A stretch of 64,000 nt of DNA, from assembly GCF_000521605.1 (NCBI RefSeq), contig NZ_CP006942.1:1488001-1552000 (forward strand). Direction: 5' to 3'. The notes under the pieces were generated by a model. The model did no database searches, was not told the origin of the DNA, and saw only the letters and a list, made by a program, of their open reading frames with translations. The translations under genes and the position numbers were made by a program. This stretch comes from Mannheimia sp. USDA-ARS-USMARC-1261 (lineage in GTDB: Bacteria > Pseudomonadota > Gammaproteobacteria > Enterobacterales > Pasteurellaceae). Shown here piece by piece: positions 1 to 64,000 of this stretch. Position 1 is the stretch's first letter. Each line of letters opens with the position of its first letter.

Positions 1-805
1 GGCTAAAAAAGACTATTCGTGCTTGTTCTATAATTTGCCTAAAAATAGGGAGTTTAGATAATAACCTAAGTTTCAATTTCGTCCCCCAATTCCCTCTTTT
101 TGCAAAAAATAAGAAAAAAATGACCGCTAGTAATAATAAAGTGAATAAAAGGTTTTTCTGCTCAATCAAACATCGAGAAAGAGAAAATAAAATGTCGGTA
201 ATCAGTGGTAAAGATTGTGCTTTTGTACCATAAAGCTCGGCAAATTGTGGCACGATAAATACTAAAAGCCCGATAGAAAGAGATAGCGAGATAAACAGTA
301 CAATTGCAGGGTAAAACAGGATTTTCTTGACTTTTTTAGCCAGTTTATCTGATTTAACTCTGCTCTGTGCTAAGTTGGTTAAAATCAAACCAAGTTTTCC
401 GCTCTGCTCGCCCATTTTAATTAGTTGAATTTCTTGGTTAGCGATAAATTTATTGAGCCGTTCTAATGATTGTGAAAAAGCATAACCACTTTCAATGAGT
501 TGAATAAGCTCGCTTAGCCATAGATGAAGCTTAATATTTCGACAGTTTTGTAAAATCATTACTAAGGCTTGCTTTAACGGAACGGCAGAATTCACTAACA
601 ATGCCAGTTGGGATAAAAATTGGCTGATTTCCTCTTTTTTCGGATTTTGCGAAAAAACAAAGTTTCGGCTAACTCGAATTTGCTCATAACCTTTTGCAAG
701 TAATGTGCTTTCAAGCTCTTCTCGGCTTGAAGATAATAGCCTGCCTTTACGCTTTTGTTGGAAACGATCCACCGCTTTCCAATGAAATTCATAAATTTTA
801 GCCAT
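1..805 (-). CDS. pilC: Type IV pilus inner-membrane platform protein PilC (partial, 3' end outside window)
   Basis: Inner-membrane platform protein of the type IV pilus/competence pseudopilus, a partner of the PilB ATPase. The frame is open from the ATG at 805 to the window edge (about 268 codons), so the C-terminal part is missing. The visible part has the T2SS-F style cytoplasmic helical domain (FLSQLALLVNSAVPLKQAL, then LIKMGEQSGKLG) and hydrophobic membrane stretches around residues 170-190 and 220-240. The start overlaps the pilB stop by 8 nt, which suggests translational coupling in a pilA-pilB-pilC(-pilD) operon read on the minus strand. The family assignment is firm. The prepilin peptidase gene is expected just outside the window (inference). 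Confidence 0.9.
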   Translation of the reverse strand, partial: MAKIYEFHWKAVDRFQQKRKGRLLSSSREELESTLLAKGYEQIRVSRNFVFSQNPKKEEISQFLSQLALLVNSAVPLKQALVMILQNCRNIKLHLWLSELIQLIESGYAFSQSLERLNKFIANQEIQLIKMGEQSGKLGLILTNLAQSRVKSDKLAKKVKKILFYPAIVLFISLSLSIGLLVFIVPQFAELYGTKAQSLPLITDILFSLSRCLIEQKNLLFTLLLLAVIFFLFFAKRGNWGTKLKLRLLSKLPIFRQIIEQARIVFFS

Positions 806-2189
806 TTCCTAACACCCTCAAAATTTCTGCCTGATTGGTTTTTCCTTCCGCTAATTTTTCTTTCGCACTTTCAGCTAAGGTTTCAAAATCCAAACAAGCG
901 GTCGTTTTTTCAAAATTTTTTGCAGATCGGCTGAATAGTTGATACACCCCAATTCTTCCTTTGTAGCCTTGATAGCAATTTTCGCAACCGATGCCACCAC
1001 ATTTTGTGCAAGTTCGCCTTAATAAACGTTGAGCTACCACAAGCAACAACGCATTTTTCAGCTCGTATTCTTTTATCCCGAGTTGCAATAATCGCTCTAT
1101 CGCAGAAGGAGCATCATTGGTATGTAATGTTGAAAGCACTAAATGCCCTGTTTGAGCTGCTCTCAAGGCAATTTCCGCACTCTCTTCATCACGAATTTCC
1201 CCAAGCATAATGATGTCGGGGTCTTGACGGAGAAAGGTTCTCAACAGTTGGCTGAAATCAAGATTAATGCCCCTGTTTACTTGGGTTTGAATAATACCTT
1301 CTATCTCAATTTCAATCGGATCTTCTGCCGTTAATATATGCTTTTCGCTAGTATTGAGATGGCTTAATGCACTATATAAAGTGATACTTTTTCCGCTCCC
1401 TGTTGGACCTGTTACTAAAATTAATCCTTGAGGTTGGTTAAGTGCATTGAGTAATTTTTCTTTTTGGTTTTGGTTAAAGCCTAGCTCCAGAAAATCCAAA
1501 TTCGTTGGTTTGTTCTTTTGAAGCCGAAGGACAACTTTTTCACCCAAATGGGTAGGTAAAGTTGAAACTCGGAAATCTAAGGTTTCCGCTAAAATTGTTT
1601 TGAAGTGAAATTGCCCATCTTGTGGTAAACGGGTTTCACTAATATCTAATTTAGCCAATAATTTAATGCGAGAAATCAGTCTACTCGATAAACTTTGTGG
1701 GAGTGTTTTATAAATATGCAGCACGCCATCAATTCTCAGCCGAATGAGTAATTTCTCTTTTTGCGGTTCAAGATGAATATCTGAAGCATTATTTTTTAAA
1801 CAAAATTTAAACAGATTATCTAAAATTTGGATAATCGGATCATTTCTGTCTATTTGCTCCGAATGTGCTAATGAATACGCTACATTATCCTCATAAATTT
1901 CACTCTGAAAGCTACTCTGTTCGGGTGAAAGGGAATTGAGCAGAAACTTCAATTCATCGGAGGAAATCAAAACAGGCTCAATCTGTTTATGGTAGATAAA
2001 GGCAAAAATCTCACAAGCACTGATATTTTGCATATCGTCTACCGCCAACCATAATTGAGATTGTGTTTCTTGCAGTGGCACAGCCAAATATCGCAATAAA
2101 ATCTGTTTTTCATTGCAATTTTTCTGCCACTGCTCGCTCGAAATTTCAATCATTTCTTGGTTGGCTAAATCGGTAACAGTATACTCCAT
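798..2189 (-). CDS. pilB: Type IV pilus assembly ATPase PilB
   Basis: Cytoplasmic hexameric ATPase that powers pilin polymerisation. The 463-residue protein is the short form usual in Pasteurellaceae, lacking the long N-terminal extension of Pseudomonas PilB. Visible motifs are a Walker A loop GPTGSGKS, an Asp box around DFRVSTLPTHLGEK, a Walker B segment with DIIMLGEIRD, a His box (GHLVLSTLHTND), and a C-terminal tetracysteine zinc motif (CTKCGGIGCENC). It lies between pilA (20 bp upstream) and pilC (8-nt overlap). A forward-oriented uptake signal sits inside its 3' part. Control probably comes from the CRP-S-like site upstream of pilA. Confidence 0.95.
   Translation of the reverse strand: MEYTVTDLANQEMIEISSEQWQKNCNEKQILLRYLAVPLQETQSQLWLAVDDMQNISACEIFAFIYHKQIEPVLISSDELKFLLNSLSPEQSSFQSEIYEDNVAYSLAHSEQIDRNDPIIQILDNLFKFCLKNNASDIHLEPQKEKLLIRLRIDGVLHIYKTLPQSLSSRLISRIKLLAKLDISETRLPQDGQFHFKTILAETLDFRVSTLPTHLGEKVVLRLQKNKPTNLDFLELGFNQNQKEKLLNALNQPQGLILVTGPTGSGKSITLYSALSHLNTSEKHILTAEDPIEIEIEGIIQTQVNRGINLDFSQLLRTFLRQDPDIIMLGEIRDEESAEIALRAAQTGHLVLSTLHTNDAPSAIERLLQLGIKEYELKNALLLVVAQRLLRRTCTKCGGIGCENCYQGYKGRIGVYQLFSRSAKNFEKTTACLDFETLAESAKEKLAEGKTNQAEILRVLGNG
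894..903 (+). repeat. DNA uptake signal sequence (inside pilB)
   Basis: Exact ACAAGCGGTC core, followed by a T-rich stretch and TTTTTTGCA about 20 nt later, which fits the extended A. pleuropneumoniae-type uptake signal. It falls in the coding region of pilB and is translated in that gene. Confidence 0.85.
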
Positions 2190-2209
2190 TTTGATTTCCT
2201 CAAGATAAA

Positions 2210-2698
2210 TTAGTCGTTTGATGCAGCTGATGCGGTATTACAAAAGCCTGCAGGGAATAAGCTTGTATCGCTCCCTTTACAGCTTGTAGACCAACTAATA
2301 GTAGTATTATTTTTTGGAATTGAAGGAGTTAATGTATAGCTATATCCATCAAGCGAGCCTTTCCCTGTTACAGTAATCACGCCTTTATTCACAGTAATCG
2401 AATTAAGATATTTGGTTTCATTAATACTCGTTTTATTGGCTTGAATACCATTTGTACCACCGGAGCAATTATCCAGCCCATTACTATTATAAATACACAG
2501 CTCAACATCTGATTTATAAGAAGCCGAAGCCCGCAACAGCTCCGATAACGCCGCTTTTTGCGTATAAGAGTTGTAGGACGGAATTGCAATGGTTGCAAGA
2601 ATGGCAATAATAGCAATCACGATCATCAACTCAATTAAGGTAAACGCCTTGTGTAATTGACGAGTGTAAAGCGGTCGAAAATGTACAATTTTTTGCAT
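2210..2698 (-). CDS. pilA: Type IV pilin PilA/ApfA (major subunit)
   Basis: Type IV pilin, the structural subunit of the pilus used in adhesion, twitching and DNA uptake. The 18-residue positively charged leader ends in HKA, and the mature protein starts [17 protein letters not shown]. Glu5 and the long hydrophobic helix are present. Ala rather than Gly at -1 matches the ApfA pilin of A. pleuropneumoniae as I recall it. Four cysteines occur in the globular part, two as [11 protein letters not shown] and two as [14 protein letters not shown]; the latter pair is the usual C-terminal disulfide loop. The gene is first in the pilABC operon, and a CRP-S-like palindrome lies about 90 bp upstream. 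Confidence 0.95.
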
Positions 2699-2785
2699 AT
2701 AAATTCCTTATGAATAAAACGCCAAAACAGCTTGGCGATGAAAGTGTGCAAACTTTTTACCATTTTTGCGATAAACAAATTTCAA

Positions 2786-2807
2786 TTTTTCGATGCAGAT
2801 CGAAAAA
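2786..2807. promoter_or_regulatory. Candidate CRP-S (Sxy/TfoX-dependent) competence operator
   Basis: Perfect palindrome with arms TTTTTCGAT and ATCGAAAAA around GCAG. The core (T)TCGA-N6-TCGA(A) has C in place of the second T of canonical TGTGA, which is the hallmark of CRP-S sites controlling competence genes in Pasteurellaceae. It lies in the pilA-radA intergenic region, about 88 bp upstream of the pilA start. That distance suits a class II or near-class II position for a pilA promoter. The pil operon is a known member of the H. influenzae competence regulon. The assignment is by pattern and context only. Confidence 0.65.
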
Positions 2808-2820
2808 ATAAAATTTCCAT

Positions 2821-2850
2821 CTGTTTATCCATACAGTTTTTTGCTAGAAT
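2821..2850 (+). promoter_or_regulatory. Candidate LexA box and promoter upstream of radA
   Basis: CTGT-TTATCCAT-ACAG (2821-2836) is an exact match to the CTGT-N8-ACAG core of enterobacterial LexA operators. A possible -10 element TAGAAT follows at 2845-2850, and the box would overlap the -35 region. The downstream gene is radA, a recombination factor. One such core is expected by chance in about 65 kb, so the support comes from its position. Confidence 0.4.
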
Positions 2851-2879
2851 TCTATAAATTTGAGGATTGAGGATAAAAA

Positions 2880-4259
2880 ATGGCAAAAGCACCAAAAACC
2901 GCCTATGTTTGTAATGATTGCGGTGCAGAATATTCCCGTTGGATGGGGCAATGCAAAGAATGTAAGGCTTGGAATACGATTAGCGAAGTACGATTAATTT
3001 CGAGTAAAGAAGCTGCAAAATCTGACCGCTTCAGTGGCTATGCTGGCGAAACCTCAGGCAAAGTACAGGTACTTTCCGATATTAGCCTACAAGAAGTACC
3101 TCGTTTTAGCAGTGGCTTTAATGAGTTGGATCGTGTGCTAGGTGGTGGTGTTGTGCCGGGTTCAGCTATTCTGATTGGCGGACACCCCGGTGCTGGGAAA
3201 AGTACATTATTGCTACAAGTAATGTGCGGATTGGCTCAACATATCCCAACTCTCTATGTAACAGGGGAAGAATCATTACAACAAGTTGCAATGCGTGCTA
3301 ATCGTTTGGGTTTACCTACGCAAAATCTAAAAATGCTCTCTGAAACTTCTGTAGAGCATATTTGCAATATTGCCGACCAAGAAAAGCCGAAAATTATGGT
3401 GATCGACTCTATACAAGTAATGCACTTGTCAGATATTCAATCTTCTCCCGGCAGTGTTTCACAGGTTCGAGAATGTGCCTCGTTTTTAACTCGTTATGCC
3501 AAAACCCGCCAAGTGGCAATTATTATGGTTGGGCACGTTACCAAAGATGGTACTCTTGCCGGTCCAAAAGTATTAGAACACGCTATTGATGCCTCATTAT
3601 TACTGGAAGGTGAATCTGACTCTCGTTTTAGAACCTTACGTAGCCAAAAAAACCGCTTTGGTGCGGTCAATGAATTAGGCGTATTTGCAATGACAGAGCT
3701 GGGCTTGAAAGAAGTTAAAAACCCTTCTGCCATTTTCTTGAGCCGTAGCGAAGAGCAAACACCGGGTAGCTCGGTAATGGTGCTTTGGGAAGGGACACGT
3801 CCATTACTGGTTGAAATTCAAGCGTTGGTGGATCACTCGATGCTGGCTAACCCTCGCCGTGTAGCAGTCGGTTTAGATCATAACCGTTTATCGCTATTAC
3901 TTGCCGTTTTGCATCGACACGGCGGATTACAAATGTCGGATCAAGATGTTTTTGTGAACGTGGTTGGTGGCGTAAAAGTAACAGAAACCAGTGCCGATCT
4001 CGCCTTGATCTTAGCGTTAATTTCAAGTTTCCGAAATCGCCCTTTGCCGCAAGATTTGGTTGTGTTTGGTGAAGTAGGATTAGCTGGCGAAATCCGCCCT
4101 GTTACCAGCGGACAAGAACGTATCAGCGAAGCCGCTAAACACGGCTTTAGGCGAGCGATTATTCCACACGGAAACGCTCCCAAAAAAGCGATTAAAGATA
4201 TGGAGGTATTTACCGTGAAAAAACTCAGCGATGCGTTGGATATTCTTGGCAATCTATAA
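2880..4259 (+). CDS. radA: DNA repair/branch-migration protein RadA (Sms)
   Basis: RecA-like ATPase that drives branch migration in homologous recombination. In naturally competent bacteria it also helps integrate incoming single-stranded DNA. The 459-residue protein has the family order: an N-terminal C4 zinc finger (Cys11, 14, 25, 28), a RecA-like ATPase core with Walker A GHPGAGKST near residues 101-109, the RadA-specific KNRFG motif, and a C-terminal Lon-protease-like domain. The start has a purine-rich GAGGAT upstream. It is monocistronic, with a hairpin terminator after the stop. It shares its upstream region with the divergent pilin gene, where a LexA-like and a CRP-S-like site are found. 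Confidence 0.97.
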   Translation: MAKAPKTAYVCNDCGAEYSRWMGQCKECKAWNTISEVRLISSKEAAKSDRFSGYAGETSGKVQVLSDISLQEVPRFSSGFNELDRVLGGGVVPGSAILIGGHPGAGKSTLLLQVMCGLAQHIPTLYVTGEESLQQVAMRANRLGLPTQNLKMLSETSVEHICNIADQEKPKIMVIDSIQVMHLSDIQSSPGSVSQVRECASFLTRYAKTRQVAIIMVGHVTKDGTLAGPKVLEHAIDASLLLEGESDSRFRTLRSQKNRFGAVNELGVFAMTELGLKEVKNPSAIFLSRSEEQTPGSSVMVLWEGTRPLLVEIQALVDHSMLANPRRVAVGLDHNRLSLLLAVLHRHGGLQMSDQDVFVNVVGGVKVTETSADLALILALISSFRNRPLPQDLVVFGEVGLAGEIRPVTSGQERISEAAKHGFRRAIIPHGNAPKKAIKDMEVFTVKKLSDALDILGNL

Positions 4260-4268
4260 AATAACAAT

Positions 4269-4302
4269 ACCGCTTAAAGCTAGGCTATAAGCGGTCTTTT
4301 TT
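4269..4302 (+). terminator. Rho-independent terminator after radA, formed by paired uptake-signal cores
   Basis: ACCGCTTA (4269-4276) pairs with TAAGCGGT (4288-4295) and is followed by CTTTTTT. The arms are inverted partial uptake-signal cores. Confidence 0.75.
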
Positions 4303-4312
4303 CACTAAAATT

Positions 4313-4543
4313 TTACGCCTGTGCGACTTCGGATTTATTACCTTTAAAAATATAATACAAATTAATACAAACCACCAAAGCATTTAAACCTGTTACCGGA
4401 ATTGAGCCAATCAGCAAACCATAAACCACAAAACAGGCACAACCTAATGAATTGACTAAGCGAAGTTTAATCACATCTTTTAATAAAAACGAACTAGCAA
4501 CTAATACCATTGCAACATAGCCTAAAATTTCAACATAGTTCAT
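4313..4543 (-). CDS. YgjV-like small inner-membrane protein
   Basis: Small hydrophobic protein of 76 residues with two or three predicted membrane helices (ILGYVAMVLVASSFLL, a central SLGCACFVVYGLLIGSI, and LNALVVCINLYYIF) and a charged C-terminal tail. The pattern, including an N-terminal GYVAM segment and NSLGC, resembles the YgjV/Imp-YgjV family of inner-membrane proteins of unknown function. GGAG sits 7 nt before the ATG. It stands alone between radA (convergent) and the dicarboxylate transporter. No function can be assigned from the sequence. Confidence 0.75.
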   Translation of the reverse strand: MNYVEILGYVAMVLVASSFLLKDVIKLRLVNSLGCACFVVYGLLIGSIPVTGLNALVVCINLYYIFKGNKSEVAQA

Positions 4544-4701
4544 TGAAGTCTCCTCAAATTAAAATAAACACCTATATTCTAAAATGTCTGCGATTATTTG
4601 TATCTAAGGCTAAAAATAGCAAAGGTTTGCGTTCATATTTTTCTTTTTGATTGATGATTAATTAACCATTATTTTCGTGTTAGTGGCATAGAATATGCAA
4701 A

Positions 4702-4735
4702 AATACCGCTTGAGATCATCACTACAAGCGGTATT
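4702..4735 (-). terminator. Terminator downstream of the Dcu transporter
   Basis: AATACCGCTT (4702-4711) and AAGCGGTATT (4726-4735) form a perfect 10-bp stem. It lies about 70 bp past the transporter stop on the minus strand, where the stem runs into TTTGCATATT; on the plus strand CTTTT follows. One arm is part of an uptake signal (ACAAGCGGTA at 4724). Confidence 0.55.
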
Positions 4736-4802
4736 CTTTTACTCAAAATTTGCAAACTGATAAATCTATTTCATCATAGCCATCCATTTATCAACGAATG
4801 TA

Positions 4803-6113
4803 TTAAGGAATAATTACCGGAGCCCATACAAATCCGAAAGCCAGCCCAACAAGTACACCCACTAGTGCAGGAAGCATAAATGGATGATCTACCACATACT
4901 TACCTGCACGGGTTGAACCGGTTGTGTCTAACTCCATTGCGGCTAATGACGTTGGATAGGTCGGTAAAATAAAGATACCGGTAATGGCAATAAAAGAGGC
5001 TAGAATTGACCAATTTGGAATTCCTAGACTTACTGCAAGTGGAATAATCAACGCTGAAGTTGAACCTTGTGAATAAAGTAATGCACAGGTAAAGAAAAGC
5101 ACGACTGCCAGTAACATTGGGTACTGTGTCAAAATATCACCGATAGAGCCTTTAATTTCAGCCAAATGAGCATCAACAAAGGTCATACCTAGCGTTACAA
5201 TACCGATAATCACCGCAATCGAAGTCATCCCTGAACGGAAAATGGAACTCGTGACAATCAAATCTGGTTTGATTCTACCTGCCAACATCATTAAGCAAGA
5301 GGATGCGAGCATCATAACGATAATAATATCGCGAGTACTCATTGATTTGCCACTTTCATATACCGGTTTTAGGCCGGGTACTGCTGCAAATAATACCACT
5401 AATACTGTTGCAGCTAAGAAAATACCGATTGATAATTTTGCCCCTTTACGTGCTGTAAACTGGCTACTTGAATTATTAGATGGGCTAACCAACCCTGCTT
5501 TTAAACGTTCTAAATAGACAGTATCATCTTGTAATTCAACCCCTTGTTTAGATGCTACAAAAGCAGCCACTATTGAGGCAATAAAAGAAGCAGGTAAACA
5601 AACCGCTATCACTTGAAAAAAGGTCACACTATTGTTTTCCATAACTGCTATCATTGCCGCCATCGCAGCACTCAACGGTGATCCCACAATCGCTAATTGA
5701 GAAGATACTACTGCTCCAGCTAAAGCTCGTGATGGGCGAATCCCACTCTCTTTTGCCACTTCTGCAATAACAGGTAACGTGGAGAATACAATAAAGCCTG
5801 TTCCCGCCATAATTGTCATTAACCACGTAATCATCGGTGCAATAAAATTGATATATTTCGGGTTTTTACGCATCAACACTTCAGCATAACACACCAGTAG
5901 ATCCATACCACCCACCGCTTGTAGCACGGCAGCAGCAATGACTACTGTCATAATTATCAACATTACATCAACCGGAATCGATCCCATTGGCAAACCAAAA
6001 CCTAAGGTTAAAATAGCTAAACCTAAACCGCCATATAAACCAATACCTAAACCGCCGGAGCGAAGTCCTAAATAGATAGCAGCAAGTACCACAAAAATTT
6101 CTGCATAAATCAT
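4803..6113 (-). CDS. Anaerobic C4-dicarboxylate transporter, Dcu family
   Basis: Inner-membrane carrier of the DcuA/DcuB family, which exchanges or takes up fumarate, malate, aspartate and succinate, mostly without oxygen. From the ATG at 6113 it has about 436 residues, the normal family length, with 10 or more hydrophobic segments. Family signatures are LGLRSGGLGIGLYGGLG near the N-terminus and the conserved MAGTGFIVFSTLPVIAEVAK and GIRPSRALA. I prefer the ATG at 6113 because AAGGAG precedes it; a longer frame from 6149 would overlap the racemase gene upstream. It is co-transcribed with the racemase (17-bp gap), suggesting transport of the racemase substrate or a product such as aspartate. 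DcuA versus DcuB type cannot be decided here. Confidence 0.9.
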   Translation of the reverse strand: MIYAEIFVVLAAIYLGLRSGGLGIGLYGGLGLAILTLGFGLPMGSIPVDVMLIIMTVVIAAAVLQAVGGMDLLVCYAEVLMRKNPKYINFIAPMITWLMTIMAGTGFIVFSTLPVIAEVAKESGIRPSRALAGAVVSSQLAIVGSPLSAAMAAMIAVMENNSVTFFQVIAVCLPASFIASIVAAFVASKQGVELQDDTVYLERLKAGLVSPSNNSSSQFTARKGAKLSIGIFLAATVLVVLFAAVPGLKPVYESGKSMSTRDIIIVMMLASSCLMMLAGRIKPDLIVTSSIFRSGMTSIAVIIGIVTLGMTFVDAHLAEIKGSIGDILTQYPMLLAVVLFFTCALLYSQGSTSALIIPLAVSLGIPNWSILASFIAITGIFILPTYPTSLAAMELDTTGSTRAGKYVVDHPFMLPALVGVLVGLAFGFVWAPVIIP

Positions 6114-6130
6114 CTTAATCTCCTTAAAAA

Positions 6131-6826
6131 TCAGTGGGCTTGATACCAATCAATCGCTGATCGAACCAGCGTTAAAGTGGAATCAATATAGCGTTCAGAC
6201 TCTTGCTCAATCTCTCTTGCCAAAATAATCGGTACTTCGGTACAACCTAAAATAATGACTTCAGCACCGAGCTGAATTAACTCATTACGCTGTTTTATCA
6301 TCAATTCCGTAGCTTTATCTGTTTCGCCGGACTTCAACAAATAGATGCTTTCCATCACCTCTTTTTGCCCTAATTCTGTTGGGCGAATAAAAGTTAAGCT
6401 CTGAGCTTCAATCCTCTTTTGATAAAGTCCTGTCGCTAAAGTCGCATCAGTTGCCAATAAACCAACCCGCTGCTTCCCTCTCTTAACAACTTCATTAATC
6501 GTACTGTCAATCATACTTAGCATCTCTACTCGGCTTTTCTTTTTCAAATGTTCAAACCAGTAATGAGCCGTATTACAAGCAATAATAATGCAAGTAGCAC
6601 CTGCATTTTCTAGCCCTTTGATATACTTCTCCATCACGAAAGCAGGATCTTCACCATTTGCCAAAATACAACGGGTTCTATCCGGAATATCGGGAATAGA
6701 GGAAATTAACAAAGGGATATGAGCTTGATCACAATCAGCAGGCGTTAAACGGATAAATTTTTGAAACATATCCGCTGTTGCTGCTGGTCCCATTCCCCCC
6801 AAAATACCAATCACATTTCTTGCCAT
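6131..6826 (-). CDS. Aspartate/glutamate racemase family protein
   Basis: Cofactor-independent amino acid racemase of the Asp/Glu/hydantoin racemase superfamily (231 residues), resembling YgeA and aspartate racemases. The N-terminal GILGGMGPAATADMF signature is present, as are both catalytic cysteines, in ACNTAH (first half) and LGCTEVP (second half). It is the first gene of a two-gene unit with a Dcu transporter, so D-/L-aspartate is the most economical substrate guess; glutamate is possible. D-aspartate converted to L-aspartate could feed aspartase and fumarate respiration. AAGGAG sits before the ATG. The family is firm, the substrate inferred. Confidence 0.85.
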   Translation of the reverse strand: MARNVIGILGGMGPAATADMFQKFIRLTPADCDQAHIPLLISSIPDIPDRTRCILANGEDPAFVMEKYIKGLENAGATCIIIACNTAHYWFEHLKKKSRVEMLSMIDSTINEVVKRGKQRVGLLATDATLATGLYQKRIEAQSLTFIRPTELGQKEVMESIYLLKSGETDKATELMIKQRNELIQLGAEVIILGCTEVPIILAREIEQESERYIDSTLTLVRSAIDWYQAH

Positions 6827-6889
6827 AAATATCTCCTTATAAGACTGAATAACTGTAAAGAGTTATACAAACAAGCTATGTGAAAAAGA

Positions 6890-7030
6890 AATGCAATAAA
6901 CCGAACCAATATGCAAAAAATGCAACACCATATTTTATCAATGGAAAAAATGCTTTAAAATCAATAAAATATTGTTATTTTAATAATAACCTTAATGCAT
7001 TTGGTCGAACTCAAATGCAAAATTTGCATT
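6890..7030. promoter_or_regulatory. Divergent control region with repeated ATGCAA half-sites
   Basis: The 213-bp region between the racemase operon and the LysR-type gene carries AATGCAA at 6890-6896, TATGCAA at 6910-6916, AATGCAA at 6919-6925, and a perfect inverted repeat AATGCAAA-A-TTTGCATT at 7014-7030, ending 9 bp before the regulator start. Such dyads over divergent promoters are typical LysR-family operators. The last dyad overlaps the regulator's ribosome-binding region and could serve autoregulation (inference). Confidence 0.5.
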
Positions 7031-7039
7031 AGGTGATGT

Positions 7040-7936
7040 ATGAAAAATATAGAAACAAAATGGTTGGAAGATTTTTTGACTTTAGAGGAATGCCGTCATT
7101 TTTCACAAGCAGCAGAAAAACGGAATTTATCACAGTCTGCATTTAGTCGGCGGATTTTGTCGTTAGAAGAAGTGGTAGGAGTAAAATTATTTGATCGCAC
7201 GGCTATTCCATTGCAGCTCACCGAACAAGGAAAATTATTCCATTCCCAAACACGTAATTTATTACAGCAATTACGCGATAATCTTGATGAGTTACTAGGA
7301 CATAATTGCAATTTACCGAACATAAAATTTGCGGCAGCCCATTCATTATCACTATCGATTATGCCTAAATTAATTAAACAACTCTCTCAAACCAATGAGA
7401 ATTTTATTTATTCTGTTGAGGCTATTGATGTAGATCAAACCGTAAATACCCTTATTGAAGGAAAGAGTGATTTTATTTTTTCATTCTACGATGAGAAATT
7501 AATGCACCCACCTTTTATGTCATTAGAAATTTTACAATCTCAACTCTATCCTATTTCCCCAACAGATATTACAGGGGAAGCATTATTTAATTTAAAAGAT
7601 CAAAATATCCCCCTATTAAATTATACGCCAAACTCCTATATGGGACGTTTAGTTAACCGGAAATTAGCCCAAACACCGCAATTGAATACTAAAACAAAAT
7701 TTATTTCATCAATGTCTGAATTACTTAAAAATATGTTACTGAACCAACAAGGGATCGCTTGGTTGCCTGAATATGCAATTAGTGAAGAGTTACAAAATAA
7801 AAAAGCGATAATATTAAATAATAGTGAATTGGTTATTCCAATTAAAGGGTATATTTATCGAATGGATACACGGTTAAATAATGCTGCGGAACGTTTTTGG
7901 AATAACTTGCAGCATATTCAATTATTAAAGGGATAA
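7040..7936 (+). CDS. LysR-family regulator, HypT/YjiE-like
   Basis: DNA-binding regulator with an N-terminal winged helix-turn-helix (residues 1-60) and a C-terminal effector domain. From memory it aligns closely with E. coli HypT (YjiE, QseD), the hypochlorite-responsive regulator: shared segments include NIETKWL, FSQAA, PLQL-EQGK-FHSQ, AAAHSLSL, VEAIDVD, NSYMGRL and SSMSELLK. Two of the three Met residues whose oxidation activates HypT (Met206 and Met230 there) correspond to Met201 and Met225 here; the third is not obvious. It is divergent from the aspartate racemase-Dcu unit and probably controls it. Whether it senses oxidant or a small molecule is not shown. Confidence 0.85.
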   Translation: MKNIETKWLEDFLTLEECRHFSQAAEKRNLSQSAFSRRILSLEEVVGVKLFDRTAIPLQLTEQGKLFHSQTRNLLQQLRDNLDELLGHNCNLPNIKFAAAHSLSLSIMPKLIKQLSQTNENFIYSVEAIDVDQTVNTLIEGKSDFIFSFYDEKLMHPPFMSLEILQSQLYPISPTDITGEALFNLKDQNIPLLNYTPNSYMGRLVNRKLAQTPQLNTKTKFISSMSELLKNMLLNQQGIAWLPEYAISEELQNKKAIILNNSELVIPIKGYIYRMDTRLNNAAERFWNNLQHIQLLKG

Positions 7937-7939
7937 TTA

Positions 7940-7970
7940 ATAAAAGGGGTGTGATACTCTCCCCTTTTAT
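7940..7970. terminator. Bidirectional terminator between the LysR-type gene and folA
   Basis: ATAAAAGGGG (7940-7949) and CCCCTTTTAT (7961-7970) form a perfect 10-bp stem with an 11-nt loop, placed exactly between two convergent genes. Confidence 0.85.
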
Positions 7971-7971
7971 C

Positions 7972-8460
7972 TTAATGTCGTTCCAATCGCATAAAACGAC
8001 AACAGTATGAATTATTTTCATCAATTTCTGACCATTTTTCTTCCACAAGTTGCCAATGTTCTTCATCAAATTCGAAGAAGGTATCGCCCTCAATTTCTGC
8101 CTGAATTTCGGTTAAATAAAGCGTATCTGCCGTTGGTAAGGCTTGTTTAAATAACTCTCCGCCACCGATAATCATAATTTCATCGCTATTTGCAAAACTT
8201 TTGGCTAATTCGACCGCTTGTTCCAATGATGTTGCCGAATAAGCCCCTTCCACCTCAAAACCTGAACGAGAAAGAATAATGTTCGGGCGTTTTGGTAGTA
8301 GTCTGCCGATGGATTCATAGGTTTTTCGCCCCATAATCACTGGTTTTCCTACTGTATTTTGGCGAAACCACGCCAAATCTACAGGTAAATGCCACGGCAT
8401 TTGGTTATCTTTACCGATGACTTTATTTTGGGTGCGGGCAACAATTACGCTAATTTTCAT
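7972..8460 (-). CDS. folA: Dihydrofolate reductase
   Basis: NADPH-dependent reduction of dihydrofolate to tetrahydrofolate; the target of trimethoprim. The 162-residue length matches chromosomal DHFR. Visible features are the N-terminal ISVIVARTQNKVIG strand-loop, the substrate-binding PWHLPVDL with catalytic acid Asp28, the GRKTYESIGR cofactor motif, and the second nucleotide motif IIGGGELF. It is monocistronic. A short inverted repeat upstream (TTTGAT/ATCAAA, near 8485) may belong to its promoter or that of divergent proB. No resistance-type change can be called from the sequence alone. Confidence 0.97.
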   Translation of the reverse strand: MKISVIVARTQNKVIGKDNQMPWHLPVDLAWFRQNTVGKPVIMGRKTYESIGRLLPKRPNIILSRSGFEVEGAYSATSLEQAVELAKSFANSDEIMIIGGGELFKQALPTADTLYLTEIQAEIEGDTFFEFDEEHWQLVEEKWSEIDENNSYCCRFMRLERH

Positions 8461-8570
8461 TTTCTATCCTTTTATGCAATTTGGTTTGATTTTATATCAA
8501 ATTAAGCGTGATTTTACACCTTAAAAGTGATAATTTTATTCGTATAATTTTTAAATAAAGTGAATCAGTT

Positions 8571-9662
8571 ATGTCAAAAACTATCGTCATTAAATTTGGA
8601 ACGAGTACCCTCACTCACGGCACAAAAAGTTTAAGCCGCCCTTATATGCTGGAATTAGTGAAGCAAATTGCCGAACTTCATAAAAATCATCGGGTCATTG
8701 TTGTAACCTCTGGTGCAGCTGCAGCAGGGCGTGATTACTTAGGGCACCCTGAACTACCGAAAACTTTAGCCTCAAAGCAAATGCTTGCGGCAGTTGGGCA
8801 AAGCCAGCTTATTCGTGTGTGGGAAAACTTATTTGATATTTATAATATTCACATCGGGCAAATGCTATTAACTCGAGCGGATCTCGATGACCGTGAGCGT
8901 TTTTTAAATGCTCGTGATACACTTGATGCTCTACTCGCTCAAAAAATTATCCCTGTCATCAATGAAAACGATGCGGTCGCTACTGAAGAATTTAAAGTAG
9001 GCGATAACGATAATCTCTCGGCTCTTGTGGCAATTCTCGCACAAGCAGATCAGCTCTATTTATTGACTGATCAAAAAGGGTTATTCAGTGCCGATCCTCG
9101 TTCAAACCCAGATGCTAAATTACTCTCGGTAGTTGAAAAAATCACCCCTGAAATCCGCCAAATTGCAGGCGGCAGTTCAACCGGCTTAGGCACGGGTGGA
9201 ATGAGTACCAAGATTACCGCTGCTGATATTGCCACCCGTTCAGGCGTAGAAACTATCATCGCTTCTGGCTCTCGCCCAAATGTGTTGGTGGATTTAGCCA
9301 ATGGTGAAAACATCGGTAGTAAATTTTTAGTGCAATCTGACCGCTTGGAAGGTAGAAAACGCTGGCTGTTTGCCGCTCCACAAGTAGGGGAAATTGTGGT
9401 GGATCTGGGAGCAGAACAAGCATTGCTCGCACATAAATCACTGTTGCCTGTGGGCGTTTCTGAAATCAAAGGCGAATTTACTCGAGGTGAGGTGATCAAA
9501 ATCTTCAACCAAGACGGGAAAGCAATTGCTCTCGGCATCGCTCGCTATAGCAGTGAAGCACTACTTCGGATTAAAGGCAAAAAATCGAAAGAGATTGAAT
9601 CGCTACTGGGCTATGAATTTGGCTCGGTTGCCGTTCACAGTGATGAAATGGTGGTGTATTAA
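8571..9662 (+). CDS. proB: Glutamate 5-kinase
   Basis: First step of proline synthesis, phosphorylating glutamate to glutamyl 5-phosphate in the cytoplasm. The 363-residue protein has an amino acid kinase domain (residues 1 to about 255: [47 protein letters not shown]) and a C-terminal PUA domain of about 90 residues, the long form as in E. coli. proA is not adjacent. The stop overlaps the start of the downstream TSUP gene by one base (TAATG), so the two are coupled. Confidence 0.96.
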
Positions 9663-10426
9663 TGGAACTTGGAATTGATATTTTAGCTATTTTATTTGGT
9701 GTTGCTATACTTGCCGGCTTTATTGATGCAATTGCCGGCGGCGGTGGTTTACTCACTATTCCGGCATTGATGGCGGCAGGGCTGCCACCGGCAATGGCTT
9801 TAGGTACAAATAAATTACAAGCCTGTGGTGGATCATTTTCCTCCTCATTTTATTTTATCCGTAAAAAAGCAGTTAATATAAAACAGATGTGGCTGATTAT
9901 TTTATGTACATTTATCGGCTCAACCTCTGGCACTATTTTTGTACAGCATATTGATGTGGAGTACTTAAAAAAATTATTACCATTTTTAATTTTAATTATT
10001 GGTATCTATTTTTTATTTAGCCCAAGTATTGGTGACGAAGATCGTAAACAACGAGTGAACCTGACTACTTTCTCGTTTACCGCTGCCGTTATATTCGGTT
10101 TTTATGATGGTATGTTTGGACCAGCTGCTGGTTCTTTTATGACTCTTGGCTGTATCCTATTACTCGGCTTTAACTTATCAAAATCGGTCGCGCACGCTAA
10201 AATTATGAACTTTACCTCTAACTTTGCCTCACTTATTTTCTTTACAATTGGTGGTGCTGTTATCTGGAAAGTCGGTTTAATTATGATGGTAGGGCAATTT
10301 ATTGGTGGCACACTCGGTGCTAAAATGGTAATGACAAAAGGCAAAAAATTAATTCGCCCAATGTTGGTAACAATGTCATTTATTATGGTTGCCAAAATGC
10401 TCTATGAACAAGGAATTTTTAATTAA
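9662..10426 (+). CDS. TSUP family (TauE/SafE) membrane transporter
   Basis: Integral membrane protein of 254 residues with about eight hydrophobic segments, of the sulfite exporter TauE/SafE (TSUP) family. Diagnostic segments are the N-terminal GFIDAIAGGGGLLTIPAL with ALGTNKLQ and the repeated second-half FGFYDGMFGPAAGSF. It resembles E. coli YfcA. It overlaps proB by one nucleotide and precedes nth by only 2 bp, so it probably belongs to a proB-TSUP-nth-cca transcript. Substrates in this family are sulfur oxyanions or organic sulfonates, but none is indicated here. Confidence 0.88.
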   Translation: MELGIDILAILFGVAILAGFIDAIAGGGGLLTIPALMAAGLPPAMALGTNKLQACGGSFSSSFYFIRKKAVNIKQMWLIILCTFIGSTSGTIFVQHIDVEYLKKLLPFLILIIGIYFLFSPSIGDEDRKQRVNLTTFSFTAAVIFGFYDGMFGPAAGSFMTLGCILLLGFNLSKSVAHAKIMNFTSNFASLIFFTIGGAVIWKVGLIMMVGQFIGGTLGAKMVMTKGKKLIRPMLVTMSFIMVAKMLYEQGIFN

Positions 10427-10428
10427 CA

Positions 10429-11064
10429 ATGAATAAAGCAAAACGTGTTGAAATTTTAACTCGCTTACGAAACGAAAATCCGCACCCGACAACGGAGCTG
10501 AACTACAGTAATCCGTTTGAATTATTGATTGCGGTTATCCTTTCTGCACAAGCAACAGATAAAGGAGTAAACAAAGCAACCGATAAATTATTTCTTGTTG
10601 CCAATACGCCACAAGCAATTTTAGATTTAGGTGTAGATGGGTTAAAAGAGTATATTAAAACGATCGGATTATTTAACAGCAAAGCGGAAAATATTATCAA
10701 AACCTGCCGAGATCTGATTGAAAAACATAACGGTGAAGTGCCGGAAGATCGTGATGCTCTCGAAGCTCTTGCCGGTGTGGGTAGAAAAACCGCCAATGTA
10801 GTGATGAATACCGCTTTCGGACACCCTACCATTGCGGTAGATACGCATATTTTCCGTGTGTCTAATCGTACCAATTTTGCTCCCGGTAAAAATGTAGTAC
10901 AGGTTGAAGAAAAGCTACTTAAAGTTGTGCCCGATGAATTTAAAGTGGATGTTCACCATTGGTTGATTTTACACGGTCGCTACACTTGTGTTGCCCGTAA
11001 ACCTCGTTGTGGCTCGTGCATTATTGAAGATTTATGCGAGTTTAAAGAAAAAACGGATATGTAA
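10429..11064 (+). CDS. nth: Endonuclease III
   Basis: Bifunctional DNA glycosylase/AP lyase that removes oxidised pyrimidines in base excision repair. The 211-residue protein has the helix-hairpin-helix (LAGVGRKTANVV) with catalytic Lys120, Asp138 in VDTHIFRV, and the C-terminal 4Fe-4S ligands Cys187, Cys194, Cys197 and Cys203, all at the E. coli positions. It lies 2 bp after the TSUP gene. A partial uptake signal (TAAGCGGTC) follows the stop. Confidence 0.98.
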   Translation: MNKAKRVEILTRLRNENPHPTTELNYSNPFELLIAVILSAQATDKGVNKATDKLFLVANTPQAILDLGVDGLKEYIKTIGLFNSKAENIIKTCRDLIEKHNGEVPEDRDALEALAGVGRKTANVVMNTAFGHPTIAVDTHIFRVSNRTNFAPGKNVVQVEEKLLKVVPDEFKVDVHHWLILHGRYTCVARKPRCGSCIIEDLCEFKEKTDM

Positions 11065-11092
11065 GCGGTCATATTTTTAGAGAGTTTTGCAA

Positions 11093-12325
11093 ATGGATAT
11101 CTATTTAGTTGGCGGTGCGGTGCGAGATCAGCTTCTCGGCTTACCTGTGAAAGACCGAGATTTTTTAGTGGTGGGAGCAACTTCAGAGCAATTATTAGCA
11201 CAAGGCTTTCAACAAGTGGGGGCTGATTTTCCTGTTTTCCTCCACCCTGAAACTAAAGAAGAGTATGCTTTAGCCCGCCAAGAACGCAAACAAGGCAAAG
11301 GCTACAATGGTTTCATCTGTGATTTCTCGCCAACTGTTACACTTGAACAAGACTTAATCCGCCGAGATTTAACCATTAATGCCATTGCACAAGATAAAAC
11401 AGGGAAGATTTTTGACCCTTATGGTGGTGTTCAAGACTTAGAGAACAGAATTTTACGCCATATCTCCCCTGCTTTTAGTGAAGATCCTCTGCGTGTATTA
11501 CGTGTTGCCCGCTTTGCTGCTCGTTTCTACACTTTGGGCTTTACCATTGCAGATGAAACCTTAGCTCTAATGAGAGAACTCTCCAGTAGCGGTGAGCTAG
11601 AAAGCCTTACCGCTGAGCGGATATGGCTTGAGACAGAGAAAGCCTTTACAGAAGCAAGTCCCCAAGTTTATTTCAACGTTCTACGCCAAGTTGGGGCGTT
11701 AAAAGTGCTTTTCCCAGAAATCGATAAACTCTTTGGCGTGCCACAACCTCCTCAACATCACCCAGAAATCGATTCTGGCATACATACGTTAATGGTATTA
11801 GAACAGGCTAAGCGATTTGCAAAAAATGCGGAAAATCCGACCGCTTTACTCTTCTCTGCCCTATGCCACGACTTAGGAAAAGGAATAACCTCTTCAGATA
11901 TTCTCCCGCATCATTACGGACACGAGGTAAAAGGCATTCAACTCACTCGAAATTTAGCCAATCGACTCAAAATTCCAACAGAGGTTAAAGATTTTGCTCT
12001 TTTAGTAACCGAATACCATACCCATTGCCACAAAATAGCAGAACTCCGTCCTGAAACCGTTATTAAACTCTTTAATGCTTTAGATGTTTGGCGAAAACCA
12101 AAACGATTTTTTGATTTTCTGCTCGCTTGTGAGGCTGACGCAAAAGGGCGATTAGGCTTTGAAAACCGAGATTACCCACAAGCCGAACTGGCAAAAAGTT
12201 ATTATCACGCGGCAATGGAAGTAGATGTTCAACAAGTTATTCAAGAGGGCTTTGAAAAACAAGCTATTCGAGAAGAGTTAAATAAGCGTAGAGCTTATGC
12301 TATCAAAAGATGTAGAAGAATTTAA
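11093..12325 (+). CDS. cca: Multifunctional CCA-adding tRNA nucleotidyltransferase
   Basis: Adds or repairs the 3' CCA of tRNAs. About 410 residues: an N-terminal class II nucleotidyltransferase domain ([20 protein letters not shown], with the DRD metal pair, and RRDLTINA), a tRNA-binding middle, and a C-terminal HD phosphohydrolase domain (CHDLGKG; later EYHTHCH) as in the long E. coli-type enzyme. I chose the ATG at 11093, which gives MDIYLVGG as in E. coli; the frame could also begin at a TTG two codons earlier. It is the last gene of the proB-nth-cca run. No clear terminator follows; the carA control region begins immediately. Confidence 0.96.
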
Positions 12326-12336
12326 ATAAATTTTAA

Positions 12337-12387
12337 GTTGAATTTTTATGTTGAAATATTGCATAAAAATTCACTTTGTTATATTTT
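12337..12387 (+). promoter_or_regulatory. Candidate carA promoter with tandem ArgR boxes
   Basis: Two 18-bp ARG-box-like sequences sit at 12337-12354 (core TGAAT-TTTT-ATGTT) and 12358-12375 (core TGCAT-AAAA-ATTCA), separated by exactly 3 bp, the spacing of natural ArgR double operators. The second core matches 9 of 10 fixed positions and the first 7 of 10. Together they also form a 12-bp inverted repeat. A promoter with -35 TTGCAT (12359-12364) and -10 TATTTT (12382-12387), spacer 17, would be covered by box 2. ArgR repression of carAB is established in E. coli. Confidence 0.65.
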
Positions 12388-12499
12388 AGAACTATCTCTT
12401 GCATTCAAACAATCGCTAAACTACAATTAGCCGCCTACTTCTAGTATAGGTTAATGGCGACTTATAAGTACCAACCCAAATTCAGTTTAGGAGTAAACT

Positions 12500-13633
12500 A
12501 TGTACAAAAAAGCTATTCTTGTTCTTGCCGATGGCTCAGTCTTTTATGGCAGATCTATTGGTTCTGATGGTCATTCAATCGGCGAAGTGGTTTTCAATAC
12601 CTCTATGACTGGTTATCAAGAAATTTTAACTGATCCTTCATATACACAACAAATTGTAACTTTAACTTATCCACATATTGGTAATACTGGTGTCAATAAT
12701 GAAGATACAGAATCACATAAACCTTGTGCCTCTGGTCTGATCATCCGTGATCTCCCTCTGTTACATAGCAATTTCCGTTCTTCCATTTCCCTTTCCGATT
12801 ATTTAATTCAACATAATATTGTCGCTATTGCCGAGATTGATACTCGCCGTTTAACCCGTATCCTGCGTGAAAAGGGAGCTCAAGCCGGTTGTATTTTTGT
12901 AGGTGAACACAATGAAGAAAATGTAGCAAAAGCCCTTGAATTAGCACAGAGCTTTGGTTCTATGGCTGGAAAAGATCTGGCACAAAATGTAACCTGTTCA
13001 GAACTTTACCAATGGACACAAGGCGAATGGCAACTAGGCAAAGGCTATGTACCACAAGGCAATACCCGATTTCATATCGTAGCCTATGACTACGGAGCGA
13101 AATATAATATTTTACGAATGCTTGCTGAACGAGGCTGCCGTATTACCGTAGTACCAGCTAAAACTTCTGCTGAAGCAGTACTTGCTCTTAACCCTGATGG
13201 TGTATTTCTGTCTAATGGACCGGGCGATCCTGAGCCTTGTGATTATGCGATTACTGCGATACGTAAACTTCTCGAGACTAAAAAACCTATTTTTGGTATC
13301 TGTTTAGGACATCAGCTACTCGGCTTAGCCGCAGGTGGAAAAACAAAAAAAATGGCATTCGGACATCACGGTGCGAACCACCCTGTGCAAGATCTTGATA
13401 GCCAGAAAGTATTAATTACCAGCCAAAATCACGGCTTTGAAGTTGATGAAGCAAGTTTGCCAAGCAATGTACGAGTAACTCATCGCTCCTTATTTGATGG
13501 CTCGGTACAAGGCATTGAACTAACAGACCGACCGGCATTTTCGTTTCAAGGACACCCTGAGGCGAGTCCAGGTCCAAATGATGTCGCCTACTTGTTCGAT
13601 AAATTTATTGAGGATATGCGAAAAGCTCAATAG
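12500..13633 (+). CDS. carA: Carbamoyl-phosphate synthase, small (glutaminase) subunit
   Basis: Glutamine amidotransferase subunit that supplies ammonia to CarB for carbamoyl phosphate, shared by arginine and pyrimidine synthesis. The 377-residue length is normal. The N-terminal CPSase domain ([31 protein letters not shown]) is followed by a class I glutaminase domain with the nucleophile in [10 protein letters not shown] and the His/Glu pair in [16 protein letters not shown] precedes the ATG. The 5' leader is about 100 nt after the predicted promoter. carB follows after 162 bp, an unusually long gap for this pair. Confidence 0.98.
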
Positions 13634-13795
13634 AACAGAGCTAAGACTTGCCATCTTAACAAGCGGGTGAATTTTATTGGAAATTTGCAAAATTTCTCTA
13701 GATTTTGACCACTTGTAAATTAGGCACTTACGCCCAATCGTACACCTAGTTTAATATCGGACACCAAGCTCCGATCTACAAAAGAGAAAAATAAA

Positions 13796-16700
13796 ATGCC
13801 AAAAAGAACAGATATAAACACAATCCTAATTATTGGTGCAGGACCTATCGTTATAGGGCAAGCCTGTGAATTTGATTACTCAGGGGCTCAGGCTTGCAAA
13901 GCTTTGCGTGAAGAAGGCTATAAAGTCATCTTAGTAAACTCCAATCCGGCTACAATTATGACTGATCCAAATATGGCTGATGTTACATACATCGAGCCAA
14001 TTGAGTGGCAAACAGTTGCAAAAATCATTGAGAAAGAACGACCTGATGCTATCCTCCCCACGATGGGAGGACAAACGGCATTGAATTGTGCTCTAGCACT
14101 CTCCCAACACGGTGTATTGAAGCAATATAATGTAGAGCTTATCGGTGCAACTGAAGATGCAATTGATAAAGCTGAAGATCGCGGACGTTTTAAAGAGGCG
14201 ATGACCAAAATCGGTTTAAATACACCAAAATCTTTTGTCTGCCATAGCTTTGAAGAAGCTCTTATTGCTCAAGAAGAAGTCGGTTTTCCAACCCTTATTC
14301 GCCCATCTTTTACAATGGGGGGATCAGGTGGTGGAATAGCCTACAACCGTGATGAATTTATGGCGATCTGCGAACGAGGATTTGAAGCCTCTCCCACTCA
14401 CGAGCTATTAATTGAGCAGTCTGTACTAGGCTGGAAAGAATATGAGATGGAAGTAGTGCGAGATAAAGCAGATAACTGCATTATTATCTGTTCAATTGAA
14501 AATTTCGATCCAATGGGTGTACATACTGGCGACTCAATTACTGTTGCACCGGCTCAAACATTGACTGATAAAGAATATCAAATTATGAGAAATGCTTCTC
14601 TTGCCGTATTACGTGAAATTGGTGTAGATACCGGTGGCTCAAATGTGCAATTTGCAATCAATCCTGAAAATGGGGAAATGATTGTAATTGAGATGAATCC
14701 ACGTGTGAGCCGTTCTTCTGCTCTTGCTTCAAAAGCAACTGGTTTCCCAATCGCCAAAGTTGCGGCAAAATTGGCTGTTGGCTATACATTGAATGAGCTA
14801 CGTAATGATATTACTGGAGGATTAATTCCAGCCTCATTTGAGCCAACATTGGACTATGTTGTAACTAAAATTCCACGTTTTGCCTTTGAAAAATTTGCCA
14901 ATGCAGATGATCGTTTGACTACCCAAATGAAGTCAGTCGGTGAAGTAATGGCAATGGGTAGAACTTTCCAAGAGAGTTTACAAAAAGCATTACGAGGTTT
15001 AGAAACAGGAATTTGTGGTTTTAACTTACTTTCTGAAGAACCTGAGACTATCCGCCGTGAACTTTCTGCTCCTGGTCCAAACCGTATTCTCTATGTTGCC
15101 GATGCATTCGGAGCTGGGTTTTCATTAGAAGAAGTTCACCACTATTCTAAAATTGACCCTTGGTTCTTGGTACAAATTCAGGATCTCGTCCAAGAAGAAC
15201 TTGCATTGGAGAAAAAAGCATTTAGTGAGTTAGATGCCATAGAAATCCGCCGTTTAAAACGTAAAGGCTTTTCAGATAAACGAATTTCACAGTTAACTAA
15301 GGTGAGTGAAAAAGTAGTAAGAGATTATCGTCACATCAATGGTATTTTACCCGTATATAAACGAGTTGATACCTGTGCTGCAGAATTTGCATCTGATACC
15401 GCTTATCTCTACTCTACTTATGAAGAAGAATGCGAAGCTAAGTCGAGTAACCGCAAAAAAGTGATGATTTTAGGAGGGGGACCAAATCGTATCGGACAAG
15501 GAATTGAGTTCGACTACTGCTGTGTTCACGCCTCACTTGCTTTAAGAGAGGCTGGCTTTGAGACTATTATGGTGAATTGTAACCCAGAAACTGTTTCAAC
15601 GGATTTTGATACCTCTGATCGCCTCTACTTTGAGCCACTAACACTTGAAGATGTATTAGAAGTGATTAGAGTTGAGCAACCGTGGGGGGTAATTGTTCAC
15701 TATGGCGGACAAACACCTCTCAAGCTTGCGAATGCATTACACGAGAACGGGGTAAATATTATCGGTACTTCTGCCGATAGTATTGATGTAGCAGAAGATC
15801 GCGAACGCTTCCAGCAAATTCTATACTCACTTAACTTAAAACAACCAGCTAACCGTACCGCTCGCAATGTGTTTGAAGCAGTCCAATTAGCAAATGAAGT
15901 TGGCTATCCACTGGTGGTCCGCCCATCTTATGTGCTTGGTGGGAGAGCAATGCAGATTGTATATAATGATGATGAGCTAAACAAATATATGCGTGAAGCA
16001 GTATCTGTCTCTGATGATAGCCCAATTCTGCTAGATCATTTCTTAAATAATGCTATTGAGGTTGATGTGGACTGTATTTGTGATGGTGAGAATGTCCTCA
16101 TTGGTGGAATTATGCAACACGTTGAACAAGCCGGGATTCATAGTGGCGATAGTGCCTGTTCATTACCTGCCTACTCGCTAAGCGGTGAAATTCTTGATGA
16201 AATTCGCAAACAGACTCGTGCAATGGCATTTGCATTAGGTGTAAAAGGATTAATGAATGTACAATTTGCAGTACAAAATGATATTATTTATGTACTAGAG
16301 GTGAACCCACGTGCCAGCCGAACCGTACCTTTTGTAAGTAAAGCGACAGGGCAACCATTAGCAAAAATCGCTACTCGAGTGATGGCAGGAGAAACCTTAG
16401 CTGAATTGAAAGCATTGGAAGAAATCGTTCCAAACAAGTTCTTTGTCAAAGAAGCAGTATTCCCATTCATAAAATTCCCTGGCGTCGATACCATTTTAGG
16501 ACCAGAAATGCGTTCTACCGGTGAAGTTATGGGAATTGGAAAAACTTTCGCTGAAGCATTCTTTAAAGCTCAATTAGGAGCAGGTGAGAGGATTCCAAAA
16601 GTCGGTAAAATATTTATTTCTGTAATAGAGCAAGACAAACCAGGTGTAATTGCTATTGCTAAACGTTTCCAAGAAGAAGGTTATGGTTTATGTGCAACTT

Positions 16701-16996
16701 CCGGTACAGCAAAATTTTTGGGTGAACACGGAATTGCTGTTCAAACCGTAAATAAAGTTCGAGAGGGACGACCACATATTGTTGATGCAATCAAAAATGG
16801 AGAAATTGCATTAGTTATTAATACAGTTAATGGCGATCCAGAAGTCATCATTGATAGTCACTCGATTCGCCGTACTGCATTGCAGCAACGTATACCAATT
16901 TATACTACTATTGCAGCAGCACAGGCTATTGCTGAAGGGATCAAACATATTCAGCAATTTGATGTTTACTCTGTACAAGAGCTCCATTCTTTGTAA
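13796..16996 (+). CDS. carB: Carbamoyl-phosphate synthase, large subunit
   Basis: Synthase subunit of 1066 residues with two homologous ATP-grasp halves. The N-terminal half (carboxyphosphate domain) has [20 protein letters not shown] and [12 protein letters not shown]. The second half has [19 protein letters not shown] and [12 protein letters not shown]. The C-terminal 130 residues form the MGS-like allosteric domain ([11 protein letters not shown]). The 162-bp carA-carB gap holds degenerate uptake-signal cores (ACAAGCGGG, CCACTTGT) and a small inverted repeat (ATCGGA/TCCGAT near 13757-13776), but no obvious second promoter. A strong hairpin terminator follows. Confidence 0.99.
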
Positions 16997-17014
16997 AAGA
17001 ATCATATTAAAACT

Positions 17015-17052
17015 TAAGGGTAGCCTAAATTAATTGGCTACCCTTATAATTT
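17015..17052 (+). terminator. Terminator after carB
   Basis: TAAGGGTAGCC (17015-17025) pairs with GGCTACCCTTA (17036-17046), a perfect 11-bp stem, followed by TAATTTT. Confidence 0.85.
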
Positions 17053-17092
17053 TAAAGGGCTGTATTATCTCAGCCTTAAATGTTAAATAGAG

Positions 17093-17139
17093 GCATAATG
17101 GACAAAAGTGTTGGCTCTCCTTAATTTTGTCCATTATGC
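17093..17139. repeat. 15-bp perfect inverted repeat between carB and the isc operon
   Basis: GCATAATGGACAAAA (17093-17107) and TTTTGTCCATTATGC (17125-17139) are exact reverse complements with a 17-nt loop. It lies between two other terminators in the convergent carB/iscX gap and lacks a good T tract on either side. No uptake signal is involved. Its role is unknown. Confidence 0.8.
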
Positions 17140-17141
17140 TA

Positions 17142-17173
17142 AATAAAATCCCTCTTTAAAATATAAAGAGGGA
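17142..17173 (-). terminator. Terminator at the end of the isc operon
   Basis: TCCCTCTTTA (17149-17158) and TAAAGAGGGA (17164-17173) form a 10-bp stem with a 5-nt loop. On the minus strand the stem is followed by TTTTATTT, about 10 bp after the iscX stop. Confidence 0.85.
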
Positions 17174-17182
17174 ATGAATTAT

Positions 17183-17377
17183 TTACTCGTACTCTTCTAA
17201 CCAAATCGTTAAAATTGCTTCAAGAATATGTTCGTTTGATGCTTCCGGATCATCATCAAAATCTTCCATTTCGCAAATCCATTTGTGCATATCGGTAAAA
17301 CGTACGGTGGTTGGATCTAAATCCGGATTCATATCATACAGATTTTCTGCGATCATTCGGGTATCTGTCCATTTCAT
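17183..17377 (-). CDS. iscX: IscX, Fe-S assembly accessory protein
   Basis: Small acidic protein of 64 residues (YfhJ/IscX family) that binds IscS and iron and tunes cluster assembly. The family signature is complete: [15 protein letters not shown] near the start, then FTDMHKWI and the acidic [12 protein letters not shown] segment. It is the last gene of the isc operon, overlapping fdx by one base (TAATG), and is followed by a terminator hairpin. Confidence 0.97.
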
Positions 17378-17718
17378 TAGTGTGCCGCCTCATTTGCGTG
17401 ATTTAAGTTATATTTTGGAATTTCAACAACTAAGTCTTCTTCGCCCACAATGCATTGACAACTTAAGCGGCTGTCCATTTCCAAGCCCCAAGCCTTGTCT
17501 AACATATCTTCTTCTTGATCTGTTGTGTCGTTTAAAGAGTCAAAGCCCTCACGAATCACAACGTGGCAAGTGGTACAAGCACAAGAACAGTCGCAAGCGT
17601 GATGAATTTCAACACCGGCATCGTGTGCAACTTCTAATAAATTATCCCCAGCTTTAGCTTCAACAACCATACCTTCTGGGCAGAACTCTTCGTGTGGAAG
17701 AAATACAATTTTTGGCAT
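17377..17718 (-). CDS. fdx: ISC-type 2Fe-2S ferredoxin
   Basis: Electron donor for Fe-S cluster assembly. The 113-residue protein has adrenodoxin-type ligands Cys42, Cys48 and Cys51 (in [11 protein letters not shown]) and Cys87. Upstream of it, where E. coli would have hscA directly, a 121-residue accessory gene intervenes. It overlaps iscX by one base, and AAGG lies before the start. Confidence 0.97.
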
Positions 17719-17734
17719 CTTAATTTTCCTTTAA

Positions 17735-18100
17735 TTAATCCCATTCAATATTATCTATATGCTCACCAATGAAGTTTAAAATTTCGTCTTCATTTTCAAC
17801 CAAATAGACGATAATATTTTTCAATTCTCTCGCTTTTTCTTTGCTTTTCTCCGAAAGCGGATAAGTTACATAATAACATTCGGCTTCCGGATCTTCCTCT
17901 AATAACTCTAATAGGCTTGGTCGATAAATACTAAGATAAGCTCTTAAAAATGCCGCCCAATTATAGCCGTTCATATAAGCGACTTCATATTCAGCATTAA
18001 TCCGCTCGCCCAATTCAAAAATACGGTTATCTTCTAAATCAAATTCCACCGCAACAATTCTAAACTGCTCTGAGAGTTCGGTTTTTACATAATTAGACAT
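17735..18100 (-). CDS. Small acidic protein inserted in the isc operon (Imm51-like, tentative)
   Basis: Acidic cytoplasmic protein of 121 residues with no signal peptide or membrane segment. A good AAGGAG lies before the ATG, and it sits 9 bp after hscA and 16 bp before fdx, so it is translated from the isc transcript. The layout (FRIVAVEFDLEDNRIFELGERI, then YNWAAFLRAYL, LLEEDPEAECYYVTY and a C-terminal helix) reminds me of the Imm51 immunity-protein fold, but I cannot search for it. E. coli has no gene at this place, nor, as I recall, does H. influenzae. No toxin gene is adjacent. Function unknown; an Fe-S-related accessory or a captured immunity gene are both possible. Confidence 0.6.
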   Translation of the reverse strand: MSNYVKTELSEQFRIVAVEFDLEDNRIFELGERINAEYEVAYMNGYNWAAFLRAYLSIYRPSLLELLEEDPEAECYYVTYPLSEKSKEKARELKNIIVYLVENEDEILNFIGEHIDNIEWD

Positions 18101-18109
18101 AAAAGCTCC

Positions 18110-19963
18110 TTATGCAAGATCGTCCATTTTTTTCCCTGCCAACGCTTTTTGAATAGATAGATTCATACGACGTGCGGCAAATTCTTGCGTAGCTAAATCT
18201 AAATCTTTAATTCCTTGTTGAATTGCTAGGCGATCTGTACCTGATTTTAACTCAATTAAACGAGCTAATTCTGCTTCAATCGCTTTAAATTCTTCAATGC
18301 TTAGCACTTCCGAACCGTCTTCTTTCAATGCCACTACGACACTATCAATCACACGGTCTGCTTCTACCCTTTGTTCAACAAGCTGACGGGCTTCCATATC
18401 TTCTTTCGCATTTGTCATAGAAGATTTAATCATCTGAGTAACTTCTTCATCAGTTAAGCCGTAAGATGGTTTAATTTGAATAGATGCTTGAACCTTCGTC
18501 GATTTTTCCATTGCCGTTACATTCAATAAACCGTCTGCATCCACTTGATAAGTTACGCGAACTTGTGCCACACCGGCTGCCATTGGCGGAATTCCACGTA
18601 ATGAAATCTTACCTAATGAACGGCAATCTTCTACCAACTCACGCTCCCCTTGTAGCACGTGGATAGTCATTGCAGTTTGACCATCTTTCGCTGTAGTAAA
18701 CTCTTGGGCTCTTGCGACAGGAATAGTGGTATTGCGTGGAATAATTTTCTCCACCAAGCCGCCCATTGTTTCAATGCCAAGCGATAACGGTACAACATCT
18801 AGCAATAACATATCAGCATCTGGTTTGTTGCCAACTAAAATATCCGCTTGCACTGCTGCACCAATTGCCACTACTTTGTCCGGGTCGATAGAAGTTAAAG
18901 GTGGTTTACCAAAAAATTCGCCCACGCTTTCACGCACAAAAGGCACTCGGGTTGAACCGCCAACCATCACTACTTGCAATACTTCATCAGCTTCTACACC
19001 AGCATCTTTCAATGCTCGGCGACAAGTCATTAATGAGCGTTTTACAAGCGGTTGAATTAGCTCATTAAATTGCAAACGGCTGACTGTGCCTGTCCAATTT
19101 GCAAATTTCACCTCAAATTCGACCGCTTGTGAAAGAGCAACTTTTGCTTGAGTCGCTAAGGTTAATAATTCACGCTGTTCGCTTGCAGTTTGGGGTTTAT
19201 AATTAGCTTGTTCGGAAATCCAATCAGCTAATAAATGGTCGAAGTCATCACCACCGAGTGCGGTATCACCTGCAGTTGCCAGTACTTCAAATACGCCTTT
19301 GCGTAAACGTAAAATAGATAAATCGAAAGTACCGCCACCTAAATCATAAACGGCAATCACACCTTCCTGTCCGCTATCTAAACCGTAAGCAATTGCCGCC
19401 GCCGTTGGTTCATTTAATAAACGTAATACGTTCAAACCAGCTAAACGTGCTGCATCTTTGGTGCTTTGGCGTTGTGCATCATCAAAATAAGCAGGAACAG
19501 TAATGACTACGCCCGATAATTCTCCGCCTAAACGTTTTTCTGCGAATTGTGCTAAGTGGCTTAAAATATCTGCTGAAACTTCAATCGGGCTTTTATTCCC
19601 TTGTGCCGTTTGAATGAGCGGCAAGCCATTCTCGCTCGCATTAAATTGATAAGGTAAATTAGTATAACGTTGCTCAACATCAGCAAGCGAACGCCCAATT
19701 AAACGCTTAGCGGAAATAACCGTATTTTGTGGATCAAGTGCTGCTTTTGCAAAAGCCTCAACACCGACTGTTTTTTCAGTTTCGCTGTAATGCACGACCG
19801 ATGGCACTAATGCTCTTTCTTGTTCATCTAACAGCACTTGCACTTGTCCACTACGAACAGTCGCAACCAATGAATTTGTTGTGCCTAAATCAATTCCTAC
19901 TGCTAATCTATGTTGATGTGGTGCAGCGGTTTGACCCGGTTCAGAAATTTGTAATAATGCCAT
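18110..19963 (-). CDS. hscA: Fe-S cluster chaperone HscA (Hsp70 family)
   Basis: Specialised Hsp70 that, with HscB, releases clusters from IscU by recognising its LPPVK motif. The 617 residues match the E. coli length. Actin-like ATPase motifs are [36 protein letters not shown] and [10 protein letters not shown]. The substrate-binding domain follows from about residue 390 ([15 protein letters not shown]), then the helical lid. It lacks the acidic DnaK-type tail. A DUF2625-like gene separates it from hscB. Confidence 0.98.
19044..19053 (+). repeat. DNA uptake signal core (in hscA)
   Basis: ACAAGCGGTT, about 70 bp from an opposing full uptake signal at 19121. Confidence 0.7.
19121..19130 (-). 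repeat. DNA uptake signal sequence (in hscA)
   Basis: Reverse-strand ACAAGCGGTC, followed on that strand by GAATTTGAGG and AAATTTGC, which matches the extended consensus. Confidence 0.85.
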
Positions 19964-19991
19964 TATATTTTTATCTCTCTAAATTCTATTA

Positions 19992-20014
19992 CTCTTTCCC
20001 CTTGTGGGAGAGAG
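19992..20014. repeat. Solo half-module of the CTCTCCC/GGGAGAG palindromic repeat family
   Basis: CTCTTTCCC, CTTGT, GGGAGAGAG forms a hairpin with one G-T pair. It matches the conserved flank hairpin of the complete elements at 35117 and 56178-56340, but the TGNAC palindrome is absent. It lies between the DUF2625-like gene and hscA, inside the isc operon. Confidence 0.6.
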
Positions 20015-20020
20015 TTAAAA

Positions 20021-20653
20021 CTAAGCCACCGAATAACCCATATTTTCAGGGGCAAAGATGCTTTGGTAGTGGCGTTCAATCGGCACCGCAATTTTGCTGT
20101 TTAAATCTAAAATTTGATGACCTTGCAATTTTTCCACATCGGCTTGCCAATTTTCCCAGCGAAATGCCTTGTAAAAAGCATTTAAATCGCCCGCTAACGC
20201 CCAGCCTAAAAATTCAGAATAGCCGAAATTTAAATTTTCCCATTTATGCGTTTTCGGGTGATGGTAATACACTTTGCCGATATCAGCCCCAACTCCACCT
20301 GCATTAATGGCAAAATAACCACCAATCGCATCATCCGCAATCAGCAAATGGCTTGGTTGCTCACCCGATTGCTTAAAAGTTTTACCGAAGTTCCAATCAA
20401 ATAAACCTCGCGGCAATTTTTCATTGCCCGAGCCTAAAATGCGTAACCAACCGTGATCAATTAAAACACCACCTGTTTCATAAAGCATTGCTCCAAGTGG
20501 GGAACGAGTGGAAAGCTGCATTCCGACTAGTGCTGAGCCGGCATCTTCAGGATAACTTACCAAAATCTGGTAATGGTTTTTAGCTTGGGCAAACCAGTCT
20601 CTTAAAATTAGCCAAGCGGATTGTTTATCTAATAATTCTTCTAAACTTTTCAT
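20021..20653 (-). CDS. DUF2625-like protein between hscB and hscA
   Basis: Soluble protein of 210 residues with no signal peptide. I start it at the ATG at 20653, which has AGGA 8 nt upstream; an ORF start at 20698 would run into hscB. Motifs include LLDKQSAWLILRDWF near the start, a central ETGGVLIDHGWLRILGSG, and GLFDWNFGKT, which I associate with the uncharacterised DUF2625 family. H. influenzae also has an unknown gene at this place in its isc operon, as I recall. Conserved synteny suggests a link to Fe-S chaperones or simple hitchhiking. No catalytic motif is recognised. Confidence 0.75.
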   Translation of the reverse strand: MKSLEELLDKQSAWLILRDWFAQAKNHYQILVSYPEDAGSALVGMQLSTRSPLGAMLYETGGVLIDHGWLRILGSGNEKLPRGLFDWNFGKTFKQSGEQPSHLLIADDAIGGYFAINAGGVGADIGKVYYHHPKTHKWENLNFGYSEFLGWALAGDLNAFYKAFRWENWQADVEKLQGHQILDLNSKIAVPIERHYQSIFAPENMGYSVA

Positions 20654-20687
20654 TTGCAAAATCCTAATAAAATTAGACCGCTTATAT

Positions 20688-21209
20688 TTACATTTCAAAC
20701 AACTTTTCTTCTACTTTCTCAATTTGAATAATTAATTTTTTGAAATATCGTAATTTATCGGTTAGGGCATTGGCTTTTTGCCATTGTTCTGCATTTAATG
20801 CCGTTTCAAGCTGTTGAAGTACTGTTTTTTGTTCTATTTTAATCTGTTTTAAAAAAGCGGTTAGTTCAGTTTCATCTTTACGATGTTCAATGGTTTCGAG
20901 TTTTTCGTGCCATTCAAGCTGTTGCATTAAGAAATCCACATCTCGCATACTTTTTTCTTCGAGATTTTTAGCTTCACCTGTATGGATTGCAATAATAGAT
21001 TCTGCTCGTAAAATCGGATCTTTAAGAACATTTAGTGCATCATTCACATCTGCCGATTTTTGTACTGCTTCAAGTTGTTCTGCACTAGAACGGCTGGCAA
21101 AATTATCCGGATGAAGCTGTTTTTGTAAAGCAAGATAACGCTCCGAAAGCTGGGCGTTATCAAGTTGGAATTGAACAGGCAGTTCAAAAAGTGTAAATGG
21201 GTTACTCAT
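20688..21209 (-). CDS. hscB: Fe-S cluster co-chaperone HscB
   Basis: J-domain protein of 173 residues that brings IscU to HscA and stimulates its ATPase. The N-terminal J domain has HPD at residues 33-35 (LHPDNFASRS); the C-terminal three-helix domain binds IscU. It lies 9 bp after iscA. The downstream DUF2625-like gene starts 34 bp after its stop, in a gap containing a partial uptake signal. Confidence 0.97.
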   Translation of the reverse strand: MSNPFTLFELPVQFQLDNAQLSERYLALQKQLHPDNFASRSSAEQLEAVQKSADVNDALNVLKDPILRAESIIAIHTGEAKNLEEKSMRDVDFLMQQLEWHEKLETIEHRKDETELTAFLKQIKIEQKTVLQQLETALNAEQWQKANALTDKLRYFKKLIIQIEKVEEKLFEM

Positions 21210-21218
21210 TTGTTCTCC

Positions 21219-21542
21219 TTACACACTAAAGCTTTCGCCACAACCACATTCATTTTTTACATTTGGGTTGGTATATTTAAAGCCTTCGTTTAAGCCTTCT
21301 TTTACAAAGTCTAATTGCGTGCCGTTAAGGTAAGTGAGACTTTTTTCGTCCACAATCACTTTTACCCCGTGTTGCTCAAATACGTTATCGTCTTCATTTA
21401 ATACATCAACAAATTCCAGTACATAGGCTAAGCCCGAACAACCCGACGTTTTTACGCCAAGCCTTAAGCCTATACCTTTGCCTCTGTTTTCTAAGAATGT
21501 ACGAACTCGGTTTGCGGCGGCTTCTGTTAAGGTAATACTCAT
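21219..21542 (-). CDS. iscA: Iron-sulfur cluster carrier IscA
   Basis: A-type carrier of 107 residues that delivers Fe-S clusters to apoproteins. The three ligands are at the canonical positions: Cys35 ([10 protein letters not shown]), Cys99 and Cys101 (NECGCGE). It lies between hscB and iscU. The 108-bp gap from iscU carries a large inverted uptake-signal pair that could reduce readthrough within the operon. Confidence 0.98.
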
Positions 21543-21584
21543 AGGTGTCCTTATGTGAATGGATTAAATCAAGATAGAAATAGC

Positions 21585-21639
21585 AAATGCAAGCGGTAAA
21601 ATTTTGCAAATTTTTTGCAAAAATCGACCGCTTGCATTT
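21585..21639. repeat. Inverted pair of uptake-signal-like cores between iscU and iscA
   Basis: AAATGCAAGCGGT (21585-21597) and ACCGCTTGCATTT (21627-21639) form a perfect 13-bp stem; the loop contains two TTTTGCA segments. Both cores carry GC instead of AC (GCAAGCGGT). On the minus strand the stem is followed by TGCTATTTC, without a proper T run, so it may act as an attenuator or an mRNA processing site rather than a full terminator. Confidence 0.7.
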
Positions 21640-21650
21640 ATTGTATCATA

Positions 21651-22034
21651 TTACTTCGCTTGTTTTTCTTTATAGTCTGCGATCGCTGCTTTAATCGCAT
21701 CTTCTGCAAGAATTGAGCAGTGAACTTTTACCGGTGGTAATTCTAGCTCTTCTGCGATGTCGCTGTTTTTAATTGCACCTGCTTCATCTAAAGATTTACT
21801 TTTTACCCACTCGGTAATTAACGAGCTTGATGCGATTGCAGAACCGCAACCGTATGCTTTAAAACGTGCATCTTCAATGATACCTTGCTCGTTTACTTTA
21901 ATTTGTAAACGTAAAATATCACCACACGCAGGTGCACCTACCATACCTGTACCTACATCTGATGCTTCTTTATCAAATGTACCCACGTTACGTGGATTTT
22001 CGTAATGATCGATTACTTTCTCGCTATATGCCAT
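21651..22034 (-). CDS. iscU: Fe-S cluster scaffold IscU
   Basis: Scaffold on which new 2Fe-2S clusters are built. It has 127 residues with cluster ligands Cys37, Cys63 and Cys106, an Asp at residue 39, and the HscA-recognition motif LPPVK at 99-103. It lies 30 bp after iscS. Sequence and order are as in E. coli. Confidence 0.99.
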   Translation of the reverse strand: MAYSEKVIDHYENPRNVGTFDKEASDVGTGMVGAPACGDILRLQIKVNEQGIIEDARFKAYGCGSAIASSSLITEWVKSKSLDEAGAIKNSDIAEELELPPVKVHCSILAEDAIKAAIADYKEKQAK

Positions 22035-22064
22035 TTTTGTATTCCTTCCAATTTAATTTATTAA

Positions 22065-23285
22065 TTAATGATGGTTCCACTCGATTTTGCTTAGATCCAC
22101 ACCTTCTTTGAACATTTCCCAAAGTGGAGAAAGTTCACGTAATTTCACAATCGCTTTTTTCACGATTTCGATAGTGTGATCGATTTCTTCTTCCGTTGTC
22201 CAACGACCTAATGTGAAACGAATTGAGCTGTGAGCTAACTCATCATCACGACCAATGGCACGCAACACATAAGAAGGCTCTAAACTTGCAGAAGTACAAG
22301 CTGAACCTGATGATACTGCGATATCACGTAATGACATCATCAAAGACTCACCTTCAACAAAGTTAAAGCTGATGTTTAAGTTTGAACCTACACGTTTGCC
22401 TTCTTCCATTGAGCCGTTTACATACACTTCTTCGATATCTTTGAAGCCGTTGTATAAGCGATCACGCAATAAGGTTAAACGAGCCATTTCGCTTGCCATT
22501 TCCTCTTTCGCAATACGGTATGCTTCGCCCATACCTACGATTTGGTGAACAGGTAATGTGCCTGAACGCATACCACGCTCGTGCCCACCACCGTGAATGA
22601 TCGCTTCTAAGCGAACACGTGGTTTACGGCAAACATATAAACCGCCGATACCTTTTGGTCCGTATAATTTATGGCTTGAGAAAGACATTAAATCAACATT
22701 TAAGTCTTGTACATTCACTTCAATTTTACCAACAGACTGTGTTGCATCTACGTGGAAAATGATTTTTTTCGCACGGCAGATTGCACCGATCTCTTTAATT
22801 GGTTGAATTACGCCCATTTCGTTATTTACGTGCATTACTGACACTAAAATGGTATCCGGACGAATTGCAGCTTCAAATTTTGCTAAATCTAATAAACCAT
22901 CTTCTTCAGGATCTAAATAAGTTACTTCAAAACCTTCACGCTCTAACTGACGGCAAGTATCTAATACCGCTTTGTGTTCAGTTTTAACTGTGATGATGTG
23001 TTTACCTTTTGTTTGATAGAAGTGTGCAGCACCTTTAATTGCAAGGTTGTCGGACTCAGTTGCACCAGACGTGAAAACGATTTCACGGCTGTCTGCACCG
23101 ATTAAGTCAGCAATTTGATTACGAGCTACATCAACCGCTTCTTCCGCTTCCCAACCGAATTTGTGAGAGCGAGAAGCTGGGTTACCAAAGATACCGTCTT
23201 TGGTCATATATTCCATCATTTTTTTCGCAACACGTTCGTCCATTGGCGTGGTTGCTGCATAGTCCAAATAAATTGGTAATTTCAT
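22065..23285 (-). CDS. iscS: Cysteine desulfurase IscS
   Basis: PLP enzyme that takes sulfur from cysteine for Fe-S clusters and thiolated tRNAs. The 406 residues include the PLP lysine Lys206 ([12 protein letters not shown]), His104 in TEHKAV, and the mobile persulfide Cys330 in [10 protein letters not shown]. The C-terminal IscU-binding tail ([15 protein letters not shown]) is present. iscR lies 56 bp upstream with an uptake signal in the gap. Confidence 0.99.
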
Positions 23286-23309
23286 TGTTACTCCTAGTTA
23301 AAACAACTC

Positions 23310-23319
23310 ACAAGCGGTT
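23310..23319 (+). repeat. DNA uptake signal core in the iscR-iscS gap
   Basis: ACAAGCGGTT followed 14 nt later by AATTTTGCAA, close to the extended consensus. Confidence 0.75.
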
Positions 23320-23341
23320 GTTTTTATTAAAAATTTTGCAA

Positions 23342-23794
23342 TTAGTGATGATGAGGATGTTCGTGACAATGTTCTTTTTCACAATCGTGATCAGCGTGTT
23401 CCTCGGCTAAATCCGCCACTGAAATTGTCCCTAAGAACTGCTCAATTTGATCTTCTAATCGCTCCCACAAAGAATGCGTTAAACATTGAGAATCTTTACG
23501 GCAATTACCGCTACCCTTACATTTAGTAACGTCAATATTTTCATTAACCGCAGAAATAATCATTCCTACGCTAATTTCTTCCGGTTTTTTACCTAATTGA
23601 TAACCACCACCCGGACCTCGAACGCTCTGCACAATACCATCACGGCGAAGTTGAGCAAAAAGTTGCTCTAAGTATGAAAGCGAAATTGCTTGGCGGTCTG
23701 AAATATCAGCTAAACTCACCGGCTCTAATTTACCGTGTAAGGCAATATCTATAATAGCTGTTACTGCATAACGCCCTTTTGAGGTAAGTTTCAT
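23342..23794 (-). CDS. iscR: Fe-S cluster regulator IscR (Rrf2 family)
   Basis: Rrf2-type winged-helix repressor of the isc operon that binds a 2Fe-2S cluster. The 150 residues contain the DNA-binding domain (MKLTSKGRYAVTAI, then SVRGPGGGYQLGK) and cluster ligands Cys92, Cys98 and Cys104 with His107. The tail from about residue 130 is unusual, rich in His, Glu and Cys (HADHDCEKEHCHEHPHHH), and may bind metal. It heads the isc operon, and an IscR-like site overlaps its promoter. Confidence 0.97.
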   Translation of the reverse strand: MKLTSKGRYAVTAIIDIALHGKLEPVSLADISDRQAISLSYLEQLFAQLRRDGIVQSVRGPGGGYQLGKKPEEISVGMIISAVNENIDVTKCKGSGNCRKDSQCLTHSLWERLEDQIEQFLGTISVADLAEEHADHDCEKEHCHEHPHHH

Positions 23795-24152
23795 AAAATA
23801 TCCTCGTAATTTTATCCAGAAAACCTCTGGAGCAATGTGTAAATTTTGATATAACCCACCAATTTAGTCAATCATTTAAGCACTAATCGGTGTGAAAGGT
23901 TTTATATATTAAAAAAACGTAAAAATAATGGATCTATTATACGAAAAAATAGCCCAAAATACCAAAAAATAAACTTATTTATAAACAATATAATTTCATT
24001 ACTCTCACATTTAACTGATCGGAACAGTTGAAATTTTGCAAAAATTGATTGATAGCATACGTCTTGCTCTCTAAAATCAGTTCGTTATATTTTTAACAAT
24101 CGTAATTTATTATTAAAATTAACTATTTTTCATATTATTTAAGAGACTTATT
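23795..24152. other. 358-bp intergenic region, iscR (minus) to ompP1 (plus)
   Basis: AT-rich divergent region containing the predicted iscR promoter (left part) and an undefined ompP1 promoter (right part). There are no uptake signals, no hairpin of note and no ORF with coding character. A TCACA half-site at 24005 gives only a weak CRP match. Confidence 0.6.
23843..23871 (-). promoter_or_regulatory. Candidate iscR promoter with overlapping IscR site
   Basis: On the minus strand, TTGACT (23871-23866) and CAAAAT (23848-23843) are spaced by 17 bp. The -35 box lies in TTGACTAAATTGGTGGG, which resembles the E. coli iscR operator (TTGACCAATTTACTCGGG as I recall) in both sequence and overlap with -35. 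This supports [2Fe-2S]-IscR autorepression. Confidence 0.5.
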
Positions 24153-25637
24153 ATGAAAATTTTTTCAAAAACATTACTTGCATCATTAGTTACACTTTGT
24201 TCAGCAGGCACTGCTCACGCAGCCGCATTCCAATTAGCTGAAGTTTCAACATCCGGTTTAGGTAGAGCTTACGCAGGTGATGCGGCTGTAGCGGATAATG
24301 CTTCTGTCGTTGCAACTAACCCTGCCTTAATGACATTATTCAAACAAACCGAAATTTCTGCAGGTGGTATTTTAGTTGATGCTGATGTGAATATTGAAGG
24401 AAAAATCAACGCCACAGGCACAGATGCTTCACATAAAAATATTATTCCTACTGCTATTGTCCCAAATGCTTATATCGTTTCACCTATCAATGATCGCCTT
24501 TCTCTTGGTGGTGGTGTAAATGTAAACTACGGCTTAAAATCTAAATTTGATCCTAACTATTCAGCCGGCTTCTTAGGTGGTCGCACCTCATTAAGTGCTG
24601 TGAATGTAAATTTCAGTGCTGCTTATGATTTAGGTTATGGTTTTGTATTAGGTGCAGGTCTGAATGCGGTACACGCAAAAGCAGAATTAGAACGTTTCTT
24701 AGGTGCCGGTGCAGCTCGTTTCTCTCAAGCTAAGCAAGTATTACAAGCACAAAAAAGTGTCATTGATACTAGAATTAATCAGCTAAAAGCTCTTGAAGAT
24801 GCGATTGCCTCAGGTAAAAGCAATCCTATTGTTGAAGGTCAAAAAGCGGCTCTATTAGCCGGCATCAATGGTTTATTACAATCTCGAGGTTTAAACCAAA
24901 CAATTACTAATTCAGCTCAATTAGAACGCTTAGTAGCTGGTATTCAAAACACTAATGCAAGCACAACAATCCACAAACTCAAAGGCGATAAATGGGCTTT
25001 AGGCTGGAATGTTGGTTTAGTGTATAACATTAATGAAGGAAACCGTTTAGGTTTTGCTTACCACTCTGAAATTGATCTTAAATTCAAAGGTAAATATTCT
25101 AATACTATTCCTGTTGCAAATCCTCCTGCAATCAATACTGTTACTGGTGGAGCAGAAATTGATGGTTCACTAAGACTACGTTTACCGGCATTCTGGGAAA
25201 TTTCAGGTTATCATAAACTTACCGATAAACTTGCAGCACAATATAGCTATAAACGCACTGACTGGAGCAAATTCAAAAGCTTAGATGCTTATGATATGCA
25301 AGGTAATCGCCTATTGCACAAAACAGAGAACTTCAACGATTCACAACGTTTAGCATTAGGTTTATCCTATGATGTGAATGAAATGCTAACATTGCGTACA
25401 GGTGTCGCATTTGATGAAAGTGCAAGTGTAACTCACCCATCAATTTCAATTCCAGATACAGATCGTGCTTGGTATTCTGTAGGTGCTACAGTGCGTTTCA
25501 CACCAAACCTATCTGCTGATGTAGGTTACTCACATCTTCGTGGTAGTAACTTAACTTTCTCTGAAGATGGTTTAGCTACATTCAAGAGCAAAGCTCGTGC
25601 AAACCTTTACGGTTTAAACGTAAACTATAAATTCTAA
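24153..25637 (+). CDS. ompP1: OmpP1/FadL/TodX-family outer-membrane protein
   Basis: Outer-membrane beta-barrel of the FadL family, which moves hydrophobic molecules such as long-chain fatty acids. The 494 residues start with a Sec signal ending in AHA (about residue 23). The mature N-terminus AAFQLAEVSTSGLGRAYAG and the ATNPALM (NPA) hatch motif are diagnostic, and the C-terminus ends YKF as barrels do. Residues about 188-272 form a Gln/Ala/Lys-rich, probably helical insertion, likely an extracellular loop. It resembles H. influenzae P1, a major surface antigen. It is monocistronic and followed by a strong terminator. Confidence 0.92.
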   Translation: MKIFSKTLLASLVTLCSAGTAHAAAFQLAEVSTSGLGRAYAGDAAVADNASVVATNPALMTLFKQTEISAGGILVDADVNIEGKINATGTDASHKNIIPTAIVPNAYIVSPINDRLSLGGGVNVNYGLKSKFDPNYSAGFLGGRTSLSAVNVNFSAAYDLGYGFVLGAGLNAVHAKAELERFLGAGAARFSQAKQVLQAQKSVIDTRINQLKALEDAIASGKSNPIVEGQKAALLAGINGLLQSRGLNQTITNSAQLERLVAGIQNTNASTTIHKLKGDKWALGWNVGLVYNINEGNRLGFAYHSEIDLKFKGKYSNTIPVANPPAINTVTGGAEIDGSLRLRLPAFWEISGYHKLTDKLAAQYSYKRTDWSKFKSLDAYDMQGNRLLHKTENFNDSQRLALGLSYDVNEMLTLRTGVAFDESASVTHPSISIPDTDRAWYSVGATVRFTPNLSADVGYSHLRGSNLTFSEDGLATFKSKARANLYGLNVNYKF

Positions 25638-25654
25638 TTTAATGAATTAATGTT

Positions 25655-25688
25655 AAAAGAGGTGTAAACTAAATTACACCTCTTTTTT
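25655..25688 (+). terminator. Terminator after ompP1
   Basis: AAAAGAGGTGTAA (25655-25667) pairs with TTACACCTCTTTT (25674-25686), a 13-bp stem ending in a T run. Confidence 0.9.
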
Positions 25689-25700
25689 ATTGAATTTAAA

Positions 25701-26255
25701 ATGAAATCTCAAATTTACTACGATTATTACCAAAGCCCAGTAGGTAGATTACTTTTACTCGCCCAAAACGAAGGGTTAATTTATATTGAATTTGAACAAG
25801 AGCAACGCACAACTTCTGTTGAACCATTTACCAAAGCAAGCTCTACAAGCGGTTCAATTTTAGAAATTTTTTGCAAAACAAAAGAGATTTTAGACCGCTA
25901 TTTCGCAGGGGAAAAAATTCCCTTTCAGCAGTTAGATTTTCTTGCTCCACAAGGTACGGAATTTCAACAGTCTGTTTGGAAAATTTTGCGTGAAATTCCT
26001 CACGGCGAAACCACAACCTATGGTGAAATTGCCAAAAAATTAGGCAAACCAAGTGCTATGCGTGCGGTAGGCGGAGCGGTTGGGCGAAACCCAATTTCGA
26101 TTTTAGTGCCTTGTCATCGGGTGTTAGGTAAAAATCAAACATTGACAGGGTTTGGTGGTGGCTTACCAAATAAACGTTTTCTGCTGGCATTAGAAGGAAT
26201 AGCCTATCAAGATAAAGGCATTGAATTTGTGAAGCCGAAAATAAAGAAATGGTAG
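25701..26255 (+). CDS. ogt: Methylated-DNA--protein-cysteine methyltransferase
   Basis: Suicide repair protein that removes the methyl group from O6-methylguanine. The 184-residue, Ogt-length protein has the ATase domain with the acceptor cysteine in PCHRV, the DNA-binding TTYGEIAKKLGKPSAMRAVGG (helix-turn-helix with Arg finger), and the GGGLPNKRFLL tail. There is no AdaA domain, so a role in adaptive-response regulation is unlikely. An uptake signal lies in the coding region. It starts 12 bp after the ompP1 terminator and is convergent with arcB, with a palindromic repeat at the junction. Confidence 0.95.
   Translation: MKSQIYYDYYQSPVGRLLLLAQNEGLIYIEFEQEQRTTSVEPFTKASSTSGSILEIFCKTKEILDRYFAGEKIPFQQLDFLAPQGTEFQQSVWKILREIPHGETTTYGEIAKKLGKPSAMRAVGGAVGRNPISILVPCHRVLGKNQTLTGFGGGLPNKRFLLALEGIAYQDKGIEFVKPKIKKW
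25845..25854 (+). repeat. DNA uptake signal (in ogt)
   Basis: ACAAGCGGTT followed by CAATTTTAGAAATTTTTTGC, a good match to the extended element. Confidence 0.8.
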
Positions 26256-26283
26256 CGTAGGACGCACTTAGTGCGTCTCTACG
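26256..26283. repeat. Small palindrome at the ogt/arcB junction (GGACGCAC family)
   Basis: CGTAGGACGCAC (26256-26267), TTA, GTGCGTCTCTACG (26271-26283): complementary arms with a single bulged T. It starts right after the ogt stop and contains the last codons and the stop of arcB. A second copy of the core (GGACGCAC-GCT-GTGCGTCC) is at 54514. Confidence 0.8.
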
Positions 26284-28109
26284 TATTCCTTAGCTAATTG
26301 TAAATCAGTCTGCCATTTTGAACTAATGATTTCTGCCCATTTCTCAATATTTTGCTCCCACTGCTCGCCATTATCAGACTGGGCAAGTTGAGCAATTTGT
26401 TGTAGTTGATGTAACCCAACCGATGCCAATGCTCCTTTGATTTTGTGAGCTTCGTCCGCCGTTAATTTACGGCTTTCAGCAGAATTTGTGATTTGCCAAT
26501 CAGTTAAATAACGCTGTAAATTTTCCAAATAAGTTGGCATTAAATCAGCAAATAAATCCATATTGCTAAGAACATTTGCTTTCCCCATTACCTTAACCAA
26601 TTCATTGAGCATTGCGATGTTATAAGATAAATTGTCAGAATCATTAGCTACAAGCGGTTGTTTTTCTTCATTTTTTTGCAAAAAGTCATTATCAAAATAG
26701 TGATTTAGGCAATTCAATAAGGCTTCTAAAGAGAGAGGCTTACGAAGTACATCGTCCATACCTTGTGCTTGATAATCTTTTTGATTTTGAATGACATTCG
26801 CCGTTAAAGCGATAAGTAGCGGTAAATAATCAATTTCCTCGTTTTCATAACGGTTTCTTAATGTTTGTGCAATATCAAAACCTGTAGTATCAGGCAATTG
26901 AATGTCTAATAAAATTAAGTCGTAGCTATTTTGCTCAAAGCATTTAAATGCTTCTTCTCCTGTCATTGCAACATCAACTTCGCAGCCCACTTTTTCTAAC
27001 ATTGCTTGAGCAACCACTACATTTATCTCAATGTCTTCAACTAAAAGCACCTTTAATCCGTGCTTTTGAATATCTAGTTCAGGCTTGGTTTCCGTACTTT
27101 CTGCGTGAATAGTTAGGGTAAAGGTTGAACCTTGATTTTCTTGGCTTTTTACCATTAAATCTCCGCCCATCAGTTTTGCAATACGTTTTGAAACCGATAG
27201 ACCAATGCCACTCCCTTGTGCTTTTTTCTCTTTCGAATTTTCAGCTTGGTAGAACATATCGAAAATTTTGCGTTGATCTTTTTCAGGAATACCAATGCCT
27301 GAGTCCGCCACACTAAAACTAAATTGCTCTTTCTCTAATTGGCAAATTTCCAGCAAAATTTGACCGCTTGTTGGGGTAAATTTCACGGCATTGCTGATTA
27401 AATTCCATAAAATTTGGCTTAGACGGGCGTAGTCCGTATAAATATATTTAGGTAAATTCGGTGGATATTTTAATTTAAAATCAATATTTTTATTTCCCGC
27501 CATAAAGTTGCCGAAATTGGCGATATCTTGAATTAACTGCTCAAATTCAACCTCTTTTCTAAACAACTCAATGCGGCTACTGTCAATTTTTTCTAAATCG
27601 ATAATATCACCAAAAATATGTGCCAATGCCGTTGCACTCATATTGATGGTTTTGAGATATTCTTGCTGCTTTTCGCTTTGTTGTTCATCAAGCAAAATTT
27701 GGCTTAAGCCAATAATTCCATTCAGCGGCGTGCGTAATTCGTGGCTAATCGTTGCCATTAAGATCGTTTTATCACGGTTGTTTTTCTCTAATTTAGCGTG
27801 GAGATAAGCATCTTGCTCTCGAAGCTCTTCCAGATCTTTTACTGCTTTTTCTAAGCGTAAACGAGAACGCTCCAACTTTTCGACTAAAAGTGTAAAAAAG
27901 TAGAGTACAAAAGGAGCAGAAATTAAGCCAAATGCGATGGAACGTAAGATATCCACCACAACTACTCTGCCTATAAATAGATAGGTTAATCCACTTTGAA
28001 TTAAAATTGCGGAAACGGCGACCACAAAAAAACCGAGTAAAGAGGCTCTTAATCGCCCTAATCTTAATACCCAATTTACATATTTTTGACTAAATTTTTT
28101 AACTTGCAT
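26268..28109 (-). CDS. arcB: Aerobic respiration control hybrid histidine kinase ArcB
   Basis: Membrane sensor kinase of the Arc two-component system, which phosphorylates ArcA when quinones are reduced. From the ATG at 28109 it has 613 residues, well short of the 778 of E. coli. Order: two membrane helices (about 25-75), a short coiled coil, the H1 box SHELRTPLNG (His about residue 123), an ATPase domain (NLISNAVKF, DSGIGIP, GSGIGLSVSKR), a receiver (LLVEDIE, LILLDIQLP) and an Hpt domain (DEAHKIKGALAS). The PAS linker carrying the redox cysteines of E. coli ArcB is absent. The ORF could begin at a TTG three codons earlier. Its last residues, VETH, are encoded by the palindrome at 26256. Confidence 0.95.
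   Translation of the reverse strand: MQVKKFSQKYVNWVLRLGRLRASLLGFFVVAVSAILIQSGLTYLFIGRVVVVDILRSIAFGLISAPFVLYFFTLLVEKLERSRLRLEKAVKDLEELREQDAYLHAKLEKNNRDKTILMATISHELRTPLNGIIGLSQILLDEQQSEKQQEYLKTINMSATALAHIFGDIIDLEKIDSSRIELFRKEVEFEQLIQDIANFGNFMAGNKNIDFKLKYPPNLPKYIYTDYARLSQILWNLISNAVKFTPTSGQILLEICQLEKEQFSFSVADSGIGIPEKDQRKIFDMFYQAENSKEKKAQGSGIGLSVSKRIAKLMGGDLMVKSQENQGSTFTLTIHAESTETKPELDIQKHGLKVLLVEDIEINVVVAQAMLEKVGCEVDVAMTGEEAFKCFEQNSYDLILLDIQLPDTTGFDIAQTLRNRYENEEIDYLPLLIALTANVIQNQKDYQAQGMDDVLRKPLSLEALLNCLNHYFDNDFLQKNEEKQPLVANDSDNLSYNIAMLNELVKVMGKANVLSNMDLFADLMPTYLENLQRYLTDWQITNSAESRKLTADEAHKIKGALASVGLHQLQQIAQLAQSDNGEQWEQNIEKWAEIISSKWQTDLQLAKEYVETH
26650..26659 (+). repeat. DNA uptake signal (in arcB)
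   Basis: ACAAGCGGTT followed by a T-rich stretch and TTTTTTTGCA. It is translated on the opposite strand within the segment joining the receiver and Hpt domains. Confidence 0.75.
27362..27371 (-). repeat. DNA uptake signal (in arcB)
   Basis: Reverse-strand ACAAGCGGTC followed by AAATTTTGC, matching the start of the extended consensus. Confidence 0.8.
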
Positions 28110-28121
28110 AATCTTCAATCC

Positions 28122-28149
28122 ATAAAAAAGCAGATCTTTCGATCTGCTT
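28122..28149 (-). terminator. Terminator after the tannase-like gene
   Basis: AAGCAGATC (28128-28136), TTTC, GATCTGCTT (28141-28149). On the minus strand it is followed by a run of T (TTTTTTAT), just upstream of arcB. Confidence 0.85.
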
Positions 28150-28164
28150 ATTCTACTCTATTTT

Positions 28165-29727
28165 TTATGGTTTGCCTTTGACGATTTCATCAACCCATTG
28201 GAATAGCTCTTCTAAGTCATAATCGCCTGAATGTGGCACACCCCACGGGGTTTCATAGTTCACGTTTTTACCTGCCATTTGTAGTTTAATCGCTAGAATA
28301 GCTGAAATGGCGAGAGAGGTATCACGATCCGCCGTACCCACTCGAATTCGCCAATACTCTGCCGCATTTGGATTATCCAAATAATACATTGGGTTCATTC
28401 GTTTCACTATTTGCGGATCGGCTAAGTTGATGCTCTGATTTGATGAACGTTCTGCACTATAAAGCGTGAAATGGCGATTGTTTTCCGTATATGTACCAAA
28501 TAAATTATTTTCGCCAGAAGTCGCATTCAACGCATCAAACGCAGGTGGTGATTTCATTCGTTTATCTGAAAACACATAGCCGAACCAATCTACATTACTT
28601 ACTTTTCCACCTTCAAAAGATAACCAGCTAATTTTTTGAAAGGATTTTTGTTCCTCACTATTTTCCGCTAATTGACTATAGGCTTTATTGGCGGAATCTT
28701 TAATCACATTTGCTAAATAATCTTTAAAAGAGCCATTGCCTTTTGGATCAAGACTTAAAGCATTTCCCTTCTCATCGACCAAATGCAAGCTGTTTAAATA
28801 CGTTGGGAAACGTTCCGCTAGTTCATTAGATAGCTTAATTTCTGCCTCACTCAATGTACCTTCAATTTTCGGCTTAGGTTTTGAGCGGTCATTAAACTCT
28901 GCTGAATTTAATTTACTCATATCAATACGGCTAAATTCGTTTACACCGTTAAATTGCCACTCATACGCTATATCTGCATTTTCAAGATTAGTAATAGGTG
29001 CATAAGCTGAAACAGCAAAGATTTTATCACTCGCTTTTAATGCTCCAATTTCATTGAAATAAGGCTCATAATCAAAATGATCGGCTGAAGCCCCTAACAA
29101 GGCAGATAACGCCCCTCCCGCACTGGTACCGTTTGCGATAATTTTATTGGCATCACCCGGCATTTTTTCATTATTAGCGTGTAAATATCGCACTGCTGAT
29201 TTTAAATCAATAATGGCAGCCGGAGCTTTGCCAATAAATTTTCCGTCTTTTTGTAACGTACGCCCACGAGCTCCAACACTTGCCACCACATAGCCTTTTG
29301 AAAGAGCTACCAAAATCGCACTTGGAGAATCATTACGCCCTTTTTTATCATAGCTTGCGGCTTTTGCCGGCATATAACCACCTATCGAATTTGGTAAGAA
29401 AATCGGTGCAGTATTCATTTTATAACCATTGATCTCACCTTCATTATAATAAGCTTCGGGCACATAAAAATTGAGTGTTTGATATTCAGGATCAACAGGA
29501 TTGTTTACATAAACAATTCGCTCAAAAGAACGGAATTGGATTTCCTCACCATTTACTTCTGCTTCAACAGAACGAGCGTTTTGATCGTTAAACGTTAAAT
29601 CGTAACCTGAACCGGTTTTGTTAAACAAAGGAATAGGCTCTTCTACAGGTTTTTCAGGCATTGTCGCAAAAGACCGGGTAGTTAATGCCATTACAGCAAT
29701 CATTGTAGATAAAATATTTAGTTTCAT
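28165..29727 (-). CDS. Secreted alpha/beta hydrolase, tannase (subtype B)-like esterase
   Basis: Probable exported serine esterase of 520 residues. The N-terminal signal (LNILSTMIAVMALTTRSFA, cleavage about residue 21) leads to the periplasm or outside. The nucleophile is likely Ser202 in NGTSAGGALSA; Asp467 or Asp469 (VGTADRD) and His499 (VPHSGDY) complete a triad. The layout (YVPEAYY, LPNSIGGYMPAK, GYVVASVGARGR) resembles bacterial tannase subtype B enzymes, which cleave galloyl or related phenolic esters. The true substrate is unknown. It is monocistronic with its own terminator. Such an enzyme would suit an organism in plant-feeding animals (inference). Confidence 0.7.
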   Translation of the reverse strand: MKLNILSTMIAVMALTTRSFATMPEKPVEEPIPLFNKTGSGYDLTFNDQNARSVEAEVNGEEIQFRSFERIVYVNNPVDPEYQTLNFYVPEAYYNEGEINGYKMNTAPIFLPNSIGGYMPAKAASYDKKGRNDSPSAILVALSKGYVVASVGARGRTLQKDGKFIGKAPAAIIDLKSAVRYLHANNEKMPGDANKIIANGTSAGGALSALLGASADHFDYEPYFNEIGALKASDKIFAVSAYAPITNLENADIAYEWQFNGVNEFSRIDMSKLNSAEFNDRSKPKPKIEGTLSEAEIKLSNELAERFPTYLNSLHLVDEKGNALSLDPKGNGSFKDYLANVIKDSANKAYSQLAENSEEQKSFQKISWLSFEGGKVSNVDWFGYVFSDKRMKSPPAFDALNATSGENNLFGTYTENNRHFTLYSAERSSNQSINLADPQIVKRMNPMYYLDNPNAAEYWRIRVGTADRDTSLAISAILAIKLQMAGKNVNYETPWGVPHSGDYDLEELFQWVDEIVKGKP

Positions 29728-29814
29728 TTTTATTCTCTAAATTGAAATCGGGGCTATAAATGTCTAATCAATTAGCAAATTATTCTTTATGCTATGACAA
29801 AAAATACCCCAAAA

Positions 29815-31065
29815 TTATCCATATATTAATTCAATACGGCTCAACCCGGTATTTATCCCATTTGCATAACGTTTAGGAATAAATCCTTCTATATAGCCAT
29901 CTTCAGCAATCACTTCATACTGACAAATAAGCCTTTCATCTTGAATCTGAGGTGATGAATCAAAAGTATGAGAAATAACAATGCTAGAATGTAACTTCCA
30001 AACTACTTTATTGCCTTTTTTAAGTTTTGGAGTTGCAGCACGGAAAATAGAGCCACCTTCATTACAGCCAATATGAGTTAAGCTAAAATCAAAACCTACC
30101 TCTGAAATAGGATTTGCATTCATAAATCCAAAAATCCTATCACTTGCATATAGATCTTGCTGTACATAGCCCCAAACTTTTTCTCTTAAAAAATACTGAT
30201 CGGTAAATCGACTTGTATCACCATACTTTCTAACATAGTCATACATTTTCTCTGTTACATTCGGAATACTACCGGCAATGGATCCCCAGAGCCCAGCTAA
30301 AATTAATTCTGTATGAGAGCCTGAATCTCGAATCGTATGAAAACGGCAACCGCTTGCAATCCATTCTGCAACAGTCGTCGCCTCCCTTTTAGAGATAACG
30401 GAATCTGCATCTCTAAATATAATATAACCTACACTCTCATCGTCCATTGCCAAAAAACGCCACATTGTTTTAGGCAAAGATTTTTCTTCACCTTGCACAT
30501 AAATAATTTCACTATGAGGACTTGTTAATCGTTGAATTGCTTCTTCAGGTACTGTTTCATCTACATAAAAACGACAGATCCAATTAGGATAAACTTCATT
30601 AACTAGTTGTACATTTAAAACTACGGTTTCGATATATGCAGAACTTGCACCAAATAGAGAGAAGCTAATAATTTTTTTCTTTTTCTCTATATCAGATTGA
30701 ATTGCAGGTAAGGCAGGTAAAATCGGATTATTTACTTTATGTTGAGCGTGTCTTAGTTCTAAAGCTGCTCTACCATAAGGGGCTGCATTTTTCCAATCGA
30801 AAAGAGCACCATAGGCGTGGGATAGCACATCAAAATTATTGATCTCGCTTGGTTCAAGTTCAACTGCTTGTAGTGCATAGCTAACAGCATCTTGCCAGCG
30901 TTCAAGTTTAATACACATAGTTGATGCTGCCGATAAGAAAAAATCAGTGTCATAGCCAAGCAGCAAAGCCTGTTTAGCAATATCAAGAGCTTTTTCATAA
31001 TTTCCAGTTTTTTGATAAAGCAAAATTTCTTGTCTAAACTGTGTCGCTTGAATATGTATTTCCAT
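29815..31065 (-). CDS. TPR protein with glycosyltransferase-like domain
   Basis: Cytoplasmic protein of 416 residues. Residues about 15-110 contain two to three tetratricopeptide-type repeats (NYEKALDIAKQALLLGYD, RWQDAVSYALQAVELEPS, DWKNAAPYGRAALELR). From about residue 130 a second domain has FSLFGASSAYIETVVLNVQL, YPNWICRFYVDE and a DxD-like motif in IIFRDADSV, followed by GCRFHTIRD and TDQYFL, which suggests a GT-A fold glycosyltransferase acting on a protein or surface glycan. No glycan or adhesin cluster is adjacent. There is no signal peptide. The exact family is not recognised; the domain calls are inferred from motifs. Confidence 0.6.
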   Translation of the reverse strand: MEIHIQATQFRQEILLYQKTGNYEKALDIAKQALLLGYDTDFFLSAASTMCIKLERWQDAVSYALQAVELEPSEINNFDVLSHAYGALFDWKNAAPYGRAALELRHAQHKVNNPILPALPAIQSDIEKKKKIISFSLFGASSAYIETVVLNVQLVNEVYPNWICRFYVDETVPEEAIQRLTSPHSEIIYVQGEEKSLPKTMWRFLAMDDESVGYIIFRDADSVISKREATTVAEWIASGCRFHTIRDSGSHTELILAGLWGSIAGSIPNVTEKMYDYVRKYGDTSRFTDQYFLREKVWGYVQQDLYASDRIFGFMNANPISEVGFDFSLTHIGCNEGGSIFRAATPKLKKGNKVVWKLHSSIVISHTFDSSPQIQDERLICQYEVIAEDGYIEGFIPKRYANGINTGLSRIELIYG

Positions 31066-31110
31066 TTTTATCTCGCTTATATAACTATTTTGTTAGTTAA
31101 TCTTAATAAG

Positions 31111-31153
31111 ATCACTCTCTTTTATCAAATTATATACATTAAAAGAGAGTGAT
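31111..31153 (-). terminator. Hairpin downstream of the EamA-family gene
   Basis: ATCACTCTCTTTTA (31111-31124) and TAAAAGAGAGTGAT (31140-31153) are exact complements (14 bp, 15-nt loop), about 30 bp after the transporter stop. The T tract on the minus side is weak (CTTATT). Confidence 0.65.
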
Positions 31154-31185
31154 GCCCGAATTATATTAGTTATTTTTGGTACAAA

Positions 31186-32049
31186 TCATCTCCAATAAAA
31201 TAAACAAATAATCGCCACAATCGCAATCGCTACGCCTAAATAGTTCACTTTATGGATTTTCTCTTTAAAGAAAAATGCTCCCACGAATGTGCCTAAACAG
31301 ATAACCCCTAGGTTCATCCCGGTGAAAACTAAGGTTGGATCATCTTTCATCGCTTGGTGGGCTTGAATATAGAACAAAATGTTGCCGAAATTCAATATAC
31401 CTAATAACAAGCCTGTTAATACACTTGGAACGTGCCATTGAGTGCGTTTTAGCAGTAAGTAGATAAACATAAAACAGCCCGCTCCAATAAAGGCAATGGC
31501 TAGAGTAACGGGGAATGCCGAGCCGGATTTGGCGATCTGTTTGAATAAAATATCATTTACGCCATAACCTACCCAAACAAGGAAAAGACTGATAATCGCA
31601 ATTTTGCCGCCTTTTTCCATTCCTTGATTACCTTTCCACAGTAAGCAGCCTAATGCAACAAAAGCTAATAATAGAGCCATTAATTTATTATTGGTAACTT
31701 GTTCGCCAAAAATGGTGAACGCCGCCAAAATCGGTAGGAATAATGACAAACGCTGTGCCGCATCAGTGCGGATAATCCCTGCAAATTCCAATGCTTTTGC
31801 TTGCACTAAGAAAATAGTTGGCAACGTGATGCTTAAAATTACAAAAATATAAGCAGACGGATTGGTTGCCATAATTTCAGTGATAGATTGCCCTTGAAAA
31901 TCGGGCTTAAGCAATAGAAACGTCATTGTCGTTGTTACGATATAGTTTACTGCAATGCTTTGATCGATTCGAATACCTTTTTGGCGAGCGTATTTAATTA
32001 ATACCCCTACCGTAACACTACATAAAATAGCAAAAATAAGTTGCAACAC
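31186..32049 (-). CDS. EamA/DMT-family transporter
   Basis: Drug/metabolite-superfamily inner-membrane protein of 287 residues with about ten hydrophobic helices in two repeats (one EamA unit ending LGCLLWKG, the second ending IVAIICLFYWR). Members move amino acids, sugars or other metabolites; no specific substrate is visible. The start is GTG at 32049 with AAAAGGAG 10 nt upstream (a TTG follows directly). It is monocistronic, with a hairpin downstream and a double uptake signal upstream. Confidence 0.88.
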   Translation of the reverse strand: MLQLIFAILCSVTVGVLIKYARQKGIRIDQSIAVNYIVTTTMTFLLLKPDFQGQSITEIMATNPSAYIFVILSITLPTIFLVQAKALEFAGIIRTDAAQRLSLFLPILAAFTIFGEQVTNNKLMALLLAFVALGCLLWKGNQGMEKGGKIAIISLFLVWVGYGVNDILFKQIAKSGSAFPVTLAIAFIGAGCFMFIYLLLKRTQWHVPSVLTGLLLGILNFGNILFYIQAHQAMKDDPTLVFTGMNLGVICLGTFVGAFFFKEKIHKVNYLGVAIAIVAIICLFYWR

Positions 32050-32114
32050 TTTTTGTTTTCTCCTTTTAAAAATGAAGGCTGTATTCTATAAATATGTTCA
32101 AATTTTCGCTAGTA

Positions 32115-32172
32115 GCAAGCGGTTAAATTTTGCTGAAAATTTGCAAAAAATTAGAGAGTTCCGACCGCTTGT
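32115..32172. repeat. Inverted uptake-signal pair in a divergent promoter region
   Basis: GCAAGCGGTT (32115-32124) followed by AAATTTTGCTGAAAATTTGC, and reverse ACAAGCGGTC at 32163-32172. The cores face each other between the divergent EamA and hydrolase genes, so this pair cannot serve as a 3' terminator. Confidence 0.8.
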
Positions 32173-32224
32173 AAGAGAAAAGTGCTAAAATGATTTCAAA
32201 CAAGCTGTATAAGATTAAATAAAT

Positions 32225-32980
32225 ATGGAAAAGCTCTTTGATATTAACGAGCAAGGTTTTAGCATTCGTTGTAAGCTCTTTTATGAAAAAGAGCTTCATA
32301 ATATTGAAAATGTGGTGCTCATTTTGCACGGTTTTGGTTCATCAAAAGATTTAAAATCGAACACCAAATTTGGCGAGCGTTTAACCTCAAAATATAAAGG
32401 CTATGCGGCGATCGCTTTTGATTTCCCTTGCCACGGAGCCGATGCCCGCAAAAAACTTTCCGTTGCCGAATGCCAAACCTATTTGCAAATTGTGATCGAT
32501 TACGCCAAAAACACGCTGAATGCGAAAAATATCTATGCTTACGGCACGAGCTTTGGCGGATATTTAACGTTGAAATATATTAATGAACAGGGTACTCCGT
32601 TCCAAAAAATTGCTTTGCGAGCTCCTGCAGTACAAATTCATCATTCATTGATGAGCCGAATGAGCGAAGAAGAACGCCAGAAACTAGCAAAAGGTAAGGA
32701 AATTTTGTGGGGCTTCGACCGCCAAATGAAAATCAGCCAAGCCTTCTTTGACGAACTGGCTGGAGGCGATATTTTCCAAAATGATTATTTGGAAGTTGCC
32801 GATCAAATTTTTATTTTGCACGGCACGGAAGATGAAATGGTGCCATTAAGCGTTTCACAGCAATTTGCCGATAATAATGTGATTGAACTGCTCCCTATTG
32901 AAGGGGCAGATCACGCCTTTTCTAACCCGAAATTAATGGACGTTGCTATCGGCAAAATTGTCGATTTTTTTGCTCCCTAA
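32225..32980 (+). CDS. Alpha/beta hydrolase (serine peptidase/esterase-like)
   Basis: Soluble hydrolase of 251 residues. It has the oxyanion strand VVLILHGFGSSKD, the nucleophile elbow YGTSFGGYL (Ser about residue 110), the acid in LHGTEDEMVPL and the histidine in GADHAF, in correct order for a catalytic triad. It resembles small cytosolic esterases and acylaminoacyl-peptidase-like proteins; the substrate is unknown. No clear Shine-Dalgarno sequence precedes the ATG. Its stop lies one base from the stop of the convergent yeaK gene. Confidence 0.85.
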   Translation: MEKLFDINEQGFSIRCKLFYEKELHNIENVVLILHGFGSSKDLKSNTKFGERLTSKYKGYAAIAFDFPCHGADARKKLSVAECQTYLQIVIDYAKNTLNAKNIYAYGTSFGGYLTLKYINEQGTPFQKIALRAPAVQIHHSLMSRMSEEERQKLAKGKEILWGFDRQMKISQAFFDELAGGDIFQNDYLEVADQIFILHGTEDEMVPLSVSQQFADNNVIELLPIEGADHAFSNPKLMDVAIGKIVDFFAP

Positions 32981-32981
32981 C

Positions 32982-33467
32982 TTAATCTTTCGCAAACTTC
33001 ACTAAAGTTGGATTGACGATACGTTGATAATCTGTCGTATTCAGAATAATAGAACGTTCTAACGTGCCGGCATTAAAGGCTAATTCATCGTAACGCTCAA
33101 ATAAGCTTGGCTCAGCTACCAATAACAAATCGGAATGGAAACTAAACGGAGGAATTGCTCCAAATACACAGTCGGTTAATTCTGCCACTTCCGCCGGGCT
33201 GGCAAGTGAGGCTCGAAGCCCTCCAAGATGCTCGGCAATTTTGCTTAAATCCGCTTGGTAATCCGCCGGCAATATTGCTAATACTGCCTGTTTTATGCCA
33301 TTTCCTTTTACTTTGCAGACTAACGCCTTTGCTCCTTGCCCTATTTCTGTACCACGAATTTTTGCCACTTCTTCTGATTTCCCCGCAGAAGAATGTTCCA
33401 CTATCCGATAGCGGGCTTGATGTGAATCTAATAATGCCGTAATTTGTTGAAAAGTTTGTTCTGACAT
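32982..33467 (-). CDS. yeaK: YeaK-type YbaK/ProRS-editing-domain deacylase
   Basis: Free-standing aminoacyl-tRNA editing domain of 161 residues. It aligns along its length with E. coli YeaK as I recall it (EIRGTEIGQGAKALVCKVKGNG, GGLRASLASPAEV, GCVFGAIPPFSFH-like). Such proteins hydrolyse mischarged aminoacyl-tRNAs in trans. The conserved lysine expected for YbaK-fold deacylases is in GAKALV. It is convergent with the hydrolase gene with a single base between stops, and upstream of smrB on the same strand. Confidence 0.92.
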   Translation of the reverse strand: MSEQTFQQITALLDSHQARYRIVEHSSAGKSEEVAKIRGTEIGQGAKALVCKVKGNGIKQAVLAILPADYQADLSKIAEHLGGLRASLASPAEVAELTDCVFGAIPPFSFHSDLLLVAEPSLFERYDELAFNAGTLERSIILNTTDYQRIVNPTLVKFAKD

Positions 33468-33532
33468 TGGTTCTCCTTACAAAACAATAACTAGCGGTCT
33501 TTTTCTACTCAAAATTTGCAATTATCCTCATT

Positions 33533-34078
33533 TTAACGCCCAAACATCTTTTCCGGGTTTTCCGGCTGCTCAACTAAAATTAAAATCGCAGCATCTCCGC
33601 CCCACTCTTTTGGTGCTTGATGTAACGCCATAATTTTCGGGTGTTGTACAAGCCAACGAGGAATTTGGTCTTTCAGCGTGCGAGTGCCAAAGCCTGTCAT
33701 AATACTGGCACAAAACACGTTTTCTCTCTCACAAGCCAAAATTAAAGCTGCCAACTCTTTTTTCGCTTTTTCTCTAGTTAAACCGTGCAAATCCAAAAAC
33801 AGCTCCGGCTGAAAATCGCCCCGTCTGAGTTGCTTTAAAATGTAAGGATCAACATCTTCACGCAAATATTTCACTTTTTCATTTTCTTCTTTGAGCAAAG
33901 GCTCATATTCATCAGAAAAATAGAACTCAATATCCGCTTTTTCTTTTAACTCTCGTAATTCCTGTAGTTTTTTACGAGGTTCTGATTTGGGTACATAAGT
34001 ATTTTGTGTTATTTTTTTCGTGCCTTTAGCCGCTTCTCTAAATAATGCAAATTCGTCTTCTAACATATTCTCTGACAT
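33533..34078 (-). CDS. smrB: Ribosome-rescue endonuclease SmrB
   Basis: Smr-domain nuclease that cleaves mRNA at collided ribosomes. The 181 residues have an N-terminal helical arm and the C-terminal Smr domain with DLHGLT (required motif) and TGFGT at the second loop, then HPKIMALHQAPKEWGGDAAILI. E. coli has HGHGK at that loop; the present TGFGT still fits the general TGxGx form. It is divergent from prmB, the same arrangement as in E. coli, with about 90 bp between starts. Confidence 0.95.
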   Translation of the reverse strand: MSENMLEDEFALFREAAKGTKKITQNTYVPKSEPRKKLQELRELKEKADIEFYFSDEYEPLLKEENEKVKYLREDVDPYILKQLRRGDFQPELFLDLHGLTREKAKKELAALILACERENVFCASIMTGFGTRTLKDQIPRWLVQHPKIMALHQAPKEWGGDAAILILVEQPENPEKMFGR

Positions 34079-34170
34079 AATCTTTTCCTTCTCTATAATT
34101 TTTACATTCTAACACAAAGCAAAATATGGTATAAAACAGCAATTCTATAATTATGCAAAAGGCACTAAAA

Positions 34171-35115
34171 ATGTTTAAATATAATATCGAACTTCTTGAT
34201 GAAATTGCAGCCCTGCCCGTTGTGAATGATTTAGCCACCATTCAAGATATGATGCGTTGGGCGTATAGCTATTTCAATGCTTCCGATCTTTACTACGGGC
34301 ACGGTTATGACAACGCGTGGGACGAAGCCCAACAATTAGTATTAGCCGGGCTTTATCTGCCTTTTGATGTGCCGGAAGCACTTTACTCTTCCCGATTAAC
34401 ACGAGCGGAAAAAGAACGTGTCATTCACTTAATTTGCGAGCGTTTAGGCTCTCGTAGACCTGTGGCATATTTAACTCATTCGGCTTGGTTCTGTGGAAGT
34501 GAATATTATGTGGACGAGCGTGTCATTGTGCCACGTTCCCCAATCGGTGAGCTTATCAAAAAAGGCTTTAAAGGCATTATCAAAAATGAGCCACACCGCA
34601 TTTTAGATATGTGTACAGGCAGTGGTTGCATTGCGATTGCTTGTGCAGAGCGTTTTCCAGATGCGGAAGTGGATGCAGTCGATCTTTCACTCGATGCGTT
34701 AGATGTGGCTCAAATTAATATTGAGCGTCATCAAGTATCACATCGTGTATTCCCGATCAGCTCAGATTTATTTAACGATATTCCGCAAGATAAATATGAT
34801 TTGATTGTAACTAATCCGCCTTATGTTGATGCAGAAGATTTAGGCGATATGCCGGAAGAATTTCACCACGAACCCGAATTAGCATTAGGTTCGGGAGCAG
34901 ACGGTTTGGATTTAACCAAACGCATTTTGGCACAGGCGGCAGATTACTTAAATGATAACGGCGTGTTAGTGTGCGAAGTGGGAAATAGTATGGTACATTT
35001 AATCGAACAATTCCCAAGCGTACCGTTTAACTGGTTGGAGTTTGAAAATGGCGGATTGGGTGTGTTTAGTTTGACGAAAGAAGAGTTAGTAAAATATCAT
35101 CATTTATTTGCTTAA
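34171..35115 (+). CDS. prmB: Ribosomal protein L3 N5-glutamine methyltransferase PrmB
   Basis: SAM-dependent methyltransferase that modifies a glutamine of ribosomal protein L3. From the ATG at 34171 (AAAAGG 8 nt upstream) it has 314 residues; a frame start 18 nt earlier lacks such a site. The N-terminal domain has IQDMMRWA and WYGHG-like [13 protein letters not shown]. The Rossmann domain has [13 protein letters not shown] and the glutamine-recognition motif NPPYVDAED. It is divergent from smrB as in E. coli. A palindromic repeat module lies after the stop. Confidence 0.97.
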
Positions 35116-35116
35116 A

Positions 35117-35193
35117 TCTGCCTCCCCTCTCTCTGATAAATCATTCTGAACGAATGATTTATCTGTCTCTCTCCCACAAGGGGAGAGAGCAGA
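35117..35193. repeat. Palindromic repeat module (TGNAC family), copy A
   Basis: The core palindrome GATAAATCATTC-TGAAC-GAATGATTTATC (35135-35163) has 12-bp perfect arms and a 5-nt loop. It is flanked on the left by CCTCCCCTCTCTCT and on the right by a second hairpin CTCTCTCCC-ACAAG-GGGAGAGAG. TCTGC and GCAGA close the ends. It sits between the convergent prmB and murQ stops. The same architecture recurs at 56178 and 56276 with different but still complementary arms. Confidence 0.85.
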
Positions 35194-35200
35194 CATACTT

Positions 35201-37233
<2,033 letters not shown>

Positions 37234-37398
37234 TATCTATTCATTGCTCCCTTATCCCGTCTGAGCTGCCTGAGCGACTTTGAATTTGTAGGAAAAATTT
37301 AGTGTTTGAGCTTGCAACGCAAGCGAGTTTTAGATTTTTTCGTTAAGCAAATTCAAACAAAGCGAAGAAAGCAGCGAAGTTCGGGTCGCCTTTCTTTG

Positions 37399-37430
37399 GT
37401 TACTTTCTTTGGCGAAGCAAAGAAAGTAAC
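37399..37430. repeat. Inverted repeat in the queF-anmK gap
   Basis: GTTACTTTCTTTG (37399-37411), GCGAAG, CAAAGAAAGTAAC (37418-37430) is a perfect 13-bp hairpin 8 bp after the queF stop. The surrounding 200 bp is rich in AAGCGAAG/CTTTCTTT elements and resembles a noncoding repeat seen in many gammaproteobacteria. There is no T tract, so it is not an obvious terminator. Confidence 0.7.
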
Positions 37431-37437
37431 AAACGAT

Positions 37438-38277
37438 TTATTGACGTGCCATCCGTAAATTTTCCGGCACTTCCTCAAAATTCGATCTAAACGGATTAAT
37501 ATCCAACCCACCTCGTCTGGTGTAGCGTGCGTAAACAGTCAATTTTTCAGGCTGAGCGAATTGCATTAGGTCGCAGAAAATCCGTTCCACACATTGTTCG
37601 TGGAACTCGTTATGTTCACGGAATGAGACCAAATAACGTAATAATTTTTCACGGTTTAGCTTTTTGCCCTTGTAGTGAATTTGTACACTTCCCCAGTCTG
37701 GCTGGGAAGTAATTAAGCAGTTAGATTTGAGCAAATGGCTCACTAAAGTTTCTTCTACTACATCATCTTCTGTGATGTTTTCTAAATAGTGGGTTGAAAA
37801 TGCGTAGCTGTCGATTTGAATATCTTGTTCATCAATGCATTCGCCTTCAAAGTCCACAATCGGCTGTTTCGTATAATGCGATAGTTTGTAAATTTTTACC
37901 GAAACTTGACCGCTTGCACAATTTTCTAGATCTCGTTGGATCGTCTGTTCAACTTCTTCAATTGAGCTAAATTTAGTTTGGTTAAAGCTGTTTAAATAGA
38001 GCTTGAAACTTTTTGATTCAATTAAATTTTCGCTTTTGAAATCAATAGCAACATCAGCAATCGCCACCTGTGGCAAACCGTTTTTGTTAAGCCACGAGAG
38101 TTCGTAACACGTCCACACATCAGCCCCTTGAGTAAACGGCTGAGATTGTGTAATCGCCAACCCATCACGGTTTAATTTGCGAGGGACGGGTTGTAAAAGC
38201 GAAGCGTCATATTCGCTTTTATATTCGGTTTTCTGCCCAAGTTTTAGGGCATCAAGAGATTTATCGTTGTAGTTCAT
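37438..38277 (-). CDS. queF: NADPH-dependent 7-cyano-7-deazaguanine reductase QueF
   Basis: Reduces preQ0 to preQ1 in queuosine tRNA modification. The 279 residues are the long two-domain (type II, YqcD-like) form. The substrate motif [17 protein letters not shown] is in the N-terminal half; the catalytic pair Cys187 and Asp194 ([15 protein letters not shown]) starts the second half. Other queuosine genes are not adjacent. It lies 8 bp after gmhB on the same strand. Confidence 0.97.
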
Positions 38278-38285
38278 TTTATTTC

Positions 38286-38834
38286 TTATTTAATGTATCT
38301 AACTAAATCCACTAGGCTGTCTAGCACCAAATCTGCTTTTGCTTCACCTTCTGCGGTAACGGCTTTGCCTGTTCTTACCAATACTTTGGTTTTCACGCCG
38401 GCATTTTCCGCTGCTAGTAAGTCTTCCAATTTATCGCCCACCATATAAGATTGGCTAGGATCGATATTCAGATCTTTAATTGCTTGCTCAAACATTCCTG
38501 CTTTTGGCTTGCGACAATCGCAATCTTCACGGTATTCGCCTTTTCCCTCCGGATGGTGTGGGCAGTAGTAAATGCCGTCTAGCACCACGCCGTAATCTTC
38601 ATCGAGCGACCAATCCATCCACTCAGTGAGCTGCATAAATTGTTCTTCGCTGAAATAACCCCGAGCAATGCCGGATTGATTGGTAACCAGCACGAGCAAA
38701 TAGCCTTTATCTTGAAGCTGCTTTAACGCTTTGCCAACACCGTCAATGAACTGGAAATCATCAATTTTATGCACATAGCCGTGATCGATATTAATTGTGC
38801 CATCACGATCAAGAAAAATTGCTTTTTTAGCCAT
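38286..38834 (-). CDS. gmhB: D-glycero-beta-D-manno-heptose 1,7-bisphosphate 7-phosphatase
   Basis: HAD-family phosphatase in ADP-heptose synthesis for the lipopolysaccharide inner core. It has 182 residues from the ATG at 38834 (a TTG one codon earlier is less likely). Motifs: nucleophile FLDRDGT (Asp9, Asp11), [13 protein letters not shown], the zinc loop CPHHPEG and [11 protein letters not shown], and MVGDKLEDL. Its start overlaps the bcp stop by one base (TGATG). It works with HldE, encoded at 56.4 kb in this window. Confidence 0.97.
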
Positions 38835-39304
38835 CAATTTGATCCTTTAATAAAATCGACCACCATTTGATGATGTTCGCTTGTTTTGAATTTATCAAAA
38901 ACCTGCTCAATCACGCCTTGTTCATTCACTAAAAAACTGATGCGATGAATGCCATCATAGGTTTTGCCTAAAAACTTTTTCTCGCCCCATACGCCGAAAG
39001 CCTCTGCCACTTGGTGGTCTGGATCGGAAAGCAACGTAAAATTAAGCTCTTTTTTCTCGACAAATTGAGCCAGTTTTTTCGGTAAATCAGGGCTAATTCC
39101 AAGCACGACTACGTTGAGTTCATCAAGTTCTGATTTGCTATCACGCAACCCACACGCCTGTGTAGTACAACCCGGAGTGAGGGCTTTGGGGTAGAAATAA
39201 ACTAACACTTTTTTGCCTGTAAATTGGGAAAGTGAAACCGCTTCATCAACCTGATTTTGAAGGGTAAATTGAGGAGCTTTATCGCCAACTTTTAAGATAT
39301 TCAT
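38834..39304 (-). CDS. bcp: Thiol peroxidase, Bcp-type peroxiredoxin
   Basis: Thioredoxin-dependent peroxidase of 156 residues. Peroxidatic Cys46 and resolving Cys51 ([13 protein letters not shown]) are spaced as in E. coli Bcp. I place the start at 39304, giving [11 protein letters not shown] as in homologues; the ORF extends upstream to 39376, but that segment is made of a terminator hairpin and uptake signals. It overlaps gmhB by one base. Confidence 0.96.
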
Positions 39305-39317
39305 TTGTAATTTTTCC

Positions 39318-39354
39318 ATAAAAAATAACCGCTTGTATTCTACTACAAGCGGTC
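39318..39354 (-). terminator. Terminator after hemW built from two uptake signals
   Basis: ACCGCTTGTA (39328-39337) and TACAAGCGGT (39344-39353) give a 10-bp stem with a 6-nt loop. On the minus strand it is followed by TATTTTTTAT. Both arms are uptake-signal cores; the one at 39345-39354 is the full ACAAGCGGTC. Confidence 0.85.
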
Positions 39355-39377
39355 GATTCTGGGTATTTTTTTGCAAA

Positions 39378-40535
39378 TTATTCTAAAAACCCTTCCAGCA
39401 ATTCATTTAAGAAGAGTTTGCCGTGTTGAGTTATTTGCCAATGGGTTGGAGTTTCAGAAATATAATTTTGGTTTAACGCCCAATCCATTGTTGGTCGGAC
39501 GATTTCCCGATCTAATCCTGTAAACCATTCAAACTCTTGTTTTGGCGTGGCTTCAAGCAATCTAAAGCGGTTCATAAAAAACTCAAATGGGCGATCTTCT
39601 AGCTCAATCAAATCTTGGCTATAACGATACTCTCCTCGCATATAGCCTTTCGGGTGTTTGGTTTTGCTAAAGCGGTAAATTTCGCCTGTCGGGTAAGAAA
39701 TTTTACCGTGAGCCCCGCAGCCTATTGCCAAATAATCGCCAAATCGCCAATAATTTAAATTGTGTCGGCACTGAAAACCTTTTTTTGCATAGGCGGAAGT
39801 TTCGTATTGCTCATAGCCTGCCGCCGTTAAAAGTTGATGACCTTGCTCAAAAATATCCCATAATTCATCATCATCGGGCAAGGTAGGTTTGCGGTAGTAA
39901 AACATCGTATTTGGCTCAATAGTGAGTTGATACCACGATAAATGTGGTGGGTTAAGCAAAATTCCCGTTTCCAAATCAGCTAAAGCCTGCTTTACCGATT
40001 GATTCGGCAAACCGTGCATTAAATCAATATTGAAACTTTGTAAGCCTGATTTTGCAGAATTTTGGGCGAAAATGACCGCTTGTTTTGCCTCTGGGCTATC
40101 GTGAATACGCCCAAGCTTGAGCAGTTTTTCCGGCTCAAAACTTTGAATACCCATTGAAATGCGGGTAACGCCACCTTGTGCGTAACCTAAAAATCGCTCT
40201 GCTTCGGCTGTTCCCGGATTAGCTTCCAACGTAATTTCAATATTCGGCTCAAAAGGAATTCGCTTTTCTACTTCTTTGAGTAAATAAGCAATGCCTTCTG
40301 CCGAAAACAGGCTTGGCGTACCGCCGCCAATAAAAATGGAGTGTAATTTACGATCACCGATTGCTGCTTGGTAAGCGGTTAAATCTTGAGATAAATCTGC
40401 AAGTAGGTGGTCGATATACTCTTGTTCAGGAATAATCCCCTTTTGAGCGTGTGAGTTAAAATCACAATAGGGGCATTTTTGCACACACCAAGGGATATGG
40501 ATATAAAGGCTTAAAGGAGGTAAAATCAGTTGCAC
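39378..40535 (-). CDS. hemW: Radical SAM heme chaperone HemW (HemN-like)
   Basis: Radical SAM protein related to coproporphyrinogen dehydrogenase, now regarded as a heme chaperone. The 385 residues carry the 4Fe-4S motif CVQKCPYC (Cys17, 21, 24), FIGGGTPSLF, EANPGT and GIQSF. The second-Cys extension of true HemN (CxxxCxxCxC) is not present; the residue after Tyr-Cys is Asp. A reverse uptake signal is in the gene. It is divergent from the peptide-type ABC operon. Confidence 0.95.
   Translation of the reverse strand: MQLILPPLSLYIHIPWCVQKCPYCDFNSHAQKGIIPEQEYIDHLLADLSQDLTAYQAAIGDRKLHSIFIGGGTPSLFSAEGIAYLLKEVEKRIPFEPNIEITLEANPGTAEAERFLGYAQGGVTRISMGIQSFEPEKLLKLGRIHDSPEAKQAVIFAQNSAKSGLQSFNIDLMHGLPNQSVKQALADLETGILLNPPHLSWYQLTIEPNTMFYYRKPTLPDDDELWDIFEQGHQLLTAAGYEQYETSAYAKKGFQCRHNLNYWRFGDYLAIGCGAHGKISYPTGEIYRFSKTKHPKGYMRGEYRYSQDLIELEDRPFEFFMNRFRLLEATPKQEFEWFTGLDREIVRPTMDWALNQNYISETPTHWQITQHGKLFLNELLEGFLE
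40074..40083 (-). repeat. DNA uptake signal (in hemW)
   Basis: Reverse-strand ACAAGCGGTC followed by ATTTTCGCCC. Confidence 0.75.
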
Positions 40536-40611
40536 TGTGAATATTTCGTATCGTTTTTAAAAGTGTTAGATGATAACGAAAAGCAGGCAAGCTGGGAAGC
40601 AAAGATTTTTT

Positions 40612-40672
40612 CGTGAACTAGATCACAAATTCAAAAATTACCGCTTTACCACTTTGTTGTTAATGATATGAT
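40612..40672 (+). promoter_or_regulatory. Candidate CRP site and promoter of the ABC transporter operon
   Basis: CGTGA-ACTAGA-TCACA (40612-40627) matches TGTGA-N6-TCACA at 9 of 10 positions and has AT-rich flanks. A -10 candidate TATGAT lies at 40667-40672. This would put the site centre near -60, the class I CRP position. The remaining 90 bp to the start codon contains no other clear signal. Confidence 0.55.
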
Positions 40673-40761
40673 GGTTTCGTTTCAAAAAATTAATATGTTT
40701 TGATAAATTCACTTCATATTAAAAACCAACTATCCAATATAGCGACCTTAAGGAGCTTACT

Positions 40762-42360
40762 ATGACAAAACATTTTGAACACAACGAATCTCGTCGTGGT
40801 TTTATGAAATTGATGGCTGGTGTGGGTGCAGGTTTTGCATTCAGTAGTACATTAGGCACATTCTCAGCACCGGCAGCAGCGGCAACAGCTCCTGCAAAAG
40901 GCTCTGTGATTGAAGCGGGTATTTCTTACTCTCTTTCCACAGGGTTCGATCCCTTGCGTACCACCGGTGCAACACCAATGGCGGCAAACCTGCATATTTT
41001 TGAAGGACTCGTGGACTTACACCCAGCCACTCGCGAGCCATACTTAGGTTTAGCAGCAAAAATGCCAGAAAAATTAGACGATGTAACCTACCGTGTAACA
41101 CTGCGTGATGGTGCGGTATTCCACGATGGTAAACCGGTTACAAGTGCGGATGTTGTTTTCTCTTTTGAGCGTGTATTAAACCCGGAGAACAAATCTCTAT
41201 TCGCAGGTTTCGTACCATTTATTGAAAGTGTGAAAGCAGTTGATGACAAAGTAATTGAATTCAAACTTAAATACCCGTTTGCGCTATTTACCGAACGTTT
41301 AACTATCATCAGAATTGTACCGAAACACGTTGTTGAAGCTGTAGGCGAAAGTGCATTTGATGCTACCCCGGTAGGTTCAGGTCCATATAAATTCGTGTCT
41401 GCGGTAAAAGATGACAAGATCGTCTTTGAAGCAAACACCGCTTATAACGGTATTTACCCACCAAAAGCAGAGAAAATGATTTGGTCACTCTTATCAGATG
41501 ATGCAGCTCGCGTAACTGCACAAGAGTCTAAACGTGTTCAAGCTATTGAATCTGTGCCATATCTTGATATTCAACGCTTAAAATCAAAAAGACAATCTGT
41601 TGAATCTGTTCAGTCATTCGGCTTACTATTCTTAATGTTTAACTGTGCTGAAGCTCCATTTAACAATGTTAAAGTGCGTCAAGCATTCCACTATGCATTA
41701 GATACACAAAAAATGATTGATGTGGTGTTCTTAGGAAATGCTCGTGCAGCAACATCTTACTTACAAGAAACTCACCCTGACTATGTGAAAGCATCAACTC
41801 AGTATGATTTCGATAAAGAAAAAGCAGCGGCATTACTCAAAGAAGCCGGTGTAGATAAACTAGAGTTTGAGTTACTGGCAACAGATACTTCTTGGGTTAA
41901 AGAATGTGCACCATTAATTCTTGAATCTTGGAATGCAATTCCGGGTGTGAAAGTAACTTTACGCCACTTACAATCTAGTGCGTTATACGGTGAATTTATC
42001 GCATCAGGTAACTTCAAAGTTGTTGTAGCACCGGGCGACCCTTCTGTATTCGGTAACGACGTTGACTTATTATTAAGTTGGTTCTATCGTGGTGACGGTT
42101 GGGCGAAAAACCGCTATCGTTGGTCTGATACACCAGAGTACGCAGAAGTGCAAAAACTCTTGGATGCTGCAGTTGCTGCGAAATCTCATAGTGATGCAAA
42201 AGCTGAATGGTCTAAAGTGTTCAACATTATCGCTGAACAAGTTCCGCTCTACCCACTAATCCATCGTAAATTACCAACTGCGTGGGATGATAAAGCATTA
42301 ACTGACTTCCAACCATTACCAACTACAGGTATGTCATTCTTAGGTGTTGGACGCAAATAA
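40762..42360 (+). CDS. Tat-exported family 5 solute-binding protein (peptide/nickel class)
   Basis: Periplasmic binding protein of 532 residues in the OppA/DppA/NikA family. Export is by Tat: SRRGFMK at residues 10-16 (twin arginine 11-12), a weakly hydrophobic stretch, and an Ala-rich cleavage region near residue 40. Family features are [24 protein letters not shown] and [10 protein letters not shown]. Tat export is uncommon for such proteins and suggests folding or cofactor binding before export, as in some nickel binders. It begins an operon with permease, fused permease-ATPase and ATPase genes. The ligand is unknown; peptide, opine-like chelate or nickel are possible. Confidence 0.88.
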
Positions 42361-42378
42361 GCCTTGATACACGGCTAA

Positions 42379-42436
42379 ACAAGCGGTCGGTTTTTAGGAA
42401 AATTTTGCAAAAAATCGACTGAAACCGACCGCTTGC
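42379..42436. terminator. Uptake-signal hairpin between binding protein and permease genes
   Basis: CAAGCGGTCGGTTT (42380-42393) and AAACCGACCGCTTG (42422-42435) form a 14-bp stem; the loop contains TTTTGCAAAAAA. On the plus strand CAACTTTCG follows, so termination would be partial. It could lower expression of the membrane genes relative to the binding protein. Confidence 0.6.
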
Positions 42437-42565
42437 AACTTTCGATTTATTCCCAAGTTTTCCGTGTTTTCTATATAGCATAGAGTGCGTTTTACGCACT
42501 ATTACAAATCAACCAAGTGTATTCGCACTCGACCTTCCACTAATGTTTTATAGTCGGAGATAAAA

Positions 42566-43519
42566 ATGGAAATTGTACTTCGCCTGTTATTCCGCCGTTT
42601 ATTGGCATTGCCTATTATGATACTCGGGGTAACAGCATTAGTTTTTATTATTTTGCAATTCACGCCGGGTGATGCCGCAACAGTTGCATTAGGTGATGCA
42701 GCCAGTGATGAGGCTAAACATTTATGGCGTGAGCAACGTGGGTTAAATGATCCATTATTGGTTCAATACTTCCGTTTTCTCGGAAACCTTCTCGTATTAG
42801 ATTTAGGGGTAACTACGCCACCTGAATTACCGATTTCATCAATGATTGCTAAAGCCTTCCCAATTACATTGCAATTAACTTTTATCGGGGTAATTTTAGC
42901 AGCAATCATCTCATTCACATTAGGGGTATTTGCAGCACTTCATCGTGATCGCTTAGCAGACCAAATTATTCGTCTGTTCTCGGTTGCTGCGGTTGCAACG
43001 CCTTCTTTCTGGCTCGGTATTTTATTAATTCAATACTTCTCACTTGAACTGGATTGGTTACCGTCCGGTGGTTATGTGCCATTTAGTGAAAGTCCGAAAG
43101 AGTGGGCTATCTCAATGATTCTGCCATCACTTGCATTGGCTATTCCGGTTTGTGCATCACTTATCCGTGTAGTACGTACAGCAATGGTTGAAGAAATGGA
43201 CAAAGACTATGTACGTACAGCAATTGGTAACGGCGTACCATATTCAACTGTTATTCGCCGTAATGTATTGCGTAATGCGTTAATTACACCGGTAACAGTT
43301 CTCGGCTTACGTGTCGGTTACTTACTCGGTGGTGCGGTCGTTATCGAACAGATTTTCGACTTACCGGGAATGGGTAAATTAATTTTCAACGGTATTACCA
43401 ATGTAGACTTAAACTTAGTGCAAGGCGTGGTACTAACCATTGCATTAACTTTCGTATTAGTGAACATCATCGTTGATATTCTTTATCTGATTATTAACCC
43501 TAAAATTCGGAGTCTATAA
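42566..43519 (+). CDS. ABC transporter permease, DppB/NikB type
   Basis: Inner-membrane permease of 317 residues with six predicted helices. It has the N-terminal LPIMILGVTALVFIILQFTPGD seen in DppB/NikB, and the EAA loop MDKDYVRTAIGNGVPYSTVIRRNVLRNALI contacting the ATPases. Its stop overlaps the start of the next gene by one base. The 205-bp gap from the binding-protein gene holds an uptake-signal hairpin and a small GTGCGT/ACGCAC palindrome (42485-42499). Confidence 0.93.
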   Translation: MEIVLRLLFRRLLALPIMILGVTALVFIILQFTPGDAATVALGDAASDEAKHLWREQRGLNDPLLVQYFRFLGNLLVLDLGVTTPPELPISSMIAKAFPITLQLTFIGVILAAIISFTLGVFAALHRDRLADQIIRLFSVAAVATPSFWLGILLIQYFSLELDWLPSGGYVPFSESPKEWAISMILPSLALAIPVCASLIRVVRTAMVEEMDKDYVRTAIGNGVPYSTVIRRNVLRNALITPVTVLGLRVGYLLGGAVVIEQIFDLPGMGKLIFNGITNVDLNLVQGVVLTIALTFVLVNIIVDILYLIINPKIRSL

Positions 43520-45492
43520 TGTTTCGTCAAGGATTAGCAGACAGACTTGCTTCTGGAGGGGCAAGATTCAAAGCATTATCAACCGCCTCCAAAATTGCCT
43601 TAATCTTCTTGATTTTTATGGCTCTTGTGGCAATTTTCGCACCATTGGTTGCACCTTATGATCCACTACAAACCCTACGCCCTGTGCAAGCTCCGGGTTC
43701 AGAATATTGGTTCGGTACAGACCGTTTAGGACGTGATATTTTCTCTCGAATCGTTTACGGAGCTAGAACCTCACTCTTTATCGGCTTAGGTGCGGTAGCT
43801 TGTGCGATTGTATTTGGTAGTATTTTAGGTGCAACAGCTGCAACGGCTGATAAATTCGGTAACGAAGTGATTATGCGTCTGATGGATATTCTAATGGCAT
43901 TCCCGGGCATTGCACTTGCTGCTGTATTATTAGCTACTTTCGGTAACTCTTCACCGATTATTATCTTAACAATTGCGATTGTTTACACACCACAGTTAGC
44001 TCGTGTGGTACGTGCAAACGTAGTTTCACAATGGGAAGAAGACTATGTGCGTGCTGAGCGTGTAATTGGTGGTAGCCGTACTTATATCTTATTAAAACAC
44101 GTTGTGCGTAATACCGCAGCACCTGTTTTAGTGTTCGCAACAGTAATGGTTGCTGATGCAATTATTCTTGAAGCATCACTTTCTTTCTTAGGTGCAGGGG
44201 TTCAGCCGCCACATCCTTCTTGGGGTAATATCTTATCTGAAGGTCGTAATTTAGTATTAAGCGGCTTCTGGTGGGCAACTACCTTCTCAGGTTTATGCGT
44301 ACTCTTAACGGTATTATCGTTAAATATTCTTTCTGAAGGTTTAACTGATGCGTTAGCCAATCCAAAAACCAAGAAAAGTCCAACAGCTGCAAAAAGCGAT
44401 GTGTCAAAACCGCTTTCAACAGACGTTCAAGAAGCAATGGCAGAAAGCTTGGCATTAAAACGTTATTTATTACAATTAAACCAAGCAGAAACCGTACGTA
44501 CTGACCGTATGCAACTTAACCCAAATGCAAAACCGATTTTGCAAGTGAAAAACTTATCTATCCGTTTCCCGAACCGTTATGGTGAAACACCATTGGTAGA
44601 TAACATCAGCTTTACCGTACACGAAGGCGAAACAATGGGCTTAGTAGGTGAATCTGGTTGTGGTAAATCAATTTCTGCTTTCTCAATTATGGGCTTATTA
44701 CCAAAAACAGCCAAAATCACCGGGGAAATTTTGTTTACTGACCGTGCGGGCAATCAACACGATTTATTAAAAACTGACAAGTTGAACGATCTTCGTGGTC
44801 ACGAAATCTCGATGATTTATCAAGATGCATTAAGTGCCTTAAACCCATCAATGCGTATTCGTGAGCAAATGGAGCAGTTGATCAGTCGTGGCGGTAAACA
44901 ATCGGCAGAGACATTACTCAAATGGGTACATCTTGATCCTGAAAAAACACTCAACCGTTACCCACACGAGCTTTCAGGTGGTCAGCGTCAGCGTGTGTTA
45001 ATTGCAATGGCATTGGCTCGTGAACCAAAACTATTAATTGCGGATGAACCAACCACTGCATTAGACGTAACCGTTCAAGCAGAAGTAATTAAATTGCTTA
45101 ACGAATTGCGTGAAAAACTCGGCTTTGCAATGGTGTTTGTGAGCCACGATTTAGCCTTAGTTGCTCAAATTGCTCACCACATCACGGTTATGTATGCAGG
45201 TCAAGTAGTAGAAGCATCGCCAACCAGCGACTTGCTAATGCACCCAACGCACGAATATACACGAGGCTTATTAGGTTCAGTACTTTCAACCGAATGCCGT
45301 GCGGAACGCTTATATCAAATTCCGGGCAGTGTGCCTTCTCCGTTTGACTTTGCAGACGGCGACCGTTTCGCCAGCCGCTCATTGCGTCCTGATGCGAATC
45401 CGAAACAACAGTTGAAACTTGTTCCAACTGGAGAACACCCACAACACGTTTGGGCATCTCACTTAGAAGAAAATCAGGGAGCTAAACTATGA
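43519..45492 (+). CDS. Fused ABC permease (DppC type) and ATPase (DppD type)
   Basis: One 657-residue chain joins two proteins that are normally separate. Residues 1-280 are a DppC/NikC-type permease (DPLQTLRP, GTDRLGRDIFSRI, EAA loop about 173-198). Residues 281-335 are a polar linker. Residues 340-657 are an oligopeptide-type ATPase with Walker A GESGCGKS (377-384), Q-loop YQDALSALNP, signature LSGGQ (485-489) and Walker B LLIADE (505-510). The C-terminal oligopeptide-transporter extension lacks the cysteine cluster common in DppD/DppF. The frame is unbroken, so this is a real fusion. It overlaps the next ATPase by 4 nt. Confidence 0.93.
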   Translation: MFRQGLADRLASGGARFKALSTASKIALIFLIFMALVAIFAPLVAPYDPLQTLRPVQAPGSEYWFGTDRLGRDIFSRIVYGARTSLFIGLGAVACAIVFGSILGATAATADKFGNEVIMRLMDILMAFPGIALAAVLLATFGNSSPIIILTIAIVYTPQLARVVRANVVSQWEEDYVRAERVIGGSRTYILLKHVVRNTAAPVLVFATVMVADAIILEASLSFLGAGVQPPHPSWGNILSEGRNLVLSGFWWATTFSGLCVLLTVLSLNILSEGLTDALANPKTKKSPTAAKSDVSKPLSTDVQEAMAESLALKRYLLQLNQAETVRTDRMQLNPNAKPILQVKNLSIRFPNRYGETPLVDNISFTVHEGETMGLVGESGCGKSISAFSIMGLLPKTAKITGEILFTDRAGNQHDLLKTDKLNDLRGHEISMIYQDALSALNPSMRIREQMEQLISRGGKQSAETLLKWVHLDPEKTLNRYPHELSGGQRQRVLIAMALAREPKLLIADEPTTALDVTVQAEVIKLLNELREKLGFAMVFVSHDLALVAQIAHHITVMYAGQVVEASPTSDLLMHPTHEYTRGLLGSVLSTECRAERLYQIPGSVPSPFDFADGDRFASRSLRPDANPKQQLKLVPTGEHPQHVWASHLEENQGAKL

Positions 45493-46295
45493 GTATGAAA
45501 CCCATTAAAGAACAGCCAATTATTGAGCTGAGAGATATTGTTGTCGAGTTTCGCTCCCGCGATGGAACACTATTCAACCCGAAAAAATTCCGTGCGGTAA
45601 ATGGCGTGAGTTTAGATATTCACGCTGGTGAAACAGTCGGCATTGTAGGGCAATCCGGTTGTGGTAAATCAACATTGGCAAGCGTCATTATCGGCTTACA
45701 AAAACCAACTTCAGGTACGGTAAAATTCAACGGCTTACAGATGAAATATGGCAGTGCTGAAGCCCGTAAGCAGTTTGGTCGCCAAGTATCGGTTATCTTC
45801 CAAGATCCGGCAACCGCCCTTAACCCTCGTATGCGTGTACTGGATATCTTGAAAGATCCGATGGATATCCACAATGTATTAGAGCCAAACGAGCGTGAAA
45901 AAAGAGTTTACGAACTCTTAAACCGTGTAGGTTTACCTCGCTCTGCTGCCTTAGTTGAGCCAACTCGTTTATCAGGTGGTCAAAAGCAACGTGTGGCGAT
46001 CGCTCGTGCATTGGCTCTTAATCCAAATTTGATAGTAGCAGATGAGCCGACTTCCGCACTGGATGTATCTGTTCGAGCTCAAGTTCTGAACTTACTTGCC
46101 GATCTGAAAAAAGAGTTAAACCTTGCAATGGTGTTTATCTCTCACGATTTGCAAACTGTTCGTCAAGTGTCTGACCGCATTGTGGTAATGAATGGCGGAA
46201 AAATCATCGAGCAAGGCGAAGCCTCACAAGTCTTCGATAGCCCACAAGATGAATACACCCGCATTCTGTTAGACGCAGCTCCATCATTATTGTAA
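45489..46295 (+). CDS. ABC transporter ATPase, DppF/OppF type
   Basis: Second nucleotide-binding subunit of 268 residues. Walker A GQSGCGKST, Q-loop FQDPATALNPRM, signature LSGGQKQR, Walker B LIVADEPTSALD and H-loop FISHD are all intact. It overlaps the fused subunit by ATGA, so the two are translationally coupled and probably form the ATPase heterodimer. A strong uptake-signal terminator follows. Confidence 0.95.
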   Translation: MSMKPIKEQPIIELRDIVVEFRSRDGTLFNPKKFRAVNGVSLDIHAGETVGIVGQSGCGKSTLASVIIGLQKPTSGTVKFNGLQMKYGSAEARKQFGRQVSVIFQDPATALNPRMRVLDILKDPMDIHNVLEPNEREKRVYELLNRVGLPRSAALVEPTRLSGGQKQRVAIARALALNPNLIVADEPTSALDVSVRAQVLNLLADLKKELNLAMVFISHDLQTVRQVSDRIVVMNGGKIIEQGEASQVFDSPQDEYTRILLDAAPSLL

Positions 46296-46311
46296 TTGTA
46301 CTTTTAGTCCT

Positions 46312-46357
46312 ACAAGCGGTAAAATTTGCTGAAAATTTTACCGCTTGTTTTTTTATT
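46312..46357 (+). terminator. Strong terminator built from inverted uptake signals
   Basis: ACAAGCGGTAAAATT (46312-46326) and AATTTTACCGCTTGT (46334-46348) form a perfect 15-bp stem with a 7-nt loop followed by TTTTTTATTT. It ends 4 nt before the ATG of the following FAD enzyme. Confidence 0.9.
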
Positions 46358-46360
46358 TCT

Positions 46361-47947
46361 ATGATCAAAATTACCCAAACAATAGATACTGATTTACTCA
46401 TTGTCGGCTCTGGCATTGCCGGGCTTTCTGCGGCTGTTGAAGCAAAGAGCAAAGGCTTAAATCCGTTGCTGATTAGCAAATCCACAATTGGTTCCGGTGC
46501 AAGTTATTTTCCGCTAAAAGCCACATTAGGTATTCAAGTAACCGACGATGAAGCCGACCACGCTCTTTTTAGAGAAGATATTGAACATATCGGCAAGGGC
46601 AAAATCAATCCCAATGTCGTACAGACTTATATTGAAGATTCGCCGAAAGCCATTGAGTTATTAGACCGAATTGGTTTTAAGCCTTGGAGGCGGAACGACA
46701 ACCGCCCGGCTTGCTTTGCTAAATATGCTCGCCCGATTTATTTAATTAAAGATTGGCGAGAGGCTGCCATACGAGCAAAACAAATTTTACAAGAGCAGCA
46801 GATTCCTTTCTATGAAAATGCCACCCTTTTACATATCGTAACAGACGATAATCAAGTACAAGGGGCGGTATTTTCTCTGGTTACAAGCGGTCAAATTTCT
46901 TATATTTTTTGCAAAACCAATCATATTATTTTAGCCGCAGGCGGGATTGCCGGACTTTATAAAGATAACCTCTACCCTGCTGATGTAATAGGCTCACTTC
47001 ATTCTGTTGCCAAGCAAGCCGGGGCAACTTTAGTCAATCTTGCTTTTATCCAGTTCATTCCTGCTTTTGTTGAGCCCAAATATAAAGTCTTATTTGGCGA
47101 ACATACGTTGAAATATGTAACAGAAATTACCGATTCGCAAGGCAATAATTTATTCCCTCATTTAAGCCAAACACAATTTAGTAAAATGATGTTGGAACGT
47201 AGTCATTATGCTCCCTTCAGTTTGGATTTTGAGTGCGTGGAATTTGACTTAGTGATGATGAAGCATTTGCTGGAAAATCCAAATGAAAAAGGTATTTATC
47301 TCAAATACAGCCCAAAACTCTATGCAGATACAGAAGAATTTTACACCGTTTATTTGAATTGGCTGAAAAATGAAGTGGGAATTGATTTAGTCAAAGATAG
47401 AATTGCGATTAAACCTTTTGCTCACAGCTGCAACGGTGGCATTCAAATCAACCAATGGGGTGAAAGTTCGGTGAAAGGCTTATTTGCAATCGGCGAAATT
47501 GCTCATTGTATTGAAGGAGCAAACCGTATGGGCGGAAATTCAGTTGGCGGCGGTTTGGTATTTGCCAAACGTGCGGTAGCGGAAATTTCTCGCTCACTAG
47601 AACAAGCTAATTTACAAAAAAATGCCGAAATTTCACCGCTTGTAATGGCAGAAAAAGCATTAAATCAGCTTGCTAACTCAAATGCTAATCTCGAACTAAC
47701 CGCCAGTGAAGTGCTTTACTCTATTCGAGAGAAAATGGCATTATATGCTAATGTTTACCGCACTCGAAGTAACCTTCAACATCTGCTTGATGAATTAAAT
47801 CGTTTGGAACAACAATTTGACCCAATCCATCACGCTCAGTATCAAGGCATTGAAGTTTACAATGCACTAAAAACCGCTCAATTAGTGGTAAATAATATGC
47901 TCAATGAGAAGAGTTTGGGGGCACACTACTTAGATGCACAAAATTAG
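46361..47947 (+). CDS. FAD oxidoreductase, fumarate reductase/aspartate oxidase superfamily
   Basis: Flavoprotein of 528 residues. The N-terminal Rossmann motif is VGSGIAGLSAA (16-24) and a second FAD contact is LAAGGIAGLY. In the C-terminal half, HSCNGGIQIN (His355) and IEGANRMGGNSV (Arg389) correspond to the catalytic His and Arg of FrdA/NadB, and Arg280 in LERSH could be the proton donor. It is not a standard NadB or FrdA: key segments differ (HYTMGG becomes HSCNGG) and no iron-sulfur subunit is adjacent. The start has no Shine-Dalgarno sequence and abuts a terminator. An uptake signal lies inside. It probably forms a unit with nhaC downstream. Confidence 0.82.
   Translation: MIKITQTIDTDLLIVGSGIAGLSAAVEAKSKGLNPLLISKSTIGSGASYFPLKATLGIQVTDDEADHALFREDIEHIGKGKINPNVVQTYIEDSPKAIELLDRIGFKPWRRNDNRPACFAKYARPIYLIKDWREAAIRAKQILQEQQIPFYENATLLHIVTDDNQVQGAVFSLVTSGQISYIFCKTNHIILAAGGIAGLYKDNLYPADVIGSLHSVAKQAGATLVNLAFIQFIPAFVEPKYKVLFGEHTLKYVTEITDSQGNNLFPHLSQTQFSKMMLERSHYAPFSLDFECVEFDLVMMKHLLENPNEKGIYLKYSPKLYADTEEFYTVYLNWLKNEVGIDLVKDRIAIKPFAHSCNGGIQINQWGESSVKGLFAIGEIAHCIEGANRMGGNSVGGGLVFAKRAVAEISRSLEQANLQKNAEISPLVMAEKALNQLANSNANLELTASEVLYSIREKMALYANVYRTRSNLQHLLDELNRLEQQFDPIHHAQYQGIEVYNALKTAQLVVNNMLNEKSLGAHYLDAQN
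46883..46892 (+). repeat. DNA uptake signal (in the FAD oxidoreductase gene)
   Basis: Exact ACAAGCGGTC followed by AAATTTCTTA and TTTTTTGCAAAA, a full extended element. Confidence 0.88.
47634..47643 (-). repeat. DNA uptake signal core (in the FAD oxidoreductase gene)
   Basis: Reverse-strand ACAAGCGGTG followed by AAATTTCGGC. Confidence 0.75.
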
Positions 47948-47994
47948 TCTATAATAATTCACTTTTCATAAAAAATAATAAATTAGGAGTATAA

Positions 47995-49377
47995 ATGAAT
48001 AACTACCTACTTAAATTAAAACCGATGACAGCGATCATACTTTCGCTTTTAACGGTCTTTATCTTAGGTTTTACAATGATTGGGCTTGGTTGGGTGCCAC
48101 AAATTTCGATTTTAGCGGTTATTGTCATTCTGTTACTTTTCGGATTGCTCAATAAAATTCCGTTTAAAAATATGCAAGAAGGTATGGCAAATGGGCTGAT
48201 GTCCGGTATCGGTGCAGTTTACTTGTTCTTTTTTATCGGATTATTAGTTTCCGCATTGATGATGTCGGGTGCGATTCCTACTTTAATGTATTATGGTTTA
48301 AGTGTGATTTCGCCTGAATTATTTTACATCTCTGCTTTTGCCTTAAGTTCTGTGGTAGGTATCGCCTTAGGCAGTAGTTTAACTACGACTGCAACTATCG
48401 GCGTTGCTTTTATCGGTATGGCTTCAGCATTTGGGGCTAACCCTGCTATTGTAGCCGGTGCGGTTGTTTCAGGTGCATTTTTTGGCGACAAAACGTCTCC
48501 ACTATCAGACACTACAACTATTGCAGCTTCTGTTGTAGGAATTGATATGTTCGCTCATATCCGCAATATGCTTTATACCACTATTCCGGCGTGGATTTTA
48601 ACAGCTCTTATCCTTTGGTTTTTAACTGAGCCGGCTGATGCTCAAAATTTAGCAAATATTGAGAGTTTAAAAACTAATTTACAAGAAACAGGATTAATAC
48701 ACGGCTACTCTTTGTTACCTTTTGTTACCTTAATTTTAATGGCAATTAAGCGTGTTAATTCCATTTATATTATTGTTACTACAGTAATGCTCTCCCTGGT
48801 TATTACCTATGTTCACAGTTCACCAACCCTTGAACAACTAGGCAATTATTTCTTTACCGGCTATAAACCCGTTGAAGGTGTAGATTTAGGCGAAGTAGCA
48901 TCATTAGTTTCTCGTGGAGGAATTAATAGTATGTTCTTTACCATTACTATTGTGCTATTAGCCTTAAGTTTAGGCGGTTTATTGCAAATTCTAGGTATTT
49001 TACCTGCCCTGCTAAAAGGTATTAGTGGCTTCTTAACCAACACCGGACGTGTTACTTTTGTGGTGGCAAGTACCGCAGTTGGTATTAACGTCTTGATCGG
49101 CGAGCAATATTTAAGTTTATTATTATCAGGAAATACCTTCCGTTCAACTTACGAGCGTTTAGGTTTAGATCTTAAAAATTTATCTCGCACTATTGAAGAT
49201 GCAGGTACGGTAATCAACCCATTAGTGCCTTGGAGTGTGTGTGGTGTGTTTATCAGCAGCGTACTCAATGTACCGGTGTTAGACTATTTACCTTATGCGT
49301 TCTTCTGTTATATCTGTTTAATCCTCACCTTAATTTTTGGATTTACAGGGGTAACTATTAGTAAAAAAGCAAACTAA
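47995..49377 (+). CDS. nhaC: NhaC-family antiporter
   Basis: Inner-membrane protein of 460 residues with about 11-12 helices of the NhaC (Na+/H+ or substrate/cation) antiporter family. Typical segments are IALGSSLTTTATIGVAFIGM, GAFFGDKTSPLSDTT and the C-terminal half with VLIGEQYLSLLLSGNTFR. Relatives exchange Na+/H+ or malate/lactate, and others move amino acids, so ion specificity is not certain. TTAGGAG lies before the ATG. It follows the FAD enzyme by 47 bp, with no riboswitch-like leader between. A strong bidirectional terminator follows. Confidence 0.88.
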   Translation: MNNYLLKLKPMTAIILSLLTVFILGFTMIGLGWVPQISILAVIVILLLFGLLNKIPFKNMQEGMANGLMSGIGAVYLFFFIGLLVSALMMSGAIPTLMYYGLSVISPELFYISAFALSSVVGIALGSSLTTTATIGVAFIGMASAFGANPAIVAGAVVSGAFFGDKTSPLSDTTTIAASVVGIDMFAHIRNMLYTTIPAWILTALILWFLTEPADAQNLANIESLKTNLQETGLIHGYSLLPFVTLILMAIKRVNSIYIIVTTVMLSLVITYVHSSPTLEQLGNYFFTGYKPVEGVDLGEVASLVSRGGINSMFFTITIVLLALSLGGLLQILGILPALLKGISGFLTNTGRVTFVVASTAVGINVLIGEQYLSLLLSGNTFRSTYERLGLDLKNLSRTIEDAGTVINPLVPWSVCGVFISSVLNVPVLDYLPYAFFCYICLILTLIFGFTGVTISKKAN

Positions 49378-49396
49378 AATGTAAAACTAAGCGATA

Positions 49397-49427
49397 AAAA
49401 ATGCCTACAAATTTGTAGGCATTTTTT
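49397..49427. terminator. Bidirectional terminator between nhaC and dxr
   Basis: AAAAATGCCTACAA (49397-49410) pairs with TTGTAGGCATTTTT (49413-49426), a 14-bp stem with A and T runs on both sides. Confidence 0.92.
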
Positions 49428-49431
49428 CTAA

Positions 49432-50622
49432 TTAGAATTGGAGAACCGCTTGTTTTGCTAATTCTCTGGAGAGCTTATCAATATGCAATACATCTGCAAT
49501 TTCTTTCATTTGGATTGGCGCAATATTTTCCACCACTGTTCGATTTACATTTACAATATCGGTAAAGCGGATTTGCCCATTTAAAAACGCCTCAACGGCA
49601 ACTTCATTTGCCGCATTCATCGCCGTAGTTGCATATTGCCCTTCGGCAAAAGCCTCAATCGCTAATTTTAAGTTCGGATAACGAGCAAAATCAGGCTCAA
49701 TAAAAGTCAGCTCTTTTAATTTAAAGAAATCAAGTGGCGACACACCTGCATTAATTCGGTTTGGATATGCCATAGTGTGTGCAATCGGCGTACACATATC
49801 AGGATTTCCCATTTGAGCAATAACCGAACCATCAATATACCGTACCATTGAGTGAATGATTGATTGTGGGTGAATAATAATTTCCATCTCGTCTGCCGTT
49901 GCATTAAACAGCCAACGAGCTTCAATGTACTCCAAACCTTTATTCATCATTGTGGCAGAATCGACCGAGATCTTTTTCCCCATCGACCAATTTGGGTGAG
50001 CAACGGCTTGAGCAGGTGTAATCGCATCAAATTCATTTAATGGCTTAGTACGGAACGGACCGCCCGATCCTGTTAAAATAATTTTGCTTACGCCTAACTC
50101 TGCAAGCGGGCAAAAGCCCACTTTCTCTTGAGCTTCAGGCGGTAGCGATTGGAAAATCGCATTATGTTCACTATCTACAGGGAGTAATTTCGCACCGGAT
50201 TTGCGAGCTTCATCAATAAAAATCTGCCCGCAAGTAACAAGAGATTCTTTGTTCGCCAGTAGCACTCTCTTGCCTGCTTTCACCGCAGAAAGCGTTGGTA
50301 ATAAGCCTGCCGCCCCCACAATTGCTGCCATTACCATATCCACATCAGCGTGAGCACAAAGATCACAAATCGCTTTCTGCCCTGCTAATACTTCGGTTTT
50401 TATACCTAAATTTGCTAACGCTGTTTTCAATTCTTGAGCTGCTTTTTCATCGTCCATTGCAGCAAAAATCGGCTTGTATTGTTGGCATTGCTCGGTCATT
50501 AACGAAACATTTTTTCCGCCGACTAAGGCAAAAATTTCGTACTGTTCTTTATTATGCTCAACTACCGATAATGTGCTTTTACCAATAGAACCTGTTGAGC
50601 CTAAAATCACTAATTTTTTCAT
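49432..50622 (-). CDS. dxr: 1-deoxy-D-xylulose 5-phosphate reductoisomerase
   Basis: Second step of the MEP isoprenoid pathway. The 396 residues show the NADPH site [22 protein letters not shown], the metal-binding DSEHNA, and [10 protein letters not shown] with [10 protein letters not shown]. It is the target of fosmidomycin. It is monocistronic here, convergent with nhaC; an uptake signal core is at its 3' end (49444). Confidence 0.98.
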
Positions 50623-50714
50623 TACGTTTCTCTGTATTTAATAGGGATTTTTCACCCCTACATTTTAATTATATGGATTACCAATTATACGGTTGCAAAA
50701 TTTTTATAAAAAAC

Positions 50715-50724
50715 GACCGCTTGT
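50715..50724 (-). repeat. DNA uptake signal between relA and dxr
   Basis: Reverse-strand ACAAGCGGTC, followed on that strand by GTTTTTTATAAAAATTTTGC, 3 bp after the relA stop. It is not paired with a second signal. Confidence 0.85.
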
Positions 50725-50726
50725 AT

Positions 50727-52925
50727 TTAGCTTGAAAGTCGTTTTGCCTCAATCACATCATCTAATTGCGATACTCTGGCTAATAATTTATTTAAAATCG
50801 CAACATTATTGAGCTGAATTTCCATATCAATAGTTGCAAGGCTTCGTTTGACATCCGTTCGGCTCGAAACGCCTAACACGTTTACTTTTTCATTCGCCAT
50901 AATCGCACTCACATCTCGTAATAAACCGTTACGGTCATTTGCAATCACACGAATAGTCAAACTCAAGCCTGAAACATAACCTTCACCCCAATCAGCTTCC
51001 ACCACACGTTCCGGATTTGCATTCAACAATTCGTGTAATTGCTCACAATCCGCACGATGAATAGAAATACCCCGTCCTTGCGTGATATAGCCTAAAATTT
51101 CATCTCCCGGAATCGGCTGGCAACAACGAGCAATGGAATGCATCAAATTCCCCACCCCTTCAACAACCACATAACCTTTACTTGGTTTTGGCTGGTTGTT
51201 GTTTTTATTAACCTGTTTTAGTACCGCCTCATCTTCTTGTTCAGCCGTTGGTTTAATTAATTTTGATTGCAAATAGTGCATTAATTGATGCAGACGAATA
51301 TCGCCGCCACCAATACCTGCGTATAAATCATCAAATTGTTTTAAATTATAGCGAGGCAGTGCGTATTCCTCGATTTGTCTGAGCGTGAAGCCAAATTTCT
51401 CCATTTCAGCTTCAAGAGCTTCTTTACCAATCGGAATATTCTTTTCACGATCTAATTTCTTAAACCACGCAATAATTTTTGAACGAGCTTTGCTGGTATT
51501 AACGAAACCTGCATTTGGATTGAGCCAATCTCTGCTTGGGTTTGGCTCTTTTTGCGTGATAATTTCAACCTGATCGCCCATCTGTAAATGGTAAGTAAAG
51601 GGCACAATTCGCCCGGCTACTTTTGCACCAATACAACGATGCCCTATTTCACTATGAATTGCGTAAGCAAAATCCAGCGGTGTTGCTTTTTGTGGTAGAT
51701 CGATTACCTCGCCTCTTGGCGTAAAGACATAAACACGGTCATCAAAAATTTGTGTCCGCATTTCTGCCACCATATCACCAGAATCGGCAAGATCGTTTTG
51801 CCACTCAAGCAATTTTCGTAGCCACACAATTTTTTCTTCGTAGCCTGAACGCCCTGCGGTTGCTCCTTCTTTGTATTTCCAGTGAGCCGCCACGCCAAGC
51901 TCCGCATCATCGTGCATTTTTTGGGTGCGAATTTGCACCTCAATGGTTTTATCGCCTTCACCTAATACAACGGTATGTAATGATTGATAGCCGTTAGGTT
52001 TTGGGTTAGCAATATAATCATCAAAATGTTCCGGCAAGTGGGTATATTTAGTATGAATAATGCCCAATGCCGTGTAGCAATCTTCTAAAGTTGGCACAAT
52101 CACGCGTACGGCTCGCACATCAAAAAGCTGATTAAATCTCAGACGCTTTTTCTGCATTTTTTTCCAAATGCTGTAGATATGTTTCGGACGACCATAAATC
52201 TGCACATTATCAATTTCACCCGCTAAACAAGCGGTCAAATTTGCTACAAAATTTGCAATATAGCGTTCACGATCCACACGGCGTTCACCTAAATCAAACT
52301 TCGCTATTTGAGTGTAAGAGACAGGGTGTAAAATGCGGAAGCAGTAATCTTCCAGCTCCCATTTAAGTTGCCCTATGCCTAAGCGGTTGGCAAGTGGAGC
52401 ATAAACGTGGGAGCATTCTTTGGCAGCTAATACCGTATCTTCCTCCGTGTGATGGCTGCCATCACGCAAATAAGCAATTCGTTCGGCAAGTTTGATAACT
52501 ACACAACGGAAATCATCTACCATTGCCAGCAACATACGGCGGATATTATCAATTTGTAAATCAGATACATTGTGAGCAGAGAGCTGGCGGATATTTTCCA
52601 TTTCCAGCACGCCTTTCACTAGGTTTTTGATATGATTATTGAAATCTTCTTTTAATTGAACAAGATCAATAATGTTATGCTTCACAAGCGGAAATAAAAG
52701 TGCTGCAACCAGACTGTCATCGTCCATATTTAAGCCGTGTAACACTTCTACCATCTCAATGCCATACCACATCAAACTGTAATCGGCATCGAGCTTTTCT
52801 TGAGCGTAATCCCAAGCGTGTTGAATGCGTTCACTCGTTACAGGAGACATATTCAGACTCGCACACCAGCTTGCTAATTCAAAATTATTTGGATCAAGTT
52901 GGTGGGAATAACGAATTGCTACCAT
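50727..52925 (-). CDS. relA: (p)ppGpp synthetase RelA
   Basis: Ribosome-associated alarmone synthetase of the stringent response, 732 residues. The N-terminal HD domain is degenerate (FPLVKHNI where hydrolases have HDxxED), which identifies RelA rather than SpoT. The synthetase domain has YGRPKHIYSIWKKM and NPKPNGYQSLHT. TGS (VFTPRGEVIDLP), zinc-finger and C-terminal ACT (LTIRVIANDRNGLLRD) domains follow. The start at 52925 has AAGGAGGC upstream. Uptake signals flank and lie inside the gene (52227, 52957). Confidence 0.97.
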   Translation of the reverse strand: MVAIRYSHQLDPNNFELASWCASLNMSPVTSERIQHAWDYAQEKLDADYSLMWYGIEMVEVLHGLNMDDDSLVAALLFPLVKHNIIDLVQLKEDFNNHIKNLVKGVLEMENIRQLSAHNVSDLQIDNIRRMLLAMVDDFRCVVIKLAERIAYLRDGSHHTEEDTVLAAKECSHVYAPLANRLGIGQLKWELEDYCFRILHPVSYTQIAKFDLGERRVDRERYIANFVANLTACLAGEIDNVQIYGRPKHIYSIWKKMQKKRLRFNQLFDVRAVRVIVPTLEDCYTALGIIHTKYTHLPEHFDDYIANPKPNGYQSLHTVVLGEGDKTIEVQIRTQKMHDDAELGVAAHWKYKEGATAGRSGYEEKIVWLRKLLEWQNDLADSGDMVAEMRTQIFDDRVYVFTPRGEVIDLPQKATPLDFAYAIHSEIGHRCIGAKVAGRIVPFTYHLQMGDQVEIITQKEPNPSRDWLNPNAGFVNTSKARSKIIAWFKKLDREKNIPIGKEALEAEMEKFGFTLRQIEEYALPRYNLKQFDDLYAGIGGGDIRLHQLMHYLQSKLIKPTAEQEDEAVLKQVNKNNNQPKPSKGYVVVEGVGNLMHSIARCCQPIPGDEILGYITQGRGISIHRADCEQLHELLNANPERVVEADWGEGYVSGLSLTIRVIANDRNGLLRDVSAIMANEKVNVLGVSSRTDVKRSLATIDMEIQLNNVAILNKLLARVSQLDDVIEAKRLSS
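52227..52236 (+). repeat. DNA uptake signal (in relA)
   Basis: ACAAGCGGTC followed by AAATTTGCTACAAAATTTGC, the best match to the extended consensus in the window. Confidence 0.9.
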
Positions 52926-52956
52926 AAAGCCTCCTTGTAAATTTTCGTCAAAATCA

Positions 52957-52966
52957 GACCGCTTGT
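52957..52966 (-). repeat. DNA uptake signal upstream of relA
   Basis: Reverse-strand ACAAGCGGTC followed by TGATTTTGACGAAAATTTAC, 31 bp before the relA start. Confidence 0.85.
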
Positions 52967-53184
52967 TATCGCTTGATATGGAGTGTAATTATACGTCTAA
53001 TTTCAGAAAAAATTTACCCTTTTTATAAAAATTTAGCATATAGCTTACCACTTAAATTACTCCTTAAGAGGTATCAACCTTGTGATAAATCAAACCTATC
53101 AACACAATCATTTGCACGACATCTCTCTCTTGATTAAAATGACTGCGTTTTTATTTTTAAATTTTATCTTTTCTGTGGGAAACA

Positions 53185-54492
53185 ATGACAATTTTAGCTT
53201 TAGGGATTAATCATAAAACCGCTTCTGTGGGTTTAAGAGAGAAAGTCGCATTTGTTGATGACAAACGTGATCTCGCTCTTACTCAAATTCAAGAAAGCGG
53301 ATTAGCCGAAAGCGTTGTTATTCTTTCTACCTGTAACCGCACCGAACTCTATTTCCACCAGCCTAATATTTCTCCTCGTGAAGAGAGCGAGGAAAATATT
53401 CAGTGGCGAGAACAATGCTTCCAATGGTTTGCTCAAATTCATCATCTTGATGAAAATGAACTACGTGAATGCCTCTATTTCAAACAAAATTTAGAAGCGG
53501 CTAACCATTTAATGAAAGTGGCAAGCGGTTTAGATTCTCTCATTTTAGGTGAGCCTCAAATTTTAGGACAGGTAAAACAAGCTTATCAATATAGCGAAGA
53601 TTTTTACCAACAACATCGCAAAACGATGTCTACAAAGCTCTCTCGCTTATTCCAACGTACCTTTGCAACGGCAAAACGCGTGCGTTCTGAAACCGAAATT
53701 GGTAGCCAAGCAGTTTCTGTTGCCTACGCTGCTTGTGGTTTAGCTCGCCAAATTTTCGATAATTTCGGCAAATTACGCTTCTTGCTTGTTGGTGCGGGCG
53801 AAACCATTGAATTAGTAGCTCGTTATTTAATTCAACACGGTGCGAAAAATATTATGGTAGCAAACCGTACTCATATTCGAGCAGAAATGTTGGCAGAAAA
53901 ATTAAATGCCCCGATGCAAATTCTCTCACTGAGTGCATTGCAATTAGGCTTAAACCAAGCGGATGTAGTCATTAGTTCCACCGGTAGCCCTGATATGCTA
54001 ATTACAAAAGAGATGGTTGAATTTGCTCAGAAACAACGTCAATTTGACCCACTGTTGCTCATTGATATTGCTGTTCCTCGTGATATTGATGAAAAAGCCG
54101 GCGAATTAGATGGGGTTTATTCTTATAGTGTGGATGATTTACAAAATATCATTCAACGCAATATGGCTCAGCGAGAAGAAGCGGCGAAACAAGCGGCTGA
54201 AATCGTCAAAGAAGAGAGCAAAGCCTTCTTTGAGTGGTTAAAGCAGCAGCAGTCAAGTGATCTTATCAAACGCTATCGCCAAGATGCGGAACAAATCCGC
54301 CAAGAGTTATTAGAGAAAGCTCTCCAAGCAATAAATCAAGGGCAAGATAGCCAACGTGTTTTGAGTGAATTAAGTTACAAACTAACAAACCAACTGCTCC
54401 ACGCTCCAACCCAAGCCTTGCAATCTATGGCAAAAAGTGGAAATTCAACGGGCTTGCAAAGTTTTTCTAAAGCTCTCAGGTTGGAGGAATAA
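53185..54492 (+). CDS. hemA: Glutamyl-tRNA reductase
   Basis: First committed step of C5 heme synthesis. The 435 residues have the catalytic Cys50 in [20 protein letters not shown], a GxGxxx NADPH site ([13 protein letters not shown]) and the C-terminal dimerisation helix. The N-terminus begins [10 protein letters not shown], as expected for control by proteolysis. The 259-bp upstream region is AT-rich and holds a weak FNR-like sequence (TTGTG-ATAA-ATCAA, 53080-53093). It is not in an operon with prfA here. Confidence 0.97.
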
Positions 54493-54513
54493 TTTACCTA
54501 TAAGTTAAATTTC

Positions 54514-54532
54514 GGACGCACGCTGTGCGTCC
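54514..54532. repeat. Small palindrome after hemA (GGACGCAC family)
   Basis: GGACGCAC-GCT-GTGCGTCC, followed by CCACG. It matches the junction palindrome at 26256-26283 in its core and lies 20 bp after the hemA stop. No T tract. Confidence 0.75.
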
Positions 54533-54647
54533 CCACGCCAATCTATATTTCTTATCCTTTCTTCTGATTTTAACTTTCCTCAAATTTCCGCTATAATAAG
54601 CCAATTTTTGCAACACATTGCAAATCACTGAATTTAGAGGATAAAAA

Positions 54648-56171
54648 ATGACTCCTGTTGTTGCCCTAGTTGGCAGACCAAATGTAGGTAAATCTACCTT
54701 ATTTAACCGCTTAACCCGTACCCGAGATGCGTTAGTAGCAGACTTTCCAGGCTTAACCCGCGATCGTAAATACGGACACGCCAATATTGCGGGCTATGAT
54801 TTTATCGTGATCGACACAGGCGGTATTGATGGCACAGAAGAAGGTGTGGAAGAAAAAATGGCAGAACAATCGCTACTCGCGATTGAAGAAGCTGATGTAG
54901 TGCTTTTCTTAGTCGATGCCCGTGCCGGCTTATTGCCTGCGGATATTGGCATCGCACAATATTTACGCCAACGTGAAAAAACCACTGTGGTGGTTGCTAA
55001 TAAAACAGACGGTATTGATGCTGACTCTCACTGTGCAGAGTTTTATCAGCTCGGTTTAGGCGAAGTAGAACAAATCGCTGCCGCTCAAGGGCGTGGCGTA
55101 ACACAACTTATCGAGCAAGTGCTTGCTCCACTTGGCGAACAGCTAAATGCAGATCAAGCGGTCGAAAACGATGAAAGTTTTGCAAATGATGAAGCAGCTG
55201 ACGAATGGGATACTGATTTCGACTTCGACAATGAAGAAGATACCGCATTATTAGATGAAGCATTGGAAGAAGATGCTGAAGAGTCCATTGAAGATAAAAA
55301 CATCAAAATTGCGATTGTCGGCAGACCAAACGTAGGCAAATCAACCCTCACTAACCGTATCTTAGGCGAAGAACGTGTTGTCGTCTACGATATGCCCGGC
55401 ACGACCCGTGATTCTATCTACATTCCAATGGAGCGTGATGGTCAGCAATATACTATTATCGACACCGCCGGCGTGCGTAAACGTGGCAAGGTCAATTTAG
55501 CGGTTGAAAAATTCTCAGTCATCAAAACCTTACAAGCCATTCAAGATGCCAATGTGGTGCTTTTAACCATTGATGCTCGTGAAGGGATTTCTGATCAGGA
55601 TTTATCGCTACTCGGCTTTATTTTAAATGCAGGTCGTTCACTTGTAATTGTAGTAAACAAATGGGACGGCTTATCGCAAGATATTAAAGATCAAGTGAAA
55701 TCAGAATTAGATCGCCGTTTAGATTTTATCGACTTTGCCCGTGTGCACTTTATTTCTGCATTACACGGCTCCGGTGTGGGTAATTTGTTTGACTCGGTGA
55801 AAGAGGCTTACGCTTGTGCCACCCAAAAAACGTCCACCTCAATGCTGACCCGTATTTTGCGTATGGCAGCAGATGAACACCAACCTCCATTGGTAAACGG
55901 TCGCCGAGTGAAATTAAAATATGCTCACCCGGGTGGTTATAATCCGCCGATTATTGTAATTCACGGCAATCAGGTAGAAAAATTAGCGGATTCTTACAAA
56001 CGCTATTTAAGCAATTACTTCCGTAAGAGTTTGAAAATTATCGGCTCGCCAATTCGCATTTTATTCCAAGAAGGGAATAACCCATTTGCGGGCAAGAAAA
56101 ATAAACTGACGCCAAACCAACTGCGTAAACGTAAACGTTTGATGAAGTTTATTAAGAAAAGTAAGAAATAA
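54648..56171 (+). CDS. der: Ribosome assembly GTPase Der (EngA)
   Basis: Tandem-GTPase factor for 50S ribosome maturation. The two G domains each have GRPNVGKST with DTxG motifs ([16 protein letters not shown]) and NKTD/NKWD. Between them is a long acidic linker (about residues 165-220, rich in Asp/Glu); this makes the 507-residue protein longer than E. coli Der (490). A C-terminal KH-like domain ends with a basic tail ([15 protein letters not shown]). GAGGAT precedes the ATG. An uptake-signal-like TCAAGCGGTC lies in the linker. Confidence 0.98.
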
Positions 56172-56177
56172 ATTATG

Positions 56178-56240
56178 CTCTCTCGCCCTTTGGGAGAGAG
56201 ACCGAAAAATGTTTCGTACAGAAACATTTTTCAGAGAGAG
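56178..56240. repeat. Palindromic repeat module (TGNAC family), copy B1, inverted
   Basis: Core GAAAAATGTTTC-GTACA-GAAACATTTTTC (56204-56232), which reads TGTAC in the loop on the other strand. It is flanked on the left by the CTCTCTCGCCC/GGGAGAGAG hairpin and on the right by AGAGAGAGG. It has the same architecture as copy A in reverse orientation. Confidence 0.85.
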
Positions 56241-56275
56241 GCAAGCGGTTATTTTTTATGAAAATTTTGCACTTT

Positions 56276-56340
56276 CCTCTCCCTGAAATTTACTTCTGCA
56301 CGAAGTAAATTTCTGTCCCTCTCCCACAAGGGGCGAGGGT
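56276..56340. repeat. Palindromic repeat module (TGNAC family), copy B2
   Basis: Core GAAATTTACTTC-TGCAC-GAAGTAAATTTC (56285-56313), flanked on the left by CCTCTCCCT and on the right by CTCTCCCACAAGGGGCGAGG. It lies between der and hldE, head to head with copy B1, with an uptake-signal-like GCAAGCGGTT between them. Confidence 0.85.
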
Positions 56341-56361
56341 GAAATATCAAAGGATTTCTAT

Positions 56362-57789
56362 ATGATGATGCAATACTCTCCAAAATTTAATAATGCTAAA
56401 GTTCTAGTACTAGGCGATGTAATGTTAGATCGTTACTGGTTTGGTGCGACAAATCGTATTTCGCCGGAAGCACCTGTGCCAGTCGTTAAGGTGCAAGATA
56501 TTGAAGAGCGTGCAGGTGGTGCTGCAAACGTAGCAATGAATATTGCGAGCCTTGGTGTGCCAGTTGCCCTTCACGGTTTAATTGGTCAAGATGATGCCGG
56601 GCGTGCTTTAGATACGTTACTTAATTCACATAATATCCAAAATCATTGTGTCGCAATTGATTCACACCCAACTATTACGAAATTGCGGATTTTATCTCGT
56701 CATCAGCAATTATTACGCTTAGATTTTGAGGAAGGTTTTCAAAATGTTGATTCAACTGCCCTACTTGCAAAACTTTCGCAAGAAATTACCGCTTACGGAG
56801 CGTTAATCTTATCGGATTACGGTAAGGGCACGCTTGAATCAGTGCAGCAGATGATCCAAATTGCACGCAAGGCTAATGTACCTGTGTTAATTGATCCGAA
56901 AGGAACAGATTTCGAGCGTTATCGTGGTGCAACCTTACTTACCCCAAATATGTCGGAGTTTGAAGCCGTTGTTGGGCATTGTAAAGATGATGATGAAATC
57001 GTGGCTAAAGGCTTGAAAATGATTGCTGATTTTGAGCTTTCTGCCTTGCTAGTTACTCGCTCAGAAAAAGGAATGACATTACTTCGTCCAAATCAAGAGC
57101 CTTATCACTTACCAACTCAAGCAAAAGAAGTTTATGATGTAACTGGTGCGGGAGATACCGTAATTAGCGTATTAGCTACAGCGATTGCTGATGGTAGAGC
57201 TTACGAAGAAGCTTGTTATTTAGCCAATGCAGCAGCTGGTGTTGTGGTTGGCAAACTTGGCACATCAACCGTTAGTCCTGTTGAATTAGAAAATGCCATT
57301 CATCAACGAGCCACGACAGGCTTTGGTGTAGTCTCCGAAGAAGAGCTAAAAGCTATTGTGTTAGAGGCAAAAAAACGTGGTGAGAAAATCGTAATGACAA
57401 ACGGTTGTTTTGATATTCTCCACCCGGGGCACGTTTCTTATTTAGAAAATGCACGCAAATTAGGCGACCGCTTAATTGTGGCAGTGAATACCGATAATTC
57501 GGTTAAACGCTTGAAAGGCGAAGCTCGCCCAATTAATGATTTAGATGCTCGTATGGCTGTATTAGCCGGCTTAGCGTCTGTGGATTGGGTAGTGCCTTTT
57601 GATGAAGATACACCGCAACGTTTAATTGGTGAAATCTTGCCTGATTTATTAGTAAAAGGTGGCGATTATAAACCTGAAGAAATCGCAGGTAGCCAAGAAG
57701 TATGGGCAAACGGTGGAGATGTTCGGGTGCTAAACTTTGAAAACGGTTGTTCTACAACGAATGTGATTAAGAAAATTCAATCATTATAG
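56362..57789 (+). CDS. hldE: Bifunctional heptose-7-P kinase / heptose-1-P adenylyltransferase
   Basis: Two-domain enzyme for ADP-heptose (lipopolysaccharide core) synthesis. The N-terminal ribokinase-like domain (1 to about 320) has [23 protein letters not shown] and [11 protein letters not shown]. The C-terminal nucleotidyltransferase (about 340-475) has [16 protein letters not shown]. The 475 residues match E. coli HldE. The ATG at 56362 has AAAGGA 7 nt upstream. It works with GmhB (38.3 kb). pyrR follows after 4 bp. Confidence 0.98.
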
Positions 57790-57793
57790 TGTT

Positions 57794-58342
57794 ATGGAAA
57801 AAATCATTATTGATACAGAGCAATTTCAGCGGATTATTTCTCGTATTTCCCATCAAATTATTGAAAAGCACGGGGATTTACAAGATGTCGTAATTGTTGG
57901 CATTAAACGTCGTGGTGCTGAAATTGCAGAACTTATTCAAAAGCGAATTGAAGAGTTAGCACAAATCCAATTGCCGAATATGGCATTGGATATTACGTTC
58001 TATCGTGATGATTTGGATTTAATCTATCAAGATCCTGTATTTACCGGAGCAGAAAATCAACTCAATCTTAACAATAAAAAAGTGATTTTGGTTGATGATG
58101 TACTGTTTACGGGTAGAACTATTCGTGCCGCCTTAGATGCATTGCTTGATTTTGGCAGAGCTGCCAGAATTGAATTGGTTATTTTAGTAGATCGTGGTCA
58201 TCGAGAATTGCCAATTCGAGCTGATTATGTAGGAAAAAATATCCCTACTGCAAAAAATGAGCAAATTCAGGTAAAAACCTTCTCTTATGACGGCATCAAT
58301 CAAGTGGTCTTAGTTCCTGCAACGGATAAAGAAAGTACTTAA
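57794..58342 (+). CDS. pyrR: PyrR, pyrimidine regulatory protein / uracil phosphoribosyltransferase
   Basis: PRTase-family protein of 182 residues with the PRPP motif VILVDDVLFTGRTIRAALDAL and the PyrR signature LVDRGHRELPIRADYVGKNIPT. In Gram-positive bacteria PyrR binds pyr leader RNA to cause attenuation; in Pasteurellaceae it also occurs, and whether it binds RNA there is less clear. No Shine-Dalgarno sequence is visible; it is probably coupled to hldE. carAB in the same window has an ArgR-like operator but no recognised PyrR-binding loop. Confidence 0.95.
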   Translation: MEKIIIDTEQFQRIISRISHQIIEKHGDLQDVVIVGIKRRGAEIAELIQKRIEELAQIQLPNMALDITFYRDDLDLIYQDPVFTGAENQLNLNNKKVILVDDVLFTGRTIRAALDALLDFGRAARIELVILVDRGHRELPIRADYVGKNIPTAKNEQIQVKTFSYDGINQVVLVPATDKEST

Positions 58343-58417
58343 TTTAAGTGAACCTTTTCGATAAACTTATCTCTAAGGAAAAGATTACTTATTATCTCCA
58401 TTAGGATTGTTATAAAA

Positions 58418-59362
58418 ATGAAATTAGTAAAATCATTGTTTGCTGTTGCGATTGCAACAATAAGTCTTACCCAAACTGCTCACGCTTTTGAAGAACGTGT
58501 AGTTGCGTTAGTAAATGATACCCCTGTAATGCAAAGCCAAGTTCAGCGTATGCTTGGCAAGAAAAAAGTAACTGAAGCCTCTCATCGTGCAGCCGTCGAT
58601 CAAGTCATTGACGATATGCTTGTACAACAAGCAATGAAAGAGGCTAATGTGAAAATCAGCCCGGCAGCAGTAAACCAAGCGGTTGAAAATGTGGCTATCC
58701 AGAATGGTATTACCTACGGTCAATTATTAGATGCGTTAGATTATCAAGGTATTACTTTAGAACAATTTAAACGCAATATTGCTCAACAAATGGCAATGGA
58801 GCAGGTTCGCCATATCAGCATTGGAAAAACCATTCAAGTTGCTCCTCAACAAGTTCAAGCATTAGCAAACGAATTAATGGCGAAAGATAAAGCAGTGGGT
58901 AAATTAAAAACGGTAGTTGGCAAAGAACATCGTGTGAGCCATATTTTGTTAAAAACAAACCCAATTTTAAACGATGCTCAAGCCAAAGCGAAATTAAATA
59001 GCTTAATTGCCGATATTAACTCTGGCAAAACAACTTTTGAAGAAGCAGCAAAAGCGAATTCTATGGATTATGCATCAGGTGCAGACGGTGGTGATTTAGG
59101 CTTTAACTTCTTAGAGATCTACGATCCTGCCTTTGCAAAAGTAGCCTCTAAGATGAAAACAAATCAAATTTCTGCACCATTTAAATCACAATTTGGTTGG
59201 CATACTTTAAAAGTAACCGATATTCGTGATGGCGACAGAACTGAAGATGCTTACCACCAACGAGCTTATCAGCAACTTGTTAATAAACAAGCAGAAGAAG
59301 CCTCGAAAGATTGGATTAAAGCATTAAGAAAAACCGCAAATATCCAATACGTTGGTCAATAA
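58418..59362 (+). CDS. surA: Periplasmic chaperone / peptidyl-prolyl isomerase SurA
   Basis: Outer-membrane protein chaperone. The Sec signal ends in AHA (about residue 23), giving FEERVVALVNDTPVMQSQV. The N-terminal SurA domain (24-170) is followed by a single parvulin domain (HRVSHILLKT to FGWHTLKV) and a C-terminal helix. E. coli SurA (428 residues) has two parvulin domains; the 314-residue, one-domain form is usual in Pasteurellaceae. rsmA follows, as in E. coli, but without pdxA. Confidence 0.95.
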   Translation: MKLVKSLFAVAIATISLTQTAHAFEERVVALVNDTPVMQSQVQRMLGKKKVTEASHRAAVDQVIDDMLVQQAMKEANVKISPAAVNQAVENVAIQNGITYGQLLDALDYQGITLEQFKRNIAQQMAMEQVRHISIGKTIQVAPQQVQALANELMAKDKAVGKLKTVVGKEHRVSHILLKTNPILNDAQAKAKLNSLIADINSGKTTFEEAAKANSMDYASGADGGDLGFNFLEIYDPAFAKVASKMKTNQISAPFKSQFGWHTLKVTDIRDGDRTEDAYHQRAYQQLVNKQAEEASKDWIKALRKTANIQYVGQ

Positions 59363-59374
59363 TTAAAAAATAAC

Positions 59375-59405
59375 AAGAACCTCGCCTAGCGGGGTTCTTT
59401 TCTTA
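59375..59405 (+). terminator. Terminator after surA
   Basis: AAGAACCTCGC (59375-59385), CTA, GCGGGGTTCTT (59389-59399) with one T-G pair, followed by TTCTTA. Transcription of rsmA may need readthrough or its own promoter. Confidence 0.85.
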
Positions 59406-59422
59406 TTTCAAAAGGGATAATA

Positions 59423-60289
59423 ATGAGTTCACAAAATTCAAAAAAACATTTAGGTCATACCGCTCGTAAACGTTTCGGGCAAAACTTTTTACACGATATG
59501 AATGTCATTCACGGCATTGTGTCGGCAATTAACCCGAAAAAAGACGAATTTTTATTAGAAATTGGTCCGGGTTTAGCGGCATTAACAGAACCCGTTGCAG
59601 AATTAGTTGATAAACTCACTGTAGTGGAAATTGACCGTGATTTGGCTGAACGTTTACGCCACCACCCTTTCTTAAATCAAAAATTGACAGTTATTGAGCA
59701 AGATGCATTACGTTTTAATTTCCGTGAATATTTTGAAAGCCTAAATTTAGGAAAAGATTCTGTTCGTGTGTTCGGTAACTTGCCTTACAACATCTCTACG
59801 CCATTAATTTTCCACTTATTAACGTTCCACGATCTGATTAAAGATATGCACTTTATGCTGCAAAAAGAAGTAGTAAAACGTTTATGTGCCGCACCAAACA
59901 GCAAGGCATACGGCAGATTAACCATTATGGCTCAATATTACTGTCAAGTAATTCCTGTGCTTGAAGTACCGCCGACGGCATTTAAACCTGCACCGAAAGT
60001 GGATTCAGCCGTTGTACGCTTAATGCCTTACAATCAACTGCCGTATCCTGCTAAAGATGTTTATTGGCTCAACCGTGTAACCACACAAGCCTTTAACCAA
60101 CGTCGCAAAACATTACGCAATGCCCTCTCTACTCTCTTTAGTGCAGAACAGTTAGAAGCATTAGGCATTGATTTAACTGCTCGTGCAGAGAATCTCACCA
60201 TTGCCGACTATGTTCGTTTGGCTAACTGGTTATATGAAAATCCACCGGCTATTGATACATCAGAAGAATTAGTTGATGAAGATTATTAA
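59423..60289 (+). CDS. rsmA: 16S rRNA dimethyladenosine transferase RsmA (KsgA)
   Basis: Methylates A1518 and A1519 of 16S rRNA in late 30S assembly; loss gives kasugamycin resistance. The 288 residues show [12 protein letters not shown], the SAM motif [13 protein letters not shown], and the catalytic NLPYNIST with [19 protein letters not shown] lies before the ATG. It is convergent with upp with a paired uptake-signal terminator between. Confidence 0.98.
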
Positions 60290-60300
60290 AAAGTAAAACA

Positions 60301-60347
60301 ACAAGCGGTCATATTGAGTAAAAAATTTACAAAATATGACCGCTTGT
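60301..60347. terminator. Bidirectional terminator made of two complete uptake signals
   Basis: ACAAGCGGTCATATT (60301-60315) and AATATGACCGCTTGT (60333-60347) form a perfect 15-bp stem. Both arms carry the full ACAAGCGGTC. It sits between the convergent rsmA and upp genes and is followed on the plus side by ATTTTATA. Confidence 0.88.
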
Positions 60348-60369
60348 ATTTTATATGGCAATTTAAAAA

Positions 60370-60999
60370 CTATTTCGTACCGAAAATTTTATCACCGGCA
60401 TCACCTAAGCCTGGAATGATATATCCTTTTTCGTTTAAGTGGCTATCAATTGATGCAGTGTAGAGTTCCACATCAGGGTGTGCTTCTTCCAGCACTTTAA
60501 TCCCTTCTGGGGCAGCAACTAATACTAATACTTTGATGTGTTTACAGCCTGCTTTTTTCAGTAGATCAATAGTTGCAACCATTGAACCGCCCGTTGCTAA
60601 CATTGGGTCTGTAATAATAGCTAAACGTTCAGCTACATCATTCGCTAATTTTGAAAAATATGGAACAGGTTTTAGCGTTTCTTCATCACGGTAAATCCCA
60701 ACCACACTGATTCTGGCACTTGGAATATGTTCCAACACACCGTCCATCATCCCCAAACCCGCACGCAAAATTGGCACAACAGTAACTTTTTTGCCTTTAA
60801 TTCGCTCGACAGGAATTGTATTACCGCTCCAGCCATTAATTTCGACTGTTTCCATTTCTAAATCTTTGGTTGCTTCGTAAGTTAAAAGACTGCCAATTTC
60901 GTTGGCTAACTCACGGAAATCTTTTGTGCTGATTTCCGCCTCACGCATTAAACCTAATTTATGTTTTACCAGTGGGTGTTTTACTTCAACAATTTTCAT
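60370..60999 (-). CDS. upp: Uracil phosphoribosyltransferase
   Basis: Salvage enzyme making UMP from uracil and PRPP. The 209 residues match E. coli Upp, with [19 protein letters not shown] at the start, [14 protein letters not shown], the PRPP loop [12 protein letters not shown], and the C-terminal [13 protein letters not shown] that closes on uracil. AAGGAG precedes the start. It is not linked to uraA here. Confidence 0.98.
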
Positions 61000-61022
61000 T
61001 GTAAGCTCCTTAATTAAATAAT

Positions 61023-62714
61023 TTAAGTGTTATTAACCGTTGATTTTGCTAATTCTTCATCTCTTAATACACGGCGAAGAATTTTACCAACATTACTTTT
61101 TGGTAGTTCATCTCTAAACTCAATATCACGTGGAATTTTATAACCCGTTAGGAATTGGCGACAGTAACTACGAAGTTCATCACGGGTTAAACTTTCATCT
61201 TTTTTCGTTACAAAAATTTTAATACTTTCGCCAGAAGCTTCACTCGGTATACCAATAGCAACGACTTCATTCACTTTAGGATTTTGTGAAATCACCTCTT
61301 CAATTTCGGTTGGATAAACGTTAAAACCGGATACAATGATCATATCTTTTTTGCGATCGACAATGCGTAAATTGAGATCTTCACCCATTACGACAATATC
61401 GCCTGTTGCCATCCAACCGTCTTTTAATACTTGAGCAGTATCTTCAGGACGATTCCAATAACCTTGCATTACTTGAGGACCTTTAACCAATAGCTCTCCT
61501 CTTTCACCAAGTGGGAGTTCGTTACCTTCATCATCTACAATGCGGATATCCGTATTGGGTACAGGCACGCCAATTGAGCCTGAATATTCCACAGAATCAC
61601 TTCGTGTTGCAGAAATAAGTGGTGAACATTCTGTCATTCCGTAACCTTCAATAATGTGGCACCCTGTCAAATCGTGCCAACGTTTTGCTACATTAGACTG
61701 AATAGCCGCTCCTCCACCCACACTGAGTTTCAAATTTGAGAAATCCACCTCTTTAAATGCTTCATTATTGAGTAAGGCGTTAAATAATGTATTCACACCC
61801 GTAATAATTGATACTCTATATTTTTTCAGCTCTTTAATGAAACTAGGAATATCACGAGGGTTAGTAATTAATAAGCCTGTAATACCTAGTTCAAGGAATA
61901 ATAAGCAGTTTAAAGATAACGCAAGAACGTGATAAAGCGGTAAAGGCACTGTACCAATTAAGTTTGGCGAATTTTTCAATAAAGGATCAACAATCCATTT
62001 TGCCTGCATCATATTTGCAATTAAGTTTTGATGCGTTAGCATTGCCCCTTTCGCTACGCCTGTTGTACCGCCCGTGTATTGTAAAAAGGCAAGATCGCTA
62101 CTTACAATATTCGGTTTGACATATTGTCTTTGTTTGCCAATACTTAATGCTTCCCTAAAGCTGACAGCGTGAGGTAACTTATATTTAGGCACTAATTTTT
62201 TAATATATTTAACGACGAAATTAACTAAAGTACGTTTACCAAATGAGAGCTGGTCTCCCATTCTGGTTAAAATAACGTGTTTAATATTTGTGTTGAACAC
62301 CACCTTTTCTAAGGTAGCCGCAAAGTTGGAGACAATCACAATCGCCTTTGCTCCGCTATCGTTAAGCTGATGCTCTAATTCACGCGGTGTATAAAGCGGA
62401 TTAACGTTTACTACTATCAATCCGGCACGCAATGCTCCGAATAATGCAATCGGATATTGCAATAAATTCGGCATCATTAATGCAATACGATCGCCTTTTT
62501 GTAAACGTAATTCATTTTGCAAATAAGCAGCGAAAGAACGGCTACGTTCTTCTAATTTGCGAAAAGTCAGAATTTGCCCCATATTAATATAAGCTGGAAT
62601 ATCCGGGTGACGCTTTATTGCCGCTTCAAACATCTCAACCAGCGATTCATATTGATTCGTTTCAATTGTTTTTGGCGAATAGGGAGGGTAATTCTTAAAC
62701 CATATTTTTTCCAT
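61023..62714 (-). CDS. fadD: Long-chain-fatty-acid--CoA ligase
   Basis: Acyl-adenylate/CoA ligase of 563 residues that activates fatty acids at the inner membrane. The P-loop is [16 protein letters not shown]; further motifs are [10 protein letters not shown], the FACS signature around [15 protein letters not shown], and the catalytic lysine region NVGKILRR. E. coli FadD is 561 residues. It is in line after rseC (9-bp gap) and AGGAG lies before the ATG. No FadR-like site was recognised. Confidence 0.96.
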
Positions 62715-62723
62715 TCTAGTCTC

Positions 62724-63155
62724 CTAAACCTTGCCTAAAAAAATAGGCGAAAAATTTACTTGCTGACTGCGTTTATCAATAAATTTTTTTACAGCCCAGA
62801 AACTGATTCCTGTAAAAAGCAACATTACAAACAAAACAATAAGTTCATTTGCAAAAAATTGTGAAAATCCGACCGCTGTTATAATTAAAATAAATAGCGG
62901 AATGCCATAAATTAGAAAGACACTTTTTAATAATGTATTTTCAGCTAAACCTAACTGAATTTTATCACCCACATTTAACGGTTCATCAACCGCGATGCGA
63001 AAACGTGGTGCTATTTTTTCACCAGCTAACGCTGATAATGCTTTTGTACCACAAGCGACCTTTGCCGCACAACCGCCACAGCCACTTTTTGCATAGCATT
63101 GCACAATAGCAACACCATTACGATATTCTACAACGGTCGCTTCTTCTACTATCAT
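62724..63155 (-). CDS. rseC: Envelope stress/SoxR-reducing system protein RseC
   Basis: Inner-membrane protein of 143 residues (RseC/MucC family). The N-terminal cytoplasmic part has the cysteine cluster CYAKSGCGGCAAKVACG; two membrane helices follow (about 75-95 and 100-120). It overlaps rseB by 4 nt (ATGA) and belongs to the rpoE-rseABC sigma-E operon; in other bacteria RseC also supports the Rsx SoxR-reducing complex. Confidence 0.95.
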   Translation of the reverse strand: MIVEEATVVEYRNGVAIVQCYAKSGCGGCAAKVACGTKALSALAGEKIAPRFRIAVDEPLNVGDKIQLGLAENTLLKSVFLIYGIPLFILIITAVGFSQFFANELIVLFVMLLFTGISFWAVKKFIDKRSQQVNFSPIFLGKV

Positions 63156-64000
63156 TGAGAAGCTCCTTCTCTAAATTGAATGTTTGCCAAAATGTGCTTA
63201 GCCGCTTCTAACGGCACATCGCCAATAATCACAATGTCTTTATCATTGATTGTCTGATTTAAAACGGTTAATTTGCCTTGCTGCCCGGCATAGTCATCAA
63301 AATTGACACCTTGACTCGGCATTACATAAATCGTAAAACTCAATAAACCATCGCTATATAAACGGCTATCCACATATTCACTGTCAAACTGATAAGCTGC
63401 TCCGCTTACTGTTTGGTTCTTAACCAATCGAAAACCTGTCGGTAACTCGTTCACATCCCAGTTATAAGGCGATTTTATCTCTTCTTTTTGAGTAGAGGTT
63501 AATGTTGGTAGCATTAAAACATCAATTGCATTAGCAATCATCGCAATTTCTTGAGATTGGTAAAGCTGTAACACTCGAAATTCTTCTAACACTACATTAT
63601 CTTCATTTTGCAGCTGGCTTTTTAGCAACAAATTAGTCTCTTCATCAATCCAAAGCGTGTAAGAATAGCGGAAATTATCTTTTGGCAAAATACGAATAAC
63701 TTTCGCTATTCTATCCGAAATACGATCTTTACCCGCATCTAAGAATACATAGCCGTTTAAGTGATGATAATCAGCGTAAATGACATTGGGAAGGTTATCT
63801 AAAATATAGGAACTGTTTAAACTAAAAGGACGGAAGTTGTATCCTAAATAACTAACATTGCTATCTTTCAGGATAATTTCTTCTCGATTGTGATCTAGAT
63901 TTAATAATTGAGCATACTCTTTATCATTAACAAAGGCGTGGCGTAACCGAAAAGATTCTATGCCTGTATTTTGCTGAAGAATATAGAGTAATTCGTAATT
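63152..64000 (-). CDS. rseB: Sigma-E regulator RseB (partial, 5' end outside window)
   Basis: Periplasmic protein that binds RseA and shields it from DegS until it senses lipopolysaccharide or misfolded porin. The frame is open through 283 codons to the window edge; the signal peptide and start are outside. Visible homology to E. coli RseB includes LLQQ-ESFR-RHA near the visible N-terminus, then NVSYLGYNFRPFSLN, RIAKVIRILPKDNFRYSY and WIDEETNLLL. The MucB/RseB C-terminal domain ends in HILANIQF. rseA and rpoE should lie beyond the right edge. Confidence 0.93.
   Translation of the reverse strand, partial: NYELLYILQQNTGIESFRLRHAFVNDKEYAQLLNLDHNREEIILKDSNVSYLGYNFRPFSLNSSYILDNLPNVIYADYHHLNGYVFLDAGKDRISDRIAKVIRILPKDNFRYSYTLWIDEETNLLLKSQLQNEDNVVLEEFRVLQLYQSQEIAMIANAIDVLMLPTLTSTQKEEIKSPYNWDVNELPTGFRLVKNQTVSGAAYQFDSEYVDSRLYSDGLLSFTIYVMPSQGVNFDDYAGQQGKLTVLNQTINDKDIVIIGDVPLEAAKHILANIQFREGASQ

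What the first reader, a model, noticed from the sequence alone, without database searches (positions are those of the whole stretch)
2786..2850. Competence (CRP-S) and SOS (LexA-like) sites side by side between pilA and radA
A perfect 9+4+9 palindrome of CRP-S type and an exact CTGT-N8-ACAG box lie 13 bp apart in one divergent region. This could link DNA uptake machinery to expression of the recombination factor RadA. The CRP-S form here (TTCGA/TCGAA) differs slightly from the H. influenzae TGCGA/TCGCA.
Basis: partly seen in the sequence, partly recalled or inferred. Interest (0 to 1): 0.5.

Follow-up and report, generated by a model that had tools for sequence, protein, structure and literature searches.

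The report
SOS box on radA, beside pilA
In one branch of a bacterial family the DNA-repair gene radA lies next to a DNA-uptake pilus gene and carries a conserved damage-response (SOS) switch, while the competence switch beside it most likely belongs to the pilus gene, so the two look like neighbours rather than one shared control.

Summary
In detail: a 9+4+9 CRP-S palindrome (2786-2807) and an exact CTGT-N8-ACAG box (2821-2836) lie 13 bp apart between divergent pilA and radA. Alone, the box is unremarkable (0.53 expected per window). Context makes it convincing. Of 8 intergenic exact boxes in this genome, 7 precede repair genes (recN, dinB, uvrD, lexA, a umuD-like gene twice, radA). In 41 genomes with this arrangement, this one included, the box is kept with 0-1 mismatch (40 keep CTG-N10-CAG). 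It starts 24-26 nt before a conserved radA -10 in 38; in one genus it has decayed and a new box lies right after the -10. Of 49 family genomes where radA follows another gene, 1 has a box within 150 nt. So radA very probably joined the SOS regulon once, in the Actinobacillus-type clade. The CRP-S site is the ordinary pilA competence site: it is found at pilA where radA is elsewhere, and its spacing fits pilA. Joint control of radA by competence is not supported across the clade (11 of 41 have the competence spacing to radA), though this genome happens to have it. TTCGA half-sites are already in print. By-product: CRP-S sites also precede several toxin genes.

The parts
2210..2698 (-). pilA, type IV (competence) pilin; followed by pilB (798-2189, -)
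   Evidence: ORF; NCBIfam NF007862 prepilin peptidase-dependent pilin, 144.7 bits over cut-off 138
2743..2748 (-). predicted pilA -10 (CACACT on the - strand), 37 nt after the CRP-S end
   Evidence: AGTnTG-type block 42 or 43 nt before CRP-S in 34 of 41 genomes, no match in 7 (block chosen after seeing the alignment); competence promoters share a -10 at offset 36/37
2768..2771 (-). conserved pilA promoter block (GCGA on +), at the place of a -35
   Evidence: 18 nt before CRP-S in 38 of 41 genomes
2786..2807 (.). CRP-S site TTTTTCGAT-GCAG-ATCGAAAAA (Sxy-dependent CRP site) of pilA
   Evidence: 0 mismatches; 41 genomes with 0 (12), 1 (18), 2 (10) or 3 (1) mismatches, C6/G17 lost in one, L083; same kind of site at pilA in the sister clade
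2821..2836 (.). LexA operator CTGTTTATCCATACAG over the radA promoter
   Evidence: exact; 41 of 41 genomes at 0-1 mismatch; best of 256 half-sites
2842..2850 (+). predicted extended -10 of radA, TGC-TAGAAT; the box covers about -36 to -21 from the inferred start near 2857
   Evidence: TTTGnTAnnAT conserved in the alignment of 40 genomes; box start to -10 start 24-26 nt in 38 of 41
2880..4259 (+). radA (sms), DNA repair helicase
   Evidence: TIGR00416, 764 bits over cut-off 403

Best explanation
Two ordinary regulatory sites serve two different neighbours. The CRP-S palindrome is the cAMP-CRP plus Sxy activation site of pilA, working at about -60 of the pilA start. The CTGT-N8-ACAG box is a LexA operator lying over the -35/spacer region of a separate, clade-conserved radA promoter (extended -10 TGnTAnnAT); LexA would block polymerase there, and RecA-driven LexA cleavage after DNA damage would raise RadA together with LexA, RecN, DinB, UvrD and the UmuD-like protein. 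The arrangement most simply arose once, in the ancestor of the Actinobacillus-type (Apl) clade, where radA lies divergent from pilA instead of behind another gene as in the sister clade. Shown: sites, conservation, spacing, distribution, replacement of the box in one genus. Inferred: protein binding, repression, induction, transcription starts, direction of the change.
For: 7 of 8 intergenic exact boxes of this genome precede repair genes. radA boxes: 41 of 41 linked genomes (own included) at 0-1 mismatch, 26 exact, 12 of 17 genera with an exact one; the next best of 256 half-site patterns gives 4 exact. Core CTG-N10-CAG in 40 of 41; box start to radA -10 start is 24-26 nt in 38 and -6 in 3. 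The 3 are one genus (L066, L069, L072), where the old box has decayed and a new one lies directly after the -10: the site was replaced but still sits on the promoter. Positive control: lexA has a 0-1 mismatch box in 30 of 30 loci read (22 exact; 34 of 35 genomes matched). Distribution: of 49 genomes without the pilA neighbour 1 has a 0-1 mismatch box in 150 nt before radA and 2 in 300 nt, and there radA follows a same-strand ORF by at most 54 nt in 44 of 49. The linked genomes form one side of a branch of the radA tree, support 99/88. CRP-S with pilA: 0-3 mismatches in 25 of 30 sister-clade pilA loci, a box of 0-1 mismatch near the best CRP-S match in 1 of 30; asymmetric sites point to pilA 16 to 3 among 40.
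Against: No binding or expression data were available; the promoters are predicted from conservation and chosen after seeing the alignment. The genomes are related, so 41 of 41 is far fewer than 41 independent events (17 genera, one clade). 15 of 41 boxes have one mismatch, and L083 lacks the last G of the core. Only 90 of 139 family genomes were read upstream of radA. In L080 the contig ends before pilA. Scored one offset at a time, the -10 search does not single out 36 or 37 (37 ranks third for the 8 competence promoters and fourth for pilA); only the paired 36/37 score peaks there. Outside the linked clade 13 of 80 radA loci also have a near-box (0-1 mismatch within 250 nt, one exact), so the gain may not be unique.
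Confidence: 0.85

Rival explanations
1. Joint control: the CRP-S site also activates radA, so competence induces RadA for recombining incoming DNA, and LexA gates the same promoter.
For: In this genome the radA -10 lies 37 nt after the CRP-S end, the same offset (36/37) as at other competence promoters; 5 of 7 genomes of its genus, own included, have 36 or 37. The half-sites of the G000 site are symmetric, so it does not point to pilA alone. In S. pneumoniae radA is competence-induced (PMC11708029, abstract and outline read).
Against: Only 11 of 41 genomes have offset 36/37 to the radA -10; the others range from 38 to 49, whereas the pilA-side blocks stay at fixed distances. Averaged over 40 genomes the radA side scores at background at paired offset 36 (z -0.3) against 2.1 for pilA and 3.2 for 8 other competence promoters. 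Asymmetric sites point to pilA 16 to 3; the rule is not absolute, since the comF site of this genome is turned the other way. ComM is named the canonical transformation helicase of Gram-negatives (PMC11612176, abstract and passages).
Confidence: 0.15
2. LexA at the box represses pilA as well, tying DNA-uptake pili to DNA damage.
For: Shared short intergenic region; box conserved beside CRP-S in 41 genomes.
Against: The box centre lies about 92 bp upstream of the inferred pilA start, beyond the CRP-S site; its distance to CRP-S varies (11-16 nt in 37, 23 in one, 44-45 in three); at sister-clade pilA 1 of 30 loci has a 0-1 mismatch box near the best CRP-S match (in 5 of the 30 that match has 4-5 mismatches and may not be the pilA site).
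Confidence: 0.05
3. The box is a chance match, or a by-product of a conserved -35 element.
For: At least one exact match occurs in 40 of 100 shuffled windows; N8 is partly conserved in the clade, often TTATTTA.
Against: 256-pattern control (26 exact against at most 4), replacement of the box in genus g20, repair-gene context of the other intergenic boxes.
Confidence: 0.05

Closest known systems
LexA/SOS operators of gammaproteobacteria (CTG-N10-CAG, recalled)
   Same: Sequence, A+T-rich centre, position over the promoter, same box at lexA in the same family
   Different: The gene is radA, which is not among the H. influenzae SOS genes named in PMC6957337 (lexA, recA, recN, recX, ruvA, impA; passage read)
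CRP-S (Sxy-dependent CRP) sites of Pasteurellaceae competence genes
   Same: 22-bp palindrome with C6/G17, upstream of pilA, competence offset to the -10; the pilA site printed for H. parasuis in PMC5809987 Table 3 is letter for letter, printed flanks included, that of loci L068 and L070 here
   Different: Nothing essential; TTCGA half-sites are already printed there
Competence-induced radA of Streptococcus pneumoniae (PMC11708029, abstract)
   Same: A regulatory tie between RadA and a stress or uptake programme; there its induction served tolerance to a genotoxic agent, not transformation
   Different: There a competence sigma factor box serves the radA operon (section heading); here the conserved tie is the LexA box

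Membership tests
LexA (SOS) regulon operator | CTG-N10-CAG palindrome with A+T-rich centre | tested here: met
   CTGTTTATCCATACAG; core in 40 of 41 genomes
LexA (SOS) regulon operator | overlaps a promoter of the controlled gene | tested here: met
   starts 24-26 nt before a conserved extended -10 in 38 of 41, directly after it in 3; the promoter is predicted, not mapped
LexA (SOS) regulon operator | conserved at orthologues, and the same motif at lexA in the same family | tested here: met
   41 of 41 linked genomes at 0-1 mismatch, but 1 of 49 others: conserved in one clade only; lexA 30 of 30 loci read
LexA (SOS) regulon operator | LexA binds; gene induced by DNA damage in a LexA-dependent way | not testable with these tools
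   needs gel shift and expression
CRP-S competence site | 22-bp CRP-like palindrome with C at position 6 and its partner at 17 | tested here: met
   40 of 41 linked genomes keep both; definition of the two positions from PMC5809987
CRP-S competence site | upstream of a competence gene at the usual spacing | tested here: met
   pilA -10 at offset 37; paired offset 36/37 also the peak for 8 other competence promoters
CRP-S competence site | activation needs Sxy and cAMP-CRP | not testable with these tools
   needs sxy and crp deletions
joint CRP-S/LexA control of radA | CRP-S at the competence offset (36/37) from the radA -10, kept among relatives | tested here: not met
   11 of 41 genomes, this one among them
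joint CRP-S/LexA control of radA | fixed spacing between the two sites | tested here: not met
   11-16 nt in 37, 23 in 1, 44-45 in 3 of 41

The most novel reading that the evidence does not exclude
In this genome's own lineage one symmetric CRP-S site sits about 60 bp from both the pilA and the radA start and activates both, while LexA over the radA promoter keeps RadA low until damage or incoming single-stranded DNA activates RecA. radA would then be read by competence AND the SOS signal. I saw no report of such logic in the listings of searches.
Probability: 0.13. Interest if true: 0.65.

Novelty: new member of a known kind. Interest (0 to 1): 0.4.

Why it matters
If true, it adds a recombination helicase to the SOS regulon of one branch of the Pasteurellaceae and suggests how: radA came to lie beside a competence gene and has since kept its own LexA-controlled promoter, with a replaced operator in one genus. 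It also warns that two regulatory sites side by side need not be joint control; the spacing of each site to its own promoter can tell them apart. The competence spacing seen here (-10 at 36/37 nt after CRP-S) may help to find further competence genes, and the search for CRP-S sites led to toxin genes.

Tried and rejected
Joint control of radA by CRP-S: rejected as a clade-wide feature because of spacing and asymmetry; left open for this lineage. LexA control of pilA: 1 of 30 sister-clade loci has a box near CRP-S. Chance: rejected by the 256-pattern control. In one search two loci cut by a contig end (L339, L347) were read at the wrong place; one search read them at the right one (no site in either), and the counts did not change; L330 has a stop inside. 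Named relatives: the one genome-contig scan gave 80 loci, by title three of them Pasteurellaceae (GY-402, Lonepinella, Aggregatibacter), which fall in the sister clade of the tree; so the name of the linked clade is inferred (letter match of one pilA site with PMC5809987, and the Hin and Apl subclades of PMC1626085, abstract and passages). Literature on LexA control of radA: searches. I opened the radA passages of six papers; none reports it, and in two of them the only mention is a reference to archaeal RadA. The other papers listed were not opened. Erill 2004 and Cameron and Redfield 2006 are not held, so I make no claim beyond these searches.

Rows left out or special: 49 of 139 family genomes were not read upstream of radA; the tree holds 12 sister-clade rows (9 fetched from the 49, 3 named), not all 49; pilA upstream DNA was read in 30 of 40 sister-clade genomes searched; L080 is counted as linked though its contig ends before pilA; the best CRP-S match of L083 lacks C6 and G17; one search uses 40 linked genomes (without L080) and 25 of the 30 sister-clade pilA loci (CRP-S with at most 3 mismatches).

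Full report
OBSERVATION. One exact box per window is not rare (mean 0.53). In the whole 2,393,449-bp genome there are 19 exact boxes (control pattern 6). By my ORF lie inside genes and 8 between genes; the 8 precede recN, dinB, radA, a umuD-like gene (two boxes; match under the NCBIfam cut-off), lexA and uvrD, and one is the stem of a terminator-like hairpin.

CONSERVATION. radA was found in 139 of 139 family genomes. I read the upstream DNA of 90 (30 loci, 60 stretches). In 40, pilA is the divergent neighbour; a 41st (L080) has the same two sites but its contig ends too soon. All 41, this genome included, carry a box with 0-1 mismatch (26 exact; 12 of 17 genera with an exact one). The best of the other 255 half-sites in the same CRP-S-to-ATG stretches gives 4 exact. 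Of the other 49 genomes 1 has a 0-1 mismatch box in 150 nt before radA and 2 in 300 nt; the exact one lies inside the preceding ORF by position (L130). In these 49, radA follows a same-strand ORF, by at most 54 nt in 44; the one tested (L088) is a CYTH-domain protein. As a positive control lexA has a 0-1 mismatch box in 30 of 30 loci read (34 of 35 genomes searched had a match). A radA tree of 56 rows (41 linked, 12 sister-clade, E. coli, Vibrio, Aeromonas) puts the linked genomes on one side of one branch, 99/88, and the sister rows on another, 99/93. The simplest history is one gain; a loss in the sister clade is not excluded by the tree alone.

ANATOMY. The alignment of 40 regions shows, from pilA to radA: an AGTnTG block, a GCGA block, CRP-S, the box, and TTTGnTAnnAT. 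The GCGA block is 18 nt from CRP-S in 38 of 41 and the AGTnTG-type block 42 or 43 nt in 34 of 41 (no match in 7). Read on the pilA strand this is a poor -35 and -10 with a 16-17 nt spacer. Eight other promoters of this genome (comA, comE1, radC, comF, pilF2, a pilin gene, rec2, ligA) have their best paired -10 score at offset 36/37 after CRP-S (z 3.2). Of these, rec2, ligA, comE1 and radC are supported; comA, comF, pilF2 and the pilin (L039, no Pfam match) are named by sight. pilA in the sister clade (25 loci) and here has the same offset (z 2.1 each), whereas the radA side of 40 genomes peaks at 37-39 (z at 36, -0.3). The weights were set by hand, and scored one offset at a time 36 or 37 does not stand out (37 is third for the eight promoters, fourth for pilA). 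Box start to radA -10 start is 24-26 nt in 38 of 41. In the remaining 3, one genus, the old box is degraded and a new one begins right after the -10 (L069, L072 exact; L066 one mismatch with the old box half decayed). The distance from CRP-S to the box is free (11-16, 23, 44-45 nt), as is that from CRP-S to the radA -10 (36-49; 11 of 41 at 36/37). Asymmetric CRP-S sites are turned to pilA 16 to 3 among 40, taking as forward the order (G at 5, A at 18) that 6 of the 9 competence sites of this genome show; comF is turned the other way.

MECHANISM. LexA occupying 2821-2836 would cover about -36 to -21 of the inferred radA start and block it; damage would release it. CRP with Sxy at 2786-2807 would activate pilA from about -60. 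Both are inferences from position; no binding or expression was tested. In this genome the site is by accident or design also about -60 from radA, so a competence input to radA is not excluded here.

KNOWN OR NEW. The pilA CRP-S site is known: PMC5809987 Table 3 (section read) prints for H. parasuis the very site and flanks of loci L068 and L070, with TTCGA half-sites, and the main text of that paper has no occurrence of radA or LexA. For radA, PMC6957337 (passages) names SOS genes of H. influenzae without radA. Five paper searches were made; the radA passages opened in six of the listed papers do not report LexA control of it, the rest were not opened, and two key papers are not held. Verdict: a new member of a known kind.

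BY-PRODUCT. Among the CRP-S sites of this genome several precede toxin genes (Pfam: HicA, RelE PF06296, Gp49, BrnT, ParE, RhuM); their six promoters have the competence -10 offset (z 2.6). In the genus, 7 of 7 BrnT matches, down to 28% identity, have a CRP-S site with at most 2 mismatches 100-150 nt upstream. In the family, 30 BrnT loci were read of 64 listed matches: 8 of 15 in the radA-linked clade and 1 of 15 outside have such a site; a scrambled control gives 0 of 30. HicA: 2 of 7 in the genus, both in this genome. The RelE gene was found in 1 of 7 genomes of the genus, this one. The known case is toxTA of H. influenzae, with relatives in Actinobacillus (PMC6957337, passages); the one search for BrnT with competence listed no paper on it by title. 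This may deserve its own study.

Noticed in passing
L024, L028, L031, L034, L042, L048 (own genome), site at 1501-1522 of each: CRP-S sites stand before toxin genes of several families (HicA, RelE, RhuM, Gp49, BrnT, ParE). The Gp49 kind may be the Actinobacillus relative of the published competence-regulated toxTA (recalled, not tested). BrnT: 7 of 7 matches in the genus and 8 of 15 loci in the clade against 1 of 15 outside.
   Followed up: partly
L226-L255 (pilA promoters of the sister clade): In 17 of 25 pilA promoters with a CRP-S site at 0-3 mismatches, the DNA uptake signal core (A)AGTGCGGT (motif recalled) starts 0-2 nt after the CRP-S site.
   Followed up: no
L144, 1501-1516: An exact CTGT-N8-ACAG is the stem of a terminator-like hairpin with flanking A and T runs, so hairpins can mimic SOS boxes.
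   Followed up: no
L030, 1501-1522: A CRP-S site with one mismatch lies some 250 nt before an ORF that looks like an L-asparaginase (by sight).
   Followed up: no
L217 and 12 other loci among L146-L225: 13 of 80 radA upstream regions outside the linked clade have a box-like sequence at 0-1 mismatch within 250 nt, one exact (L217, -80); LexA control of radA may have arisen elsewhere too, or these are chance.
   Followed up: no
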